Source of the DNA: Alphaproteobacteria bacterium
GTDB lineage: Bacteria > Pseudomonadota > Alphaproteobacteria > Sphingomonadales > Sphingomonadaceae
Reading direction: 5' to 3'
Assembly: GCA_005883305.1 (NCBI GenBank)
Contig: VBAC01000001.1
Coordinates: 186,001-250,000 of the forward strand
DNA length: 64,000 nucleotides
Shown here: positions 1 through 64,000 of the stretch, piece after piece
Position numbering within the stretch: the first letter of the stretch is position 1
Layout of the letters: each line of letters opens with the position of its first letter
The notes under the pieces: model-generated
What the model saw: only the letters and a program-made list of their open reading frames with translations
Told to the model about the DNA's origin: nothing
Database searches by the model: none
Made by a program: the position numbers and the translations under genes

Positions 1-976
1 AAAGGCCGCCGGCATAGACGCTGTTGGGGTGATCGGGCGACGCGCTCTCGCCGTAGCGCTCGATCAAATTGCGGCGGACTTCCTCCATGAAATAGCCGCC
101 GACATTGCGGGTGATGTCCTGCCCGGTGCCGCGCGCCGTCTCGATCGGCGTGGCGAGCGCCTCGTCATATTGCGCGCGGGTGATGAAATTGTTGCGGAGC
201 ATCTCGTTCAGCACGAAATTGCGCCGCTGCAGCGCGCGGTCGTGGTGGCGGACCGGATCATAGTTGGACGGCGATTTGGGAAGGATGGCGAGGAAGGCGC
301 ATTCGGCGACCGAAAGCTGGCCGACGTCCTTGTTGAAATAGGCCCTGGCGGCGGCCTGGACGCCATAGGCGTTCCGGCCGAGGAAGATCTGGTTGAGGTA
401 GAGCTCGAGGATCTGCTCCTTCGACAGCGCCGATTCGATTCGCCGGGCGAGGAAAGCTTCGCGGATCTTTCGGGTCACCGAATATTCGTCGCCGACGAAG
501 AAGATCTTGGCGACCTGCTGGGTGATGGTCGATCCGCCGCGCGCGCGTTCGCCCGACCCTGCCTTGGAGACATAGTCCCAGACCGCGCCGACCATGCCCG
601 GATAGTCGATTCCGCTGTGCGAGAAGAAGGTCCGGTCCTCCGCCGCGAGGAAGGCGTTGATCAGCGGGACCGGGAATTCCTCGTAGGCGAGCTGGACTCG
701 CCGTTCGCGGGCGAAGCTCTGCACCGGAGCGCCGTTCACGTCGCGGACGTAGGTCGGCAGGATCGGCTCGTAGCTCAGCAGGCTCTCGGCCGAGGGCAGG
801 CCGCGGGCGAACAGCAGCCAGAGGATGAAGTAGAGCACCACCGGGATGGCGGCGAGGATCGCCAGCCAGCGCACCCAGCGCCGCTTCCAGGCGCGCCCCA
901 CGAAGGCGCGGGCGCCGGCGATTCGGCTGTCGGTGCGGCGGAGGGTGATGCGCTGGGCGGGCTGGTCGGCACTCAT
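1..976 (-). CDS. mrcA: Penicillin-binding protein 1A, 5' part (runs off the left edge)
   Basis: This bifunctional murein synthase polymerises lipid II (GT51 domain) and crosslinks it (transpeptidase domain, outside the window). The reading frame from ATG at 976 gives a short Arg-rich cytoplasmic tail, one membrane segment near residues 38-55, then the GT51 domain. Visible motifs are EDRTFF (catalytic Glu), GGSTITQQ, RKIREAF and ILELYLN, in the usual order. About 325 residues are present and the transpeptidase half is missing because of the window edge. In related genomes mrcA directly follows amiC. Here about 1.3 kb of other genes lies between them. The family assignment is secure. Confidence 0.93.
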   Translation of the reverse strand, partial: MSADQPAQRITLRRTDSRIAGARAFVGRAWKRRWVRWLAILAAIPVVLYFILWLLFARGLPSAESLLSYEPILPTYVRDVNGAPVQSFARERRVQLAYEEFPVPLINAFLAAEDRTFFSHSGIDYPGMVGAVWDYVSKAGSGERARGGSTITQQVAKIFFVGDEYSVTRKIREAFLARRIESALSKEQILELYLNQIFLGRNAYGVQAAARAYFNKDVGQLSVAECAFLAILPKSPSNYDPVRHHDRALQRRNFVLNEMLRNNFITRAQYDEALATPIETARGTGQDITRNVGGYFMEEVRRNLIERYGESASPDHPNSVYAGGL

Positions 977-1087
977 ACCGGCGCCGGTCTAGCGGATGGG
1001 CGGGGAGGGGGAAAGTGTTCGGTGCGGGCGAAAGTTGAGGCTGACGGGCGGCTGGCCGAATCCGGCAAATCGGCTAATCCCTGAAGC

Positions 1088-1390
1088 GTGACGCTGACGG
1101 TTCTGCAAACACCGACCTACGCCCGCTGGTTTGCCGGCCTTCGCGACGAGCGTGCCAAGGCGCGCATTCTCGCTCGTATTCGCCGGGTCTCGGTTGGAAA
1201 TTTCGGCGATGCGAAGTCGGTCGGCGAAGGTGTCAGCGAGCTGCGGATCGACTATGGGCCGGGCTATCGCGTCTACTTCACCCAGCGTGGTGCGACACTC
1301 CTATTGTTGCTGACCGGAGGTGACAAATCGCGTCAGTGGGCCGATATTGCGAAGGCGCGCGAGATCGCCGCGCAGTGGGAAGGTGAATGA
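1088..1390 (+). CDS. RelE/ParE-superfamily toxin (HigB-like addiction module killer)
   Basis: This 100-residue basic protein matches the short 'addiction module killer' branch of the RelE/ParE superfamily, whose members usually cleave translated mRNA. Typical features are an N-terminal YARWFAGLRD helix, an R-x-R-x-R stretch, ELRIDYGPGYRVYF in the central beta-sheet and a late LLLLTGGDK strand-turn. Translation starts at GTG 1088. The stop overlaps the start of the next gene (ATGA), so the pair is translationally coupled with the toxin first, which is the HigBA-like order. The target and activity are inferred from the family only. Confidence 0.85.
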   Translation: MTLTVLQTPTYARWFAGLRDERAKARILARIRRVSVGNFGDAKSVGEGVSELRIDYGPGYRVYFTQRGATLLLLLTGGDKSRQWADIAKAREIAAQWEGE

Positions 1391-1632
1391 TGGGCATCGA
1401 AACCACCAAGTGGGACGCCGCGGACCATCTGGCCAGTACGGAGGCCGTGCTCGCGTATCTCGAAGCGATATTCGAGGACGGCGACCCGGAGTTGGTTGCC
1501 GCCGCGCTCAACGACGTCGCTCGCGCCAAAGGTCTGGACAGTTCCGAGCAGCTGACTGGCGCGACGGACCTGTCGTCCGTGATCCGCACCCTGAAATCGC
1601 TGGGGCTGGAGCTGACGGCGAAGGTTGCATAG
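1387..1632 (+). CDS. HigA-like addiction module antidote protein
   Basis: This 81-residue partner of the preceding toxin fits the small 'addiction module antidote' family. It has an N-terminal KWDAADHL segment followed by an HTH_3-like fold (EAVLAYLEAIFEDGDPELV, then DVARAKGL, then a C-terminal LKSLGLELTAKV strand). It should neutralise the toxin and bind the shared promoter. Start candidates are ATG 1387, which overlaps the toxin stop by 4 nt, and ATG 1390. I favour 1387. The pair lies on the strand opposite to the flanking amiC and mrcA. Confidence 0.83.
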   Translation: MMGIETTKWDAADHLASTEAVLAYLEAIFEDGDPELVAAALNDVARAKGLDSSEQLTGATDLSSVIRTLKSLGLELTAKVA

Positions 1633-1656
1633 CTCGATGAGGCTGAGCCGATATCG

Positions 1657-1923
1657 ATGATCAGGGTCGTTTCGATCCGGCCGGCAGGCGGGGCGGCGCT
1701 GGAGCTTGGCTTCAGCGACGGCAGCAGCGGCATCTGGTCGGCAAAGGCGCTGATCGCGCGCGACACGGTCCTGACCCGCCCGCTTGCCGGCACTGCCTAT
1801 TTCGCGCGCGCGTTCATCGAGGCTGGCGCGCTCGCCTGGCCGAATCGGTTGGAATTGTCGGCTCACAGCCTGCAGCGGCGGCTGGATGAAGCGGGCCTCC
1901 TGCGGCGGGAGGCGGCTTGCTGA
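1657..1923 (+). CDS. DUF2442 domain protein
   Basis: This 88-residue protein has the DUF2442 pattern: an N-terminal IRVVSIRP strand, then LELGFSDGSSGIW, and a C-terminal helix with PNRLELSAHSL. The domain is common beside toxin-antitoxin genes but its biochemical role is not known to me. It follows the antitoxin by 24 bp and may be co-transcribed with it. Codon use is slightly less GC-biased at third positions than in nearby core genes, which fits an accessory cassette. Confidence 0.72.
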   Translation: MIRVVSIRPAGGAALELGFSDGSSGIWSAKALIARDTVLTRPLAGTAYFARAFIEAGALAWPNRLELSAHSLQRRLDEAGLLRREAAC

Positions 1924-1997
1924 CCATTTCGGCCAGGCCCACCGCGGTCCGCTTTGACGACGCGATGATGTGGGTCGATCTCGAGCGGGTGATTTAA
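1920..1997 (+). pseudogene. Truncated second DUF2442 gene (N-terminal stump)
   Basis: Immediately after the DUF2442 gene, overlapping its stop codon, one frame reads TISARPTAVRFDDAMMWVDL and then ERVI and TAA at 1995-1997. The TAVRFDDxxMWVDL segment is the conserved N-terminus of the other common DUF2442 type, in which a DGR motif and about 50 more residues would follow. Here the frame is lost after the WVDL-E position. Only about 25 codons remain, so I call it a remnant left by deletion or frameshift. Confidence 0.5.
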
Positions 1998-2017
1998 GGT
2001 AGTGGGTCAGTTGAAAT

Positions 2018-2224
2018 CTAGGAAAGCCAATCGGTTCTGGCGCGGGCCTCGGTCTCGGCGGATTCAGCCGACTCATAGATGCCGCAGTCTGGTCCATGCT
2101 GACCCCAACTCACGCCGTCATTGAGTTGCAGGCGATAGGAATAATTCCCATCGGCACGCTGCATCACGAGTATGCGGCTATCCGCACGTGAGCCGGTGAG
2201 TATCTTGATCTGGCGCTCGTTCAC
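2018..2224 (-). CDS. Small hypothetical protein
   Basis: This is a 68-residue soluble protein starting at GTG 2224 with an AAGAAG-type ribosome-binding site a few bases upstream. The sequence mixes charged residues with a likely beta-rich core (RILVMQRADGNYSYRLQLN) and an acidic C-terminal helix (SAESAETEARA). I recognise no family. It sits between amiC and the toxin-antitoxin cassette and points the same way as amiC, so it may belong to the same inserted segment. Confidence 0.55.
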   Translation of the reverse strand: MNERQIKILTGSRADSRILVMQRADGNYSYRLQLNDGVSWGQHGPDCGIYESAESAETEARARTDWLS

Positions 2225-2280
2225 GCCCGCTTCTTATACGTGCCACGTTTTCTGTCCACGCGGAATGGGAGAACCCCTAT

Positions 2281-3141
2281 TTACCCGCCCCTCCGCTCGA
2301 TCGCCCGACGCGCGAAATGGGCCTCGATCGCCCGGCGCATGCCCTCGGCGATCTGGCGGCGGCCTTCCGCGGAGTCGATGTAGCGGGCGTCGGTCTCGTT
2401 GGTGAGGTAGCCGCTTTCGAACAGGATCGAGGGCATGTCGGGCGCCTTCAGAACGACGAAGGCGGCGAAGCGGTGCCACACGGGGCGGAAGGGGAAGACC
2501 GGGGCGGCCTCGCGGTAGAGCAACTGGGCGAAATCGGCCGAGACGTTCATCGCCTCGCGCTGGGCGAGGTCGATCAGGATCATGTTGACCCCGGGGTCGG
2601 CCGAGAGCGGAGTCCCGGCGATACGCTCGGAGGCGTTCTGCTGGCTGGCGAGCAAAGCGGCCTGGCGGTCCGAAGCGACCTCGGAGAGGGTGTAGACGGT
2701 GGCCCCGCGCGCCGCGTCGTTCAGCGGGGCGGCGTCGGCATGGACCGAGATGAACAGGTCGGCGTCGAGCCGCCGGGCGATCTGGTAGCGCTCGTCGAGC
2801 CCGCGATAGCTGTCATCCTCGCGGGTAAGAGCGACGCGGACTCGGCCGGTCGCGGCGAGCGCGTCGCGCATGGCCAGCGCGAGCGCCAGGGTGATGTCCT
2901 TTTCCGGCCGTCCTACGAACGGCGAGGCGGCGCCGGGATCGTGGCCGCCATGGCCGGCGTCGATCACCACCAGCGGCGGATTGTCGCCGCGCGCAGGGGT
3001 GACCCGGGGCAGCGGCCCGCGCTCGTCGGCGGCGAGCGGATCGAGCGGGATCGTCACCCCCCCGGGGCCCCCGGCCGGCGCGGAGCCGGGAAACAGGCCC
3101 GTCCCGAACAGCGCGAGAAGCAGTGTGACGAGCCATTCCAT
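2281..3141 (-). CDS. amiC: N-acetylmuramoyl-L-alanine amidase (Amidase_3)
   Basis: This zinc amidase cleaves the amide bond between MurNAc and the stem peptide in the periplasm and helps separate daughter cells. From ATG 3141 the protein (286 aa) begins with a signal peptide (WLVTLLLALFGTG). The Amidase_3 domain carries VVIDAGHGGHDPGA (zinc His), EKDITL (zinc Glu), FISVHADA (zinc His) and ILFESGYLTN (catalytic Glu). An upstream ATG at 3168 would add nine basic residues. I chose 3141 because it puts the hydrophobic core at the N-terminus, but neither start has a clear ribosome-binding site. Related genomes place mrcA directly downstream. Confidence 0.9.
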   Translation of the reverse strand: MEWLVTLLLALFGTGLFPGSAPAGGPGGVTIPLDPLAADERGPLPRVTPARGDNPPLVVIDAGHGGHDPGAASPFVGRPEKDITLALALAMRDALAATGRVRVALTREDDSYRGLDERYQIARRLDADLFISVHADAAPLNDAARGATVYTLSEVASDRQAALLASQQNASERIAGTPLSADPGVNMILIDLAQREAMNVSADFAQLLYREAAPVFPFRPVWHRFAAFVVLKAPDMPSILFESGYLTNETDARYIDSAEGRRQIAEGMRRAIEAHFARRAIERRGG

Positions 3142-3168
3142 CGAGGCTTTGTGCCGCGGGCGTACCAT

Positions 3169-3646
3169 AAGGGTCCAGCAAAAACGGCTGAAACCCGCCC
3201 CGGCGAAGGGTCGGTCCCGAATTCGTGCCTGTGCCGGAATGACAGAAAAATGGGCGCACGCGGTTGCCGCTGGGGTCCTCAGATGCTAGCAGCACCGGAT
3301 CGGGACGCAGGGGCTTTGTCCCCCACCATCGATCCCGATTGGAATTCGCCGGCCCCAGCCGGCCATCTAGGTTGACGCTGTATGTGGTATCGCTCCCCCA
3401 GGCTCATTCGCCGCCTCGTAAGTGACGGCATGCCGGGCGGGATGCTCAGGCCGGCTTTTGCGACCGGACTCGCCCAGACAGCAGACGCGAACATATTTTC
3501 AACCCGGACCTTAGACGCGCGGCCCGAAACGCCCGCGCGGCCGTCCATTTTCGAGCGCCTTCACCATTCGGCCTGCCAGGACAGCCCATCAAAGCGTCGC
3601 TTTGACGGGGGCCCCAGGGTCGCGGTCAGGGCGTGGAGTAATTTTA
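3169..3646 (+). promoter_or_regulatory. Intergenic region and probable long rne leader
   Basis: This 478-bp stretch between divergent amiC and rne holds no convincing gene. RNase E mRNAs in studied proteobacteria have long structured 5' leaders that the enzyme cleaves to limit its own synthesis, so a leader is expected here. The clearest structure is a perfect hairpin at 3588-3604, with TCAAAGC pairing to GCTTTGA around a 3-nt loop. A TTGACG at 3372 could be a -35 element, but I see no good -10. GGAG 10 nt upstream of ATG 3647 supports that start. Confidence 0.4.
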
Positions 3647-6121
3647 ATGACCATGCGCATGCTGATCGACGCGCGCCACCAGGAAGAGACCCGGGTGGCC
3701 GTGATCAAGGGAAATCGGATCGAGGAATTTGATTTCGAATCCGCCGAGCACAAGCAGCTCAAGGGAAATATCTATCTAGCCAAGGTTACGCGGGTCGAAC
3801 CGTCGCTTCAGGCGGCGTTCGTCGATTACGGCGGCAACCGCCACGGCTTCCTCGCTTTTTCCGAAATCCACCCCGATTATTACCAGATCCCCAAGGAGGA
3901 TCGCGAGGCGCTGCTGCGCGAGGAGGCGGAGCACGCCGCCGAGGAAGAGCGGCTGCGCTCGGCCGAATATGAATCGGGCGGCGACGACGGCGACAGCGTC
4001 GTCGAGGTCGACGACGAGCCGATGTCGGCGCAGTCGATCGACGGCATCGACGTCGCCGAGGAGATCGAAGGCGACGAGGACGAGGAAGGCGCTCAGCCGC
4101 CGGAGGAAGCCGAAGGCGGCTCCGACGAGAGCGCCGCCGAGACTCTGCGCCGCAAGCGCCAGAATCTGCGCCGCCGCTATAAGATCCAGGACGTGATCCG
4201 CCGCCGTCAGGTGCTGCTGGTCCAGGTCGTCAAGGAAGAGCGCGGCAACAAGGGCGCTGCGCTCACCACCTACCTCAGCCTCGCCGGCCGCTATTGCGTG
4301 CTGATGCCCAACACCAGCCATGGCGGCGGAATCAGCCGCAAGATCTCGAACGGCGCCGACCGCAAGCGCCTGAAGCAGATCATGGCCGATCTGAACCTGC
4401 CGATGAGCATGGGCCTGATCGTCCGCACCGCCGGCCTTTCGCGCACCAAGGTCGAGATCAAGCGCGACTTCGATTATCTCGCCCGCCTGTGGGACGAGAT
4501 CCGCGAGAAGACGCTTCATTCCTCGGCGCCGGCACTGATCTACCAGGACAGCGACCTCATCAAGCGCGCCATCCGCGACATCTACAACAAGGACATCGAC
4601 GAGGTGATCGTCGAGGGCGAGCGTGGCTACAAGGACGCCAGGGCGTTCATGAAGCTGCTGATGCCGAGCCACGTCAAGCGGGTGACCCACTATGCCGACC
4701 CGGTGCCTTTGTTCCAGCGCTACGGGGCGGAGGACGAGCTCAGCGCGATGTACCAGCCGGTCGTCCAGCTGAAGTCCGGCGGCTATATCGTGATCAACCC
4801 GACCGAGGCTCTGGTTTCGATCGACATCAATTCCGGGCGCTCGACCCGCGAGCACAATATCGAGCAGACCGCCTACGCGACGAACATCGAGGCGGCGCAC
4901 GAGATCGCCCGCCAGCTTCGCCTTCGCGACATGGCCGGCCTCGTCGTGATCGACTTCATCGACATGGAATCGGGCGGCCATATCCGCAAGGTCGAAAAAG
5001 CGATGAAGGACGCGCTCAAGAACGACCGCGCCCGCATCCAGGTCGGGCGGATCAGCTCGTTCGGGCTGATGGAGATGAGCCGCCAGCGCCTGCGCACCGG
5101 AGTGCTCGAAGCCTCGACCCGGCCCTGCCCGCATTGCGACGGAAGCGGGCTGATGCGCACGGCCTCGTCCGCTGGCCTCTCGGCGCTGCGCATGCTCGAG
5201 GAGGAGGCTGCTCGCGGCCGCGGCTCGCGAATCGTCCTTCGCGCCGGACGCGAGGCGGCGGTCTATCTGCTCAACCGCAAGCGCGCCGAAATCGGCGAGG
5301 TCGAATCGCGCTACGGCGTGATGATCGAGGTGCTGATCGACGAGAGCCTCGAAGGCGCTCGGATGGCGGTCGAATCGCACGGCCCGCCGCCCGCCCAGCG
5401 GCCGCGGCCGCTGCCGGTCGTGGAGCAGGACGCCGACGAGGAGAGTCTCGACGAAGAAAACGAGATCGAGGAGGAAGAAGAAGAGGAAGAAGAAGCGGTC
5501 GAAGCCCGCCCGCGCCGCGAGCGCGCCGAGCGTCCCGAGCGCGAGGAAAGCAGCGAGGAAGGCGCTCGCCGCCGCCGTCGTCGCCGCGGGCGCCGTGGCG
5601 GCCGCCGCCGGGATCGTCCCGAGGGCGAGGAGGGCGCCGCGCCGCTGGAGTCGAGCGCCGAGGGCGCCGCGCCTGTGGCGGAGGAACTGGTCGCCCCCGA
5701 AGCGCCGGCCGAAGAGGGCGAGGAACCGCGCAAGGCCCGCCGCCGCCCGCGCGCCCGCAAGCAGGTAGAGAGCACCGCCGAGCCGCAGCCTGCGGTGGAG
5801 GCGGCCGCTGAGCCCCAGCCGGAGCCGGTTGCCGAATCGGCTCCGGAGTCCGAGGCCAAGCCGAAGCGCGCGGGACGCCGCAAGAAGGCGGATGCAGCGC
5901 CCGAGGCGTCGCCCGAGGCCCCCGCCGAAGCCGCGCCCGCGGCCGGGGAGGCGCCGGCCCCCGAGCCCGCCAACGACCAGGAGCCCGCGCCCAAGCCGCG
6001 CAGCCGCCGGAAGGCAGCCGCCAAGCCGGACGAAGCCGCGCCTCCCGCTCAATCCGAGGAGGAAGATGGCGAGCCGCGGCGGGGCTGGTGGCAGCGGACG
6101 TTCGGCGCCTCGGCGGAATGA
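3647..6121 (+). CDS. rne: Ribonuclease E
   Basis: This essential single-strand endoribonuclease is the degradosome scaffold and processes rRNA and tRNA. The 824-aa protein has an N-terminal S1 domain split by a long acidic insertion (about residues 90-165, rich in Glu/Asp). It then has the RNase H-like and DNase I-like core with the Mg-binding pair Asp393 and Asp436, and the Zn-link CPHC (Cys494/Cys497). The C-terminal third is disordered, alternating acidic runs and Arg blocks for RNA binding. It ends in RRGWWQRTFG. A terminal GWW motif is the known PNPase docking site on Caulobacter RNase E. ATG 3647 is chosen over upstream frames because the family begins MTMRMLIDA. Confidence 0.96.
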   Translation: MTMRMLIDARHQEETRVAVIKGNRIEEFDFESAEHKQLKGNIYLAKVTRVEPSLQAAFVDYGGNRHGFLAFSEIHPDYYQIPKEDREALLREEAEHAAEEERLRSAEYESGGDDGDSVVEVDDEPMSAQSIDGIDVAEEIEGDEDEEGAQPPEEAEGGSDESAAETLRRKRQNLRRRYKIQDVIRRRQVLLVQVVKEERGNKGAALTTYLSLAGRYCVLMPNTSHGGGISRKISNGADRKRLKQIMADLNLPMSMGLIVRTAGLSRTKVEIKRDFDYLARLWDEIREKTLHSSAPALIYQDSDLIKRAIRDIYNKDIDEVIVEGERGYKDARAFMKLLMPSHVKRVTHYADPVPLFQRYGAEDELSAMYQPVVQLKSGGYIVINPTEALVSIDINSGRSTREHNIEQTAYATNIEAAHEIARQLRLRDMAGLVVIDFIDMESGGHIRKVEKAMKDALKNDRARIQVGRISSFGLMEMSRQRLRTGVLEASTRPCPHCDGSGLMRTASSAGLSALRMLEEEAARGRGSRIVLRAGREAAVYLLNRKRAEIGEVESRYGVMIEVLIDESLEGARMAVESHGPPPAQRPRPLPVVEQDADEESLDEENEIEEEEEEEEEAVEARPRRERAERPEREESSEEGARRRRRRRGRRGGRRRDRPEGEEGAAPLESSAEGAAPVAEELVAPEAPAEEGEEPRKARRRPRARKQVESTAEPQPAVEAAAEPQPEPVAESAPESEAKPKRAGRRKKADAAPEASPEAPAEAAPAAGEAPAPEPANDQEPAPKPRSRRKAAAKPDEAAPPAQSEEEDGEPRRGWWQRTFGASAE

Positions 6122-6178
6122 GGCGGGCCGCGGGATGGTTTCATCCGCGGTTCATGCGACGAGGGAAAGAAGCGGGCC

Positions 6179-7567
6179 ATGGCTGAGGCGCGGGCGATGA
6201 AAGGGAAGGCTGGGCAGTTCGCCGTCCGCCTTGCCATGCTCGTCCTGTTGAGCTTCGCCGCCATGGCCCGGCCCGCTTTCGCCCAGCAGATCCTTCGCGA
6301 TGCCGAGACGGAATCGCTGCTTCGCGATATGTCGCGGCCGCTGATCCTGGCCGCCGGCCTCCAGCCGGAGAATGTCCGAATCGTCCTCATCCACGACGAT
6401 TCGATCAACGCCTTCGTCGCCGGGGGCCAGATCGTCTACGTCCATTCCGGCCTGTTCACCCGGGCCGAGAACGCCAACGAGGTCCAGGGCGTGATCGCCC
6501 ACGAGCTGGGACACGTTGCCGGCGGGCACATCATCCGTTCGGGCGAGGGCGTCCAGCAGGCGACCGGGATCATGATCCTCTCGCTCCTGCTCGGCGCCGC
6601 GGCGATCGCGGCCGGCGGCGGCGAGGCGGGCATGGCCGCGATCATGGCCGGCCAGCAGGCGGGCCTCGGCCGCTTCCTCGCCTTCACCCGCGACCAGGAA
6701 AATGCCGCGGATCAGGCCGGCGCGACCTTCCTTTCACGCGCCGGCATCAGCGGCCGCGGCTCGATCGCCTTCTTCCGCCGGATCGAGAATTTGGAATACC
6801 GGATTGCCGCGCCGGGAGAGATTGACGGCTATGCCCAGACCCACCCGCTCAGCGGGGACCGGATCCAGCGGCTCCAGGAGCGCTACGAGGCCGATCCCGC
6901 CTGGACCGCGCAAACCGCGGCGCCGCTCGAGGAGCGGTTCCAGCGCGTTCGCGCCAAGCTTTCGGGCTATGTCGACGATCCGCAGCGCGTCCTGATCCGC
7001 TATCCGGTCACCGACCAGACGATCCCGGCCCATTATGCCCGCGCTTATGCCTATCACCGCGGCGCTCATCCGGCCGAGGCGAACGCGGAGGCGGACGCGC
7101 TGATCCGCGCCCGGCCGCACGATCCCTATTTCCTCGAGCTCAAGGGCCAGATCCTTCTCGAATCCGGCCATCCGAGGGAAGCGCTGGCAGCGCTTCGGGA
7201 GGCAGTCTCGATCGTCCCCAACGAGCCCTTGATCGCCGCCCTATTCGGCCACGCGCTCATCTCGACCGAGGACCCGGCCAATTTCGAGGAGGCGAAGCGC
7301 GTGCTTCGGCTCGCCGTCGCGCGCGACAACGACAACCCGTTCGCCTGGTACCAGCTCGGCATCGTCTACGACCGGGAGGGCGATCAGCCCCGCGCCGCGC
7401 TGGCGACGGCGGAACGCTACAGCCTGGAAGGCCAGCCGAGCCTCGCTTTGGTCAACGCCGAGCAGGCGCTGATGGGCCTTCCGGTCGGGACGCCCGACTA
7501 TCTCCGCGCCCAGGACATCGCGATGGTCTCGCGCGCCGCCGATCAGCGCCAGCGGCGCGGCCATTGA
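6179..7567 (+). CDS. Periplasmic M48 metalloprotease with TPR-like repeats (BepA-like)
   Basis: This periplasmic zinc protease resembles BepA/YfgC, which checks outer-membrane protein assembly. A signal peptide ends at about ARPAFAQ (residue 36). The M48 domain holds HELGH at residues 108-112 and an ENAADQAG motif that supplies the third zinc ligand. The C-terminal half is helical, with repeats typical of TPRs (around residues 270-440). The length of 462 aa fits the family. The start could be ATG 6179 or ATG 6197. The next gene overlaps the stop by 4 nt, pairing a protease with a thiol oxidoreductase and suggesting a shared envelope quality-control role. Confidence 0.88.
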   Translation: MAEARAMKGKAGQFAVRLAMLVLLSFAAMARPAFAQQILRDAETESLLRDMSRPLILAAGLQPENVRIVLIHDDSINAFVAGGQIVYVHSGLFTRAENANEVQGVIAHELGHVAGGHIIRSGEGVQQATGIMILSLLLGAAAIAAGGGEAGMAAIMAGQQAGLGRFLAFTRDQENAADQAGATFLSRAGISGRGSIAFFRRIENLEYRIAAPGEIDGYAQTHPLSGDRIQRLQERYEADPAWTAQTAAPLEERFQRVRAKLSGYVDDPQRVLIRYPVTDQTIPAHYARAYAYHRGAHPAEANAEADALIRARPHDPYFLELKGQILLESGHPREALAALREAVSIVPNEPLIAALFGHALISTEDPANFEEAKRVLRLAVARDNDNPFAWYQLGIVYDREGDQPRAALATAERYSLEGQPSLALVNAEQALMGLPVGTPDYLRAQDIAMVSRAADQRQRRGH

Positions 7568-8286
7568 CGGCCCTTCCGGGAGGCTGGGCGGCGAGCCTCG
7601 CCGCGATCCTCGGCGGCGTTGCGCTCGGCGCCGCGGCCATGGCCGGCTGGTATTCCTGGCGCGGCCCGGACAGAGCGGCGACCGAGGCGATCGTGCGCGA
7701 TTACGTGCTCAATCACGGCGAGATCCTGCCTGAGGCGATGAAGCGCACGCAGGACCGGCAGGCGGCGGCCTCGGTCTCGCGCCACCGTTCGGCGCTCGAG
7801 ACGCCCTATCACGGCGCATGGGCGGGCGCGGCCGATGGCGACGTCGTGCTGGTCGAGTTCTTCGATTACGCCTGCCCCTATTGCCGCGAGACCAATGCCG
7901 ACGTCGACCGGCTGATCGCCGAGGATCCGAGGCTCAAGGTCGTCTGGCGCGAGCTTCCGGTGCTCGGCCCCAACAGCGAGGCGGCCGCCAACGTCAGCCT
8001 GGCCGCCGCTCGCCAGGGCCGCTTCCGCCAGTTCCATGCGCGCCTGTTCGCGCTCGGCCGGCCGACGCAGGCGACGCTGGCGCAGGCGATGGCCGAGGCG
8101 GGCGTCAGCGCCGAGGCGCAAAGCCCCGCCGCCCGAGCCGAGCTCGCCCGCAACATCGAGCTCGCGCGGGCGATGGAGGCGAGCGGGACTCCGACCTTCG
8201 TCGTCGGCGATCAGGTGCTTCAGGGCGCGGTCGGCTACGACGCGCTCAAGGCGGCCATCGCCGCCGCGCGGGGGAGCCGCTCCTAG
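7564..8286 (+). CDS. DsbA-family thiol:disulfide oxidoreductase
   Basis: This membrane-anchored periplasmic thioredoxin-fold protein (240 aa) starts at TTG 7564, overlapping the protease stop. An N-terminal anchor (about residues 8-31) is followed by a helical segment, then the DsbA domain with the active site CPYC (Cys104 and Cys107) preceded by VEFFDYA. The cis-proline loop is SGTPTFVVG. The layout, with a helical N-terminal extension before the catalytic domain, is like the DsbA/ScsC/BdbD-type proteins common in alphaproteobacteria. Whether it oxidises or isomerises substrates cannot be told from sequence. Confidence 0.88.
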   Translation: MTALPGGWAASLAAILGGVALGAAAMAGWYSWRGPDRAATEAIVRDYVLNHGEILPEAMKRTQDRQAAASVSRHRSALETPYHGAWAGAADGDVVLVEFFDYACPYCRETNADVDRLIAEDPRLKVVWRELPVLGPNSEAAANVSLAAARQGRFRQFHARLFALGRPTQATLAQAMAEAGVSAEAQSPAARAELARNIELARAMEASGTPTFVVGDQVLQGAVGYDALKAAIAAARGSRS

Positions 8287-8371
8287 AGTCAGCATTAAGC
8301 GGGCCGATTTTCGCATCGATCGGATTGCTCTCAATTCAAGAGTCATCCCTGACGCGGCGGCAGGCTCTCGC

Positions 8372-9052
8372 TTATTGAGGGCTCCCCTTGAACCCCTGGG
8401 CGACGACGTACCACTCGCTCGAGCCCTTGCGGCTGGCCGGCGGCTTGGCGTGCTTCACAGTCGTGAACAGCCGCTTGAGCTGGGCGACGAGGCCCGCGTC
8501 AGCGCCGCCGGCGAGCACCTTGGCGACGAACGCGCCGCCCGGCTGCAGAACGTCGCCGGCGAAGTCGAGCGCGGCCTCGACCAGGCCCATGGTACGCAGA
8601 TGGTCGGTCTGCGGGTGGCCGACGGTGTTGGCCGCCATATCGGAAAGGACGAGATCGGCCGGGCCGCCGAGCGCTTCCTTGAGCCCGTCCGGGGCCGCAT
8701 CGTCCATGAAGTCCATCTGCAGGATCGTCGCGCCGTCGATCGGGTCGGTCGGCAGCAGGTCGATTCCGACCACCACGGCCTGCGGCAGCCGCTGCCGCAC
8801 GACCTGCGTCCACCCGCCCGGGGCGATGCCGAGGTCGATCACCCGCTTCGCGCCCTTGAGGAAGCCGAAACGCTCGTCGAGCTCGATCAGCTTGTAGGCG
8901 GCGCGCGAGCGATAGCCTTCGGCCTTGGCGCGCTTCACATAGGGGTCGTTGAGCTGCCGCTCGAGCCAGCGGGTCGAACCCACCTTGCGGCCCTTGGCGG
9001 TCTTGACCCGGGTCCTGAGGCCGCCGCCCGAGCCGGTCGGCGACCGGCTCAT
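8372..9052 (-). CDS. rlmE: 23S rRNA (uridine-2'-O) methyltransferase RlmE (FtsJ)
   Basis: This SAM-dependent enzyme methylates U2552 of 23S rRNA late in 50S assembly. The 226-aa protein has the family's N-terminal [20 protein letters not shown] region, the SAM site [14 protein letters not shown], and catalytic-tetrad regions (Lys in RSRAAYKL, Asp in LSDMAAN, Lys in FVAKVL). Its ATG at 9052 overlaps the ppx stop (ATGA), so both are on one mRNA. Longer upstream frames are shadows of ppx. Confidence 0.95.
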
Positions 9053-10116
9053 ATCTGGTGCCCGTCCCTCGCCATGAGCGAGCGCAGGATCCCTTCGCGG
9101 ATGCCGCGGTCGGCGACCCCCAGGGTCTCGGCCGGCCAGATGTCCATGATCGCCTCGAGGATCGCGCAGCCGGCGACGACCAGATCGGCCCGCTCGTGGC
9201 CGATGCACGGGAATTGCGCGCGCTCGGCATGATCCATCGCGGAAAGGGTCGCGCTGATCTCGCGCATCGCCGAGGCCGGCATCATCAGGCCGTCGACCTG
9301 GCGGCGGTCGTAGCTCGGAAGCGCGAGGTGGACGCTGGCCAGGGTCGTGACCGTGCCGCTGGTCCCCATCAGGCGAATGCCCTTTCGGCCCTTGGGCAGA
9401 AGCTCGACGAAGTGGCGGAAGGCGTGGCGTACGCGCTCGCGCATCCGGCCGTAGGCGGCGAGCCGCTCGGCGACGGTGGCGAAGGTGCGGCCCTCGCTCT
9501 CGGTCAGCGAGACGACGCCCCAGGGCGCGCTCCACCAGCATTTGATCCTCGGCTCGCCGCCGTCGGTGTCGACCAGCACCAATTCGGTCGATCCGCCGCC
9601 GATGTCGAAGATCAGCGCCGGCTCGTCGCCCGGCTCGAGCAGCCGGTGGCAGCCGAGCATTGCGAGCCGCGCTTCCTCTTCGGGCGCGATGATCTCGAGG
9701 CAGATTCCGGTCTCGCGCCTGACTCGCTCGACGAAATGGCGCCCGTTGACCGCCCGCCGGCAGGCCTCTGTGGCGACCGAGCGGGCGAGGCTGACCCGGC
9801 GCCGGCGGAGCTTTTCCGCGCAGACCGAGAGCGCGGAGACGGCGCGGTCCATCGCCGCCTCGGAGAGCTTGCCCGAGGTCGCCATGCCTTCGCCCATCCG
9901 GACGACGCGCGAGAAGGCGTCGATGACGGTGAAGCCTTCGTCGGTCGGGCGGGCGATGAGCAGGCGGCAATTGTTGGTGCCGAGATCGATCGCGCCATAG
10001 GTGTGGCGCGAGGCCCAGCGGCGCGGCGGCAACCCGCGCGGGGCCGGTGCGCCGACAAGTTCGGGAGGCTGGTCTTCGACCGGCGCTGATACAGCGGAAG
10101 CGGCTTGCTCCGACAT
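9049..10116 (-). CDS. ppx: Ppx/GppA family exopolyphosphatase / pppGpp phosphatase
   Basis: This ASKHA-fold phosphatase hydrolyses polyphosphate or pppGpp. From ATG 10116 it has 355 aa with a Pro-rich N-terminal tail, then [15 protein letters not shown] (phosphate 1), the central EEEARLA segment, [10 protein letters not shown] (phosphate 2) and a GTSGT loop. It is the short single-domain form without the C-terminal HD extension seen in E. coli Ppx. The open frame extends upstream through the tRNA region to 10335, but the family N-terminus and the tRNA make 10116 the sensible start. It is coupled to rlmE, the usual arrangement in this group. Confidence 0.9.
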
Positions 10117-10290
10117 TCCGAACGTCTCATTCTGTTTTCGTTTCGGGAGGCGATAGGCCGCCCAGTGACTTGCCGCCTTTGTACATGAGGGGGGTTTGCG
10201 GAGCAAGGAGCGGGCAAGGGCCGGTGCCGGGCACGCCCCAGCGGCGTTGACAGCCCCGGCCCGCCTGCCTATCTCGCGGCCCTCCCGATC

Positions 10291-10364
10291 TGCCCGATCG
10301 TCTAATGGTAAGACTACGGACTCTGACTCCGTCAATCGAGGTTCGAATCCTCGTCGGGCATCCA
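10291..10364 (+). tRNA. tRNA-Gln (anticodon CTG)
   Basis: A full cloverleaf can be drawn. The acceptor stem TGCCCGA pairs with TCGGGCA, the D arm is GTC-TAATGGTAA-GAC, and the anticodon stem ACGGA/TCCGT encloses CTCTGAC with anticodon CTG. The T stem CGAGG/CCTCG carries TTCGAAT. The 3' CCA is encoded at 10362-10364. The anticodon reads CAG (Gln). It lies between the divergent ppx and the next plus-strand gene. Confidence 0.96.
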
Positions 10365-10430
10365 GCTTTTCCGCATTGACCCACGCCGCTCCGCGCCTAA
10401 CCTCGCGCCGGATTTCCCTGGCCGGAGAAG

Positions 10431-11261
10431 ATGATGCGCCCCCTGATCGCCATCGCCGCGCTGATCGTCGCGGGCACAGGCGCGCCGGCCGAGGCGGACG
10501 TCACGGCGCGCTATGCGGGAACCGGAAGATCGGCGCCGGGCCTGACCTTCGCAGTCGCCGATAACGGCCGGGTGCGCGCCGAGACCATTCGCCCCAATCA
10601 GCCCGAGGAACGCGCCATCCTGATCACGCGCGGCGGAATCGGCTATCTTTCGGCGGCGGACGCGCAGGGGCGATTCGTCGGCCGCCAGGACGACATATTG
10701 GCGGTCGCGAGCGAGGTCATGCGCGCCGCCGTGCCGCCCGAGGCGCGCACGGCGATGCGCCATGTCGCCGCCATGCGCTTCGAGATCGTCGAGGGCGGGA
10801 TGGAGACGGTCGGCGGCCGGCAGGGGCGCCTCTACCGCGTGACTCCGGTCCTGGCGCCGGTGGGCCCGGTGGTGGCGCCGGAGGGCGACGTAAGCCCGGC
10901 AGGGCCGCACGGCCACGATTTCGACGGCCCCGAAGCGGACGAGGAGAATGCGATGCCGCCCGCGTTCGACGTGGTGATCTCGGACGATCCGGAGCTGGCG
11001 CCGATCGGCCGCGAGATGGCGCGGCTGTTCGACAGCGGGAGCGTCCTCCTTGAAGCCATGTTCGGGACGATGCCCGGCGCGGTCGGGCAGGTCCGCGCGT
11101 TGCTCGCCCGCGGGACTCTGATCCGCTTCGCCGACGAGGTCCGGCTGGGCAGCGTGGACCGCGCCGCCATCCCGCAGAGCGCCTTCGACTTGCCCGGGCG
11201 CGTGCTGACCCGCGCCCAGCTGCGCGCCCGGGCGCCGCAGATGCAGATGCGGCCGGACTAG
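10431..11261 (+). CDS. Secreted hypothetical protein
   Basis: This 276-aa protein has a signal peptide ([18 protein letters not shown]) and is otherwise soluble. It contains repeated beta-strand patterns such as [15 protein letters not shown] and [12 protein letters not shown]. No known domain is recognised. ATG 10434, one codon in, has better spacing to the GGAGAA sequence than ATG 10431. Four bases separate its stop from the glutaminase start, so the two are probably co-transcribed. Third-position GC bias supports a real gene. Confidence 0.75.
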
Positions 11262-11265
11262 CCCG

Positions 11266-12183
11266 GTGGACGACCTCCTCGCCGAGGTGCTCGCGGCCGC
11301 CGCGCCGCATCGCGCCGAGGGCAAGGTTGCGACTTACATTCCGGCGCTGGCTGGCGTCGATCCGGCCAAGCTGGGCATTGCCGTCGCCGACAGGGAAGGC
11401 CGCGTGTGGGGCGCCGGCGATTGCGGCGAGGCCTTCTCGATGCAGTCCATCTCCAAGGTCTTCACGCTGGCGCTCGCGCTCGACCGCGTCGGGGCGAGCC
11501 TGTGGGACAAGGTGGGGCGCGAGCCTTCGGGCTCCGCGTTCAATTCGGTCGTCCAGCTCGAAAGCGAGCGCGGCAAGCCGCGCAACCCGCTGATCAACCC
11601 GGGCGCGATGGTGGTGACCGACCAGCTGATCGGCGAGCGCGACGCCGACGCGGCGATCGGCGACCTTCTCGCCTTGCTCCGCAGGCAGGCGCGCGACGAG
11701 GGCGTCGGCGTGGACGAGGAGGTGGCACGATCCGAGGCGCGGACCGGCGCCCGCAACCGTTCGCTCGCTTGGTTCATGAAGAGCTTCGGAGTCCTCGCCA
11801 ACGATGTCGACGAGGTTCTGGACGCCTATTTCCGCCAGTGCGCGGTGGCGATGTCGTGCCGCCAGCTCGCCCGCGCCGGCCTGTTCCTCGCCTTCGACGG
11901 GCGCGATCCCGAAAGCGGCGAGGAGGTCACCGCCTGGCATCGGGCGCGGCGGATCAACAGCGTGATGATGCTCTGCGGCCATTATGACAATTCGGGCGAG
12001 TTCGCCTTCCGGGTCGGCCTGCCCGGCAAGAGCGGGGTCGGCGGCGGAATCCTGGCCATCGCGCCGGGCCATGGAAGCATCGCCGTCTGGTCGCCGGGCC
12101 TCAACGCGGCGGGCACCAGCGCGGCCGGCGCCGCGGCGCTCGAGGCACTGGTCGAGCGGACCGGCTGGTCGGTGTTCTTCTAG
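11266..12183 (+). CDS. glsA: Glutaminase
   Basis: This enzyme hydrolyses L-glutamine to glutamate and ammonia. The 305-aa protein from GTG 11266 has the serine-dependent beta-lactamase-like fold of the Glutaminase family. Visible features are the catalytic Ser-x-x-Lys in [10 protein letters not shown], then [22 protein letters not shown], the conserved [13 protein letters not shown]-like region (here starting RNRSLAWF), and [11 protein letters not shown] near the end. The length matches the family closely. GTG is the only start that preserves the normal N-terminus. Confidence 0.95.
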
Positions 12184-12228
12184 GGCCCGCACTCAATTAG
12201 GCTTAGCGATTTTTCGTTCAATTACGGA

Positions 12229-12346
12229 GTCATCCCGGCGAAGGCCGGGACCCATGAACTCTGCATGCCCAGAAGAAGCTTCGGACTTCGCCACCCTTCT
12301 TCATCCTCCGGTGTGCATGGGTCCCGGCCTGCGCCGGGATGACTCC
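12229..12346. repeat. Palindromic intergenic repeat, GTCATCCCGGCG family
   Basis: Two inverted arms, GTCATCCCGGCGAAGGCCGG at the left and the near reverse complement ending in GCCGGGATGAC at the right, flank about 60 bp. The same arm family recurs at 53808-53926 and, as a variant, at 23184-23280. It lies downstream of glsA in a 364-bp gap without other genes and could form a long hairpin in transcripts. It is REP/BIME-like and has no coding capacity. Confidence 0.8.
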
Positions 12347-12547
12347 ATTTTCTGGCCCAAACCTCAATTCCAATTGAGTCCTGACCCTGGGCAGCCGCGC
12401 ATTTGGTCGGCGGGGGCGGGGCCTTTGTCGAGGGGCGGACGCTGCCGTCGAAAGCTCCGCTCCGGCCGTCGAAGTCCCGGCGCGCTCCTGAATCATCCCC
12501 GGTAGGAGAGTGGAAGCGGCACTTCCGCCGCGCCAAGGAGATGAAAG

Positions 12548-12649
12548 ATGACTGCCGCCTCGTTCCGCGATCTCGCCACCACCTTCGCCGCCTTCTTCGT
12601 CGGCATCCTGCTGGTGGCCGCGTCCGGCGCCGCGCCGCTGATGGCGTAG
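12548..12649 (+). CDS. Small single-pass membrane protein (33 aa)
   Basis: An ORF too short for routine calling begins at ATG 12548, seven bases after a strong AAGGAG. It encodes 33 residues: a short polar N-terminus (TAASFRDLATT), then a hydrophobic stretch FAAFFVGILLVAASG, and ends APLMA. The ribosome-binding site and the clean membrane segment support expression. Similar tiny one-pass proteins are common in sphingomonads, but I know no function. It stands alone between glutaminase and the amidohydrolase. Confidence 0.6.
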   Translation: MTAASFRDLATTFAAFFVGILLVAASGAAPLMA

Positions 12650-12731
12650 GGCATGGGCCTCATTCGGGAGCCGCGCCCGGGTTGTTGAAGCCCGCGCGCG
12701 GCTTCTTGCTATTCGGTCCCGCGCAGTCTTC

Positions 12732-13994
12732 TCAGGGCGCGCGAATTTCGACTCCGCCCTTCATCACCAGCCGCACGGCGCGGACCGCATGAATGTCGGC
12801 GGTGGGATCGCCTTCGACCGCGACGAGGTCGGCGAGAAGCCCGGGGCGGATTGCGCCGCGGTCGGCGAGATGGAATATCCCGGCATTGCCCGAGGTCGCG
12901 GCGATCAGCACCTCGGCCGGACTCATCCCGTAGGCGGCCATCAGCTCCATCTCGCGCGCATTGTCGCCGTGCGCGTAGACCCCGACGTCGCCGCCCATGC
13001 ACATCCTCACCCCGGCGGCCCGCGCCGCAGCGAAGCTCGCCCGGCTGCCCCGGACCGCTTCCGGCTCGGGCGCGGTCCCGTTCCAGCCGCGATAGCGGGC
13101 GACAGCGTCGGTCGCGGCCAGAGTCGGGCAGAGCGCGGTGCCGCGCTCGCGCATCAGGCGGAACACTTCGGGCGTTCCGTCATAGCCGTGCTCGATCGTG
13201 TCGACCCCGGCGAGGATGGCCCGGCGCATGCCCTCGGCGGTGGCGGCATGGGCGGCGACGGTTCGGCCGGCGGCATGGGCCACCTCGGCCGCGGCGCGCA
13301 TCTCCTCGATGGTGAAGGTCGCCCGGCTCGGCTCGCCCGGGCGCCAGCGATAGTCGGCGTAGAATTTGACGACGTCCGCCCCGCCGCCGATCTGCCGGCG
13401 CGTGGCCGCGACCAGCTCCGGCCCGTCCGCCTCCTCCGCGCCGAGCAGGGGCGCGGTCGCATCGAAGGTCTTGGGCCCGTAGCTTCCGGTGGCGACCAGA
13501 GCGCGGGTGGCGACGAGCAGGCGAGGGCCCGGCACGATTCCCTGGGCGATGGCGTCGCGCAGGCCGACGTCGGCATAGCCCGCGCCCTCGGTGCCGAGGT
13601 CGCGCAATGTGGTGAAGCCGGCCATCAGCGTGGCGCGGGCGTTGGCCACGGCTCGGGCGGTGCGCAGCGCGAGCGGCTCGCGAAGCACCTGATCGTCCCA
13701 GCTGGCCTCGTTATAGGGATGGAGGAAGAGGTGGGCGTGGCCCTCGATCAGGCCGGGCATCAGGGTCATGCCCGGAAGCTCGATCACGCGCGCGCCGGGC
13801 GGCGCAGCAAGGCCCGGCCCGGCCGCCTCGATCCGGTCGCCGCGGACCAGCACCTGCCAGCCCTCATGCGGCCGCGGATCGACTCCGTCGAAGACTCGCG
13901 CCGGGCGAAGCAGGATCGCCTCGCCTTGCTGCGCGGAGGCGGGGACGGCGGCCAGCGCCGCCAGCAGGATCAGGAACCAGCGCCAGCCCGGCAT
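12732..13994 (-). CDS. Secreted amidohydrolase-family metallo-enzyme
   Basis: This 420-aa protein has a signal peptide (LILLAALAAVPASAQ) and an amidohydrolase TIM barrel. The metal-site motifs are in order: EGHAHLF (HxH), VVKFYAD (a Lys that may be carboxylated), VAAHAAT (His), IEHGYDG (His) and MGGDVGV (Asp). The C-terminus RPGLLADLVAVEGDP is typical of imidazolonepropionase- and prolidase-like members. Many secreted sphingomonad relatives act as Xaa-Pro dipeptidases or on cyclic amides. The substrate here is unknown. Confidence 0.85.
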   Translation of the reverse strand: MPGWRWFLILLAALAAVPASAQQGEAILLRPARVFDGVDPRPHEGWQVLVRGDRIEAAGPGLAAPPGARVIELPGMTLMPGLIEGHAHLFLHPYNEASWDDQVLREPLALRTARAVANARATLMAGFTTLRDLGTEGAGYADVGLRDAIAQGIVPGPRLLVATRALVATGSYGPKTFDATAPLLGAEEADGPELVAATRRQIGGGADVVKFYADYRWRPGEPSRATFTIEEMRAAAEVAHAAGRTVAAHAATAEGMRRAILAGVDTIEHGYDGTPEVFRLMRERGTALCPTLAATDAVARYRGWNGTAPEPEAVRGSRASFAAARAAGVRMCMGGDVGVYAHGDNAREMELMAAYGMSPAEVLIAATSGNAGIFHLADRGAIRPGLLADLVAVEGDPTADIHAVRAVRLVMKGGVEIRAP

Positions 13995-14054
13995 CGACCA
14001 CCCTCCTTCGATCTCGGAAGGGGTTAATCGCCGCCGCGCCGGGGCGCAACGGGA

Positions 14055-14357
14055 TCAGCCGTTGCCGCGCTTGCGGCGGGTTTCCCAGCCCTTCTTGGCG
14101 GCGGCGCTGCGGCTCTCGGAGGTGCGGCTGGACGAAGAGCCTCCCTTGCGGCCGCCCCTTCGCGCGCTGGCGTTGCTGTCCTTCCTGCCGCGGCCGGAAC
14201 CCGATTTGTTGCCGCCGCCCGAATCCTTGTTGACGGTCGCCCAGGCGCGGCTCTTGGCCTCCTTCTCGGAGACTCCGCGATCCTCATAGCCCTCGGCGAT
14301 ATGCTCGGCCTTGCGCTTCTGCTTGTCGGTATATTTGTCCTTGTCGCCCTGTGGCAT
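14055..14357 (-). CDS. Small basic Gly/Ser-rich protein (often called plasmid stabilisation protein)
   Basis: This 100-residue protein starts with a helical, charged segment (DKYTDKQKRKAEHIAEGYEDRGVSEKEAKSRAWATVNK) and continues as a Gly/Ser/Arg/Lys-rich tail. The AEGYEDRGVSEKEAKSRAWATVNK core is widespread in alphaproteobacteria and usually carries the label 'plasmid stabilization protein' without experimental support. It resembles stress-induced nucleic-acid-binding or desiccation proteins. It sits between two minus-strand secreted hydrolases. Confidence 0.75.
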   Translation of the reverse strand: MPQGDKDKYTDKQKRKAEHIAEGYEDRGVSEKEAKSRAWATVNKDSGGGNKSGSGRGRKDSNASARRGGRKGGSSSSRTSESRSAAAKKGWETRRKRGNG

Positions 14358-14406
14358 GACCGGAACTCCTTTCCGCCGGCGACAACGCGCGGAAAGGATT
14401 GGAGTT

Positions 14407-16221
14407 CTACGCCAACGACGCCCGCACGCGCTGCTGGAGCACGGTCAGCGGCATCGCGCCGCCGTTCAGCACCGAATCGTGGAACGCCTTGATGTCGAAG
14501 CGCGCGCCCATCCTCCGCTCGGCCTCGGCGCGCAAGGCGGCGATCACGGTCTGGCCGCTCTTGTAGGCGCAGGCCTGGCCGGGCCACACGCAATAGCGCT
14601 CGATCTCGCGCACCGCCGATCCTTCCGGCTCGGCGGCATTGTCGATCATGTAGCGGATCGCCTGCTCGCGGCTCCATCCCTTGGCGTGGAGCCCGGAATC
14701 GACGACCAGCCGGACGGCGCGGAACAGATAGGATTGGAGGTAGCCGATCTTGCCCAGCGCATCGCCCTCGTAGCAGCCGAGCTCGTCGGCCACCCGCTCG
14801 GCGTAGAGCGCCCAGCCCTCGCTATAGGCGGAAAAGCCGCCGACTCGCCGGTAGACCGGCAGCGATCCCGCCTCGCGCGCGATGCTGATCTGGAAATGGT
14901 GGCCGGGAATGCCCTCGTGATAGGTCAAGGTCTTGAGGCCCATCTTGGGCCATTCGTGCGTGTCCTTGAGGTTGATATAATAGGTGCCGGGCCGCGAATT
15001 ATCGAGCGGCGCGCCTTGGTAATAGCCGCCCGGAGCGCCGGATTCGATCGCCGCCGGGACCCGGTTGATGCGCAGGTCCGCGCGGGGAAGCGTGTTGAAC
15101 ATGCGCGGCAAACGCGGGCGGATGTCGGCCAGCACCTCGTCGAGATAGGCGAGCAGCGCCGTCCGCCCCTCGTCGGTGTTCGGATAGAGGTTGCGCGCGT
15201 CGACGTTGAGCGCGTTGATCCGCTCGCCGACCGTCCCTCGGGTGAAGCCCTCGGCGCGCAGCAGCGGATCGAGCTGGCCGTGGAGCTCGGCGACCTGGGC
15301 GAGGCCCATGCGGTGGATGTCGTCGCCGGTCATCGTCGTCGTCGTGTTGGCGCGCAGCCCCCAGGCATAATAAGCCTCGCCGTCGGGCAGGCGGTGAGCG
15401 CCGGCCTCGTGGGTGGCATTGGGGCGGAGCGCGCGAAGCGCGGCGATCTGGCGGTCGAGCGCCGAGGCGATCGGGCCGGAAACCAGCGCGGACGCGCGCG
15501 CCCCGTAATCGCCTTCCAGATGCGCTTCGCCGGCGCGGCGGACGAGCGAACGGACCAACGTGGTCTCGCCCGCCGGGGTCGCGCGAAGCCGCTCGAGATT
15601 GCCGATCGCCTTGTCGAGCACGAAATCGGGCGGGGTGACCCCGAGCCCGGCGTCGTGGCGGATGCGCGCCGTCTCCTCGTCGAGGTTGGCGGCAAAGGCT
15701 TCGAGCCGGGAGAGGTAATAATCGGCGTCCTGGGCGGTGCGGACCGGGTGCTGCGTATCGAGGAAATCGGGCACCTGGTAATAAGCGCCGCCGAGCTGGC
15801 TGACGACATAGGGGGCCACGCGGCCTCCGGCATTGCCGTAGTGAAAGCGCGCGCCCATCGAGCCGATCTCGGCGCGGAAGGCGGCGATGTCGTAGTTGAG
15901 CCGGCCCGCCTCGCTCAGGCCCGCGCGCCCGAACGCGTTCAGCTCTCCCGCGCGCCGTACCGCCTTCGCCCGCTCGGCGTCGGCCCTGGCCTGGGATGCG
16001 TCGCCGAGCCGTCCGCGAAGCGCCGCGAGTTCCCCGGTGTCGAGGCCGAGATTGGTGGCGGTGGTCGGCATGTCGCGCAGGTCCTCGTCGAACCAGCGCG
16101 TCAGCAAGGCATCGAGCGCCCGGTCGCGGTCATTGGTGTCCTGCGCGACGGCTTTCGGTGCAAACCCGGCCAGGGCAAGGGCGGCGGTGGAGCTGGCGAG
16201 AAACGTGCGGCGGTCGAGCAA
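14407..16221 (-). CDS. DUF885 family secreted metallopeptidase-like protein
   Basis: This 604-aa protein begins with a twin-arginine type signal (DRRTFLASS, then a hydrophobic stretch to about AVA at residue 26). The DUF885 domain fills the rest. It carries HEGIPGHH at residues 435-442, a zinc-peptidase-like motif, followed by YSEGWALYAER with a likely third ligand. DUF885 proteins are related to M2/M3-type peptidases. The actual substrate is unknown. The family assignment is firm and the catalytic role is inferred. Confidence 0.88.
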   Translation of the reverse strand: MLDRRTFLASSTAALALAGFAPKAVAQDTNDRDRALDALLTRWFDEDLRDMPTTATNLGLDTGELAALRGRLGDASQARADAERAKAVRRAGELNAFGRAGLSEAGRLNYDIAAFRAEIGSMGARFHYGNAGGRVAPYVVSQLGGAYYQVPDFLDTQHPVRTAQDADYYLSRLEAFAANLDEETARIRHDAGLGVTPPDFVLDKAIGNLERLRATPAGETTLVRSLVRRAGEAHLEGDYGARASALVSGPIASALDRQIAALRALRPNATHEAGAHRLPDGEAYYAWGLRANTTTTMTGDDIHRMGLAQVAELHGQLDPLLRAEGFTRGTVGERINALNVDARNLYPNTDEGRTALLAYLDEVLADIRPRLPRMFNTLPRADLRINRVPAAIESGAPGGYYQGAPLDNSRPGTYYINLKDTHEWPKMGLKTLTYHEGIPGHHFQISIAREAGSLPVYRRVGGFSAYSEGWALYAERVADELGCYEGDALGKIGYLQSYLFRAVRLVVDSGLHAKGWSREQAIRYMIDNAAEPEGSAVREIERYCVWPGQACAYKSGQTVIAALRAEAERRMGARFDIKAFHDSVLNGGAMPLTVLQQRVRASLA

Positions 16222-16369
16222 GGCAGGCCTCCATGGAATGCGGTTCGCTCCGGCCTAGGCCCGCGCCGCCACGCGCGCAATATGGGTCGAATGCGGGGCT
16301 CCAGGCGGGCGAACGCAAAAGGATTAGCGCCGAATGGGAATGGCTTATCGCCCTGGGCTTATCTTTAAT

Positions 16370-16404
16370 CTTATGCTAATAGTTGAGAAAGCATAAGCAT
16401 TAGC
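16370..16404. promoter_or_regulatory. Inverted repeat upstream of the MarR gene, probable operator
   Basis: CTTATGCT (16370-16377) and AGCATAAG (16390-16397) form an 8-bp perfect inverted repeat 12 bp apart. A second pair, GCTAAT (16375-16380) and ATTAGC (16399-16404), overlaps it. The block is AT-rich and lies 22-56 bp before the MarR start, where such regulators usually bind to repress themselves. The operator role is inferred. Confidence 0.5.
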
Positions 16405-16425
16405 CTTGCTAACGAAGGAGGCGGG

Positions 16426-16851
16426 ATGGGCGAGGGGGAAGCCAAAGACGTCGCGGCGCGGCTGCATTCGAGCGCGGTCCGCTTGCTGAGGACTCTTCGG
16501 CGGGAGGATGACGGCAGCGGCCTTTCCGCGCCGCGCCTGTCGGCGCTGTCGGTGATCGTCTTCGCCGGGCCGATGTCGCTCGCCGAGCTGGCGGCGGCGG
16601 AGCAGGTCAAGCCGCCGACGATGAGCCGGATCGTCGACGCCTTGGTCGAGCGCGGCCTCGTCACCCGCGTCGCCAAGCCCGGGGACCGCCGCAGCGTCGA
16701 GATCGCCGCCACGAGCGAGGGCGCCGGCCTGCTCGACGCCGGCCGCGAGCGCCGGGTTCACGCATTGGTGAAGCGGTTGGGCAGCCTCGCCGACAGCGAA
16801 CGCCGGGCGCTCGCCCGCGGAGTCGAGATATTGGAACGGGTGACACGCTAA
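16426..16851 (+). CDS. MarR-family transcriptional regulator
   Basis: This 141-aa protein has the MarR winged-helix layout: an N-terminal dimerisation helix ([15 protein letters not shown]), the recognition region [25 protein letters not shown], the wing [17 protein letters not shown], and a C-terminal dimer helix. MarR proteins repress genes until a ligand or oxidant binds. The adjacent divergent gene is the DUF885 protein, and an inverted repeat lies between them, so autoregulation and perhaps control of that gene are plausible. Confidence 0.88.
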
Positions 16852-16865
16852 GCGCGCATCCGCCC

Positions 16866-16894
16866 TTGCTGCATTGCAGCACGATGTCTATATG
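16866..16894 (+). promoter_or_regulatory. Candidate typA promoter overlapping a 15-bp palindrome
   Basis: TTGCTG (16866-16871) and TATATG (16889-16894) are separated by 17 bp, a good alphaproteobacterial -35/-10 pair placed about 33 bp before the typA ATG. The -35 is embedded in a perfect palindrome, TGCTGCA-T-TGCAGCA (16867-16881). This contains CTGC-N3-GCAG, the form reported for PhaR-type repressor sites, so a repressor could block this promoter. The repressor identity is speculative. Confidence 0.45.
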
Positions 16895-16926
16895 GCCGCC
16901 GCACCCCAATCGAGAGTTACCGCACG

Positions 16927-18762
16927 ATGAGCCTTCGCAACGTGGCGATCATCGCCCACGTCGATCACGGCAAGACGACCCTTGTCGACCAGCTGTTCCG
17001 CCAGTCCGGCACCTTCCGCGACAACCAGCGCGTGGAGGAGCGGGCGATGGATTCGAACGACCTGGAGAAGGAGCGCGGGATCACCATCCTCGCCAAGTGC
17101 ACCTCGGTCGAGTGGGCGCCGCCGGGCGGCGGCGAGACGGTGCACATCAACATCGTCGACACGCCCGGCCACGCCGATTTCGGCGCCGAGGTCGAGCGCA
17201 TCCTGTCGATGGTCGACGGAGTCATCCTGCTGGTGGACGCGGCCGAGGGGCCGATGCCGCAGACCAAGTTCGTCACCGGCAAGGCGCTCGCGCTCGGCCT
17301 CAAGCCGATCGTCGTCGTCAACAAGATCGACCGGCCGGACGCTCGGCCCGCCGAAGTGCTCGACGAATGTTTCGAGCTGTTTTTGAGCCTCGACGCCAAT
17401 GACGAGCAGCTCGATTTCCCGACGCTCTACGCTTCGGGCCGCGCCGGCTATGCGGGCCTCACGGACGACGTCCGCTCCGGCGACCTCACTCCGATGTTCG
17501 AGACGATCGTCAGCCACGTCCCGGCGCCGAAGCTCGACGTCGACGGGCCGTTCAAGATGCTCGCCACCCTGCTCGACCGCGATCCCTTCCTCGGCCGTAT
17601 CCTCACCGGCCGGATCGAGAGCGGCACGCTCAACGTCAACATGCCGATCCGGGCGCTCGACGTCGATGGCAACGGCGTAGAGGAAGGCCGCGCAACCAAG
17701 GTTTTCGCGTTCCGCGGCCTCGAGCGCGTCCCGGTCGAGACCGCGCAGGCGGGCGACATCGTCGCCATTGCCGGCCTCACCAAGGCGACCGTTTCCAACA
17801 CCATCGCCGATCCGGGCATGACCCAGCCGCTTCGCGCGCGCCCGATCGACCCGCCGACCCTGGCGATGAGCTTCACCGTCAACGACAGCCCTTATGCGGG
17901 CCGCGACGGCGACAAGGTGCAGAGCCGGGTCATCCGCGACCGGCTCGAGCGCGAGGCGGAGGGCAATGTCGCCATCCGGATCACCGAAAGCTCGGACAAG
18001 GACGCCTTCGAGGTCGCCGGCCGCGGCGAGCTCCAGCTCGGCGTGCTGATCGAGACGATGCGCCGCGAGGGCTTCGAGCTTTCGATCTCCCGGCCGCGAG
18101 TCCTCTTCCGCGACGGTCCCAACGGCCGGGAGGAGCCCTATGAGACGGTCGTCATCGACGTCGACGACGAGCATTCGGGAACGGTCGTCGAGAAGATGGC
18201 GCAGCGCAAGGGCGAGATGACGGACATGCGCCCCTCGGGCGGCGGCAAGACGCGCCTCACCTTCACCGCGCCGTCGCGCGGCCTGATCGGCTACCACGGC
18301 GAGTTCCTTTCCGACACGCGCGGCACCGGAATCATGAACCGGCTGTTCGACAAATACGGCCCGTACCGGGGCCCGATCCAGGGCCGGCAGAACGGCGTCC
18401 TGATCTCCATGGAGACGGGCGCGGCGGTCGGCTATGCGCTCAACATGCTGGAAGAGCGCGGTATCCTGTTCATCGCTCCGGGCGACATGCTCTACGAGGG
18501 CATGGTGATCGGCGAGAACGCCAAGCCGCAGGACCTCGAGGTCAACCCGCTCAAGTCCAAGCAGCTGACCAACTTCCGCGCCTCGGGCGGCAAGGACGAC
18601 GCCATCCGCCTCACGCCGCCCAAGCGCATGACTCTGGAGCAGGCGATCGCCTACATCCAGGACGACGAGCTGGTCGAGGTCACCCCCAAGGTGATCCGAA
18701 TCCGCAAGCGCCACCTCGACCCGCACGAGCGCAAGCGCGCGTCGCGCAAAGAGGCTGCCTAG
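16927..18762 (+). CDS. typA: Translational GTPase TypA/BipA
   Basis: This ribosome-associated EF-G-like GTPase is needed for growth under cold and other stresses and for 50S assembly. The 611-aa length is typical. The G domain shows AHVDHGKTT (G1), RGITILAK (G2 region), DTPGHADFG (G3) and [10 protein letters not shown] (G4). Domains II, III and V follow, and the BipA-specific C-terminal domain ends at about [11 protein letters not shown]. It is the only gene in its transcription unit. Confidence 0.97.
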
Positions 18763-18851
18763 GCCTCCAAGCCCCGCCGGCAAGGGAAAGCCCGCCGCAA
18801 CCGATGTCGCGGCGGGCTTCCAGAGCGGGTCGGGTGCTTCCTGGACCGGCG

Positions 18852-19391
18852 CTAGAGTGTCGCGGCCGTCCTTGCGCGAGTCGAGCTGTGGCCGCCGTAG
18901 CGGTACAGAATGTCCTCGGCGGTTTCGCGGGTGATCCCGGCGTCGCTGGTGTCGACGGAAACGAACACGCCGCCGTCATTGATGCGCCCTTCATAGTAAC
19001 GCGCATCGTCGTCGCTGACGCCGTGCTCGGTCAGAAGACCGGTGACTCCGCCCGCGACGGCGCCGACTCCGGCGCCGATGGCGGCCGCCCCGGGAATCGC
19101 GGAGGTGGCGATCGCGCCGGCGGCGACGAGCGGGCCGACGCCGGGAATGGCGAGGGCGGCGATGCCGAGCAGGGCGCCGACGCCTGCGCCGCCCAGCGCG
19201 CCCTTGATCAGACCTTCCGTATTCTCACCCACTTCTTGGGTATTGGCGTCGCCATAGTCTCCGTCGGCGCCTTCGCGGCGCGCGATGACCGAAAGCGCGC
19301 TGTCGCGCACGCCGGCCTCGCGAAGCGCGCGGACGGCGGTCTCCGCTTCGGAATGGCTGTCGAAGACGGCGGACACAATGTTCTGGTTCAT
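18852..19391 (-). CDS. General stress protein 17M-like protein with a glycine-zipper segment
   Basis: This 179-aa protein starts at ATG 19391, five bases after AGGAG. Residues 1-35 (NIVSAVFDSHSEAETAVRAL...) match the 17M-type stress domain. The middle (about 60-130) is a long Gly/Ala hydrophobic glycine-zipper stretch, and the C-terminal region (ARYYEGRINDGGVFVSVDT) repeats the alpha/beta pattern. Such proteins are commonly induced in the general stress response, but I find no clear GGAAC-type promoter. The upstream frame extension to 19592 is not coding. Confidence 0.78.
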   Translation of the reverse strand: MNQNIVSAVFDSHSEAETAVRALREAGVRDSALSVIARREGADGDYGDANTQEVGENTEGLIKGALGGAGVGALLGIAALAIPGVGPLVAAGAIATSAIPGAAAIGAGVGAVAGGVTGLLTEHGVSDDDARYYEGRINDGGVFVSVDTSDAGITRETAEDILYRYGGHSSTRARTAATL

Positions 19392-19602
19392 GGGAACTCC
19401 TACAATGTTCGAGAAAGGCCGCAACGGCCTGACACGACAACGATATCCGGGCGATGTCGTTGCTCGGCTGGGCGGATTTGCGCTCGTCCTGGCGCTCAGG
19501 GGCTCAGCAAAATTGGCCTGATTGGAATCCGCCACTTTTCGAGGTGACAGGACCGGTATTCTCGCGCACCCATGCTTTGGTTCGAAACGCAAGGGGGCAA
19601 AT

Positions 19603-20052
19603 ATGCGCTATCGCCACGTCGTCGCCATGCTCGCAATCTGCGCGGTCGCCGTACAGCCCTGCCTCGCAGCCGATCTCGCGGCCGATGGCGGCGTGGTCGG
19701 GGGACGCATCGGGGCTTTCGCGGGGCTCAGGATCGCGGCCCCGCTCGGCGGCGCGGAGAGGCACGTCCTGCGGGCGCGGCTTCAAGTGGCGCCCAGCTAC
19801 GCGATGCTCGATGCCCGGTCCGGCGCCCTCGTCGGGGCCCGGTCCGCGGCCGGTCTCGAGCTCGGCGTCGCGCGCAGCGGCTCGCCCGGCTTGTCGCTGG
19901 GCGGCCGCACGGCGCCGGAGCTGAGGCGCCAGCTCGGCTTTCACGGATCGACGCCGTACATTGTCGTAGGGGGCGTCCTGCTTCTCGTCGGCCTGCTCGC
20001 GGCGGTGGCCAGCGCCTCTCCCAAGCCCGGCCCGCGGCCCGGCGACTTCTAG
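19603..20052 (+). CDS. Secreted hypothetical protein with a C-terminal membrane segment
   Basis: This 149-aa protein begins at ATG 19603 after AAGGGGG. It has a signal peptide (VVAMLAICAVAVQPCLAAD), a beta-rich middle (APLGGAERHVLRARLQVAPSY, LVGARSAAGLELGVARS) and a terminal hydrophobic segment (IVVGGVLLLVGLLAAVA) before a Pro-rich tail. Small proteins with this layout occur in sphingomonads without known function. It lies 14 bp before the next gene and may share its transcript. Confidence 0.68.
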   Translation: MRYRHVVAMLAICAVAVQPCLAADLAADGGVVGGRIGAFAGLRIAAPLGGAERHVLRARLQVAPSYAMLDARSGALVGARSAAGLELGVARSGSPGLSLGGRTAPELRRQLGFHGSTPYIVVGGVLLLVGLLAAVASASPKPGPRPGDF

Positions 20053-20066
20053 GAGAGCCGGGCAAG

Positions 20067-20456
20067 ATGTCCGGCGCGCCCTATCACGCCCATATCTATT
20101 ATGCGGACCGCGAGCGCGCCGCGGCGGCGGCGCTGCGCGAAACCTTCATCGCACTGGCCGAGGGCGGGAAGGATGCGCCGGTCCTGTTCGTAGGCCGGAT
20201 GATGGATCGGGGCGTCGGCCCCCACCCGATTCCGCAATACGAGATCCACTTTCGAGAGCGCTCGGTTGAAGAGGTCGTCGCGAGGATCGAGGCGTCGGGC
20301 CTGCGCGCGCTGGTCCACCCGCTGACCGACGACGATCTCGCCGATCACACGCGCCTCGCCCGCTGGATCGGGGAGCCGGTGCAGCTGGACGAAAGCACGC
20401 TCGATCCGCCGGGGCGAAACCAGGGCGTGGAGCGCTTCGGCAAGACGGATTTCTAG
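20067..20456 (+). CDS. DOPA 4,5-dioxygenase family protein
   Basis: This 129-aa protein matches the small DOPA-dioxygenase family (ferredoxin-like fold). The N-terminal YHAHIYYAD supplies the two family histidines, a central GPHPIPQYEIHF strand follows, and LVHPLTDDDLADHT is typical. Fungal and plant relatives open catechol rings such as DOPA in pigment synthesis. The bacterial substrates are mostly unknown, so the reaction is inferred. ATG 20067 is supported by the upstream GGAGAGCC. Confidence 0.82.
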   Translation: MSGAPYHAHIYYADRERAAAAALRETFIALAEGGKDAPVLFVGRMMDRGVGPHPIPQYEIHFRERSVEEVVARIEASGLRALVHPLTDDDLADHTRLARWIGEPVQLDESTLDPPGRNQGVERFGKTDF

Positions 20457-20481
20457 GCCCTGCCGAACCCGACGCTGCCGG

Positions 20482-21282
20482 TTAGCCCGGCTTGGCTGCG
20501 GCCTTGGGCACGGCGGCATCGGGCACCGGCGTCACCGTAAAGTCGCTCGGCTTCAGCGGATGCGCCTCGACGCCTGCGCCAGCGCCCGGCGGCGGGCAGT
20601 AGCTGTCGGCGGGGACGACCGCGCCGTCGGGACAGGTCTGCATCGGCACATTGCCCTGCGGCACCGCCCCGGGCGGCGGGGCGCCATAGGGGGCGGCGCC
20701 ATAGGGAGCCGCGCCATACGGGCCGTCATAATGTTCGTCGTAATGATCGGCGGCGATCGCCGCGCCCAGTGCCGCCCCGAACAGGCCGCCGATCAGGATG
20801 TCGCCGCCATAGCCGTAATAGCCGCCGTAATAGGGCGGATAGCCGTAATAAGGCGCGTAGCCATAGTCGTAATAGGGGTAATAAGAGGCGTAGCCGTAAT
20901 AGGGATAATAGCCGTAGCCATAGCCGTGGCCGCCATGGCCGTAATGCCCGCCATGGCCGTAATAGCCGCCGTGACGGCCGTAACCGCCTCCTCCATGGCC
21001 GTAGCCGCCGGCATAGCTCCGCCCGCCGCCATTCCAGCCGCCCCCGGAGCCGCGCCCGCCGCCGCCCCAGCCGCCGCGGCCTCCTCCGCCGCCTCCGCCG
21101 CCACGCCAGCTGCCACCGCCTCCGCCGCCGCCGTGCCAGCCGCCGCCGCCCCCGCCGCGGCCTCCGCCTCCGCCATGGCCTCCGCCGCCATGGCCGCCGC
21201 GCTGGGCGAGCGTCGCACCAGGCAGGACAAGCAAGGCGCCGGCGAGCGCATAAGCGGCGAGGCGGGGCAAGGAATTGGGCAT
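20482..21282 (-). CDS. Secreted Gly/Tyr-rich low-complexity protein (paralogue 1)
   Basis: This 266-aa protein has a signal peptide (LPRLAAYALAGALLVLPGATLAQ). Residues about 25-150 consist of Gly with His, Trp, Arg and Tyr. A short membrane-like stretch follows (GGLFGAALGAAIAAD), and the C-terminus has MQTCPDGAVVPADSYCP, two cysteines in a conserved context. The 31081-31644 protein has the same plan and near-identical signal and Cys motifs, so they are paralogues. The function is unknown. A cell-surface or matrix role is only a guess. Confidence 0.7.
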   Translation of the reverse strand: MPNSLPRLAAYALAGALLVLPGATLAQRGGHGGGGHGGGGGRGGGGGGWHGGGGGGGSWRGGGGGGGGRGGWGGGGRGSGGGWNGGGRSYAGGYGHGGGGYGRHGGYYGHGGHYGHGGHGYGYGYYPYYGYASYYPYYDYGYAPYYGYPPYYGGYYGYGGDILIGGLFGAALGAAIAADHYDEHYDGPYGAAPYGAAPYGAPPPGAVPQGNVPMQTCPDGAVVPADSYCPPPGAGAGVEAHPLKPSDFTVTPVPDAAVPKAAAKPG

Positions 21283-21403
21283 GGCAAACCTACCTTTCCG
21301 CGCGCGACCGTTCCCTGTCCAAGGATCGGCTGCCAGTGCGGCACTGGCCGGCGCGCGCGCCGCGGTTGAGCTCTTGGTCGTTTTTCGCACGAAACGAAGC
21401 CGC

Positions 21404-21425
21404 GCGCCATCGGGGAACATCCCGA
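21404..21425. promoter_or_regulatory. Conserved 22-bp upstream element, copy 1
   Basis: The element reads GCGCCATCGGGG then AACATCCCGA, and TCGGG and CCCGA form an inverted pair six bases apart. It recurs with one change (C to T) at 31763-31784. It stands 122 bp upstream of the start of the Gly/Tyr-rich paralogue 1, and copy 2 is 119 bp upstream of paralogue 2. The matching position suggests a shared regulatory site or leader structure. Confidence 0.5.
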
Positions 21426-21502
21426 TCCTTGGGCAGGGAGGCGGCCCGGGCAGCGCGGGCGCATCGCTGCGGGTCAGGGCGGATCGACGTTCAGCAGCAA
21501 GG

Positions 21503-21615
21503 CTCCCTCTCCCATAGGGAGAGGGTTGGGGTGAGGGGTTGCTGCGTCAGTGGGAAAACCGCGAACGCCGTGAACCCCCACCCTACCCTCCCCCCCAGGG
21601 GGAGGGATTAGAAGG
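21503..21615. repeat. Palindromic intergenic repeat, CTCCCTCTCCC family
   Basis: The left arm contains CTCCCTCTCCCATAGGGAGA followed by GGGTTGGGGTGAGGGG. The right arm is the reverse type, CCCCCACCCTACCCTCCCCC followed by a short CAGGGGGAGGG hairpin. Closely related copies lie at 48370-48479 and 52590-52756, with a short one at 57130-57156. It occupies most of the space between the Gly/Tyr-rich gene's upstream region and the next gene. I see no ORF in it. Confidence 0.8.
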
Positions 21616-21631
21616 CCGAATCTCGACCCCC

Positions 21632-22192
21632 CTAAGGCGTGCAGATACGGGCGTGATAGCGCACGCGGCGCGAGTCGGCTTCGTAGACCATGTCCGTGGC
21701 ATAGCGGCCGACGAAGCGCTGCGGATCGGCCGGATCGACGAGCAGCGGCTGGCCTTCATTCGCCCCGGGCATGGCCAGATAGGCCTGGGCGGGGCTGGTG
21801 CCGAACAGCGTCACGTAGACGTCGGGCGCGTTGCCGTCGCAATGGAACAGAAGCGGCCCCGAAGATATCCCCTCATTGTCGTCCTGCAGCTCGGACACTC
21901 GCCGAAGCTCGCCGATGTCGTCGAGATAGACGTCGCGCAGGCATTCTTCGAGCGGAGCGGCGGATTCGGGGCAGGTATTGCGCTCCTCGAGGAAATCGCG
22001 CTGGCGCTTGAGCAGCGCCGCCCGGTCGGCCCGGGGCACCACGCGGGCGATGCCGTAGATCCGCGCCTCCTCGCGGTCGAGCGCGGCGAGCTCGGCATGG
22101 GCGCAGATCGATCGTTCGATGTCGGTGCGGGCGCGGGCGCAATCGAAGCTCGGCCCCGCCGCGGCCAGTTGCAAGAGCGCGATGAAGATCAT
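21632..22192 (-). CDS. Secreted LprI/DUF1311-like protein
   Basis: This 186-aa protein begins at ATG 22192 after GGGAGG. A signal peptide (IFIALLQLAAAG) is followed by a Cys-containing helical module: FDCARARTDIERSICAHAELAALDREEARIYGIA, and later RDFLEERNTCP with LEECLRDVYL. This four-cysteine pattern is the LprI/DUF1311 fold, known from a mycobacterial lysozyme inhibitor. The C-terminal half (PLLFHCDGNAPDVYVTLFG) is an additional beta domain ending in a Cys. A role in inhibiting a wall hydrolase is an inference. Confidence 0.72.
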   Translation of the reverse strand: MIFIALLQLAAAGPSFDCARARTDIERSICAHAELAALDREEARIYGIARVVPRADRAALLKRQRDFLEERNTCPESAAPLEECLRDVYLDDIGELRRVSELQDDNEGISSGPLLFHCDGNAPDVYVTLFGTSPAQAYLAMPGANEGQPLLVDPADPQRFVGRYATDMVYEADSRRVRYHARICTP

Positions 22193-22331
22193 CGTCGGAT
22201 CCTCCCCTGCCAGTGCCAACAACAATGCTACTCGACGCGTTAGGGCGTCAACCCTCCGCGCTTAGGGGTTTGCCCCGGTTGCGGCCTTCGCTGGGCGGCG
22301 CCAGCCTTTCTCGGACCAGGGGAGAGGTGAA

Positions 22332-23180
22332 ATGACGCTGCCGGCCGATCGAATCCTTCTCGGCGCCCCGATCTGGGCGATCGGGCTCACGCTCTTCGTC
22401 CTGCTGATCGGGATGATGCTGCTCGGCATCGCGGTGCGGCGGCGGACCGAGCGCAGGGCGGCTTCCGAAGGCGAGGACGCGCAGGAGGGCTATATCGTGT
22501 CGGGCGCCCTGGGGCTGCTCGCGCTTCTGCTCGGCTTCACCTTCGCGATGGCGGTCGACCGCTACGACAATCGCCGCTCGCTGGTGCTCGAGGAAGCCAA
22601 TGCGATCGGAACCACTTATTTGCGGGCGCAATTGCTCGACGAGCCTTTCCGCAGCCGGCTGAGCCGCCTGCTGGAGGGCTATACCGCGAGCCGGATCAGG
22701 CTGGCGACGGCGGATTCCCGCGAGCAGCGTGCGCCGCTGATGGCGCGGTCCGACGATTATCAGCAGCAGATGTGGACCGAGACCGTCGCGGCGGTGCGGC
22801 CGATCCGCGCCCTCGCCGTCTCCGCGCGCTTCGTCGACGCGATGAACGCGACGATCGACGCCGGCGCCGCGCGGGTCGCGTCCCGGCGGGCGCATGTCCC
22901 GAGCCGGGTGCTGGTCATGCTCGCCATCTACATGCTGATCACCGCCTACATCCTCGGCTACGCGATGTCCGCCGCCCGCCGCCGAAGCGCGACCGCGGTG
23001 CTTCTGGCTCTGACCACGCTCGCCTATACCCTGATCCTCGACATCGACCGGCCGACGGGCGGGCGTGTGCTGGAATCCCAGGCGGCGATGGAGGATTTGC
23101 TGAATATGATGCGCAAGAACCCGCCGGCGCGCTTCGGCACGCTGGTCCAGCAACCCGCGCCCGTTTCCCCGCCCGGCTAG
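22332..23180 (+). CDS. Bestrophin-like (DUF4239) membrane protein
   Basis: This 282-aa inner-membrane protein has two N-terminal membrane helices (IWAIGLTLFVLLIGMMLLGIA and GALGLLALLLGFTFAMA), a soluble helical middle with the conserved DRYDNRRSLVLEEANAIGTTYLRA, and two C-terminal helices. This is the DUF4239 layout, sometimes called bestrophin-like. Ion-channel activity is not established for this branch. A good AGGGGAGAGG ribosome-binding site supports ATG 22332. Confidence 0.82.
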   Translation: MTLPADRILLGAPIWAIGLTLFVLLIGMMLLGIAVRRRTERRAASEGEDAQEGYIVSGALGLLALLLGFTFAMAVDRYDNRRSLVLEEANAIGTTYLRAQLLDEPFRSRLSRLLEGYTASRIRLATADSREQRAPLMARSDDYQQQMWTETVAAVRPIRALAVSARFVDAMNATIDAGAARVASRRAHVPSRVLVMLAIYMLITAYILGYAMSAARRRSATAVLLALTTLAYTLILDIDRPTGGRVLESQAAMEDLLNMMRKNPPARFGTLVQQPAPVSPPG

Positions 23181-23183
23181 CCG

Positions 23184-23280
23184 TTCCCCGGCGAAGGCCG
23201 GGGCCCAGGAGCCGAAGGCTTCAGGCTGTTGCGCTGGAGCCCGGCGAGCGCCGGGCCTGGGCCCCGGCCTTCGCCGGGGA
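23184..23280. repeat. Palindromic intergenic repeat, variant of the CCCGGCG family
   Basis: The left arm, TTCCCCGGCGAAGGCCGGGG, and the right arm ending in CCTTCGCCGGGGA are inverted around a 45-bp centre that has its own CCCGGCG-AG-CGCCGGG hairpin. It follows the DUF4239 gene and could act in transcript termination or stability. It is related to the copies at 12229 and 53808. Confidence 0.78.
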
Positions 23281-23383
23281 GCAGCGTGTGGGGACGGTCG
23301 AATATCGCGCTAGGGCCTCAACGCCGCCGCGTTGCGGGTTTCCACCGATGGGCCGGGCCGGGGCCGTATCATAACCCTCGGCG

Positions 23384-24316
23384 ATGTCTTTTGGCTGCGC
23401 GCGACACTGGCCGGCGCTGTTCGCACTGATCCTGCTTTTCGCCGGCGGGAGCGCGGCGCGGGCGCAGGACGACGGCGCCCGGCTCTACATGCTGGTGCCG
23501 GAGGGGACGACGATCGCTTCGCTCCGGCTCCACCGGCTCCACTCCAACCTCGCCGTCGATCCCGGCAACGTCGCCGAGGAAGGGTCGCTCGACACCCTGC
23601 TCGGCGTGTTCCAGTTCGTCCAGGCGCTCGACATCGGCTCGCGGCAGGCGTTCGTCTTTCTCGTCGTTCCGGGGAGCCGGATCGAGGGGCCGGTGGGGCC
23701 GGGCGGAATGCCCGGCGACATCGAGGGCTTCGGCGATCCGCAGCTCGGCTTCGTCATGGGCGTGCACGGGACGCCGGTGCTTTCCGCCGGCGACTATGCC
23801 GCGCACCGGCCGGGCCTCGCGGTCAACCTGCTCGGCAAGCTCTTCTTCCCGCTCGGGGAATACAGCGCGCAGCGCTCGATCAACATCGGCTCGAACCGCT
23901 GGGCGGTGAGGCTCGGCGCGCCGATCGTCTACGCGCTCGGGAACGGCATGGGCGATCCCCATTTGACGACGTTCGAGGCGCTGCCCACGGTCACCTTCTT
24001 CGGCGCCAACGACGAGCCGTTCGGCGCGGAGCACACGAAGCAGAAGCCGCTGTTCATCTTCGAAGGGCACGTCACCCGCGGCTTCACCCGCAACTTCTGG
24101 GCCTCGCTCGACCTGCTCTGGCGCGAAGGCGGCGAGGTCGAGCTGGACGGCGCCGGCGCGAACAACCGGCAGAGCGCGCTCTCGCTCGGCGGGACCGGCG
24201 TCTTCTCGCTTGGGCCCGGCTTCTCGCTGCGCCTCAGCGGCGGCGGCGTCGTCGCGCGCAACCAGCATGGGCCGAACGGATGGATGCTCCGCACCATCCT
24301 CGGCGCGGTCTTCTAG
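23384..24316 (+). CDS. Outer-membrane transporter-like protein (phenol meta-pathway MetA family)
   Basis: This 310-aa protein has a signal peptide (ALFALILLFAGGSAARAQ) and an alternating beta-strand sequence to the C-terminus, ending in an aromatic residue (TILGAVF), as outer-membrane barrels do. Segments such as LVPEGTTIASLRLHRLHSN, LAVNLLGKLFFPLGEY and IFEGHVTRGFTRNFWASLDLLW fit the Phenol_MetA_deg family of putative porins. The substrate is unknown. It precedes the DyP cassette by 22 bp in the same direction, so it could be co-transcribed with it. Confidence 0.75.
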   Translation: MSFGCARHWPALFALILLFAGGSAARAQDDGARLYMLVPEGTTIASLRLHRLHSNLAVDPGNVAEEGSLDTLLGVFQFVQALDIGSRQAFVFLVVPGSRIEGPVGPGGMPGDIEGFGDPQLGFVMGVHGTPVLSAGDYAAHRPGLAVNLLGKLFFPLGEYSAQRSINIGSNRWAVRLGAPIVYALGNGMGDPHLTTFEALPTVTFFGANDEPFGAEHTKQKPLFIFEGHVTRGFTRNFWASLDLLWREGGEVELDGAGANNRQSALSLGGTGVFSLGPGFSLRLSGGGVVARNQHGPNGWMLRTILGAVF

Positions 24317-24338
24317 AAAACCCCAAGGAGGAATGAAA

Positions 24339-24941
24339 ATGATCGAGTCCCTCGAAAAAACCTACGTTTCCAAGGCGCTCCCCCCGGCGGAGGTCAAGGG
24401 CAGCCAGTCGGCCATCGCCATCCCGCCCGGCGGCTACTTCCCAGACCGGATTGAGCAGGGGCGCTTCGGTCCGGTCTTCCCGCGCACGCCGCTCAATTAC
24501 GGCTTCACGATCATCGCCCCGATCATCCCAGGCCGCGAGGAAAAGTTCTACGAATATGCCCGGGGCATCGAGGAGGCGGTCGCCGGGGCGCCCGACGTGC
24601 TCGATATCCTGAAGCTCCACACGCTGAAGTGGGTGCTGTTCGACATCGAGGGCAACACCTATTTGATGTACCAGGGCATCTTCGACACCGATTTCGACAA
24701 ATATACCGAGGACGCGGTCTCGATCTTCGCCTCGACCGGGATCACCACCCTGTTCGAGAATCTCCAGGGCTTCCCGGCCGACTGGAAGAGCAATCCGGAC
24801 GCCTTCATCCAGTTCGTTCGCGACCACCACCGGCCGAGCTTCATGGAATATGCCGAATATTCCTACGTCTCCTCCGCGGAGATCAAGAGCGCTCTGGCGG
24901 TGAAGAGCGGCCTCGCCGGAATCCTCGACAACATGCAGTGA
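24339..24941 (+). CDS. Unknown protein, first partner of the DyP cassette
   Basis: This 200-aa soluble protein begins at ATG 24339, seven bases after AGGAGG. The nearer ATG at 24333 abuts the ribosome-binding site. The sequence has an alternating alpha/beta pattern (FTIIAPIIPGREEKFYEYA, KLHTLKWVLFDIEGNTYLMYQGIF, FIQFVRDHHRPSFMEYAEY) like a dimeric alpha-beta barrel. DyP peroxidases share that fold, but I see no heme-ligand motif. It has no signal peptide. It lies 13 bp before the peroxidase gene and is probably a functional partner. I do not recognise the family. Confidence 0.7.
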   Translation: MIESLEKTYVSKALPPAEVKGSQSAIAIPPGGYFPDRIEQGRFGPVFPRTPLNYGFTIIAPIIPGREEKFYEYARGIEEAVAGAPDVLDILKLHTLKWVLFDIEGNTYLMYQGIFDTDFDKYTEDAVSIFASTGITTLFENLQGFPADWKSNPDAFIQFVRDHHRPSFMEYAEYSYVSSAEIKSALAVKSGLAGILDNMQ

Positions 24942-24954
24942 GGGGCTCGCCGGC

Positions 24955-26313
24955 ATGCTCGAGATCGACGACATCCAGCATATCCTGCTGACCCGGACGC
25001 CGGCGCTCACCGGCCGCTATGTCTTCCTCTCCTTCGCGGACGGGGCGAGCGGCCGGGCCTGGCTCGAGGCGATATTGCCGATCGTCCCGTCCGCGGCGAC
25101 GGTCGGCACCAGCGAGGAGGACAGGCGCTGGGTGACGGTCGCCTTCACCGCGAACGGCCTCGAGCGGCTGGGCGTCGGCGAGGCCGATCTCGCCAGCTTC
25201 CCCGACGCCTTCCGCCAGGGCATGGCGGCGCGGGCCGAGGTGCTCGGAGACACCGGCGCCAGCGCCCCGGAGCATTGGGTCGACGGGACGGCGGGCGCCG
25301 ACCTCCACGCCATCGCCATCCTCTTCGCCCGCGACGACGAGGCGCGCGGCCGCGCCGAGCGCGAGCACGACGCTTTGCTGGATCGCCTGCCGGGCGTGAA
25401 GGTCATCTCCAGCCTCCACCTCGAGGCCACGCCGCCCTTCGACCACGCCCACGATCATTTCGGCTATCGCGACCGCCTCTCCCAGCCGGTGATCGAGGGC
25501 ACCGAGGACATTCCCTACAATGGCTGCGGCGGCCCGCTGAAGGCCGGCGAGTTCATCCTCGGCTACCCCGACGAGAGCGGCCAGCCCTATGCCATGCCCG
25601 AGCCCGAGATCCTGTCGCGCAATGGCACCTACATGGCCTATCGCCGGCTTGAGGAGCATGTCGGCCGCTTCCGCGATTTCCTCAAGGAACATGGCGAGAC
25701 GGCGGACGAGCAGGAGCTGATCGCGGCCAAGCTGATGGGCCGCTGGCGCAGCGGCGCCCCGCTGACGCTCTGCCCCGACAAGGACGATGCCGAGCTCGGC
25801 AAGGACCTCGCCCGCAACAACGACTTCAGCTACAAGGAGAAGGACCCGCACGGCTATGCGGTGCCCCTGGGCTCGCACATCCGCCGGATGAACCCGCGCG
25901 ACACGGCGGCGAACATCAACCGCCGCCGCATGATCCGCCGCGGCGCCACCTACGGCTCCCACCTCCCCGAAGGCACGCCCGACGACGGCACGGAGCGCGG
26001 GATCGCCGCCTTCGTCATCTGCGCCAGCCTCGTTCGCCAGTTCGAGTTCGCCCAGAACGTCTGGGTCAACGACAGGAACTTCCACGAGCTCGGCAACGAG
26101 CGCGACCCGATCATCGGCAACCAGGACGGAAGCCTCGAATACAAGATCCCGAAGCGCCCCCTGCGCAAGAAGATCACCGGCCTTCCGGCCTTCACCACCG
26201 TTCGCGGCGGCGCCTATTTCTTCCTGCCCGGCATCCGCGCGCTCCACTGGCTCGCGGGCCTCGGCCGAAGCGCCGAAGCCGCCGCCCCCTCGCTCGAAGG
26301 AGCCCAGCCATGA
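24955..26313 (+). CDS. DyP-type heme peroxidase
   Basis: Dye-decolorising peroxidases use hydrogen peroxide to oxidise dyes, phenols or other substrates. The 452-aa protein has the family marks: FGYRDRLSQPVIEGT, holding the catalytic distal Asp173, the proximal heme ligand region HIRRMNPRD (His308), and RRMIRRGATYG with the distal Arg. In most relatives the residue after the catalytic Asp is Gly (GxxDG). Here it is Arg174. There is no signal peptide or encapsulin-targeting tail. It lies between two unknown genes, overlapping the third by 4 nt. Confidence 0.88.
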   Translation: MLEIDDIQHILLTRTPALTGRYVFLSFADGASGRAWLEAILPIVPSAATVGTSEEDRRWVTVAFTANGLERLGVGEADLASFPDAFRQGMAARAEVLGDTGASAPEHWVDGTAGADLHAIAILFARDDEARGRAEREHDALLDRLPGVKVISSLHLEATPPFDHAHDHFGYRDRLSQPVIEGTEDIPYNGCGGPLKAGEFILGYPDESGQPYAMPEPEILSRNGTYMAYRRLEEHVGRFRDFLKEHGETADEQELIAAKLMGRWRSGAPLTLCPDKDDAELGKDLARNNDFSYKEKDPHGYAVPLGSHIRRMNPRDTAANINRRRMIRRGATYGSHLPEGTPDDGTERGIAAFVICASLVRQFEFAQNVWVNDRNFHELGNERDPIIGNQDGSLEYKIPKRPLRKKITGLPAFTTVRGGAYFFLPGIRALHWLAGLGRSAEAAAPSLEGAQP

Positions 26314-27362
26314 CCAACGCGCGCACCTACAACCAAGCCCATGTCGCCCGCGTCGCCGACGGCAAGCGGCGGATCAGCATCTACTGGACCTGGTCCTATC
26401 CCTGGGAGGTGCAGCGCAGCCCGGCGCTGATAGAGAACCGCTTCTCGACGATGACGGAGGTGCGGAGCGTCCTCTGGCCGGCCTATGAAGGCCCCGAATA
26501 TCAGTTCGGCCATTTCCTCCAGGGCATCGACGGCACGCTCGAGCTGTTCCATGTCTCTGCTTTGAGCTTCCAGCGCGTGGCGGAGGAGGAGACCGGCCAC
26601 CCGGTCGCGGTGTTCCAGCGCGTCGACCAGGCGGGCTTCCGCCAGCTGATCGACGAATCCATCCTCGACGATTGCGACACGATGATGGTCTTCGGCCTCG
26701 ATCACCTTGCGTCGGACCAGAAGGTCGAGCCCGCCGAGATCGCCGCGATCCGCGAATGGCTGAAGCGCGACGGCACCTGCCTCCTGCTCGCCCCGCACCA
26801 CGATGTAGGCTTCACCGACGATTACGATCAGCGCCAGATGGAATATCTCCACCATGGCGACGCCCTCGTCCCCCGCCAGCAGCGCTTCACCGCCTTCACC
26901 CGCGATCTGATGGACGCGTTGAACGTCCCGGTCCGCAATATCTGGGGCCTCAGGCCCGCGCGCGACGAAGGCGGCATCGCCCCGCTGGAAAAGACCGTCG
27001 GCCTCGACGCGCTGGGCCTGCTCCACAACGTCCCGACGCTCAACTTCCACCCCCATCTGCCGCATTACGAGGTGACCGAGCCGGGCAGCGAACGAATCCG
27101 CGTGCTCGCCCGCCAGCCCGTCGAGCTCGGCCGCCCGCACCCCTTCACCACGGGCGGCGAGCGCGCGTTCAACGTCGTCCTGTGGATGCCGCCCGAGGGC
27201 GAGCGGAAGGGGGACATCGTGCTGGTCGATTCGACGCACTTCACGACGTTGTTCGGGGGGACGCAGAGCTTGGAGCGGTTTTGGCGGAATTTGGCGACGA
27301 TGCGCGGGGGCGGGGGTGGGGCGGCGCGGCCCGTGGTGGAGGTGGCGGGGGTTGTGGGTTGA
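26310..27362 (+). CDS. Unknown protein, third gene of the DyP cassette (GATase-like fold suspected)
   Basis: This 350-aa protein overlaps the peroxidase stop by 4 nt. Residues about 125-165 (DDCDTMMVFGLDHLASD... then IREWLKRDGTCLLLAPHHD) look like a class-I glutamine-amidotransferase-like alpha/beta core, in which a strand ends in an acidic or His residue. An N-terminal segment ISIYWTWSYPWEVQ and a late ERAFNVVLWMPP precede a Gly-rich tail (MRGGGGGAARP). I recognise no named family. The tight coupling implies it works with the peroxidase, for example in modifying or binding its substrate. Confidence 0.7.
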   Translation: MTNARTYNQAHVARVADGKRRISIYWTWSYPWEVQRSPALIENRFSTMTEVRSVLWPAYEGPEYQFGHFLQGIDGTLELFHVSALSFQRVAEEETGHPVAVFQRVDQAGFRQLIDESILDDCDTMMVFGLDHLASDQKVEPAEIAAIREWLKRDGTCLLLAPHHDVGFTDDYDQRQMEYLHHGDALVPRQQRFTAFTRDLMDALNVPVRNIWGLRPARDEGGIAPLEKTVGLDALGLLHNVPTLNFHPHLPHYEVTEPGSERIRVLARQPVELGRPHPFTTGGERAFNVVLWMPPEGERKGDIVLVDSTHFTTLFGGTQSLERFWRNLATMRGGGGGAARPVVEVAGVVG

Positions 27363-27452
27363 GAGCGCTACGGTCGCCAGTGAGCGGGGATGAGGAAGAA
27401 GGAGGTGTCCTTAGGCTCTTGTCGACCCAAACGAGCGGCAGGTGCCCGGCGC

Positions 27453-27914
27453 CTAACGAAAGAAATTCTCTGGCCAGAGGCGATCTGGCAGGCGTCGGCG
27501 GATTAGATCAGCAGCCTGTTGATATCCGCGGACCTCGAGCTCCCTCAGGAAGTGTGGCCACGGAGGTATGTTGCTTCGATAAACATTAGAGGAGGACGTG
27601 GACATGCCGCCTCCTTGAGAGCTTGAAAGCCCCCCATACTGGCTAGTTGAAAGTCCTCCATACTGCGAAGTCGAAAGTCCACCATATTGGGAAGTCGACA
27701 GCCCCCCATATTGGCTTGTCGACAAACCCCCGTATTGTGAGGTCGACATACCGCCATATTGAGATGTTGAGAGGCCGCCATACTGAGAGGTGGACGCCCC
27801 TCCATATTGCGACGTGGACATTCCCCCATATTGGGAGGTCGATAAGCCGCCGCCTTGTGCTGTGCTGAGATTGCGCGGCCAAGTGCACAGGCTCGGAATA
27901 TCGGGTCTCGCCAT
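27453..27914 (-). CDS. Octapeptide-repeat protein with a conserved C-terminal tail
   Basis: This 153-aa protein starts at ATG 27914 with AAGG upstream. After 15 residues it has eleven tandem octapeptides of the form (L/M/A)STSQYGG (residues 16-103), with slightly degenerate first and last copies. A non-repetitive tail follows (SNIPPWPHFLRELEVRGYQ and ADLIRRRLP) and the protein ends near WPENFF. Similar short Gly-rich repeat proteins with a PPW-type C-terminal helix domain exist as uncharacterised bacterial families. I know no function. It has no signal peptide and is AT-richer than the core genes. It lies beside a restriction-modification pair. Confidence 0.7.
   Translation of the reverse strand: MARPDIPSLCTWPRNLSTAQGGGLSTSQYGGMSTSQYGGASTSQYGGLSTSQYGGMSTSQYGGLSTSQYGGLSTSQYGGLSTSQYGGLSTSQYGGLSSSQGGGMSTSSSNVYRSNIPPWPHFLRELEVRGYQQAADLIRRRLPDRLWPENFFR
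27606..27869 (-). repeat. 24-bp minisatellite, eleven units, inside the octapeptide-repeat gene
   Basis: The DNA encoding the repeats consists of eleven in-frame 24-bp units, each with a CCATATTG-type core (as read on the plus strand) and variable third positions. Synonymous differences between units show that the amino acids have been kept while the DNA drifted, so selection acts on the protein. Unit number could change by slippage without a frameshift. Confidence 0.85.
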
Positions 27915-28069
27915 CGGAGCCTTCTAGCGGCAGGGTCGCCATGACGAAAGCCATCGACCTGGAAACATCGAATTAGTCTGCCTCAACGGTAAACCGCTTT
28001 GTTCTGCTAGATTCGACTTGGGTCCGCGAGGCGCGAATAAGCCCACTTAGAGCGCATCTCAATCTGGGC

Positions 28070-28084
28070 GGCTAACGGTTAGCC
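28070..28084. promoter_or_regulatory. 15-bp perfect palindrome upstream of the methyltransferase
   Basis: GGCTAAC-G-GTTAGCC lies about 90 bp before the methyltransferase start, in the 261-bp gap after the octapeptide-repeat gene. Restriction-modification promoters often carry palindromic control sites, and it could also be a hairpin. I see no C-protein gene. The rest of this gap is AT-richer and has no ORF with a good start. Confidence 0.35.
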
Positions 28085-28175
28085 TGCTAAGGTGGGATGA
28101 CGCAGCCGAGGTTGCGCGCCACCCTGCCCGGAGGGGGTGCGGAGCGAGTCATTTAGGAAGAGAATTCGGAACGTG

Positions 28176-29183
28176 ATGGACGATCAGCTTGGCACCAAGG
28201 AACGCGCTCCTCGTAATCGGACGATCACCCTCACCGACAAGGATCGAAGCTGCCTTCGGCAGAGGCTTTTGACGCCTGAGATGCTACCGCATTCTCCTGA
28301 GGACTGCACCATTTTGGGTGATTGCTTCGACTTGGCTTCTCGTCTTCCAAAGAGAGCCGTTGACCTCCTTGTCCTCGACCCACCCTACAATCTGAACAAG
28401 CGCTTTGGGGACAACACGTTCTCAAGACGCCCAGTCAACGAATACACCGATTGGCTTGGGTCTGTGTTGGATGCGCTACTGCCGCTCGTGAAATCCACTG
28501 GTACGATTTACATTTGCGGTGATTGGCACACTTCCGCGTCGATTTTTGAAGTGGCGTCTAGCCGCCTTCGGATACGCAACCGCATTACGTGGGAACGTGA
28601 AAAGGGGCGAGGTGCGAAATCGAACTGGAAGAATTCAAGCGAGGATATTTGGTTCTGCACCGTCGGTGACGAGTTTACGTTTAACGTAGAGACCGTGAAG
28701 CTGCGCCGGAAGGTGATAGCCCCTTATCGCAATGGCGATGGCTCACCGAAGGATTGGGCGGAAACGCTCGACGGCAATTTCCGCGACACTCATCCTTCCA
28801 ATATGTGGACGGATATCACGATACCGTTTTGGTCGATGCCCGAGAACACTGACCATCCGACTCAGAAGAGCGAGAAGCTGCTCGCCAGGCTCATTCTGGC
28901 AAGTTCGAATCGGGGTGACTTGGTGCTTGATCCGTTCCTCGGTAGCGGGACCACCTCCGTCGTCGCCAGCAAATTGGGAAGGCGTTACATTGGGATTGAA
29001 GCCGTGGAAGAGTATGCCCTTCTGGCTGAGTGGCGCCTGCAACATGCAGAGCAGGAGCGTGGTATCCAAGGCTATGCCGACGGCGTCTTTTGGGAACGCA
29101 ACACACTCAACACAATCAACGATCGGGCGCGGCGAAATTCTTCAGCCTCACTTTCTGATGATGAATGCAATCTACTGATCTAG
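28176..29183 (+). CDS. Site-specific DNA methyltransferase (beta-class, N6-adenine or N4-cytosine)
   Basis: This SAM-dependent enzyme protects DNA by methylating an exocyclic amino group. The catalytic motif IV DPPYNL is at 28377-28394. The target-recognition region follows (about residues 100-220), and the SAM motif I, DPFLGSGTT, is at 28929-28955. This order defines the beta class. A GTG at 28137 would add 13 residues. ATG 28176 has GGAA upstream and is preferred. Base composition is clearly AT-richer than the neighbours, and codon use is relaxed, which points to transfer. It converges with the probable endonuclease. Confidence 0.85.
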   Translation: MDDQLGTKERAPRNRTITLTDKDRSCLRQRLLTPEMLPHSPEDCTILGDCFDLASRLPKRAVDLLVLDPPYNLNKRFGDNTFSRRPVNEYTDWLGSVLDALLPLVKSTGTIYICGDWHTSASIFEVASSRLRIRNRITWEREKGRGAKSNWKNSSEDIWFCTVGDEFTFNVETVKLRRKVIAPYRNGDGSPKDWAETLDGNFRDTHPSNMWTDITIPFWSMPENTDHPTQKSEKLLARLILASSNRGDLVLDPFLGSGTTSVVASKLGRRYIGIEAVEEYALLAEWRLQHAEQERGIQGYADGVFWERNTLNTINDRARRNSSASLSDDECNLLI

Positions 29184-29190
29184 CCTTTCG

Positions 29191-30291
29191 TCACAGCCCA
29201 AGAAGCCTGTCGAGAAACGAGTGCGCGCGATCTAGGTCCACGAGCGGGTGATAGTCGGGTGCGCTGGCACGTCCAAATTGCCCAGAGAGTTGGGTGACGC
29301 CCCTTGAGGTTCTGCCGGCCCAGTGGTGTTGGAGCCCAGTAGCCTCGAGTAGCGCACTCTCTAATACGGGTAGAAGCCTAGCGGATACGCTACCTGCTTG
29401 GATATCCACGCCTATCATGAAGAAGGCGAAGACAGATCCCGGCTCCGCCAGAAACGTCAGCATCTTATCGATGTTATAAGCCTTCGGCGCTGACGCCCGA
29501 TCCAACAGCTTCGTTTTAATGTCGATTACCAGACGACCGTCACCCAAGGGTCGAACCAAGTCGCCCAAGTCGTGCGCGTTGGCAACACCGGTTAGCAGCT
29601 GCTCAATGGCATTCCCGCGAAGATTCACATTTTCGATCTGAGCAGCCTGGAGAATCGCCGCCCTTTGGCCGTGGACAAGCTCGCAGAGCTCGCGCTCGAC
29701 TTCCTGAAACTGTGGTGCAGTCAACGCGGCAGCGGCGCGTTCCGCCGCTGCCATGATGACGGCCTTATCGGCATCGCGGAGCCGAAAGCGGTTGTCCCGC
29801 CCGACAATCGCGTTGGTTGATTCAACAAGGCGCTCTATGTTTTCCTCCCAAGTGAAGGCAGAATGTAGAGCAAAAAGCGCCTCAAAATGCTCCGGAGTAT
29901 TGGGCAGGCCCTCATACAAGCTCATGATGTCAGTGCCGTTGAAACTCCCTTTGATATTGTCCGACCGAAGCTGAAGCGAGCTATGGCTGATTTTCTTCAG
30001 GAACGAAGTATTGGCGAGAAGAAAGTCAACTCTATCCGGCCGAACAACCACAATAACGAATGGCTGGACGTCATATGCTTGGAGGGCTGACAGAGACAAA
30101 ACTGTGTTCGAGAATGAGCCAGTACGAGCTTCGGAGAATCGAAAGGCGAACCCATTGGCGATCAGAACGCTCCGGGCTTTGATAGGCTCAAAAGCCTCGC
30201 TGAACGCGGCCTGGAGAAATGCCTTATCGGCGTTCGGATTTTCAGCCTTTAGGGCGCGTATAAAATCTATCGAATCAAAGAGGGCTTGCAT
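29191..30291 (-). CDS. Probable type II restriction endonuclease (PD-(D/E)xK)
   Basis: This 366-aa protein is convergent with the methyltransferase, with 7 bp between their stops, and shares its AT-rich composition. Near residues 235-260 it has DLVRPLGDGRLVIDIKTKL, a fit to the nuclease pattern of a metal-binding Asp followed by hydrophobic-D-x-K (VIDIKTK). The N-terminal half (ALFDSIDFIRALK..., VLIANGFAFRF) and the following AYNIDKMLTFLAEPGSVFAFFMIGVD strand-helix elements are consistent with a core nuclease domain. I infer that it is the cognate restriction enzyme. The recognition sequence is unknown. Confidence 0.65.
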   Translation of the reverse strand: MQALFDSIDFIRALKAENPNADKAFLQAAFSEAFEPIKARSVLIANGFAFRFSEARTGSFSNTVLSLSALQAYDVQPFVIVVVRPDRVDFLLANTSFLKKISHSSLQLRSDNIKGSFNGTDIMSLYEGLPNTPEHFEALFALHSAFTWEENIERLVESTNAIVGRDNRFRLRDADKAVIMAAAERAAAALTAPQFQEVERELCELVHGQRAAILQAAQIENVNLRGNAIEQLLTGVANAHDLGDLVRPLGDGRLVIDIKTKLLDRASAPKAYNIDKMLTFLAEPGSVFAFFMIGVDIQAGSVSARLLPVLESALLEATGLQHHWAGRTSRGVTQLSGQFGRASAPDYHPLVDLDRAHSFLDRLLGL

Positions 30292-30481
30292 CCAAGCAAA
30301 GGAGCATGTCCAGGTGGAGCGATCAATCTTCGCATCGCAAGGTTCGGAACCTGCGATTGAGCGCCTACAATGGGTGCAAGCCGAAAATCTGTGAACAAAC
30401 CAGAAACAATCTCTTTCCTACAGCCCCTCCGATAGGGCATAAACTGGCCTGTTGACCCCGACTCGAGGAGACCCGCCCCTT

Positions 30482-31060
30482 TGCCTGTCCTGAGCCTGTC
30501 GAAGCGGCCTGTCCTGAGCTTAGCCTGCCTTGGCGAAGGCCGGGGTCGAAGCACCCTTTCCGCGCCTTCACCGCATGGCGGCAGCGGCGCTTTCGGGCGG
30601 GAAGAAAGAGCCTGTCCTGAGCGAGGCCGAAACGCACCTCTCGGCAACCCTCAACTTCCTCAACTTCGTCGTCCCTTGGGACGGCGAAGCCTGTCCTGAG
30701 CGATGTCGAAGGATCGCACGCATCGCGACGAACCCCGGACCACGATCCGGGGTCCATCCCATCGCGACGAATCCCGGGCCTCGACCGGGGTCCAGATCGT
30801 CGCGCGGAGCAGCCCGCTTCAGCGAAAAGCGACACGGAAGGTTCGGGATTTTCTTGCTCCATGGAAGCGGAAACTTCGGAAACTTCCGGCCAAGCCGCAC
30901 CTGAGCAGCGCGCAGCGCAGCGATGGAGGCGGCGCCGGTCCGGCCCGGGCCCCGCGAAAGTACTACTTTCGTGGGAACCCCGACGGGTCCGCTCCGCGGA
31001 ACCCGATCTTCAGCCTGTCGCGGACCCGATCCGGGATCACGCGACAATTGTCGCGTGGCG
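30482..31060. repeat. Repeat-rich intergenic block
   Basis: The 789-bp gap between the endonuclease and the next gene holds no convincing gene. It contains at least four copies of a CCTGTCCTGAGC element (30485, 30510, 30615, 30691), usually followed by a variant of GTCGAAG. Two CCCGG-hairpin units with GGGGTCCATCC/GGGGTCCAGATC lie at about 30726-30800, and a perfect 20-bp palindrome at 31038-31057. These are mobile-looking or hairpin-forming intergenic elements. The overlapping ORFs here are low-complexity shadows. Confidence 0.7.
31038..31057. other. Perfect 20-bp palindrome
   Basis: CACGCGACAATTGTCGCGTG reads identically on both strands. It lies 24 bp downstream of the stop of the Gly/Tyr-rich paralogue 2 (transcribed leftward), so it could be a transcription-end hairpin or a dimeric protein site. 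There is no T-run after it in the leftward direction. Confidence 0.45.
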
Positions 31061-31080
31061 GAGCCTTCGCCTCCGCGCCG

Positions 31081-31644
31081 TCAATCGTCCCGGAGATCGT
31101 CCTTCGATATCCCGCTCGGGACCGGAACGCCGGCTCCGCGATAGTGCCGGGGGCAATCGCTGTTCGCCGGAACCGCCGAGCCGTCCGGACAGGTCTGCAT
31201 CGGATCGGCCGGGGGAGGCGCGATCGCCGGCTGCTCGATCACGGGCGCCTGGTAGGGGACCGGGACCTGGATATAATGGTCCTGGTGGCGATTGGCGGCG
31301 ATCGCCGCGCCGATCAGCACGCCGGTCGCCAGGGCCGCTCCGCCATAGCCGTAATAGCCGCCATAATAGGCCGGGTAGGGGGGATAGAAGTAGCCGTAGC
31401 CGGGATAGGCATAAGCCGGGTAGCCGTAGCCATAGCCGTAAGCGGGATAGCCGTAGCGCCCGTATCCGCCCCGGTAGCCGTATCCGCCCCGGTAGCCGTA
31501 GCCTCGATAGCCGTAGCCGCCGCCGCGATAGCCGCCGCCATGATAGCCGCCGTGATAACCGCGCTGGGCAAGCGCCTCGTGCGGGACCAGGATCAGCAGG
31601 CCGGCGAGGGCGAGGCCGGCGATACGGGGCAGCTTGCTGGGCAT
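31081..31644 (-). CDS. Secreted Gly/Tyr-rich low-complexity protein (paralogue 2)
   Basis: This 187-aa protein begins at ATG 31644, with AAGGA eight bases upstream. The in-frame ATG 31650 is too close to that site. It has a signal peptide (LPRIAGLALAGLLILVPHEALAQ) and a Gly/Tyr/Arg repeat region (RGGYGYRGGYG, YPAYGYGYGYPAYAYPGYGY). A small hydrophobic stretch (AALATGVLIGAAIAA) follows, and then MQTCPDGSAVPANSDCP near the C-terminus. It is clearly paralogous to the 20482-21282 protein, with the same order and the same two Cys. The function is unknown. Confidence 0.7.
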   Translation of the reverse strand: MPSKLPRIAGLALAGLLILVPHEALAQRGYHGGYHGGGYRGGGYGYRGYGYRGGYGYRGGYGRYGYPAYGYGYGYPAYAYPGYGYFYPPYPAYYGGYYGYGGAALATGVLIGAAIAANRHQDHYIQVPVPYQAPVIEQPAIAPPPADPMQTCPDGSAVPANSDCPRHYRGAGVPVPSGISKDDLRDD

Positions 31645-31762
31645 GGGCATCGTCCTTTGCGCGTCGGTCCGCACCCTTTGGACGCGGGCGCCGGAGCGGA
31701 TCCGCCCGGCCCGCGCGCGGCGGGCCCAGGCTCGGCTGCGCTATCCCACGGCGGCCCGTTCG

Positions 31763-31784
31763 GCGCTATCGGGGAACATCCCGA
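31763..31784. promoter_or_regulatory. Conserved 22-bp upstream element, copy 2
   Basis: GCGCTATCGGGG followed by AACATCCCGA differs from copy 1 (21404-21425) at one base. It is 119 bp upstream of paralogue 2, against 122 bp for copy 1. Because the surrounding sequence is not conserved between the two loci, the element itself appears to be under selection. Confidence 0.5.
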
Positions 31785-31840
31785 GCCATTGGTAAGGAAT
31801 ATCCGCCGGTCGGGCGCGCGGGCGCGGCTTTCTCCCTCCT

Positions 31841-31917
31841 CGTCATTGCGAGCGAAGCGCGGCAATCCAGAGCGGCGTTGGAGGCGGGTAGATTGCTTCG
31901 CTTCGCTCGCAATGACG
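31841..31917. repeat. Palindromic intergenic repeat, CGTCATTGCGAGCG family
   Basis: The left arm CGTCATTGCGAGCGAAGC is inverted at the right as GCTTCGCTCGCAATGACG, with about 40 bp between that contains a near-palindromic GCAATC/GATTGC pair. The unit lies between the upstream region of the Gly/Tyr-rich gene and the EVE gene. It is a widely seen type of bacterial intergenic repeat with no coding capacity. Confidence 0.82.
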
Positions 31918-31928
31918 GGAAAGTAAGG

Positions 31929-32330
31929 TCAGCCGGTGGCCATCCTCAACACCGTCTCCCATTCCTCGTCCCGCACCGGCGCCACCGACAGCCGCGACTG
32001 GCGGATCAGCTCCATCGCCGCGAGGCCCGGCTCGGCCTTGATCTCGGCGAGGGTCACCGGCCGCTCGAGCGCGCGCACCGGCTCGACCCGAACGCTGACC
32101 CACGCGCCGTCCTTGGGGTCCGGCCGGGGATCGCTCGCGATGCGCATGATTCCGACCACCGCCTTGTCGGACATGCTGTGATAGAGGAAGGCCTCGTCGC
32201 CCGGCTTCATCGCCCTGAGGTGAAGCCGCGCCGCGTTGTTGCGCACGCCGTCCCATTCGGTGCCGCCGTCGCGCACCAGATCCGCCCAGCCATAGCTTTC
32301 GGGCTCCGATTTCATCAGCCACCTGGCCAT
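31929..32330 (-). CDS. EVE domain protein
   Basis: This 133-aa protein consists of a single EVE domain (PUA-like fold). It begins with the typical MARWLMKSEPESYGW, then VRNNAARLHLRAMKPGDEAFLYHS and a late ELIRQSRLSVAPV. EVE domains are thought to bind modified bases in DNA or RNA. ATG 32330 is the family start. The longer upstream frame is a shadow of the divergent lipoprotein gene. It is not next to a modification system, though a methyltransferase lies 2.7 kb away. Confidence 0.9.
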   Translation of the reverse strand: MARWLMKSEPESYGWADLVRDGGTEWDGVRNNAARLHLRAMKPGDEAFLYHSMSDKAVVGIMRIASDPRPDPKDGAWVSVRVEPVRALERPVTLAEIKAEPGLAAMELIRQSRLSVAPVRDEEWETVLRMATG

Positions 32331-32390
32331 CGCGCGCAAGTCCCTCTCAAGCCATTCCCATGCGCTCGCGCTACGGCTAAATCCGACGCG

Positions 32391-32924
32391 ATGAAAGCCC
32401 GCGCCGCGCTCCTCTTCCCGCTTCTGATGCTGGCCGGCTGCGGCGAGCGGGCGACGCAGAATCGCGGCGCCGAGGGCTCGACCACGCCGCCCTACGTGCG
32501 CGACGACAGCGATGCGACGGTCCTCGGCCAGCTCGAGGCGCCGGTGCGCGTCGGCGAGCTCGGCCCGAGCTTCGCCGCCTGCAACGCCCATGGCGCGATC
32601 CGCCAGCGAGGCGCCCCGGCGCCGCTCCCGGTCCGCGCCGCGCCGTTCGACGCCGCCGGCGAGATCGACCGGCTCGATCCCGCGGCCGAATTCTTCATCT
32701 GCACGCGAAGCCAGGACGAGAGCTGGTTCGGAATCGTCTACGACGAGGGCGGCCGCGCCACCGCCCGCTGCGGGGTCGATTCGCCCTCTCCCCGGCGCCG
32801 CGCCTATCTCGGCCCGTGCGCCGCGGGCTGGGTGCCGAGCGCCCGGGTGAGGCTCCAATCCGGGGTGCCCCGGGCTGCGGATTCGGCTGAAAGAGCGGGG
32901 GATTCGCCAGCGCCGAAACAGTGA
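32391..32924 (+). CDS. Putative lipoprotein of unknown function
   Basis: This 177-aa protein has a lipoprotein signal: KARAALLFPLLMLAGCG, with lipobox LAGC. The mature part contains several cysteines (FAACNAHG, FFICTRSQ, ARCGVDS, LGPCAAGW) and a pattern resembling a small beta domain near the C-terminus (SWFGIVYDEGG ... CAAGWVPSARVRL), which fits a bacterial SH3-like fold. I do not recognise the family. It diverges from the EVE gene across a 60-bp gap. Confidence 0.7.
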   Translation: MKARAALLFPLLMLAGCGERATQNRGAEGSTTPPYVRDDSDATVLGQLEAPVRVGELGPSFAACNAHGAIRQRGAPAPLPVRAAPFDAAGEIDRLDPAAEFFICTRSQDESWFGIVYDEGGRATARCGVDSPSPRRRAYLGPCAAGWVPSARVRLQSGVPRAADSAERAGDSPAPKQ

Positions 32925-33158
32925 AACGCCTTCGGGTTCCACGGTTCGTCCCGGCTCGACCGCAGCTCATCGCTGCTTTGCGCGGCGAAGCTTGATTCCC
33001 CTAGGGAGATTCATCAGGTGGCCCTCACTGATTGATGAGCGGGTGCCGCCAGGGCCTTGAGGGCCGGCGGCTAAAGCAAGACGGAGCGAGTCTGGGATCG
33101 CCGGCCCGATAAGGGGGCATGGCGGGGGCCGGTCGCGCCGCAATGAAGCAAATTGCAC

Positions 33159-33815
33159 ATGATTCGCACGATTCGTGCCGCGGCCATCGCCGTGGCCGTC
33201 GCGGCCGGCGCCGCGTTCGCCGCAACGGCTCCGGTCCAGGCCGGCTCGGGCGACTCGCCCGCGCCCACCGCTTATTATCTCGATCACGCTTCGGCCGATC
33301 TCTCCTCCGACAGCTTGGGTCTCAACCAAGACGGCCAGCCCGCCTCGCCGCAGACGATCGTTCCCGACGGCGCCCGCGCCGGCGCCTCGCTCGACCAGCT
33401 GGTCTCCAGCTTCCTGCTCGCGGGCTTTTCCGCCGCCACCCTCGGCGCCGAGGAGGATTGCCTCGCCAACGCCGTCTATTTCGAGGCTCGCGGCGAGCCG
33501 CTCCAGGGCCAGCTCGCCGTCGCCGAAGTGGTGATGAACCGCGCCGCCTCGGGCCGCTACCCGGCGAGCCTGTGCGCCGTCGTCGTCCAGCCCGCCCAAT
33601 TCTCCTTCGTCCGGCGCGGCATCATCCCGCAGGCCGACCGCGCCTCTGACTCCTGGCGCCGCGCCGTCGCCGTCGCCCGGATCGCCAAGGAGCGGGTCCT
33701 GCCCCGGGTCCTGCCGAGCTCGTGCCTGTGGTACCACGCGACCTACGTCTCGCCCTCCTGGGGCCGCCGCCTCGCCCGCAACACCCAGATCGGGCTGCAC
33801 ATCTTCTACTCCTGA
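33159..33815 (+). CDS. Secreted cell-wall hydrolase, SleB family (Hydrolase_2)
   Basis: This 218-aa protein has a signal peptide (AAAIAVAVAAGAAFAATAPVQA) and a C-terminal SleB/Hydrolase_2 domain. EEDCLANAVYFEARGE carries the catalytic Glu, followed by LAVAEVVMNRAASGRYP and WYHATYVSPSW. Such enzymes cut the glycan strand of peptidoglycan. ATG 33159 is preferred to the upstream TTG. The last 10 bp overlap the convergent alkB gene. The 234-bp gap before it has a few short hairpins and no gene. Confidence 0.87.
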   Translation: MIRTIRAAAIAVAVAAGAAFAATAPVQAGSGDSPAPTAYYLDHASADLSSDSLGLNQDGQPASPQTIVPDGARAGASLDQLVSSFLLAGFSAATLGAEEDCLANAVYFEARGEPLQGQLAVAEVVMNRAASGRYPASLCAVVVQPAQFSFVRRGIIPQADRASDSWRRAVAVARIAKERVLPRVLPSSCLWYHATYVSPSWGRRLARNTQIGLHIFYS

Positions 33816-34411
33816 GGACGCGCCTTCAGCGTCCTGAAGGTGATCGAGTAACGCAGCCGGGCGACCGGCGTCAGGCTGTGCTCCCATTCGCTCCGCGCGG
33901 GACCGCCGAGCAGGTAGATCGAGCGCGGCTCCGCCGGCAGGGTGAAGCGTTCCCACTTGGCCCCGGCCCCTTCGACCCCGCTCAGGACAAGCCTGCGGCG
34001 GAAGCGAAGCGGCGCGGGCGACAGCAGCGAGATCCCGATCACCTTGCCGAACACCGGCCGGTCGCGATGCCAGCCGAGCCCCGCGCCCTCGCCATATTTG
34101 ATCAGCAAGGCATGCTCGAGCGCGTCCGCCTCGATCCTCGCGAACGCCGCCGCTCGCGAGCGAACCGGCAGCAGCCATTCCGGAATCGGCGCGACCTTGG
34201 CCAGCCCGCTGCCGTCGAACCGGTAGGACCAGCCGAACGAGACCGTCTCTCGCTTGCCGAGGAACCCCTGAAACTCGAACGGCCTGAACGGCAGCCCCTC
34301 CATCCGCCCGGCAAGCTCCGCCTCCTCCGCTTCGCCGAGGAAATCCGGGGCGTAGCGAAGCCCTTCGGGCACGTCGCGCGGTGCTAGAAAGCTCAGCTGG
34401 TCGCTCTTCAT
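33806..34411 (-). CDS. alkB: Alpha-ketoglutarate-dependent dioxygenase AlkB
   Basis: This Fe(II)/2-oxoglutarate enzyme oxidatively removes alkyl groups from DNA or RNA bases. The 201-aa protein has the HxD motif in LGWHRDRPVFG, the distal His in SEWEHSL and the 2-oxoglutarate Arg in RLRYSITFR. Between the conserved LRFRRR and WERF segments it carries an extra LVLSGVEGA run. Those codons coincide with an intergenic-type repeat (33969-33991), so the repeat appears to have inserted in frame in a surface loop. ATG 34411 begins the normal N-terminus. Confidence 0.9.
   Translation of the reverse strand: MKSDQLSFLAPRDVPEGLRYAPDFLGEAEEAELAGRMEGLPFRPFEFQGFLGKRETVSFGWSYRFDGSGLAKVAPIPEWLLPVRSRAAAFARIEADALEHALLIKYGEGAGLGWHRDRPVFGKVIGISLLSPAPLRFRRRLVLSGVEGAGAKWERFTLPAEPRSIYLLGGPARSEWEHSLTPVARLRYSITFRTLKARPQE
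33969..33991 (-). repeat. Copy of the CTGTCCTGAGC intergenic repeat inside alkB
   Basis: On the minus strand the sequence runs CTTGTCCTGAGCGGGGTCGA then AGG. It is the same element clustered at 30485-30717, with a variant at about 51888-51918. Here it lies within a coding region and remains in frame. Confidence 0.7.
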
Positions 34412-34433
34412 CGCTGGGGAAACGCGCGACGGC

Positions 34434-34462
34434 TTGACGCGGACGCGCGGAATATGGATGCT
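34434..34462 (+). promoter_or_regulatory. Candidate trp promoter giving a leaderless transcript
   Basis: TTGACG (34434-34439) and GATGCT (34457-34462) are 17 bp apart. A start six or seven bases later would fall on the A of the trpL ATG at 34469, so the leader peptide would be read from a leaderless mRNA. No usable ribosome-binding site precedes that ATG. A leaderless trpL is known in Sinorhizobium meliloti. The -10 is weak, so this is tentative. Confidence 0.4.
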
Positions 34463-34468
34463 TAGGGC

Positions 34469-34546
34469 ATGAGCACGCGCTCCACCTTCGTTCGTAATTG
34501 GTGGCGGGGAAACCCGGTTGACGCGGCTCGCCTGCATCGATGGTGA
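34469..34546 (+). CDS. trpL: trp operon leader peptide
   Basis: A 25-codon ORF begins at ATG 34469 and ends at TGA 34544-34546. It encodes a peptide with Trp at positions 11, 12 and 25 (local contexts RNWWRG and LHRW-stop). Three Trp codons, two adjacent, in a short ORF directly ahead of an intrinsic terminator and trpD is the hallmark of ribosome-mediated attenuation. Low charged tRNA-Trp would stall the ribosome at codons 11-12 and favour read-through. The ORF is too short for standard gene calling. Confidence 0.82.
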   Translation: MSTRSTFVRNWWRGNPVDAARLHRW

Positions 34547-34576
34547 CGACTCTCTAGTCCGAACCTGAAGACCGCA

Positions 34577-34606
34577 AGCCCGCCGCTCCCGGCGGGCTTT
34601 TTCTTT
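34577..34606 (+). terminator. Intrinsic terminator acting as the trp attenuator
   Basis: AGCCCGCC (34577-34584) pairs with GGCGGGCT (34591-34598) around a six-base loop, followed by TTTTCTTT. It stands 30 bp after the trpL stop and 26 bp before the trpD ATG, so it must be regulated for the operon to be expressed. Competing pairing, for example GCGGC at 34523-34527 with GCCGC at 34582-34586, could form the antiterminator. I have not folded it computationally. Confidence 0.85.
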
Positions 34607-34631
34607 GTCCCATCGATCCAGGAACGCATCC

Positions 34632-35684
34632 ATGTACATGACCAATCTCGCCGCCAGTATCGCGCCGCCCGAGCCTCGAGAGGACGCGCTGGCGCGCCTC
34701 TATGCGGGCGAACCGCTCAACCAGGCCGAGGCCGAGACCCTGTTCGGGGCGCTCGTCCAGGGGTTGCTCGACGAGCCGACGATCGCGGCGATGCTCGTCG
34801 CGCTTCGAATCCGCGGCGAGACGGCCGACGAGCTGATCGGCGCCGGCCGGGCGCTCCGCGCCGCCGACCTCCACTTTGATCGGCCCGATTATCTGTTTGC
34901 GGATTCCTGCGGCACCGGCGGCGACGGGGCGGGCACGATCAACCTGTCGACCGCCGTGGCTTTCGTCGCGGCGGCGGCGGGGCTGCCGGTCGCCAAGCAC
35001 GGCAACCGCTCCTTCACCTCGCGCTGCGGCTCGGCCGACGTGCTCGAGCATCTCGCGGTGAAGATCGACGCCTCGCCCGAGACCTCGCGACGGGCGCTCG
35101 ACGAGGCCGGCATCTGCTTCCTGTTCGCTCCGCAATATCATCCGGGGTTGAAGCATGCCGGGCCGGTGCGCCGGAAGCTCGGCATCCGAACGATCATGAA
35201 CGTTCTCGGCCCCTGCCTCAATCCGGCCGAACCGGGGGTGCAGCTGCTCGGGGTGGCCGAGGAAAGGCTGCTCGAGCCGGTCGCGCTGACGCTCGCGGCG
35301 CTCGGCGTCGAGCGGGCGATGGTCGTCCACGGCTCGGGCCTCGACGAAGTCGCGCTCCACGGCGAGACCAAGGCGATTATGATGCGCGGCGGCGCGATCG
35401 AGCACCTCGCTTTCTCGCCAGGGGATGTCGGCTTTTCCGCAATGCCGCTGGCCCGCATCCAGGGCGGCGGGCCGGAGGAGAATGCCGAGCGGCTCAAGGC
35501 CCTGCTGTTCGGCTACGGCTCGGCGGCGGAGAAGCAGGCGACGGCGCTCAACGCCGGGGCCTTGCTGTTCGCCGCGGGCAAGGCGGAAAGCCTTCGCGAA
35601 GGAGTCGAGCAAGCCTTCCGAATCGTCTGCACCGCCGCCGCCCACCGTAAGCTCCAGGACCTGATCGAGCTCAGCAATGGCTGA
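34632..35684 (+). CDS. trpD: Anthranilate phosphoribosyltransferase
   Basis: This enzyme transfers phosphoribose from PRPP to anthranilate, the second step of tryptophan synthesis. The 350-aa protein shows the helical N-terminal domain (LNQAEAETLFGALVQG), the PRPP loop DSCGTGGDGAGTINLST, the KHGNRS motif (AKHGNRSFTSRCGSAD) and LGPCLNPAEP. It is a stand-alone TrpD without an N-terminal TrpG domain. It is the first structural gene after the attenuator and overlaps trpCF by 8 bp. The trpE and trpG genes are not in the window. Confidence 0.95.
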   Translation: MYMTNLAASIAPPEPREDALARLYAGEPLNQAEAETLFGALVQGLLDEPTIAAMLVALRIRGETADELIGAGRALRAADLHFDRPDYLFADSCGTGGDGAGTINLSTAVAFVAAAAGLPVAKHGNRSFTSRCGSADVLEHLAVKIDASPETSRRALDEAGICFLFAPQYHPGLKHAGPVRRKLGIRTIMNVLGPCLNPAEPGVQLLGVAEERLLEPVALTLAALGVERAMVVHGSGLDEVALHGETKAIMMRGGAIEHLAFSPGDVGFSAMPLARIQGGGPEENAERLKALLFGYGSAAEKQATALNAGALLFAAGKAESLREGVEQAFRIVCTAAAHRKLQDLIELSNG

Positions 35685-37053
35685 CGTGCTCGGCGCCATC
35701 CTGGAGCGCAAGCGGGCCGACCTCGCCGTCAGGCTCGCGGGCGCCGCCCTCGCCGATCTCCGGGCGCGGGCGGCGCCCACCCGGCGCAGCCTGAAGGCGG
35801 CGCTGGCCCGGCCCGGTGCGCGCTTCATCATGGAGGTGAAGAAGGCCTCGCCCTCGGCCGGCGCGCTGTCCGGAATCGACGCCGGGGAGCAGGCAAGGGC
35901 TTATGCCGGCGTCGCCGACGCCATCAGCGTTCTCACCGACGGGCCTTTCTTCGGCGGTTCGCTGGACGACCTGCGGGCTGTGCGCCGCGTCTTCGAGGGG
36001 CCGATCCTCGCCAAGGACTTCATCATCGATCCCCGCCAGGTGGTCGAAGCGCGGATCGCCGGTGCCGACGCGGTGCTGGCGATCATCGCGGCGCTGGACG
36101 ACGAGGCGGCGCGGGCGGTGATGGCCGAGGCCGAGGCGCTCGGCATGGACGTGCTGGTCGAGACTCGCGACGAGCCCGAGATTAAGCGCGCGATGCGGCT
36201 CGGCGCCAAGATCATCGGCATCAACAATCGCGATCTGCGCACGCTGGAGGTCGACCTCGCCACCACCGCGCGGCTCGCGCCACTGATCCCCGCCGACGGG
36301 ATCGTCGTCGCCGAATCCGGAATCTCCGGCCGCGCCGACGTCGAACGGCTCGCGCCCTTCGCCGACGCCTTCCTCGTGGGCAGCGCGCTGATGCGCGCCG
36401 AGCGGCCGGCCGAGGCGGCCCGCGCGCTGGCCTTCGGGCGGGTCAAGGTCTGCGGGATCACCAATGCGGCCGACCTCGACATGGCGGCCGAAGCCGGCGC
36501 GACCCATGCCGGCCTGGTCATGGTGCCGGGAACGCCGCGCGCGGTGAGCCGCGGCGCGGCGGAACAAATTCTCGGCGGCGCCAAATCAGCGCCGCGCCTG
36601 GTCGGCATTTTCCGCGATTCCGACCCCGAGACGGTGAACGCAGCGGCCCGGGGGCTCGGCCTCCATGCCGTCCAGCTCCACGGCGACGAGGAGGTGGGCG
36701 CCTTTCGCGCCTTGCTTCCCGCGGAGACCGAGATCTGGGCCGCTGCGCAGGTCGGCGCCGGCACCATCGGCCCCCGGGCCGGCGCCGACCGAGTGCTGTT
36801 CGATTCCGGACGGGGCGGGACCGGTCGTTCGTTCGATTGGTCGCGCGTCGCGGGACGCGGCGAGCTTCGGGACGGGCTGGTTGCCGGCGGCCTCAATCCA
36901 ACCAATGCAGGGCGCGCCGCCCGGCTCGGGGCCTACGCGCTCGATGTCGGCTCGGGGCTGGAGGCGCTTCCGGGGTGGAAGGATTCCAACCGCACCGCCG
37001 CCTTCTTCGCCGCATTGCGTCCGCCGGTTCGTGGGGAGCAGGCACAATGCTGA
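35677..37053 (+). CDS. trpCF: Fused indole-3-glycerol-phosphate synthase / phosphoribosylanthranilate isomerase
   Basis: Two TIM barrels in one 458-aa chain catalyse steps three and four of tryptophan synthesis. The TrpC half (about 1-250) has [26 protein letters not shown] and VAESGISG. The TrpF half (about 253-450) has VKVCGITN (catalytic Cys), [11 protein letters not shown] and [10 protein letters not shown] (catalytic Asp). The fusion is characteristic of E. coli and other gammaproteobacteria. Alphaproteobacteria usually have separate trpC and trpF, so this gene suggests transfer. It overlaps both neighbours. Confidence 0.95.
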
Positions 37054-38207
37054 TGAGCGGCCGTTTCGGGGCGTTCGGCGGGGCCTATGTGCCCGAGATA
37101 CTGATGCCGGCGCTGGACCAGCTTGAGGCGGCCTTTCTGCAGGCGCAGGCCGAGGAGGGCTTTCAACGCGAGCTGGCCACCCTCCTGGCCGATTATGCGG
37201 GAAGACCGACGCCTCTCACCCTGTGCCGCAATCTCGGCCCCGGCCGCATCTACCTGAAGCGCGAGGATCTGCTCCACGGCGGGGCCCACAAGACCAACCA
37301 GGTGCTCGCCCAGGGCCTGCTGGCCAAGCGGATGGGCAAGAGCCGGCTGATCGCCGAGACCGGGGCAGGGCAGCACGGCGTTGCGACGGCGATGGCCGGC
37401 GCCCTGCTCGGGCTGGAGACTCGCATCTACATGGGCGCGCGCGACGTGGAACGGCAGAAGCTCAACGTCTTCCGAATGCGGCTGATGGGCGCCGAGGTGG
37501 TGCCGGTGACCGGGGGCGGGCAGGGGCTCAAGGACGCGATCAACGAGGCGCTGCGCGACTGGGCGGCGAGCTTCGAGACGACCCATTACCTGCTCGGCAC
37601 GGTCGCCGGGCCGCATCCCTATCCGACGATGGTCCGCGAGTTTCAGCGGATCATCGGCCGCGAGGCGCGGGCGCAGATCCTGGCGATGGAGGGGCGGCTG
37701 CCCGACGCGGCGATCGCCTGCGTCGGCGGCGGCTCCAACGCGATCGGCCTGTTCGCCGACTTCATCGGCGACGAAAGCGTGAGGCTGGTGGGCGTCGAGG
37801 CGGCGGGCAAGGGCCTCGACGGCGTCGAGCATGGCGCGACTCTGCAGCGCGGGCGCCCGGGCGTGCTCCACGGGGCCGAAACCTATTTGCTGCAGGACGC
37901 GGACGGCCAGATATCGGAAAGCTGGTCGGTCTCGGCGGGACTCGATTATCCGGCGGTCGGGCCGGAGCACGCCTTCCTCAAGGAGAGCGGCCGGGCCGAC
38001 TATGTCGGGGCGACCGACGAGGAGGCGCTTGCCGCCTTCGCCTTGCTGGCGCGCGCCGAGGGAATCGTCTGCGCCTTCGAATCCGCCCACGCGCTCGCTC
38101 ATGCGCTGAAGATCGCGAAGGAGGGCGGGGTGCTGCTGGTCGGCATCTCGGGCCGGGGCGACAAGGACATGGCGCAGGCCGAGGCCTTGATCGGGCTCGG
38201 CGGATGA
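37047..38207 (+). CDS. trpB: Tryptophan synthase beta chain
   Basis: This PLP enzyme condenses indole with serine. The 386-aa protein begins [20 protein letters not shown], close to the enterobacterial form. The PLP lysine is Lys82 in GGAHKTNQ. The phosphate-binding loop is [10 protein letters not shown], and catalytic Glu is in [11 protein letters not shown]. The start is ATG 37047, overlapping the trpCF stop; an ATG at 37053 is also possible. Its stop overlaps trpA (ATGA). Confidence 0.96.
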
Positions 38208-38998
38208 GCGGCCGCTACCAGCGCATGTTCGCCCGCGAGGCCGCCATATTCGGCGCGTTCGTCATGCTCGGCGATCCGGGCATCGAGGAGAGCGCCGCGA
38301 TCCTCGACGAGCTTGTCGCCGGCGGCGCGGACATGATCGAGGTCGGCATTCCCTTCTCCGATCCGGTCGCCGACGGCCCGGTGATCCAGGCGGCGGCCGT
38401 CCGCGCGCTGGCGAACGGCGCCACGCCCGCCGCCTGCTTCGCTCTGCTGAGCGCCTTCCGCACGCGGCAGCCGAACGTGCCGCTCGGCATCCTCACTTAT
38501 GCCAATCTCGTTCTCGCGCGGGGGCGGGACGCCTTCTACCGCGCCGCGCGCGATTCGGGAGCCGACAGCGTGCTCGTCGCGGACGTGCCCGTCGACGAGG
38601 CGACGCCGTTCGTCGCCGCGGCGCGGGCCTGGGACGTGGCCCCGGTGCTGATCGCCGCGGCCAACACGCCGCCCGAGCGGCTGTGCCGGATCGCTCGGCT
38701 CGGCCAGGGCTACACCTATTGCGTGGCCCGGGCCGGCGTCACCGGCGCGGCGCAGGAGGCGCGCTTCGACCATGCGGCCATGCTACGGGTGCTGCGTGAC
38801 GAACGCGCGCCGCCGCCAGTCTTCGGCTTCGGCATCTCGACGCCGGAACACGTTCGCGCGGCGCTCGACGCAGGCGCGGCCGGGGTCATTTCCGGTTCCG
38901 CGATCGTCGATCGGGTCGGGCGCGGCGAGCCGGTGCGCGGTTTCGTCGAGGCGATGAAAGCGGCGACCCGCTCATTGTGCACTGCGGGAACAGACTGA
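38204..38998 (+). CDS. trpA: Tryptophan synthase alpha chain
   Basis: This subunit cleaves indole-3-glycerol phosphate and channels indole to TrpB. The 264-aa TIM barrel has catalytic Glu46 (MIEVGIPF) and Asp57 (SDPVADGP). Other conserved parts are [30 protein letters not shown] and [11 protein letters not shown]. It ends with MKAATRS plus seven residues. The E. coli protein ends in the same MKAATRS, and many internal positions follow the E. coli pattern, supporting a gammaproteobacterial-type origin. It is the last gene of the operon. Confidence 0.96.
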
Positions 38999-39039
38999 GG
39001 CAGCCCCTCGTTCTTGTCCAAGCCGGAGGAATTGTAACC

Positions 39040-40110
39040 ATGCGTATCGCCCAGATCGCGCCGCTCGCCGAAGCGGTGCCCCCGAAGCTCTATGGCGGGA
39101 CCGAACGGGTCATCTGGTGGCTGACGGAGGCATTGGTCGATCTCGGCCACGATGTCACGCTCTACGCCAGCGGCGATTCCCGGACCTCGGCCCGGCTCGT
39201 CCCCTGTGCGAAGAGCGGCCTCAGGCTGGCGGGGATCAACGATCATGTCGCGAGCCTGATCGTGATGCTCGACCGCGTGCTGCAGGACGCGCACCGATAT
39301 GACGTGCTCCATTTCCACGTCGATTTTCTCCACTTCCCGATGTTCCGCCACCTCGCCGGCAAGTGCGTGACCACGCTGCACGGGCGGCAGGACCTGCCCG
39401 ATTTCAAGCCCGCTTATCCCGTGTTCCGCGAAATGGGCCTGGTCTCGATCTCCGACGACCAGCGAAAGCCCATTGCCGACGCGAATTTCCTCGCGACCGT
39501 CCACCACGGGCTGCCGCGCAAGCTGATCCCCTTCCACCCGGGCGGCGGCGACTATCTCGCCTTCCTCGGCCGAATCTCGCCCGAAAAGGGCCCCGATCGG
39601 GCGATCGAGATCGCCAAGAGGACGGGCATGCCGCTTCGCATCGCCGCCAAGGTCGATCACGCCGACCGCACCTATTTCGAGGACGTGATCGAGCCGATGC
39701 TCGATCATCCGCTGATCGAGTTCGTCGGCGAGATCGGCGATTCGGAAAAGCCCGCTTTCCTGGGCAATGCGCGGGCCCTGCTCTTTCCGATCGACTGGCC
39801 CGAGCCGTTCGGGCTGGTGATGATCGAGGCGATGGCCGCCGGAACGCCGGTGATCGCATGGCGCTGCGGATCGACGAGCGAGGTCATCGAGCATGGCCGC
39901 AGCGGCTTCCTCGTCTCCAGCATGGCCGAGGCCGAGATCGCGGCGCTCGGCGCGGCGACGCTCGACCGCGCCGAGGTCCGCGCCGCGTTCGAGCAACGCT
40001 TCACCGCCGAGCGGATGGCCTGCGACTATGTCGACATCTATGAGCGGCTGGCCGGCAACGGGCCGGCTGTCCAATTCGGCAAGAGGCTGATGCTCGCCCA
40101 GACCGCATGA
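39040..40110 (+). CDS. Glycosyltransferase family 4 protein
   Basis: This 356-aa GT-B glycosyltransferase starts at ATG 39040 after GGAGG. The N-terminal domain begins MRIAQIAPLAEAVPPKLYGGTERV (retaining GT4 pattern PP..YGGxE). The C-terminal domain has LAFLGRISPEKGPDRAIEIA and the donor-binding EX7E-like stretch EPFGLVMIEAMAAGTPVIA. It transfers a sugar from a nucleotide donor. The acceptor is unknown. It overlaps the debranching-enzyme gene by 4 nt, and this pair recurs in alphaproteobacteria, hinting at a role in a storage or stress glycan. Confidence 0.88.
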   Translation: MRIAQIAPLAEAVPPKLYGGTERVIWWLTEALVDLGHDVTLYASGDSRTSARLVPCAKSGLRLAGINDHVASLIVMLDRVLQDAHRYDVLHFHVDFLHFPMFRHLAGKCVTTLHGRQDLPDFKPAYPVFREMGLVSISDDQRKPIADANFLATVHHGLPRKLIPFHPGGGDYLAFLGRISPEKGPDRAIEIAKRTGMPLRIAAKVDHADRTYFEDVIEPMLDHPLIEFVGEIGDSEKPAFLGNARALLFPIDWPEPFGLVMIEAMAAGTPVIAWRCGSTSEVIEHGRSGFLVSSMAEAEIAALGAATLDRAEVRAAFEQRFTAERMACDYVDIYERLAGNGPAVQFGKRLMLAQTA

Positions 40111-42302
40111 ACGAAATCGTCCCCGCCACGGCCTGGACCGACCGGGAGCCGCACGAGGCGCCGGAAAGCTACCATATCGAGGCGACCCAGTCGCTCGTCG
40201 ACCGGACCTTGCGGACGCTGAAGCACGACGATTTGTTCGGCGTGTTCGACAAGCAGGGCGATTGCCGGGGCGGGGACGACGGGCCAGACGGGCTGTTCTA
40301 CCAGGACACGCGCTTCCTCTCCTCGCTGTCGCTGCGGCTCGGCCGGATGGATCCGCTGCTGCTCGGCTCGGTCGTGCTCGACGACAATGGCGCTCTGATC
40401 GTCGATCTCTCCAACGCCGATCTCCATGACGAACAGGGCAAGGTCTGGCTCCAGCGCGACTCGATCTATGTCGGGCGGATGAAGTTCCTCTGCGGCACGA
40501 CCGCCTACGAGCGGATCAGGGTGCGCCGCTTCAATCCCGTCGGCCGCCCGATTCCGCTCGAGATCGCCTTCGACGCCGATTTTGCCGATCTGTTCGAAGT
40601 GCGCGGCGAGCGCCGCCCCCGCCGCGGCGCGCTCAGCGTGGAGACCGAAGGGGCCGACGCGGTCTGTTTCCGCTACGAAGGCCTGGACGGCGTCAGCCGA
40701 TCGACCCGAATCCGTTTCGAGCCCGCGCCCGACTTTCTCGCCAAGCGCTCGGCGCGCTGGGACCTGGACCTTGCCGGCCGCGAGCGGATCGACATCGTGA
40801 TGAAGACGAGCTGCGCGCTGGAGGACAAGGCGGCCGAGGCGCCGCACATCCTCTCCGCCTACCGCGCCTTGCGCAAGGTCGGCCGTGGGCGCTCGGGCCT
40901 CAGGACCTGCATCGACAGCTCCAACGAGCTGTTCAACGCGGTCGCGGCCCGCGCCGCCGCCGACATCGACATGCTTCTGACCGACACCGAATATGGGCTT
41001 TACCCTTATGCCGGCGTGCCCTGGTACAGCACTATCTTCGGCCGCGACGGGATCATCACCGCGATCGAGCTGCTGTGGGCGGCGCCGGATATTGCCAAGG
41101 GCGTGCTCAAGGCGCTGGCGCTGACCCAGGCGACGGAGACCGACGAGGCGGCGGACTCGCAGCCGGGCAAGATTCTCCACGAGATGCGCGGCGGCGAGAT
41201 GGCCCGCCTCGGCCAGGTGCCGTTCCGCCGCTATTACGGCTCGGTCGACGCGACTCCGCTCTTCGTCATGCTGGCGGGCATGTATCTCGAGCGTTCCGGC
41301 GACATCGAGACGATCCGCGCGATCTGGCCCAATGTGAAGGCGGCTCTGGCGTGGATCGACGGGGCGGGCGATCCCGACGGCGACGGCTTCGTCGAATATG
41401 CGCGGATGACCGAGCGCGGCCTCGCCAACCAGGGGTGGAAGGACAGCTTCGATTCGATCTTCCACGCCGACGGGAGCGCCGCGGAGGGGCCGATCGCTTT
41501 GTGCGAGGTCCAGGCCTATGTCTTCGCCGCCAAGCGCGCCGCCGCCGGCATTGCCCGGGCGCTGGGCGAGAATGGCGACGTGCTGGAGCAACAGGCCGAG
41601 ACGCTCCGCCAGCGCTTCGAGGACCGCTTCTGGCTCGACGACCTCGGCTGCTACGCTCTCGCGCTCGACGGGCGAAAGGAGCCGTGCCGGGTGCGTTCGT
41701 CCAACGCGGGGCACGCCCTCTTCGCCGGCATCGCCAGCCCCGAGCGGGCGGCGCGCCTCGCGGGTCTTTTGACCAGCAAGCGTTTCTTCTCGGGCTGGGG
41801 CATCCGCACCATCGCCGCGGGCGAGGCGCGCTACAACCCGATGTCCTATCACAATGGCTCGGTCTGGCCGCACGACAACGCCCTGATCGCCCTCGGCCTC
41901 GCCCGCTATGGGCACAAGGCGGAGGTCGAACGGATTTTCGAAGGGCTCGTCGACGCCGCGGTCTACGACGAGTTCCGCCGGCTGCCCGAGCTCTTCTGCG
42001 GCTTCACCCGGCGCAAGAAGCGCGGGCCGACCGCCTATCCGGTCGCCTGCTCGCCCCAGGCCTGGGCCGCCGCCGCTCCCTTCGCCCTGGTCGCCGCCGC
42101 GACCGGCCTCAGCATCAGCCACGAGGAGGAGACGGTGCGGCTCGCCAATCCGTCGCTCCCCGCCTTCCTCGACGACCTCTCGCTGAGCGGAGTCACCGTC
42201 GCCGGCTCGCGCCTCGACCTGCGCCTTTCGCGCGCCGGCGGGGACATCACCACGGCCGTCACCAAGCGCGACGGAAAGGCCTCGCTGGTGATCGTCAAAT
42301 AG
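40107..42302 (+). CDS. Glycogen debranching-type amylo-alpha-1,6-glucosidase
   Basis: This 731-aa protein has an N-terminal beta domain (GDE_N-type: GLFYQDTRFLSSLSLRLG..., AYERIRVRRFNP) and a C-terminal (alpha/alpha)6 barrel of the glucoamylase/trehalase-like class. Motifs include YPYAGVPWYSTIFGRDGIITAIE (catalytic acid region), GLANQGWKDSFDSIF and MSYHNGSVWPHDNALIA (catalytic base region). It should hydrolyse alpha-1,6 branches or related alpha-glucosides. It is translationally coupled to the GT4 gene. No signal peptide is visible, so it acts in the cytoplasm. Confidence 0.9.
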   Translation: MNEIVPATAWTDREPHEAPESYHIEATQSLVDRTLRTLKHDDLFGVFDKQGDCRGGDDGPDGLFYQDTRFLSSLSLRLGRMDPLLLGSVVLDDNGALIVDLSNADLHDEQGKVWLQRDSIYVGRMKFLCGTTAYERIRVRRFNPVGRPIPLEIAFDADFADLFEVRGERRPRRGALSVETEGADAVCFRYEGLDGVSRSTRIRFEPAPDFLAKRSARWDLDLAGRERIDIVMKTSCALEDKAAEAPHILSAYRALRKVGRGRSGLRTCIDSSNELFNAVAARAAADIDMLLTDTEYGLYPYAGVPWYSTIFGRDGIITAIELLWAAPDIAKGVLKALALTQATETDEAADSQPGKILHEMRGGEMARLGQVPFRRYYGSVDATPLFVMLAGMYLERSGDIETIRAIWPNVKAALAWIDGAGDPDGDGFVEYARMTERGLANQGWKDSFDSIFHADGSAAEGPIALCEVQAYVFAAKRAAAGIARALGENGDVLEQQAETLRQRFEDRFWLDDLGCYALALDGRKEPCRVRSSNAGHALFAGIASPERAARLAGLLTSKRFFSGWGIRTIAAGEARYNPMSYHNGSVWPHDNALIALGLARYGHKAEVERIFEGLVDAAVYDEFRRLPELFCGFTRRKKRGPTAYPVACSPQAWAAAAPFALVAAATGLSISHEEETVRLANPSLPAFLDDLSLSGVTVAGSRLDLRLSRAGGDITTAVTKRDGKASLVIVK

Positions 42303-42340
42303 AAACGTCTTGATAAGCAAGCGACGGCTAGAAGCGAAGG

Positions 42341-42970
42341 ATGGTCTCCGGCGCCGGCACAGCACTGATCGCGGCTGTCTCCTTCCTTCATCAGGGCGCG
42401 CTCGATAGCTGCAGCGTCACGAGGATAAGCCAAGGCCCTTTTCGAATCAGCACCTTCCTCGATCAGGGAGGCGGTCACGCGGTCGCCATAAGGTTCCTGA
42501 TACCGCGGTCCAGCATCTCGCCGCGATACGAGGGGTCCGCGAACGAGGGGCCGAGCATCAATCTCGAATATGCGGTTCCCTTGAGCCACAATCGTGGGCG
42601 TGACCTCCGGTTCATGGGCTTCGAGCGGCTTTTTGCCCGGCCCCGCTTCACGATCCGCTCGATGACGATGCGTTGCGGACGGGATGTGGTGTTGATCGGC
42701 GACGTCGCGCGGCAGCCCTTTCCGCTGACCGGCGTGTTCGAGCAGGAATCCCTCCTGCGCACGGACGCCTGCATTGCGGCCCTTCGGCGGTTCGGAACCT
42801 ACGGCCTGGAGTTTGCGGAAGTCGAAGGAGAGGGGCGCACGGTCCGCATCGCCGGGCGTGCGGCGTTCGCCTCCGCAATGGGGAGGGCCGAGCGGCTCGC
42901 GCGGCGGGGGTTGGCGCGGGCCCGATCAGGCCGGTGTTGGTTGGATCCGCCTCCGGCGGTCCCCTTCTGA
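42341..42970 (+). CDS. Hypothetical protein, start uncertain
   Basis: This 209-codon frame lies between the debranching enzyme and panB. From about 42614 ([12 protein letters not shown]) onward, third positions are strongly GC-biased and the sequence has normal protein texture ([59 protein letters not shown]). The first 270 bp are AT-richer and less convincing, so the true start may be ATG 42614. I recognise no family. It could also be a degraded gene. Confidence 0.4.
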
Positions 42971-43025
42971 GGCCCCGTTGCGCGGCTTTTGCCAGCGCCG
43001 GACGCATCGGGTAAACGCGCTCCCC

Positions 43026-43880
43026 ATGTCCACCTACACGATCGACACGGCGACCAGCCGCGCCACGCCGACGCCTTCGCCGGGCAAGCGCCTCACGGCG
43101 CCGGCGATCCTCGCGCGCAAGGGCAAGGAGCCGATCGTCGCGCTCACCGCCTACACGATGCGCATGGCGCAATTGCTCGATCCGCATTGCGATTTCCTGC
43201 TCGTCGGCGATTCCCTCGGCCAGGTGATCTACGGCCTGCCGTCGACCATCCCCGTGAGCCTGGAGATGATGTGCGCTCACGGCGCGGCGGTGGTGCGCGG
43301 CTCGTGGCACGCCCTCGTCGCGGTGGACATGCCGTTCGGCTCCTACGAGGAGAGCCCGGCCCAGGCCTTCCGAAGCGCTGCGCGGGTGCTCAAGGAGACC
43401 GGCGCTGCGGCGGTGAAGCTCGAGGGCGGGGAGGCGATGGCCGAGACGGTGGCCTTCCTGACCAGGCGCGGAATCCCGGTGATCGGCCATGTCGGGCTGA
43501 CCCCCCAGGCGGTCAACGCGCTCGGCGGCTACCGCGCCCGGGGAAAGGACGAGGCGGAGGCGGACAAGGTCCTTGCCGACGCGCGCGCCGTGGCCGAGGC
43601 CGGCTGCTTCGCGCTGGTGATCGAGGGCGTGATGGAGGAGATCGCCGCGGAGGCGACCAAAGCGGTCCCGTGCCCGACCATCGGTATCGGCGCCTCGGCC
43701 GCCTGCGACGGGCAGATCCTGGTCACCGAGGACATGATGGGGATGTTCGAGCGCACGCCCCGCTTCGTGAAGCGCTTCGGCGATCTCGCCTCCGAGATCA
43801 GCCAGGCCGCCGCGGCCTATGCCGAGGACGTGAAAGGTCGGGCCTTCCCGACCGAAGAACAGATTTACCGCCGCAAATGA
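43026..43880 (+). CDS. panB: 3-Methyl-2-oxobutanoate hydroxymethyltransferase
   Basis: This is the first committed step of pantothenate synthesis, moving a hydroxymethyl group from methylene-THF to alpha-ketoisovalerate. The 284-aa protein has the TIM-barrel signatures: [30 protein letters not shown] (Mg-binding Asp), [31 protein letters not shown], and the catalytic Glu region [11 protein letters not shown]. Length and start fit the family. A GC hairpin at 43887-43907 (GCCCCGTC/GACGGGGC) follows the stop and may end the transcript. Confidence 0.95.
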
Positions 43881-43909
43881 TCGGGCGCCCCGTCCACCGG
43901 ACGGGGCTC

Positions 43910-44179
43910 AGAGTTCAAACCCAGTCCCCGCAATGGTCGTGATCGCCCGGAGAAGGCCGCCGGCAAGGCGGATGGCGCGGGCCGGGCTGGTTGCCCGGAC
44001 GAGCCGTCCAACGCAGCCGGCGGCCTTCTCCGGGCGACCCCAAAGGGGCGGGCGGCTTTTGGGCCAGGGCTACGTCGCAGCGTCGGTCACGATGCGTTTA
44101 GCATCGCTCCCTCCTCGCTCCTTGCCCTGACCCAAAATCCGCTCCGTCACGGCCGTTGCGGGGACTGGGTTTGAACTCT
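43910..44179. other. Three-armed inverted-repeat element, possible structured RNA or MITE-like element
   Basis: The ends are exact inverted repeats (43910-43933 with 44156-44179, starting AGAGTTCAAACCCAGTCCCC). If G-U pairs are allowed, the helix continues inward to about 43943/44146, giving some 34 bp. Inside are two further arms. One is a perfect 21-bp helix (43944-43964 with 44016-44036) capped by a CCGGGC/GCCCGG hairpin. The other is a 19-bp helix with two mismatches (44052-44070 with 44124-44142) capped by a CGATGC/GCATCG hairpin. A CCCC-AAA-GGGG mini-hairpin lies at the junction. There is no ORF, and it fills most of the 446-bp gap between panB and the next gene. Confidence 0.55.
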
Positions 44180-44326
44180 ACGGGTCCCGATCATGCCCCT
44201 TCCGTTTGCCCGAACTGCCCGGTAAGGAGCCGTTGGGGCGCGCGCCCGCCGTGCGCCGGGGGCGCCGCGGATGAATTTCGATGGACGGCCCCGCGGCGCG
44301 GTCCAGCCACTGTTTGGAGACAAGAC

Positions 44327-45082
44327 TTGGCGCTCAAGCCGAACGACGCTGAAACCTTTCTGAAGGAGGTGGACGACGAGCTCCGCCGCGAGCAGATGGG
44401 CAACTTCCTCAAGCGCTACGGCTGGTGGCTCATCGCGGCGTTCGCGCTTCTTCTCGCCGCGCTCGGCGGCTGGATCTGGTGGAAGGAGCACAGCAAGGCG
44501 GTCGCCGGCGTCCAGGGCGAGACCCTGACCGCGGCGCTCGACAGCCTCGAGGCCGGCAACCGCAACGCGGCGCTGCCCAAGCTGGCCGAACTCGCGAACA
44601 GCGACGTCCCCGGCTACCGGGCGGCGGCCTCGTTCGCCCGCGCCAACAGCGAGACTTCGGCCGGCAACGCGCCCGCGGCGATCGCAACCCTTCGCTCGAT
44701 CGCGGCCAACCAGGACTTCGACGAAATCTACCGCCAGGCGGCGATCGTGCGGCAGACCCAGCTCGAGTTCGACACGCTTCCTCCGCAGCAGGTGGTCCAG
44801 CGCCTGCGCCTGCTGGCGCGGCCGGGAAGCCCCTGGCTCGGCAGCGCGGGCGAGATGCTCGGAGTCGCCTATCTGAAGATGCACCGCGCGGACCTGGCCG
44901 GCCCGGTCTTCGCTTCGATCGGCCGGGATGAGAACGTTCCGCCTTCGATTCGCACAAGGGCCGTTCAGATGGCCGGCTCTTTAGGTATCAACGCCGTCGA
45001 CGAGCCGGCCGCGCCGGCAGCGGCCGCCCAGCCCGTCCCGGTCGCCCCGGCGCAGCCGGCGCCCGCCGCAACCAAGGAATAA
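44327..45082 (+). CDS. YfgM-like tetratricopeptide membrane protein
   Basis: This 251-aa inner-membrane protein starts at TTG 44327, eight bases after GGAG. It has a short cytoplasmic N-terminus (PNDAETFLKEVDDELRREQ), one membrane helix (WWLIAAFALLLAALGGWIWW), and a periplasmic helical-repeat domain with TPR-like units to about residue 220, then an Ala/Pro-rich tail. YfgM in E. coli associates with SecYEG and periplasmic chaperones. The order yfgM-bamB-der is the same as in E. coli, supporting the assignment. Confidence 0.85.
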   Translation: MALKPNDAETFLKEVDDELRREQMGNFLKRYGWWLIAAFALLLAALGGWIWWKEHSKAVAGVQGETLTAALDSLEAGNRNAALPKLAELANSDVPGYRAAASFARANSETSAGNAPAAIATLRSIAANQDFDEIYRQAAIVRQTQLEFDTLPPQQVVQRLRLLARPGSPWLGSAGEMLGVAYLKMHRADLAGPVFASIGRDENVPPSIRTRAVQMAGSLGINAVDEPAAPAAAAQPVPVAPAQPAPAATKE

Positions 45083-45085
45083 CGA

Positions 45086-46447
45086 ATGAAGCGTCTCGTT
45101 CTCGCCACTGCCGCGGTCAGCCTGCTCGGCGGGTGCAACCTCCTGGGCCGCAACGGTCCCCCCACGACGCCCACGGTCGGCCAGCGAATCCCGGTGCTCG
45201 GGACGGACAGGGCGATCGAGGCCGATCCGGCGCTGGCCGACGTCGCCGTCACCGTGCCGCCGCCGATCGTCAATGCCGATTGGCCGCAGCCGGGCGGCAA
45301 CGCCTCGAAATCGAGCATCCATGTGGCGCTCGCCGATTCGCCGGCCCAGGCCTGGAGCGTGAGCATCGGCCAAGGCGACAGCGCCGCCGGGCGGCTCGCC
45401 GCCGAGCCGATGGTCGCCGACGGCCGGGTCTATACGATCGACACGCAGGCCCGTGTGCGCGCCTTCGACGTCAACAACGGCTCGCTGATCTGGGAGCATC
45501 AGGTGCGCGGCGAGAACAGCCCGCGCGAGACTCTCTTCGGCGGCGGAGTCAGCTACGACAGCGGCCGCCTCTATGTCACCAACGGCGCTGGCGATGTCGC
45601 CGCGCTCGACGCCGCGACCGGCAACCAGATCTGGATGGTAAAGCCGGGCGGCCCGCTTCGCGGCTCGCCGACGATCGGCAACGACAACGTCTACGCGCTG
45701 AGCCAGGACAACCAGCTTTTCGCGCTCAACGCGCAAACCGGCGAGAAGCGCTGGCAATCGGCCGGTGCGTTCGAGCTCGCCGGAGTGTTCGGCGCCGCGG
45801 CTCCGGCCTTCGCGCAATCGACCCTCGTCGCCGGCTATGCCTCGGGCGAGCTCACCGCCTATCGCTACGAGAACGGACAGGTGGTCTGGCAGGACGCGCT
45901 GGCGCGGACCGGCATCTCCACCGTGGTCGGAACCCTGTCGGACATCGACGCCGACCCGGTGATCGACAATGGCCGGGTCTTCGCGATCGGCCAGGGCGGG
46001 CGAATGGTCGCGGTCGAGCTGATCACCGGCCAGCGCGTCTGGGAGCTCAACGTCGCCGGAATCTCGACCCCCTGGGTCGCCGGCGAGTGGGTGTTCGTGG
46101 TCACCGATCGGGCGCAGCTGCTGGCCGTGTCGCGCGCCTCCGGGCGCATCCGCTGGATCTCGCAGCTCCCCGGTTTCCGCCATCCCGCGGAGGAGCGGAC
46201 TCCCGACGCGAACGGCAACCGGCGCAGGAACCCGGGCCGCGATCCGATTTTCTGGCGCGGGCCGGTCCTTGCCGGCAACCGCCTGGTCCTGCTCAGCTCC
46301 ACGGGCCGGATCGTCTATGTCTCGCCCACCGACGGCACCGTCCAGGCGACGGTCGAGACCGGCTCCTCCTTCTCGCTGCCCCCGGTGGTCGCGGGCAACA
46401 CGCTCTACGTGCTCAACGACGAGGGGCGGTTGACCGCCTACCGCTAA
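45086..46447 (+). CDS. bamB: Outer-membrane assembly lipoprotein BamB
   Basis: This beta-propeller lipoprotein is part of the BAM complex that inserts barrels in the outer membrane. The 453-aa precursor has a lipoprotein signal with lipobox LLGGC at residues 13-17. It is followed by eight PQQ-like blade repeats (for example GRVYTIDTQARVRAFDVNNGSLIWEH, GRLYVTNGAGDVAALDAATG and DNVYALSQDNQLFALNAQTG). It begins three bases after the YfgM-like gene and is followed closely by der, the conserved order. Confidence 0.93.
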   Translation: MKRLVLATAAVSLLGGCNLLGRNGPPTTPTVGQRIPVLGTDRAIEADPALADVAVTVPPPIVNADWPQPGGNASKSSIHVALADSPAQAWSVSIGQGDSAAGRLAAEPMVADGRVYTIDTQARVRAFDVNNGSLIWEHQVRGENSPRETLFGGGVSYDSGRLYVTNGAGDVAALDAATGNQIWMVKPGGPLRGSPTIGNDNVYALSQDNQLFALNAQTGEKRWQSAGAFELAGVFGAAAPAFAQSTLVAGYASGELTAYRYENGQVVWQDALARTGISTVVGTLSDIDADPVIDNGRVFAIGQGGRMVAVELITGQRVWELNVAGISTPWVAGEWVFVVTDRAQLLAVSRASGRIRWISQLPGFRHPAEERTPDANGNRRRNPGRDPIFWRGPVLAGNRLVLLSSTGRIVYVSPTDGTVQATVETGSSFSLPPVVAGNTLYVLNDEGRLTAYR

Positions 46448-46468
46448 AGCGGCAGGGCGTCCGGCTTC

Positions 46469-47824
46469 ATGGCCAGAACGCCCACAGTCGCCATCGTTGG
46501 CCGCCCCAACGTCGGCAAGTCCACGCTTTTCAACCGCCTGGTTGGGAAGCGCCTGGCGCTGGTCGACGACCGGCCCGGAGTGACTCGCGACCGGCGCGAG
46601 GGCGAGGCGAGCCTGCTCGGGCTCGAATTCCGCGTGATCGATACCGCGGGCTATGAGGACGAGGACCCGGATACCCTGCCGGGCCGGATGCGCGCGCAGA
46701 CCACGGCCGCCGTTCGAGAAGCCGACGTCGCCTTGTTCCTGATCGACGCCCGGATGGGCGTCACCCCGCTCGACGAGGAGATCGCCCGCTGGCTTCGCTC
46801 GGAGGCGACGCCCGTCATCCTCGCCGCCAACAAGGCCGAGGGCCGATCGGGCGAGACCGGGATCCTCGAGGCCTGGTCGCTCGGCCTCGGCGAGGCGATC
46901 GCGCTCAGCGCCGAACATGGCGAGGGGACGGTCGACCTGTTCGAGCACCTGCGGCCGCATATCGAGCGCGAGGACGGGCCCGAGGAGGAGGATCCCGAAG
47001 GCGATCCGACGCTCAAGCTGGCGATCGTCGGCCGCCCGAACGCCGGCAAGTCGACCCTGATCAACCGGATCATCTCGCAGGAGCGGCTGATCACCGGCCC
47101 GGAGGCGGGGATCACCCGCGACAGCATCTCGATCGACTGGGAATGGCAGGGCCGCCCGGTTCGGCTGATCGACACCGCCGGCATGCGCAAGAAGGCGAAG
47201 GTCGAGGACAAGCTCGAGAAGCTCTCCGTGGCCGACGCCCGCCGGGCGATCGATTTCGCCGAGGTGGTCGTGCTTCTGCTCGACGGCACCCGCGGGCTGG
47301 AGGTGCAGGACCTCAAGATCGCCGACAACGTGCTTCAGGAAGGCCGGGCGCTGGTGATCGCGATCAACAAGTGGGACGTGGCGGAAAATCCCTCCAGCCT
47401 GTTCAACGGCGTAAAGGCGGCGCTGGAAGAGGGGCTGAGCCAGGTTCGCGGGGTGCCGGTGCTGACCGTCTCGGGCAAGACCGGCAAGGGGATCGATCAA
47501 TTGCTCGGCGCCGCGTTCGAGACCCGCGAGGCCTGGTCGCAGCGAGTCTCGACCGGCCAGCTCAACCGCTGGTTCGAGGAGGCCGTGGAGAAAAACCCGC
47601 CACCCGCGCCCGGCGGCAAGCGGATCAAGCTTCGCTACATCACCCAGGTCAACACCCGCCCGCCGAGCTTCGTGCTGTTCGGCACCCGAGTCGATCAACT
47701 GCCCGATTCCTACCTGCGCTATCTGGTCAACGGCATCCGCCGCGAGCTCGGCTTCGGCGCGGTCCCCGTGCGGCTTCACGCCCGCGCCTCGCGCAACCCG
47801 TTCGGAGAGCGGGGAAAAGACTGA
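46469..47824 (+). CDS. der: Ribosome-assembly GTPase Der (EngA)
   Basis: This GTPase has two tandem G domains and is required for 50S subunit maturation. The 451-aa protein shows G1 motifs GRPNVGKST (first domain) and GRPNAGKST (second, near residue 190), DTAGY/DTAGM G3 motifs, and NKAE/NKWD G4 motifs. It ends in a KH-like domain (LKLRYITQV-type stretch, RIKLRYITQVNTRPPSF). The length is normal. Confidence 0.97.
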   Translation: MARTPTVAIVGRPNVGKSTLFNRLVGKRLALVDDRPGVTRDRREGEASLLGLEFRVIDTAGYEDEDPDTLPGRMRAQTTAAVREADVALFLIDARMGVTPLDEEIARWLRSEATPVILAANKAEGRSGETGILEAWSLGLGEAIALSAEHGEGTVDLFEHLRPHIEREDGPEEEDPEGDPTLKLAIVGRPNAGKSTLINRIISQERLITGPEAGITRDSISIDWEWQGRPVRLIDTAGMRKKAKVEDKLEKLSVADARRAIDFAEVVVLLLDGTRGLEVQDLKIADNVLQEGRALVIAINKWDVAENPSSLFNGVKAALEEGLSQVRGVPVLTVSGKTGKGIDQLLGAAFETREAWSQRVSTGQLNRWFEEAVEKNPPPAPGGKRIKLRYITQVNTRPPSFVLFGTRVDQLPDSYLRYLVNGIRRELGFGAVPVRLHARASRNPFGERGKD

Positions 47825-47920
47825 TCCGGCCGATTGCGGGGAATCGTCGGCGCAGCGTCAACGACCTGTTTACCGGCGGGGCCTAGATTCGCCTTTGCTG
47901 GGACAAAGGGGATTTTTGGC

Positions 47921-48343
47921 TTGGACGCCGCCGTCGAATATGTGGACTGGAGTGAATTCCAGCGCATGCGCACCGAACTCGGGGCGAATTTCGTGCGCAT
48001 CCTCGGCTATTTCCGCGAGGACGGCGAGAAATCCGTCGCTCGTATCGAGGAGGCGACCCACCGCGAGGACGCCGCCGCGCTCGTCCTTCCCGCCCATACG
48101 ATGAAGGCCGAGGCGCGCCAGTTCGGCGCCGAGCCACTCGCTTTGCTGGCGGAAAAGATCGAGCAGGCCGGCCGCCGGGCGCTCGAATCGCGCTTCTTCC
48201 CCGACGACATCATCCCCGAGGTCGCCCGCCTGCGCCCGCTCTACGAGCAGACGATGACGCTGCTGGAGGAGGAGACCAACCCGCTGTGCCAGCGCCGCGC
48301 CTTCGGCAAGAAGCCGAGCAACCAGGAATTCGGGCGGCTCTAG
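47921..48343 (+). CDS. Hpt (histidine phosphotransfer) domain protein
   Basis: This 140-aa single-domain phosphotransfer protein starts at TTG 47921, eight bases after AAGGGGA. The phospho-acceptor is His59 in PAHTMKAEARQFGA, the form seen in Hpt helices (AHxLKGxA-like). The rest is helical, as expected for a four-helix bundle. It would relay phosphate between a hybrid kinase and a response regulator. No kinase or regulator is adjacent, so the partners are unknown. Confidence 0.83.
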   Translation: MDAAVEYVDWSEFQRMRTELGANFVRILGYFREDGEKSVARIEEATHREDAAALVLPAHTMKAEARQFGAEPLALLAEKIEQAGRRALESRFFPDDIIPEVARLRPLYEQTMTLLEEETNPLCQRRAFGKKPSNQEFGRL

Positions 48344-48369
48344 GCTGGATCGATTCAGCTTCTTGAAGA

Positions 48370-48479
48370 CTCCCTCTCCCATGGGGAGAGGGTTGGGGTG
48401 AGGGGTTCGGGCCTGGTCGGATTACCCTCGAACTCCGTAAACCCCCACCCTACCCTCCCCCTCAGGGGGAGGGATTAGG
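48370..48479. repeat. Palindromic intergenic repeat, CTCCCTCTCCC family
   Basis: CTCCCTCTCCCATGGGGAGA with GGGTTGGGGTGAGGGG at the left and CCCCCACCCTACCCTCCCCC at the right match the 21503-21615 copy in order and spacing, with different bases in the centre. It separates the Hpt gene from the convergent DUF418 gene. Confidence 0.8.
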
Positions 48480-48580
48480 AAGCTGGATGTCGATCCATTC
48501 GAGCCGGGCGCCGCAATTCACGCGGAAGGCGGAACCTCATTGCCAACGATGAGAAAGAACCAATTAAACGGGGACTGTCC

Positions 48581-49858
48581 CTATCTCCGCATCCGCTGGA
48601 GTTCCCACCGTGCCAGGCTTCGCCAGAGCCATTCGAACGGGCCGTAGCGGAAGCGGTCGAGCCAAGGCTTCGACCAAAGCAGCATCAGCGCCCACATGAG
48701 GACCACCGGGATCCACAGCTCGATTCGACTCAGGCGGCCGTAGAGGCCGAAGCCGTAGCCGTAGAAGACCGTGGTCATCACCAGGGACGTTCCAAGATAG
48801 TTGCTGAAGGCGGCGCGCCCCGCCGCGGCGATCCGCTCGACCAGCGCACCGCCGCGCCGCGTCAGCACGATGACCAGAGCGGCGGTCGCGACGATCATCA
48901 GCGGCCTCAGCGGCACCGTGCCGGCGATGGCATAGGTAATGAGGCCTACGACGCCGAAGCCTCCGCGCAGCTGCAGCCAGGCGAGCAAGGCGTAAGCGGG
49001 GATGCCGATGCCGAACCCGATCAGCATCACCCGGCGGTAGCGCGCGTTGCTCCATGCGCCGGTGAGGAAGCCGGAGCGCAAAGCCGCCATGCCGAGCAGC
49101 ATGTAGCCGAGCGTTTCCCAGCTCAAGATGGCGAAGCTCCAGATTGGGCTGCCCCATTTCTCGGTCAGCATGTAAGCGACCATGGCCGAATGGCCGCCGC
49201 GATGGCGCGCCAGAATCTCCGCCAGCTCCGCGGGCGCATAAGGGGCGAGCCCGTGCTGCGCCTCGGCCCAGGCGCGCACCGCTTCGGCATTGGCGCCCGG
49301 CGCTGCGGCCGCCGCGGCCATGGCGTGGAGACCGCCGGCGAATCCGGCGAAGATCAGGGTCTGGGCGATCAGCAGCCCGACGCCCCACCAGACCAGCTTG
49401 CGGGTCGAGGCGCCGCGGAAGAGATAGGCGATCATCCCCACCGGGGCGTAGAGCGACAATATGTCGCCCCACCAGATCAGGTAGAAATGAACGAGGCCGA
49501 AGACGAGCAGCCAGGCCATCCGGCTGTAATGCACGGCCGCGGGGCTTCGCCCGCTCGCCTCGGCGCGGTCGATCACCAGCAGCATCGAGGCTCCGAACAG
49601 GAAGGAGAAGAGCCCCCGCATCCGCCCGTCGATGAAGATGAAGCTGAACACCCACGATCCGAGATCGGCGGCGCTCTCCATGCCGTAGGCCATGGGATTG
49701 ACATAGGCCGCCTCGGGCATTGCGAAGGCGACGATGTTCATCGCCAATATGCCCATCACGGCGATTCCGCGGACGATGTCCAAGGTGGCGATGCGCGGCG
49801 CGGGCGGCTCGTCGACGGCCCGCTCGATCGGAGTCGCGGCGACGGTGAATTCGTTCAT
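48581..49858 (-). CDS. DUF418 multi-pass membrane protein
   Basis: This 425-aa inner-membrane protein starts at ATG 49858. It has the DUF418 pattern: RIATLDIVRGIAVMGILAMNI at the N-terminus, about ten hydrophobic helices, and a C-terminal block (FSNYLGTSLVMTTVFYGYGFGLYG ... KPWLDRFRYGPFEWLWRSL). The family is often near transport or acyl-transfer genes, but its role is unresolved. The end of the gene (WLWRSLARWELQRMRR) is typical, so it is intact. Confidence 0.88.
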   Translation of the reverse strand: MNEFTVAATPIERAVDEPPAPRIATLDIVRGIAVMGILAMNIVAFAMPEAAYVNPMAYGMESAADLGSWVFSFIFIDGRMRGLFSFLFGASMLLVIDRAEASGRSPAAVHYSRMAWLLVFGLVHFYLIWWGDILSLYAPVGMIAYLFRGASTRKLVWWGVGLLIAQTLIFAGFAGGLHAMAAAAAAPGANAEAVRAWAEAQHGLAPYAPAELAEILARHRGGHSAMVAYMLTEKWGSPIWSFAILSWETLGYMLLGMAALRSGFLTGAWSNARYRRVMLIGFGIGIPAYALLAWLQLRGGFGVVGLITYAIAGTVPLRPLMIVATAALVIVLTRRGGALVERIAAAGRAAFSNYLGTSLVMTTVFYGYGFGLYGRLSRIELWIPVVLMWALMLLWSKPWLDRFRYGPFEWLWRSLARWELQRMRR

Positions 49859-50011
49859 CCCAGCTCCCCTCCCGTTGAACCCGCGAATATCCGATCCGGG
49901 CGCTGCTGGCGAGGCAGCCAAAGTTGAGGAAGTTGAGGATATCCAGGGCAGAGATCAGTCACCTTCGCGCCGCACGCCATGCTCCCCGGCTGCTGGTCCG
50001 CTTGCCGTTCG

Positions 50012-50881
50012 CTAGCCATGGTCGCGCAGCCTGAGGGCGTCCCGATATGCGGCGGGAAGCTTCCACTCGTCGTCCTTCGGGCCGTCGGGGCCCTCCCAGG
50101 CCTCCCAATAGCGTTCGTAGAAGCCGGCCTTCTCGGCGCGGTAGCGCTGGTCCGCGGTCCATTGATGGTCCTCGTCGAAATGGAGATCCGATATGTCGAT
50201 GTCGGCGGGATCGATGCCCTCGTAGCGGCGGCGCAGAGCCTCCTGCTCGCGCTCCGCGGGCGGTGCGTCGCTGGGCCGCCGCTCATCGATGAACCCTTCC
50301 GCGTCTCCTCCTTCCTCGATGCAGTCGAGCAGCTCCTCGAATTCCTCGGCGAGACTCGTCACCAGCCGCTCGTCCTCTTGGGAACCTTCGGCCTTGCGGT
50401 CGAGCCGGGTGAGCATGGCCATGGCGAGCCGGTTGTCGTGGCGGTGGCGGGTGCCGACGATCTCCCCGTCCCGGTCGCGGAAGGTCTCGGTCTGGCCCTC
50501 GAGCGAGCGGTCGTGGAGGCGGTCGGCGAGCGGCCGGCGGGCGCGGCGCGACGCAGCTTCCCAGGCGAGATTGAAGGCCCGGCCCGCGCGGCGGTTGCGG
50601 AAATTGTAGACGGCCGTAACGCTGATTCCGGCGCGCCCAGCGGCCGCGGCGACGGTCAGCCCCTCGGCGACGCCCTCGAGAAAGACGACCTGCCGAGCGC
50701 CGTCGAAGCCGTCGACCCGCGTCCGGCGAACGCGCGGCGAGGAGCCGTCATCCGGCGGGGCCTGCGCGGCCAAAGCGGCGTGATAGCCGCGCCAATAGGC
50801 CTCGGTGTCGGAGGCGTGAACGGGGACAAGGGCCGCCGCTTCGGACGAGTCGTTCGGCGCGCGAATCGGGTTCTCTTCCAT
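50012..50881 (-). CDS. Hypothetical protein with a small terminase-like HTH segment
   Basis: This 289-aa soluble protein starts at ATG 50881. Residues about 60-110 (RQVVFLEGVAEGLTVAAAAGRAGISVTAVYNFRNRRAGRAFNLAWE) look like a helix-turn-helix of the kind found in phage small terminases and in sphingomonad hypotheticals. The remainder is acidic and rich in Arg/Glu/Asp, with no recognised domain. There are no phage genes nearby. A DNA-binding role is inferred from the HTH only. Confidence 0.7.
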   Translation of the reverse strand: MEENPIRAPNDSSEAAALVPVHASDTEAYWRGYHAALAAQAPPDDGSSPRVRRTRVDGFDGARQVVFLEGVAEGLTVAAAAGRAGISVTAVYNFRNRRAGRAFNLAWEAASRRARRPLADRLHDRSLEGQTETFRDRDGEIVGTRHRHDNRLAMAMLTRLDRKAEGSQEDERLVTSLAEEFEELLDCIEEGGDAEGFIDERRPSDAPPAEREQEALRRRYEGIDPADIDISDLHFDEDHQWTADQRYRAEKAGFYERYWEAWEGPDGPKDDEWKLPAAYRDALRLRDHG

Positions 50882-51182
50882 TTGGCATTATGAACCACAA
50901 AGGCACGTCTGTAGGAAAGAGGAAAATGCAAGCGGGCGAAATAAGCGCGTTAGACGATTGAATTCACGGGAAATTGTTGGCGTCTTCAGGAGCGCCCGCG
51001 ATACTCGGTTCGTCGCGGAAGGATCGGTCGGGCGGCAGCGAATCGGCGGCGGGAACCGGTGCCTCGCCGCCGAATCATGGCGAGCGCAGGGCCAAGCCGG
51101 TGAAGCACAATCCGGTGGAAAGGCCGGATCGAGCGCGCTAGCGTCGCCCTCGTCGGCATCCTGTCGACCAAGGGGGAACACT
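50882..51182. other. Intergenic region without recognisable gene
   Basis: This 301-bp gap lies between a leftward hypothetical gene and a rightward lipoprotein gene, so it must hold both promoters. I see no repeat family, RNA gene or clear -35/-10 pair. GGGGGAAC immediately before ATG 51183 is a usable ribosome-binding site. Confidence 0.4.
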
Positions 51183-51704
51183 ATGAAAAGACTGATTCTT
51201 GCCTGCGCCATAATTGCGTCCGGACCGGCACTCGGTGGCTGCGCCACCATTGTCCACGGGGTCAACCAGGATGTGGCGTTCAGGTCGGACCCGGCCGGCG
51301 CGACCATCCGGTTGGCGCAGGGCGGAACCTGCGTCACGCCGTGCGAAATCGAGATGCGGCGCGGGCGCGACTCCATGGTCACCTACACGATGGAGGGATT
51401 CGAGCCGGCGAGCGTCTATGTCCAGAGCAAGCTCAACGGGGCCATTGCCGGGAACGTCATAGCCGGCGGCCTGATCGGCGGAATCGTGGACGGCGCCAAC
51501 GGAGCGTCCAACAGCCTCCATCCAAATCCGGTCTACGTTCGCCTCGCGCCGGCCGGTTCGGGCCGCGAGGCCGAATTGCTGGGTGAGGACGGCCAGGTGA
51601 TCAGCACCGTCAGAGTGTACAATGCCTCGGTGGAGGCCGACGTGCTTCAGGGCCTGCGCGAGCAGGGCCTGGCGGCAGCAGCGGGTGCGCCACCGTCGCG
51701 CTGA
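51183..51704 (+). CDS. Lipoprotein with a PEGA-like domain
   Basis: This 173-aa lipoprotein has the signal KRLILACAIIASGPALGGCAT (lipobox LGGC). The mature N-terminal region (DVAFRSDPAGATIRLAQGGTCVTPCEIEMRRG ... VTYTMEGFEPASVYVQSKLNG) is a PEGA-type carbohydrate/surface-binding beta domain. A glycine-rich hydrophobic stretch follows (GNVIAGGLIGGIVDGANG), as in many small envelope proteins. These are sometimes mislabelled as translation initiation factor 2. The function is unknown. Confidence 0.8.
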   Translation: MKRLILACAIIASGPALGGCATIVHGVNQDVAFRSDPAGATIRLAQGGTCVTPCEIEMRRGRDSMVTYTMEGFEPASVYVQSKLNGAIAGNVIAGGLIGGIVDGANGASNSLHPNPVYVRLAPAGSGREAELLGEDGQVISTVRVYNASVEADVLQGLREQGLAAAAGAPPSR

Positions 51705-51805
51705 GCCGTCAACCGGCGATGCAGAAGGGGAGGGCGGTCCCGCGGGGCCGCCCTTTCCGATATTCGATATTCCTGTCACCGCTATTCCACCGATATTCCC
51801 CTCCC

Positions 51806-52044
51806 TCATTCCCGCGCGAGCGGGAAGCCACCCTTCCTTCTTCGCGCCTTCGCGTCTTCGCGTGAGAAAAAGGGAACGGGTTCACGCCCTTCGACTGCCT
51901 TGCAGGCGCTCAGGATAAACTTGGCCTTCGGCCAAGGCGCGAAGACGCGAAGGAAGAGGATGGAAGATGAATTCCCGCTTGCGCGGGAAAGACGCGAAGG
52001 AAGAAATGGAAGGAAGCTGGATTCCCGCTGTCGCGGGAATGACG
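51806..52044. repeat. Repeat cluster, CATTCCCGCG/AAGACGCGAAGG family
   Basis: Three CATTCCCGC...GCGGGAA hairpins (about 51807, 51970 and 52021-52043) alternate with the purine-rich GAAGACGCGAAGGAAG and its reverse complement. An unrelated TTCGACTG...GCTCAGGATAAAC fragment of the CCTGTCCTGAGC family lies at about 51888-51918. The same hairpin/purine-tract pairing forms 53406-53556. It fills most of the gap after the lipoprotein gene. No gene is seen in it. Confidence 0.75.
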
Positions 52045-52153
52045 GTGCTTCGGAGGAATCGGGAACGACTCGCGCGCCGGCCCTTGGGTGGGATCGGCCG
52101 GGGATTCCGGTCCTCCACTGCCCTCCCCGGCGGACCGGGGAGGGCCGAGAGAG

Positions 52154-52360
52154 TTACGCGCTCTGCAGGTTGACGGCGCTGGTCTTGCCGCGCTGGTCCT
52201 GCTGCAGCTCGTAGGAGACGCGCTGATCCTGGTTGAGGGTGCTCATGCCGGCCTTCTCGACCGCGCTGATGTGAACGAAGGCGTCGTTGCCGCCGTCCTC
52301 GGGAGCGATGAAGCCGTAGCCTTTGCTGGCGTTGAAAAATTTCACTTTGCCGATGGGCAT
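52154..52360 (-). CDS. Cold-shock domain protein (CspA family)
   Basis: This 68-aa single-strand nucleic-acid chaperone has the RNP motifs KGYGFIAPE and DAFVHISAV, with the family start MPIGKVKFFNASKG. ATG 52360 follows AGGAAG. A leader of 100 bp or more upstream, typical of cold-shock mRNAs, is possible. Whether it is cold-induced cannot be told. The C-terminal YELQQDQRGKTSAVNLQ is normal. Confidence 0.95.
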   Translation of the reverse strand: MPIGKVKFFNASKGYGFIAPEDGGNDAFVHISAVEKAGMSTLNQDQRVSYELQQDQRGKTSAVNLQSA

Positions 52361-52589
52361 AGATTCTTCCTTTCTGGCGGGCGGGCCGGAATTGGCGCGC
52401 CCTTTCGCTGGGGAAGCCGAGAGAAGGAAGTAGGAGCCGCAAAGCGCCGAAGACCGTCTGTTGCGACCGAAGCGCGGCGCTCTTAGCACGGAATGGGGGG
52501 AGAGCCTAATCGGGGGCGCGCGCGGCTGGGAACGGCTTGCGCGGCGCGCGCTCAAAGCGGCTCGCTGCGCGCGCACCCACCCCTCGGTC

Positions 52590-52756
52590 CCCTCCCTGAA
52601 GGCAGGGAGGGGAAAGGGCCGGCGGCGGTGGTGTCGCTCAAGTCGGAAAACCCTCTCCCGTGGGGAGAGGGTAGGGTGAGGGGGGTACGGAGTCAGAGAT
52701 TTTCCTCGAACGCTCGAGCCCCTCACCCCAACCCTCTCCCCACGGGAGAGGGAGCC
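52590..52756. repeat. Palindromic intergenic repeat, CTCTCCC family with extra hairpin
   Basis: A CCTCCCT-GAAGGC-AGGGAGG hairpin begins the block. CCCTCTCCCGTGGGGAGAGG and the inverted CCCTCACCCCAACCCTCTCC arms follow. It belongs to the family at 21503 and 48370. It lies between the promoters of the cold-shock gene and the end of bfr. Confidence 0.75.
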
Positions 52757-52778
52757 CGGGACCGCGAGGATCGAGCCG

Positions 52779-53258
52779 TCAACCCTCCGCCGGCTTGCTC
52801 TGGAGCTGGATATAGTTCTGAAGCCCCATCCGCCCGATCATCTCGAACTGGGTTTCGAGGAAATCGACATGGCCTTCCTCGCTTTCGAGGATCGAGGCGA
52901 AGAGGTCGCGGCTGACGAAGTCGCGGGCCTGCTCGCAATGGGCGATCGCGCCCTTGAGCTGCTCGACCGCCTCAAGCTCGAGCTCGAGGTCGGCCTTCAA
53001 TATCTCCTCGACGGTCTCGCCGACGCGAAGGCGGCCGAGCATCTGGAGGTTGGGAAGGCCTTCGAGGAACAGGATCCGCTCCGCGAGGCGGTCGGCGTGC
53101 TTCATCTCGTCGATCGATTCGTGGCGCTCATATTCGGCCAGGCGGGCGACGCCCCAATTGTCGAGCATCCGGTAATGGAGCCAATATTGGTTGATCGCGG
53201 TGAGCTCGTTCTTCAGCGTCTCGTTGAGCAGCTGGAGTGTCCTGTCGTCGCCCTTCAT
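52779..53258 (-). CDS. bfr: Bacterioferritin
   Basis: This heme-containing 24-mer stores iron as a ferric mineral. The 159-aa protein has all key residues: ferroxidase ligands Glu18, Glu51 and His54 (and Glu94, Glu127, His130 regions) and the heme-axial Met52 in DEMKHADRL. ATG 53258 is preceded by AGGAGG. The bfd gene lies about 320 bp upstream on the same strand, separated by a repeat, so they may be transcribed separately. Confidence 0.95.
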   Translation of the reverse strand: MKGDDRTLQLLNETLKNELTAINQYWLHYRMLDNWGVARLAEYERHESIDEMKHADRLAERILFLEGLPNLQMLGRLRVGETVEEILKADLELELEAVEQLKGAIAHCEQARDFVSRDLFASILESEEGHVDFLETQFEMIGRMGLQNYIQLQSKPAEG

Positions 53259-53405
53259 CGCCGCCTCCTGTTCGCAGGGGCTTATAGCGCGGGCGTCGGC
53301 GAAAGCATCGAGAAAAAATGGCGGAAAACCGCGAAAAATTAGACTGAACTTGCGAGGCGGTCGCAGGCGCGGGAGCGCAATTGCGAGGCGTTCGCGCGCC
53401 ATTGC

Positions 53406-53556
53406 GTCATTCCCGCGAAAGCGGGAATCCCGCTTTCTCTTCTTCGCGTCCTTCGCGGCTTCGCGTGACCCCTATTTCGTTTTTCTCACGCGAAGACGCG
53501 AAGACGCGAAGGAAGGTTTTTGAAGGAAGCTGGATTCCCGCTTTCGCGGGAATGAC
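53406..53556. repeat. Palindromic intergenic repeat, GTCATTCCCGCG family
   Basis: GTCATTCCCGCGAAAGCGGG at the left is inverted as CCCGCTTTCGCGGGAATGAC at the right. Within the centre, CTTCTTCGCGTCCTTCGCGG is partly complementary to GAAGACGCGAAGGAAGG, so the whole unit forms a long stem. The same arrangement, in several pieces, occurs at 51806-52044. Confidence 0.82.
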
Positions 53557-53575
53557 GAGAGGGACGGAACGGGCC

Positions 53576-53746
53576 TCACGCCCGCGCGGTTTCGGCGGCG
53601 ATGATCTCTCGGGCGAAGGTGAAGCACTGGCCGCAGCGGGGCTTGCAGCCGCGCGCGCGATAGGCGCTGGTCGGGCAGGAGGCGCCGGCCCGGGCGGCGG
53701 CGCGGACCTCGTTCTCGCGAATCGCATTACAGACGCAAACGATCAT
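53576..53746 (-). CDS. bfd: Bacterioferritin-associated [2Fe-2S] ferredoxin
   Basis: This small 56-aa ferredoxin reduces bacterioferritin to release iron. The four cluster cysteines are in the family pattern: MIVCVCNAI near the N-terminus and CKPRCGQC near the C-terminus. ATG 53746 begins the protein. A Fur-like palindrome lies just upstream, as expected for a gene induced in iron starvation. It belongs functionally with bfr. Confidence 0.88.
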   Translation of the reverse strand: MIVCVCNAIRENEVRAAARAGASCPTSAYRARGCKPRCGQCFTFAREIIAAETARA

Positions 53747-53767
53747 GGAAATCGGATGTATCGATAA

Positions 53768-53782
53768 TGCGACTTGTTCGCA
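53768..53782. promoter_or_regulatory. Fur-like operator upstream of bfd
   Basis: TGCGA-CTTGT-TCGCA is a 15-bp inverted repeat 21 bp before the bfd start. It resembles the alphaproteobacterial Fur/iron box (TGC-rich arms around an AT centre). Iron-dependent repression of bfd would match its role. It has not been tested against a matrix. Confidence 0.45.
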
Positions 53783-53807
53783 ATAGCGTTTTGCCGGCGC
53801 GGAGGAG

Positions 53808-53926
53808 GAGTCATCCCGGCGAAGGCCGGGACCCATGAACCGAAGCTTCGACGGAATGGCGGAGACGCCAACGCGTATCGTTCCTTGAGCCGTGTTCATG
53901 GGTCCCGGCCTTCGCCGGGACGACTC
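53808..53926. repeat. Palindromic intergenic repeat, GTCATCCCGGCG family
   Basis: GAGTCATCCCGGCGAAGGCC at the left and GGCCTTCGCCGGGACGACTC at the right form a long inverted repeat with a second inner pair (CCATGAAC/GTTCATGG). It matches the 12229-12346 element, including the CCCATGAAC segment. Confidence 0.83.
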
Positions 53927-53939
53927 CTGCCTTCTACCC

Positions 53940-54353
53940 TCAGGATGCGCGCAATTCCTTGCGGATCACCAGCTTCAGCCCGGACCATGTCTCGTCGACC
54001 GCGCAGACCTTGACGTCGACCAGGCCGGTGGGGAGCGCGATGTCGCGGATCACGTCCTCGGTGATGTCGGTCGGCACGCGCGCGGCCTTTTTCGGCCAGG
54101 AGACCCAGATGAAGCCGGCCGGGGCGAGCGCCGGGCGGAGGCGGGCGATATGGGCTTCGAGGTCGGCGCGGCGGGTGACGAAGATGTGGGCGGCGTCGAG
54201 AGGAGCCTCGGGCCGGGCGAGCTCCTGCATGTCGAGGTCCGCGGCTCCAATCTCCGCGCGGACGCTGGCCGGCATCTCGTCCCACCAGACGCGCAGGCCG
54301 TCCTTCAGCGAGAGCTTCCTCGCCAGCGGCGTGGCTGAGTAACCGGCGGTCAT
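53940..54353 (-). CDS. DUF3052 family protein
   Basis: This 137-aa soluble protein has the DUF3052 signatures GYSATPLARKLSLKDG (with MTA before it), AHIFVTRRADLEAHI, and GFIWVSWPKKAARVPTDITEDVIRD. The family is widespread and was noted in actinobacteria and proteobacteria. It has no confirmed activity. It is followed closely by a small membrane-protein gene on the same strand. Confidence 0.85.
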   Translation of the reverse strand: MTAGYSATPLARKLSLKDGLRVWWDEMPASVRAEIGAADLDMQELARPEAPLDAAHIFVTRRADLEAHIARLRPALAPAGFIWVSWPKKAARVPTDITEDVIRDIALPTGLVDVKVCAVDETWSGLKLVIRKELRAS

Positions 54354-54369
54354 CGGGCTCCCTTACGAG

Positions 54370-54837
54370 TTAGGCGAAAGCGCTCCGGCGGCGGAAATGG
54401 CGGGCGGCGATCCAGGCGACGGGGATGCCGACCAGGACGATGTGGCAGAAGAGCTGCGTGCCCACCGAGCGCGGACTGGGCGGGAAGGCCTCGGGCCAGC
54501 GCATCGGCACGACGATCAGGTTCATCACCGCATAGGTGGCGAGGCCGTAGAGGAGGCCCCAGAGCAGCGGCCTTCGCCACAGCTTTGGCCGGCGCGACGC
54601 GGCGAGCACGAACGCGGCCGCCATCGCCAGCATCAGCGCGAAATGGGTGGCGAGGCCGAGCGCCGCGCCGCCCGGTCCCCATCCGGTCGCGGCGGGGAAG
54701 GGGCCGGAGGCGACGTAGCGCAGCATGTCGCCGACGCCGCGGCGGCCGTAATAGACGGTCAGCCCGATCGCGGCGACGATGTCGAGCGTTCCGGCGACGA
54801 GCGTGGCGAGGAGGATGGGACGCAGCAATCTGGGCAT
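54370..54837 (-). CDS. Small multi-pass membrane protein (YagU/DUF1440-like)
   Basis: This 155-aa protein has about four membrane segments (PILLATLVAGTLDIVAAIGLT, ALGLATHFALMLAMAAAFVLA, LLWGLLYGLATYAVMNLIVVP and the C-terminal LFCHIVLVGIPVAWIAA). The pattern resembles the YagU/DUF1440 family of inner-membrane proteins. No catalytic motif is seen. It is upstream of the DUF3052 gene (16-bp gap) and downstream of purL. Confidence 0.75.
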   Translation of the reverse strand: MPRLLRPILLATLVAGTLDIVAAIGLTVYYGRRGVGDMLRYVASGPFPAATGWGPGGAALGLATHFALMLAMAAAFVLAASRRPKLWRRPLLWGLLYGLATYAVMNLIVVPMRWPEAFPPSPRSVGTQLFCHIVLVGIPVAWIAARHFRRRSAFA

Positions 54838-54871
54838 GGCACTTCACTCCCGAAGCCGCCCGAGCCCGGGG

Positions 54872-57094
54872 CTACAGCGCTTCGAGGCTATCACCCATAA
54901 GCGAAGGGAAAAAGCCCTCATGCGCGGCGCGGAGATCGGCGAGCGGGATCGTCGCGGTGCCGATGCCAAGCGCGCTTCCGCCGACCGAGCCCAGGAAGCG
55001 GTGCGGCACGGACCCCGCGGCGAGCGCGCGGAGCAGGGGGTCCGAATTGCCGGTGGTGACTATGTAGCGTCCCTGGTCTTCCCCGAAGAGGGTGGCCGGC
55101 GTGAGGGGCACGCGATCGTCGAGCAGCGCGCCGCGGCCTCCGGCCAGCGCCATTTCGGCCAAAGCGACGAGCAGCCCGCCGTCGGAAATGTCGTGGACCG
55201 CCGTGACCAGACCGGCGGCGATCGCCTCGCGCATCGCTTCGCCATGGCGGCGCTCGGCGGCGAGGTCGACCGGCGGCGGCGGGCCGTCTTCCCGGCCGGC
55301 GACCTCGCGGAGCCAGAGCGACTGGCCGAGATGCCCGGGCCAGTCGCCGATCAGCCAGATGTCGTCGCCGTCCGCCTTGAAGGCGATGGTTGCGCTCGCC
55401 TTCCAATCGGCAAGCAGCCCGACGCCGCCGATCGCCGGCGTGGGGAGGATGGCGCTGCCGCCGCCTGTGGCCTTGCTCTCGTTGTAGAGGCTCACATTGC
55501 CGGAGACGATCGGGAAGTCGAGCGCCCGGCAGGCTTCGCTCATGCCTTCGAGGCAGCCCACGATCTGGGCCATGATTTCGGGCCGCTGGGGATTGGCGAA
55601 GTTGAGGCAGTTGGTGACCGCCAGCGGAGTGGCGCCGACCGCGCAGAGGTTGCGCCAAGCCTCGGCGATCGCTTGGCGTCCGCCTTCATACGGGTCCGCA
55701 TAGCAATAGCGGGGGGTGCAATCGGTGGTGACGGCCAGCGCCTTGTTAGTGCCGTGGACTCGAACCACAGCCGCGTCGCCGCCTGGCGCCTGGACCGTGT
55801 CGCCGCCGACCTTCTGGTCGTATTGCTCCCAGATCCAGCGGCGGCTGGCGATGTCGGGGGAGGCCATCAGCTTGAGGAGGTCGGCGGCGATGTCGGTGCT
55901 TTCGGGCAGATCGCCGAGCGGCTTCACGGCCGCCCATGCCCTGTATGCCTCCGGGCTGGCGTAGGGGCGGTCGTAGAGCGGCGCCTCGTCGGCGAGCGGG
56001 GCGAGGGGGATGTCGGCGGCCACCTCGCCGTTCCACTTGAGCACCATGTGGCCGGTATCGGTGACGGTGCCGATCACCGCGAAGTCCAGCTCCCACTTGC
56101 GGAAGATGGCTTCAGCCTCGGCCTCGCGGCCGGGCTTCAGGACCATCAGCATCCGCTCCTGGCTCTCCGAGAGCATCATCTCGTAGGGCGTCATCCCCTC
56201 CTCGCGGACGGGGACCGCGTTCATGTCGAGCTCGATTCCGACCCCGCCCTTCGACGCCATCTCGACGGAGGAGGAGGTGAGGCCGGCCGCGCCCATGTCT
56301 TGGATGGCGACGATCGCGTCGGAGGCCATCAGCTCGAGGCAGGCCTCGATCAGGAGCTTCTCGGTGAACGGATCGCCGACCTGGACGGTGGGGCGCTTCT
56401 CCTCGCTGTCCTCGGAGAAATCCGCGCTGGCCATGGTCGCGCCGTGGATCCCGTCGCGGCCGGTCTTGGAGCCGACATAGACGATCGGATTGCCGACGAC
56501 CGAGGCGGCCGAATAGAAGATCCTGTCCTGCTCGGCGACTCCGACGGTCATCGCGTTGACCAGGATGTTGCCGTCATAAGCGGGGTGAAAGTTCACCTCG
56601 CCGCCGACCGTGGGGACTCCGACGCAGTTGCCGTAGCCGCCGATCCCGGCGACGACTCCGGCGATCAGGTGGCGCATCTTGGGATGGTCCGGCCGGCCGA
56701 AGCGAAGCGCGTTCAGATTGGCGATCGGCCGGGCGCCCATGGTGAAGACGTCGCGCAATATGCCGCCGACCCCGGTCGCCGCGCCCTGATAGGGCTCGAT
56801 ATACGACGGGTGGTTGTGGCTCTCCATCTTGAAGATGGCGGCCTGATTGTCGCCGATGTCGATGACTCCGGCATTCTCGCCCGGGCCGCAGATCACCCAC
56901 GGCGCCTCGGTCGGCAGCTTCTTAAGGTGGATCCGGGAGGATTTGTAGGAGCAATGCTCCGACCACATGACCGAGAAGATGCCGAGCTCGGTGAGGTTCG
57001 GCTCCCGCCCCAGCGCGTGGAGGACCCGCTCATATTCCTCGCGGGAGAGGCCGTGCTCGGCGACGATTTGCGGCGTGATCGGGGATTCGGCCAT
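54872..57094 (-). CDS. purL: Phosphoribosylformylglycinamidine synthase subunit PurL
   Basis: This ATP-dependent enzyme converts FGAR to FGAM in purine synthesis, using ammonia from PurQ. The 740-aa length matches the small PurL of the PurLQS type. Visible are [15 protein letters not shown]-like N-terminus, [12 protein letters not shown] (His near the ATP site), [55 protein letters not shown] and a second half with [11 protein letters not shown]. PurQ and PurS are not in the window. Confidence 0.96.
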
Positions 57095-57129
57095 GCCGGG
57101 CGCATAGCGAGCGCGGATGCATGCAGCTA

Positions 57130-57156
57130 CCCCCTCCCACCGGAGCGGGAGGGGGC
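57130..57156. repeat. Short CCCTCCC hairpin between purL and the CHRD gene
   Basis: CCCCCTCCC and GGGAGGGGG pair around a short CACCGGAGC-type loop. It is a single hairpin of the CTCTCCC family, lying just after the CHRD gene stop and before the purL start. Confidence 0.55.
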
Positions 57157-57171
57157 ACTCTGCGGCGTGCC

Positions 57172-57615
57172 TTAGCCGGGCATGATCTGGCCGCGGATCG
57201 CTCCGTTGGGGAATTCCTCGGTGCGGACCTCGACGTAGAAGGCGGAAGGGTTGCTCTCGATCTCCTGAGCGAGCGAATCGCCGATCGCCTTGCAGTCCCA
57301 GCTGTCATTGTCGTCGGGCCGCTCGATCCTCGAAACCGGCTCGCCTTGCCCGCCGGCGCCGCCGCGGTAGATCTGGACCGAGGTGACCGAGCCGATGCTG
57401 CGCACCTCCAGATCGGTGCAGAGCTGGTGGCGCTCGTGGTGGATGGCGATCTTGGCGCGCCCCCAGCCGTCGGTATCGGCGGCGCCCGGCACGTTGTCGC
57501 CGTTGAGCACGGCGTGGAAGTCGGTGGCGGCGAGCGCAGGCGCCGCGGCGCCGGCGATCATCGCCGCGCCCCCCAGGGCCGCCAGCACCAGGCGGCTCGA
57601 ACGGGTCCTGAACAT
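57172..57615 (-). CDS. Secreted CHRD-domain protein
   Basis: This 147-aa protein has a signal peptide ([23 protein letters not shown]) and a CHRD domain ([39 protein letters not shown] ... [19 protein letters not shown]). CHRD domains occur in extracellular proteins and have no known bacterial activity. ATG 57615 follows AGGAG at a good distance; another in-frame ATG at 57636 is less well placed. Confidence 0.85.
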
Positions 57616-57819
57616 CTCGAAATCTCCTCTTTTCATGACACAAGCCGTCGCACCCCGCGGGCGCGGGCGGCTCGGAAAGAGAAGGCGGGGGAAGGAGGCG
57701 CGGTTCCACTCGTTACGGGAGAGGCGCGACGAGGCGAGGGGCTTTTCCGCACGACGCCCAACGAAAAAGGCCGGCCCAGACATGTCCGAACCGGCCTGGA
57801 ACGAGGAAAGCGGGGACGA

Positions 57820-58182
57820 TCAGGTGTGGCAGGACTTGCCGTTGATCGTGACGTTGGTGCCGCTGCCGCTGACGGTGACGCCTTCGCCCGTATAGGGGCC
57901 GGCGCCGTTCGCCTGGGTCAGGCTGGTCGTCGCGCCGTTCTGGGTGCGCCGGTAGACGGCCGTGTTGTTGTTGTAGAAATCGACATAGGCCAGGCTGTTG
58001 TCGCTGCACCGGTAGGTGCGGCTGTCGGTCACCGCCGGCGGCAGCTGCACCGGAGCCGCGTTGGCGAGCGCCTCGGCCTGGGGATCGTAGGTGTTGACGA
58101 CTTCGGGCGCGCTTGGGCCGCACGCCGAAAGGGTGAAGAGCGCCGCGCTGGCCGCAGCGGCGAGGAGGGGGGTCTTGGACAT
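57820..58182 (-). CDS. Lipoprotein of the MliC (lysozyme inhibitor) family
   Basis: This 120-aa lipoprotein has the signal LLAAAASAALFTLSACG (lipobox LSAC). The mature domain has the MliC/PliC pattern YRCSDNSLAYVDFYNNNTAVYRRTQNGATTSL ... GPYTGEGVTVSGSG ... SCHT, with the two disulfide cysteines. Family members inhibit c-type lysozyme. The usual Ser/Lys inhibitory residues are only partly present, so activity is uncertain. It adjoins the CHRD gene on the same strand, 204 bp away. Confidence 0.75.
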   Translation of the reverse strand: MSKTPLLAAAASAALFTLSACGPSAPEVVNTYDPQAEALANAAPVQLPPAVTDSRTYRCSDNSLAYVDFYNNNTAVYRRTQNGATTSLTQANGAGPYTGEGVTVSGSGTNVTINGKSCHT

Positions 58183-58329
58183 GGCCTGATCCTTCGCGGT
58201 CGCAGCATAAATCGTCAAGATCGAAATTGTCGCGGGGGCCTTCCGGCGGGCGCCGTTCGACGAGACGCCCGCGGGGTTCGACAAACCGCTCGGGCCTTAT
58301 TAGGCTGGCGGCGAGGGAGAGGGTTTCGC

Positions 58330-58602
58330 ATGCAGCGGGTTCGGGTCGGACTGACCGGTCTAGCCTTTGTTTTTCTTGCGGTGTTGCTGGCGGCGATCTT
58401 CACCAGGCGCCCCGCCGGCGAGCCCCCGATCACAGCGAACACGATCGAGCAGCAAAAAGCGGGACACGCCCCCGCCGCGGCCACCCCGGCGCCGGCCGAG
58501 CAGCCGTCGGAGCCGCTCGCCGAGCTGGGGGTCGCGCCCGGGACGGCCGACTCGAACGGAGCGGGCGCGCAAGCCCCCGCTCCGCCGGCGCAATCGCGCT
58601 GA
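58330..58602 (+). CDS. Small membrane-anchored hypothetical protein
   Basis: This 90-aa protein has an N-terminal membrane segment (VGLTGLAFVFLAVLLAAIF) and a Pro/Ala-rich periplasmic tail (HAPAAATPAPAEQPSEPL, QAPAPPAQSR). There is no recognised domain. It is divergent from the MliC-like gene and precedes the mraZ promoter region. Such short anchored Pro/Ala proteins near the division cluster occur in sphingomonads. Confidence 0.65.
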   Translation: MQRVRVGLTGLAFVFLAVLLAAIFTRRPAGEPPITANTIEQQKAGHAPAAATPAPAEQPSEPLAELGVAPGTADSNGAGAQAPAPPAQSR

Positions 58603-58619
58603 ATCGAGAACTCACGGAC

Positions 58620-58765
58620 TTATCCACAGAACTAAAGAAGAACAACGACTTGGCTTCGCGCCTTTCTTTCGCGCTTCGGCGCCGCCTTTTCCCCTCTGGT
58701 GGTATGAAATCCCGCAAAAAGGCATAAAATCCCCTTCCAAACCCATGCCCATCCTGTTATCCACT
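58620..58765. promoter_or_regulatory. Two DnaA-box-like 9-mers upstream of mraZ
   Basis: TTATCCACA at 58620-58628 is the perfect DnaA-box consensus. TTATCCACT at 58757-58765 differs at the last base. They lie in the 268-bp gap between a small membrane-protein gene and mraZ. They could link expression of the division cluster to replication. I see no oriC signs such as more boxes or an AT-rich unwinding block. The rest of the gap probably holds the mraZ promoter and GTGTG/GGGG-type MraZ sites near 58850. Confidence 0.5.
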
Positions 58766-58870
58766 GCGGGCAATTAGGGGCATTTCCTGTTCAACCGCGA
58801 GGGACGCGGGGCGAAGCGATGGCGCGCGCCCGCGAACAGGGAAGGTCTGTGTGTAGGGGACGGACCGAGC

Positions 58871-59356
58871 GTGGATCAGGAGCATCTCTATAACGGGAGC
58901 GCTCTCAACGCGGTGGACGGCAAGGGCCGCCTCTCCGTTCCCGCCTTCATCCGCGCGATGATCGAGCGCCGGTCCCCCGAAAAGCTCATCGTCATCGGCA
59001 AGCACGAGGTCGATTCCTGCCTCGTCGGCTATGACGCCAATTACAAGGGCAACGTGCTGGCGGACGTGAACCGCCGCAAGCTTCGCGACGAGGAGCAGGG
59101 CGTCGACCTTCGCGCCCATCACAGCCGCAACCGCCGCGCTTTCGCGCTGACCGAATCCTGCGGCTGGGATTCCTCTGGCCGGATCATCCTGCCTCCGATG
59201 ATGCGCAAGATCGCGCGGATCGACGATCTCGTCCTGTTCATCGGCGCCGGCGAGACGTTCGAGCTGTGGAACCCGCAGCTCGCGCTCGACAGCGGCGACG
59301 CCGACCTCGCCGAGCTCGCCGCCTACCGGCTCGAAGAGCGGGGGAACGCTTCGTGA
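58871..59356 (+). CDS. mraZ: Transcriptional regulator MraZ
   Basis: MraZ is the AbrB-like DNA-binding protein that regulates the division and cell-wall cluster. The 161-aa protein has the two duplicated motifs: [13 protein letters not shown] and [13 protein letters not shown]. It begins at GTG 58871. GTGA overlap with rsmH couples the two. Confidence 0.93.
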
Positions 59357-60318
59357 CCGCCGCCGCGCCCCACATTCCCGTCCTCGCCGAAGAGGCCGTC
59401 AACGCGCTCGCCGTCGCTCCCGGCGAGACTCATGTCGACGGCACGTTCGGCGCCGGCGGCTACACCAAGGCCATCCTGGATAGAGGGGCGGCCCGCGTCT
59501 TCGCTTTCGATCGCGATCCCGAGGCGATCCAGTATGGCGAAGCGCTGGCCGCTTTGAGCGGGGGACGCCTGACGCTTGTGCCGGAATGCTTCAGCCGGAT
59601 GCGTCAGGCGCTTCGCGCCCGCGGGGTCGAGCAGGTCGACGGGGTCGCGCTCGATATCGGCGTCTCCTCGATGCAGCTCGACCAGGCCGGGCGAGGCTTC
59701 TCCTTCCAGGCCGACGGGCCGCTCGACATGCGGATGGGAAAGGACGGGCGGAGCGCCGCCGACTTCGTCAACGAGGCGGACGAGGAAGAGATCGCCGACG
59801 TCCTCTATCATTATGGCGAGGAGCCGCGGTCGCGCCGGGTCGCGCGGGCGATCGTCGCCGCCCGGCCCATCGAGCGCACGGGGCAGCTGGCCGAAGTCGT
59901 GCGCAAGGCGCTCGGCCACCATCCGGGAATGAAGAAGGATCCGGCGACCCGCACCTTCCAGGCGATCCGGATCCACGTCAACGACGAGCTCGGCGAGCTC
60001 GAAGGCGGCCTCGCTGCGGCGGAGCAGGTGCTCGCGCCCGGCGGGCGGCTCGCGGTCGTCACCTTCCACTCGCTCGAGGACCGGATCGTGAAGCGCTTCC
60101 TTAAAACCCGCAGCGGTTCGTTGCCCTCGGGATCGCGCCATCTGCCCGCCGCCAACGAAAGCGGCGCTCCGGCGCCGACCTTCGAAGCGGTGGCCAAGCC
60201 CGCCCGCGCCGGCGAGGCGGAAGTAAAGGCCAATCCCCGGGCCCGCTCGGCAACCCTACGCGCCGCGCGGCGGACCTCGGCCCCGGCATGGAACGACAGT
60301 GAAGGAGCACGCTTGTGA
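59353..60318 (+). CDS. rsmH: 16S rRNA (cytosine(1402)-N4)-methyltransferase RsmH
   Basis: This enzyme methylates C1402 in the ribosomal P site. From GTG 59353 it has 321 aa with [15 protein letters not shown], the SAM site [32 protein letters not shown] and the C-terminal [13 protein letters not shown]. Its stop overlaps the ftsL start by 4 nt, giving coupled translation. Confidence 0.96.
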
Positions 60319-61121
60319 TCGCCAACGGCTTCAAGCCCGTCGGGTGGGTCGCCGCCGTCGGCGCGGCCGCGCTCGGCTGCTACATGCTATCGCTGAGGGT
60401 CGCCTCGGAGCGGGCCGACGTCGCCAGCCTCGAGCGGCGGATCGTCGCCACGCAGCAGCAGATCCGATCGCTTCAGACCGAGCTCGGAACGCGCGGCCGC
60501 CTCCAGCAGCTCGAGCAGTGGAACGAGGAGGTGCTCGCGCTTTCGGCGCCTGTCTCCGGTCAATATCTTCAGTCGAACGTCCAGTTGGCCCGGTTCAGCA
60601 CCAGCCAGCCGCAGCCGCTCGACACCGCCGCCGAGGTCCGCATGGCCTCGGCCGAGACGGCGCCCGCGGCCCCGGCGACCCCGGCGCCTCAGCATGCGGT
60701 CGCCGACAGGGCCGCCATCTCCGCGCCGCCGCCGATCGCCCAGCCGATGGTCCAGCGCGCGAGCTTGACGGTGACTCAGCCCGCGCCCGTCCCAGCCGCC
60801 GCGCGCTCGGCGCCCCCGGCGAGCCGGCCCCCCGTCGCTGCTTCCACGCCCGTGACGCCAGAGCGCCGGCCGGCCGCCACCGCCACGGCTTCGCGTGAGA
60901 CCGCGCCGCAGCAAGTCGCGCCGCGCACGGCGCCCCGCGCTCCCGTTCGTATCGCCAGCGCGGAAGCGCGCCCGGCTACGCAGCGCTCATCCACCAGCGC
61001 GCCTGCCCGCCCCCAGGCGGCGGCACCGCGGAGCCGCGGCTCATCCCTTCTCGACGACCGTACCGTGCGCGAGCTCGGCACCGCCGCCCGCGCCGAAGGC
61101 CGCGGCGGAACGCGCGACTGA
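60315..61121 (+). CDS. ftsL: Cell-division protein FtsL-like, with long low-complexity tail
   Basis: From GTG 60315 this 268-aa single-pass protein has a short cytoplasmic N-terminus, a membrane helix ([19 protein letters not shown]) and a coiled coil ([19 protein letters not shown] then [11 protein letters not shown]), the FtsL layout. Residues after about 110 are Ala/Pro/Thr-rich low-complexity. FtsL normally has 90-130 residues, so this is a long version. The position between rsmH and ftsI fixes the identity. It contacts FtsB/FtsQ in the divisome. Confidence 0.85.
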
Positions 61122-62818
61122 TGGCGACGCTCGCCGCGCGGATCGAGCGGCCCGCGCCGCCAGTCCTTCAGGAGCACGGCCTCGCGCTGACCTATCACCG
61201 GCTGATGCTGGTGATGCTTCTGTTCGTCGGAGTCACGTTCGTCATCGTCGCCCGTCTGGCGATGCTCCAGATCTTCACCGATCGCTCGGGCGCCTCGCAG
61301 CTCGTCAATCCGCTGCTGCCCGCGCGCGGCGACATCGTCGATCGCAACGGCATTCCCCTCGCGCGGACGATCGACGCCTGGTCGATCGGGGTGCACCCGC
61401 AACGGATCATCGGCGACCGGCGCGAGCTGGCCCAGCGGCTCGCCGTGCTGATGCCCGAGCACAGCGTCGCCGAATATCGCGCGATGCTGAGCCGCCGGAC
61501 CAATTTCACCTATCTCGCGCGGCGGGCGCTGCCCGAGCTGGTCGCCGCGGTGAACGCGCTCGGCGAGCCGGGCATCGTCTTCGACCGCGAGCCCCAGCGC
61601 CTCTATCCGCAGACGATGATGGCCGGCCACGTTTTGGGCTGGACCGACAGCCAGGGCCACGGCGTCGCCGGGATGGAGCGGGTGCTGGACGACCGGCTCA
61701 GCGACCCCGCCTTGCGCGGCGAGCCCGTCGCGCTTTCGATCGACAGCCGGGTCCAGGCGCTCCTGGAAAGCGAGCTCGCCACCGCCGTCACGTCGATGCA
61801 GGCCGAAGGCGGCACCGGAATCGTGATGGACGTCGCCACCGGCGAAGTCATCGCCATGGCCTCGGCGCCGACGTTCAACCCGAACGCGACCGGCCGCACC
61901 GACGCCAACGCGCTCTACAACCGCGCGACGATGGGCGTCTACGAGCTCGGCTCGACCTTCAAGCCGATCACCGTCGCGGCCGCGATGGAGGCGGGCGTGG
62001 TGACCTCGATGCAGCAGCGCTGGGATGCGACGGCGCCGATCCCGATCGGCCGCTTCGCCATCCACGACGATCCCGGGCACGCTCTGTCGCGGATGATCAC
62101 CATTCCCGAGCTCATCGTCCATTCCTCCAATATCGGCACCGCCCACGTCGCCGAGGCGATGGGCGCGCAACGGATGCAGGCGGCTTTCCGCGCGCTCGGC
62201 TTCAACGAGCCGCCGCTGATCGAGCTTCGCGAGCGCACCCGCCCGCTCTGGCCGAGCGACTGGAGCCGCTCGACGGTGATGACCTCGGGCTTCGGGCACA
62301 GCCTCGCGATCACCCCGCTCCACCTCGCCAGCGCTTATGCCGCCCTCGTCAACGGCGGAATCTTCCGGCCCGCGACGCTGATGCGGGTCCCGCCGGGAAG
62401 GGAAATCGCCGGCCGGCGGGTCTATTCCGAGCGGACCAGCTACCAGATCCGCCAGCTCTTGCGCCTCAACGTCCTCCACGGCACCGGCCGGCGCGCCGAG
62501 GCCGCGGGCTTTCGGGTCGGCGGCAAGACCGGGACCGGCGAAAAGGCGATGGCCGGGGGCTATAGCCGCAGTTTGAACGTTTCCACGTTCGCGGCGGCTT
62601 TTCCTATGGACGCGCCGCGCTATGTGGTGGTCGTCATGATGGACGCTCCAAGACCGACCGAGGCCAACAGCTTCGTCACCACCGCCGCTTTCGCGGCCGC
62701 GCCGATCGTCGCTCACGTCGTCTCGCGCACCGGGCCGCTGCTCGGAGTCATCCCCAGCGACAGCCGCGACATCGACACCGCGGGCCTGCTGCCCTCGGCC
62801 GAAACGCCGGGGCACTGA
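61121..62818 (+). CDS. ftsI: Division-specific transpeptidase FtsI (PBP3)
   Basis: FtsI crosslinks septal peptidoglycan. The 565-aa protein has an N-terminal membrane helix (LMLVMLLFVGVTFVIVARLAM), the dimerisation domain (ARGDIVDRNGIPLA), and the transpeptidase domain with STFK at residues 278-281, SSN near residue 335 and KTGT near residue 468. It overlaps both neighbours by one base of the stop/start. Confidence 0.97.
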   Translation: MATLAARIERPAPPVLQEHGLALTYHRLMLVMLLFVGVTFVIVARLAMLQIFTDRSGASQLVNPLLPARGDIVDRNGIPLARTIDAWSIGVHPQRIIGDRRELAQRLAVLMPEHSVAEYRAMLSRRTNFTYLARRALPELVAAVNALGEPGIVFDREPQRLYPQTMMAGHVLGWTDSQGHGVAGMERVLDDRLSDPALRGEPVALSIDSRVQALLESELATAVTSMQAEGGTGIVMDVATGEVIAMASAPTFNPNATGRTDANALYNRATMGVYELGSTFKPITVAAAMEAGVVTSMQQRWDATAPIPIGRFAIHDDPGHALSRMITIPELIVHSSNIGTAHVAEAMGAQRMQAAFRALGFNEPPLIELRERTRPLWPSDWSRSTVMTSGFGHSLAITPLHLASAYAALVNGGIFRPATLMRVPPGREIAGRRVYSERTSYQIRQLLRLNVLHGTGRRAEAAGFRVGGKTGTGEKAMAGGYSRSLNVSTFAAAFPMDAPRYVVVVMMDAPRPTEANSFVTTAAFAAAPIVAHVVSRTGPLLGVIPSDSRDIDTAGLLPSAETPGH

Positions 62819-64000
62819 TGCGCCTGGGGACGCTGATCGGCAGCGGAGAAACCCAGGCCGTCACCGGCTTCGCCATCGACCACCGCAAGGTGGCGCCGGG
62901 CACCGTCTTCGGCGCCTTTCGCGGCGCGCGCTTCAACGGGGAGGATTATATCGGCGAGGCGGTCTCGCACGGAGCGATCGCGGTCGTGTCCCGGCCGGAG
63001 GCGCGGGTCACCGGCGCGGTGCACATCCCCGCCGAGGAGCCGCGAAGGGATTTCGCCCGGCTCGCGGCCAAATTCTTCAAGCCGTTCCCCGAAACGGTCG
63101 TCGCGGTGACCGGGACCAACGGCAAGACCTCGAACGTCGAGCTTGTCCGCCAGCTCTGGCGGATGGCCGGGCACCCTTCCGCGAGCATCGGCACGCTCGG
63201 AGTCACCACCTCGGACGAGCAGGTGACGACCGGGCTGACCACGCCCGACATCGTCACCTTCCTGTCCAACATGGCCGGGCTCGAGCGGATGGGGATCACC
63301 CATGCCGCGTTCGAAGCCTCGAGCCACGGCCTGTCGCAATACCGCACCGAAGGGCTTCCGGTGAAGGCCGGGGCGTTCACCAATTTCAGCCGCGACCATC
63401 TCGACTATCACGAGACGATGCACGCCTATTTCGAAGCCAAGATGCGATTGTTCGAGGACGTGCTCCAGCCGGGCGCCAGCGCGGTGGTCTGGACCGACGA
63501 TTCCAAGTCGGACGAGGTGATCGCGCGGTGCGCGGCGCGTGGGCTGAACGTCCTCAGCGTCGGCGCTCGGGGAGAGGCGCTGAAGCTGCTCAAGCGCGAG
63601 ACGACCCAGCTCGGCCAGAAGCTGACGATTCTGGCGGGGGGCAAGACCCACGTCGTCACGCTCGCCCTGATCGGCGCCTACCAGGCCGCCAACGCTCTGA
63701 CCGCGGCGGGCCTCGCCATCGCCACCGGCGGCGACGTGGCGCAGACCTTGGCCAATCTGGCGCGGGTCCATCCGGTGCGCGGACGGCTCGAGCGCGCGGT
63801 CATCACCCGGCGTGGGACTCCGGTCTATGTCGACTACGCCCACACGCCCGACGCTATCCAGAGCGCGATCGAGGCGCTTCGCCCCCACACGAAGAACCGG
63901 TTGATCATCATCTTCGGAGCCGGCGGCGACCGCGACACCGGCAAGCGCGCCGAGATGGGCAAGGTCGCCGCGGCGCTGGCGGACAAGGCGATCGTCACCG
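62818..64000 (+). CDS. murE: UDP-MurNAc-tripeptide synthetase MurE, 5' part (runs off the right edge)
   Basis: MurE adds the third residue of the stem peptide (meso-diaminopimelate in this group) to UDP-MurNAc-dipeptide. ATG 62818 overlaps the ftsI stop. The first 394 residues are present: the N-terminal UDP-binding domain, the ATP loop VTGTNGKTS (residues 97-105), the Lys/His region ASSHGLSQYR, and RDHLDYHETM. VHPVRGRLER and VDYAHTPDAIQ follow. The C-terminal domain lies beyond the window. Confidence 0.95.
   Translation, partial: MRLGTLIGSGETQAVTGFAIDHRKVAPGTVFGAFRGARFNGEDYIGEAVSHGAIAVVSRPEARVTGAVHIPAEEPRRDFARLAAKFFKPFPETVVAVTGTNGKTSNVELVRQLWRMAGHPSASIGTLGVTTSDEQVTTGLTTPDIVTFLSNMAGLERMGITHAAFEASSHGLSQYRTEGLPVKAGAFTNFSRDHLDYHETMHAYFEAKMRLFEDVLQPGASAVVWTDDSKSDEVIARCAARGLNVLSVGARGEALKLLKRETTQLGQKLTILAGGKTHVVTLALIGAYQAANALTAAGLAIATGGDVAQTLANLARVHPVRGRLERAVITRRGTPVYVDYAHTPDAIQSAIEALRPHTKNRLIIIFGAGGDRDTGKRAEMGKVAAALADKAIVT

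Follow-up and report, generated by a model that had tools for sequence, protein, structure and literature searches.

The 270-bp palindromic element between panB and a TPR gene in the window (the whole stretch of 64,000 nucleotides that was analysed, from an alphaproteobacterial genome of the Sphingomonadaceae) is very probably a gene-less MITE of the IS5-family type. The account that best covers the observations as a whole, an IS5-type MITE with inward-facing hairpins as folded single strands, is probably correct. Transposons of the IS5 family are common in bacteria and are normally described as a gene flanked by terminal repeats; we know of no case in which a conserved folded single strand at each end accompanies a transposase of the IS5-family type. 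The first-pass annotation of this DNA had set selection on an RNA against a transposon origin. That opposition finds no support here, and both halves of it hold in a sense.

Table 1. Window positions of the element, its parts and the two neighbouring genes.
Feature	Position	Strand	Description
Whole element	43910..44179	.	270 bp; very probably a MITE of IS5-transposon type; one of at least seven copies in the genome, some partial
Left TIR, 5' side of closing helix P1	43910..43943	+	Perfect over 24 bp; about 34 bp if G-T pairs are counted
Right TIR, 3' side of closing helix P1	44146..44179	-	
Arm P4	43944..44036	+	Read as second subterminal hairpin; flank motif GGCAAGG..CGCAGCC on the plus strand
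Mini-hairpin P3 (CCCC-AAA-GGGG)	44038..44048	.	Helix 7 in the full-copy alignment
Arm P2	44049..44145	-	Paired with P4 as subterminal hairpin; its structure lies on the minus strand
Conserved hairpin apex, GGAGCGATG-loop-CATCGTGACCG, with tandem G.A mismatches	44084..44110	-	Exact pattern match
panB, upstream gene	43056..43880	+	PF02548, 344 bits; start position provisional
Downstream gene, TPR_21 (YfgM-like) protein	44327..45082	+	PF09976, 40 bits

The ends of the element are exact 24-bp inverted repeats (43910-43933 and 44156-44179), as had been claimed, and the MFE structure of the plus strand is the three-armed fold with a CCCC-AAA-GGGG mini-hairpin that had been described: a long closing helix encloses the arm P4, the mini-hairpin P3 and the arm P2, the limits of both arms being approximate (Table 1). 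This strand folds at -220.8 kcal/mol compared with -135.4 kcal/mol (sd 5.2) for shuffled sequences (z -16.5), and the minus strand folds at -214.5 kcal/mol (z -14.6); for either strand none of 200 shuffles was as good. Read by eye on the minus strand, the internal loops of P2 form a series of tandem G.A mismatches between Watson-Crick pairs. The P4 apex is a derived form in the window's genus and gives no match to the exact apex pattern; from its position and orientation, P4 appears to be the counterpart of the second hairpin in L155, L187, L244 and L250. P3, which is longer in the copies L005 and L011, may mark the place of a gene that was deleted between the two hairpins.

A covariance model of the hairpin, R1, matches 44058-44136 on the minus strand with 64.2 bits, the window copy being among the model's source sequences. 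In the window's ORF list no frame of at least 80 aa is confined to the 270-bp element. No Rfam 15 family matched the element at the gathering threshold, and a relaxed Rfam search returned weak unrelated matches only (best E 0.078). Elsewhere, a tRNA gene at 10291-10361 is the sole Rfam match at gathering level within the window.

The earlier reading of the element as MITE-like and mobile is borne out by its dispersed copies, by the empty spacer in relatives, by IS5-type parents and TIRs, and by target duplications in the family. A DNA search of its own genome gave 17 element matches in seven or more places, some of the copies partial. Across 60 genomes searched, 21 (own included) contain a match; most of these belong to the same genus and a few matches are weak. 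Plasmid and phage collections yielded no element match. The panB and TPR genes also adjoin in 24 further genomes of this genus, with a spacer of 121-260 bp, compared with 449 bp here, and the R1 model detects no hairpin at this locus in any of the 24. The window copy is best read as an insertion, because the spacers of the relatives are empty; 449 minus 270 falls within the empty-spacer range. The proposed copy count and check for target duplications gave at least seven copies in the genome and, within the family, duplications in most scored Bacteroidales copies and a partial pattern elsewhere, with no recognizable duplication at the window copy itself.

The window copy and a second copy from the same genome (L002, 1492-1761) have identical interiors (204/204), while their terminal arms agree at only 23 of 37 positions; the arms of each copy are fully or nearly fully paired despite their differing sequence. 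The identity of the interior together with the divergence of the arms indicates that interior and ends have separate histories, and the interior has perhaps spread by gene conversion. This pattern is odd for plain transposition and counts against a simple IS5-MITE account. Three other loci of this genome (L048 at about 2014, L049 at about 2025 and L050 at about 1933) carry the same TIR family (TAGGGTCCGTACTC) around a different interior, which consists of two inverted REP-like hairpins (GTCATCCCGGCGAAGGCCGGGACC); at L058 these TIRs surround almost no interior.

The hairpin extends far beyond the genus. The exact apex pattern was found in at least 120 stretches over GTDB genomes, and the matches listed come from Sphingomonadales, from a few further Alphaproteobacteria such as Aureimonas and Kiloniellaceae, from many Bacteroidales and from isolated members of other taxa. 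The core of the hairpin, in which tandem G.A mismatches lie between covarying pairs, occurs among these listed matches in Alphaproteobacteria, Bacteroidota and one genome of Actinomycetota, where Gordonia rhizosphera carries a clear element (L166). The Bacteroidales elements with this apex measure about 165-420 bp and have different terminal repeats (AGAGTATGTTTG.., AGAAACTGTTTAAA.., AGACCCCGTTCCCC..). Among the matches listed, 82 copies have a terminal repeat, and in 73 of these the apex lies 66-74 nt from the start of the element. Within the window's order, 18 of 296 genomes (own included) contain the apex pattern, with 45 matches in all and none for the reversed control; in a phylum sample of 398 genomes, the R1 model with stricter filters matched seven, six of them from the window's own family.

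Several pattern matches were set aside. The single match in viral contigs (L188) was taken as chance, no surrounding palindrome being found. L130 (Singulisphaera) and L164 (a Chloroflexi MAG) resemble coding sequence when inspected by eye, and are probably chance matches in genes; both were left out of alignment A2, which used 35 of the 37 picked sequences, and were kept in the counts over 102 hairpins. Two records titled Bacillus sp. 2B10 (L180 and L165) have element ends that resemble those of alphaproteobacterial copies (GAGCGGTTTCCG), which suggests a mislabelled or contaminated assembly.

Transposons that carry the hairpin were found in Bacteroidales only. A parent search that took its query from L221 and covered 297 genomes of one Bacteroidales family gave five elements of 1.06-1.27 kb (L242, L244, L250, L255 and L257). 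In each of them, IS5-type transposase sequence lies between two opposed R1 matches and a pair of TIRs, so that the layout reads TIR, hairpin, transposase sequence, opposed hairpin, TIR. L250 and L240 have stop-to-stop frames of 263 and 287 aa that score 142 and 167 bits, respectively, against the NCBIfam IS5 cut-off of 110; L240 has one R1 hairpin match only, and the transposase frames of L244, L255 and L257 are broken or partial. L176, L201 and L221 are deletion derivatives that keep both hairpins and remnants of the transposase. These remnants lie above the Pfam cut-off in L201 and L221 and below it in L176. L201 is a 649-bp remnant with an IS4/5-type transposase fragment between its two hairpins (DUF4096, 54.6 bits), and in L221 an in-frame fusion joins the N- and C-terminal portions of the transposase. 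A 2.1-kb candidate transposon, L087, was rejected; it spans non-transposase frames.

The window's genus contains an IS5 of 843 bp (L200) with PF13340 and PF01609 matches; its ends (CTAGGGTTAGGACCCATAA / CTAGGGTCGGGACTCATAA) are of the same TIR sequence type as those of the element, and the R1 model finds no hairpin in it. The Bacteroidales element L206 (1080 bp, 260 aa) likewise has the AGAGTATGTTTT TIR type in common and is without the hairpin. Six IS5-type loci, L200 included, gave no R1 match. Neither PF01609 nor PF13340 has a match in the genome of the window, so no mobilizing enzyme was found there; a matching autonomous element in the same genome is usual for a MITE, though not a requirement. 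The window element would be the final stage of such deletions. Its oppositely oriented arms P2 and P4 would descend from a parental pair of inward-facing end hairpins, and the element was presumably moved in trans by an IS5-family transposase.

Target sites differ between the two halves of the family. Among Bacteroidales copies, a full TNA..TNA duplication is present in 25 of 32 scored (9 unscored). Non-Bacteroidales copies have TNA..TNA in 3 of 49 scored and YTA..TAR in 20 of 49 (11 unscored), the latter pattern being absent from the remaining 29; one copy entered these non-Bacteroidales counts twice, as L044 from a genus genome and as L139 from a public Sphingomonadales record. All these target-site counts exclude 40 of the 122 apex matches, for which no terminal repeat was found within the script limits, many of them at contig ends. 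The neighbouring genes, whose orientations come from a crude ORF caller, show no preference around 37 Bacteroidales copies (++ 11, -- 12, -+ 7, +- 7). Around 27 non-Bacteroidales copies the upstream gene points toward the element in 19 (++ 10, +- 9, -+ 5, -- 3) and ends at most five bases from it in nine. Such close gene ends are expected if the target is the TA within YTAR, which is often a stop codon; the 19 of 27 would allow some connection with transcription of the upstream gene.

The fold changes in sequence and keeps its pairing. In 23 full copies, two-sided change was observed in 67 of 94 pairs, a number reached by none of 500 shuffles, and 96.0% of cells were paired, compared with 78.8% after shuffling and at most 46.0% in slid controls, on a structure derived from the same alignment. 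Two-sided change affects 22 of 24 pairs of the closing helix P1 (helix 1) and 16 of 21 pairs of P4 (helix 8). The nine-pair core of 35 diverse hairpins is 98.4% paired versus 87.4% when shuffled. Four of its nine pairs are invariant, and 12 of 500 shuffles match its number of two-sided pairs; its number of two-sided cells was matched by none of 500. For the pair between the two tandem G.A modules, 102 hairpins, which are related by descent, were counted: it is Watson-Crick or wobble in 96, against a mean of 51 and a maximum of 67 over 1000 shuffles. All four Watson-Crick types occur there (GC 49, AT 15, CG 14, TA 11), and the flanking G.A mismatches are nearly invariant (AG 92/102, GA 85/102). 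An RNA reading had been said to fail on random arm sequence with no covariation among homologues; covariation was found, and that reading is not refuted by this check.

The arms also distinguish their two strands. In stems outside the core, a strand-symmetric aligner counted 100 G.T against 17 A.C on the motif strand; 58 hairpins have more G.T and 7 have more A.C. In elements with two hairpins the G.T:A.C ratio is 15:1 in 14 left hairpins and 19:1 in 12 right hairpins, each on its own strand, and the excess therefore does not come from a mutation bias tied to the direction of the genome or of a gene. It may come from a mutational asymmetry that follows the orientation of the hairpin itself. 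The closing helix behaves differently. Its wobbles, from which the first-pass annotation had argued for RNA, are indeed present; however, on the P2 strand of non-Bacteroidales copies the helix leans the opposite way (A.C 58 versus G.T 30), an excess to which, we think, one conserved position contributes, and in Bacteroidales copies it leans to G.T (29 versus 9). The closing-helix wobbles are weak evidence for RNA because of that non-Bacteroidales lean; the informative asymmetry sits inside the hairpin arms. The compensatory changes together with the strand-specific tolerance of G.T indicate that the folded single strand seems to matter, and we consider it likely that such a strand, reading inward from each end, is under selection. 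The proposal of a structured RNA is supported in part, by the compensatory change and the strand-specific G.T; an independent non-coding RNA is not supported, given the lack of an Rfam family and of an orientation preference around 37 Bacteroidales copies.

The tolerance of G.T fits RNA and single-stranded DNA alike, and the hairpins could act in the latter form. Each element end would fold on its own strand, at a replication fork or in the course of strand transfer, and would be recognised there by the transposase or by a protein of the host, so that mobility would need the fold. The hairpins are kept in gene-less copies, suggesting a need in cis, and point in opposite directions at the two ends; DNA, too, tolerates G.T wobble and tandem G.A. 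DDE transposases of the IS5 type, however, act on double-stranded ends, and IS5 elements with similar TIRs exist without the hairpin (L206 in Bacteroidales, L200 in the same genus), so that we regard a role as single-stranded DNA as somewhat unlikely. If there were no selection on the fold, the palindromes could owe their perfection to templated mutation, through template switching in hairpins, or to gene conversion from one arm to the other. Such a process is suggested by outer arms that differ strongly between copies of the same interior and yet stay paired, and by closing-helix mismatches that, outside Bacteroidales, fail to favour the motif strand. It does not predict a G.T over A.C asymmetry tied to orientation, and correction would remove the tandem G.A mismatches that are conserved between covarying pairs in distant taxa; it is improbable.

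A slightly poorer chance is given to a regulatory RNA leader of the transposase gene that the MITEs merely inherited. One hairpin does lie upstream of the transposase frame, in sense, in L240, L242, L250 and L255, and leader structures control other IS genes, as in ISPpu9 (PMC8450116). Against this, the left and right hairpins of two-hairpin elements both have a G.T excess on their own strand, which makes one of them antisense to the gene. The fold is also kept in copies that have no gene, and the leader is thereby refuted as a complete explanation. As an independent non-coding RNA or a cis-regulatory element of the neighbouring genes, the element would account for the strong structure and covariation and for the upstream genes that run toward it and stop close by outside Bacteroidales. 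Its absence from the locus in 24 relatives, the target duplications in the family, the even gene orientations around the 37 Bacteroidales copies and the lack of an Rfam family all speak against this, and we hold it to be very improbable.

Three further readings of the hairpin were dropped on inspection by eye. A possible start codon within it (GGAGG..ATG) is followed by frames that show no conservation, and ATG is missing from several hairpins of the right end. No U-run, as an intrinsic terminator would have, follows the hairpins. The 3-nt bulge that a kink-turn would have ahead of the G.A pairs is absent.

For the selected hairpins of an IS5-type MITE, we tentatively favour a putative function as an RNA shield over a role as single-stranded DNA, while considering this function itself short of probable. 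The parent would have consisted of a TIR, an inward-facing hairpin, the transposase gene, a second inward-facing hairpin and a TIR; on deletion of the gene, the two hairpins and the TIRs would fold into the three-armed structure. Where a neighbouring promoter transcribes into the element, the hairpin would most likely form the first part of the resulting RNA. There it would protect the end of the element against read-through from either side, in gene-less copies as well. It is possible, at somewhat less than an even chance, that one class of DDE (IS5-family) transposons and their MITEs, found in three phyla of the sample, relies in its life cycle on a conserved, cis-acting folded strand, RNA or single-stranded DNA, that always reads inward at each end. 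A hairpin that is conserved across distant taxa, is kept without the gene and is constrained on opposite strands would imply a new cis-acting step, in which the element is protected from transcription or one of its folded ends is recognised.

Among known systems, the family is closest to IS5-family insertion sequences (NCBIfam NF033580 transpos_IS5_3; Pfam DUF4096 and DDE_Tnp_1) in the transposase of its hairpin-bearing parents, its TIR type and its TNA/TA target pattern, and differs in the paired inward-facing G.A hairpins just inside its ends. The TIR and target pattern presumably resembles that of the IS1031/IS427 subgroup. REP/BIME palindromes are dispersed intergenic hairpins in inverted pairs, like the present element; the present family differs from them by its TIRs, target duplications and IS5-type parents. 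The IS5-derived MITEs of Porphyromonas gingivalis (BrickBuilt, MITE464/PgRS and MITE239) are likewise gene-less Bacteroidales elements with IS5-like TIRs (e.g. GAGACTGTTGCA), with around 10-20 copies per genome; the interiors of BrickBuilt and MITE464 are tandem repeats, and the passages that deal with them describe no paired hairpin module (PMC4596501). Transcripts of Correia/NEMIS, ERIC and Coxiella QMITEs fold and may be RNase III substrates or alter mRNA stability; these are different elements, and the passages devoted to them mention no cross-phylum hairpin module or covariation test (PMC10969869). PMC9769881 concerns another MITE. In the open-access papers searched we met no description of the hairpin module and found no report of MITE covariation, and the papers listed for the motif strings were unrelated, as judged by title and the start of the abstract.

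The R1 model can annotate palindromes of Sphingomonadales and Bacteroidales genomes that otherwise have no explanation. Near one such MITE copy, in a Bacteroidales MAG, lies a Cobalamin riboswitch (L126, 7139-7391). At the other extreme of size, two loci (L058 at about 616-662 and L053 at about 1109) hold bare terminal-repeat hairpins of about 46-60 bp almost without interior, apparently the smallest derivatives.
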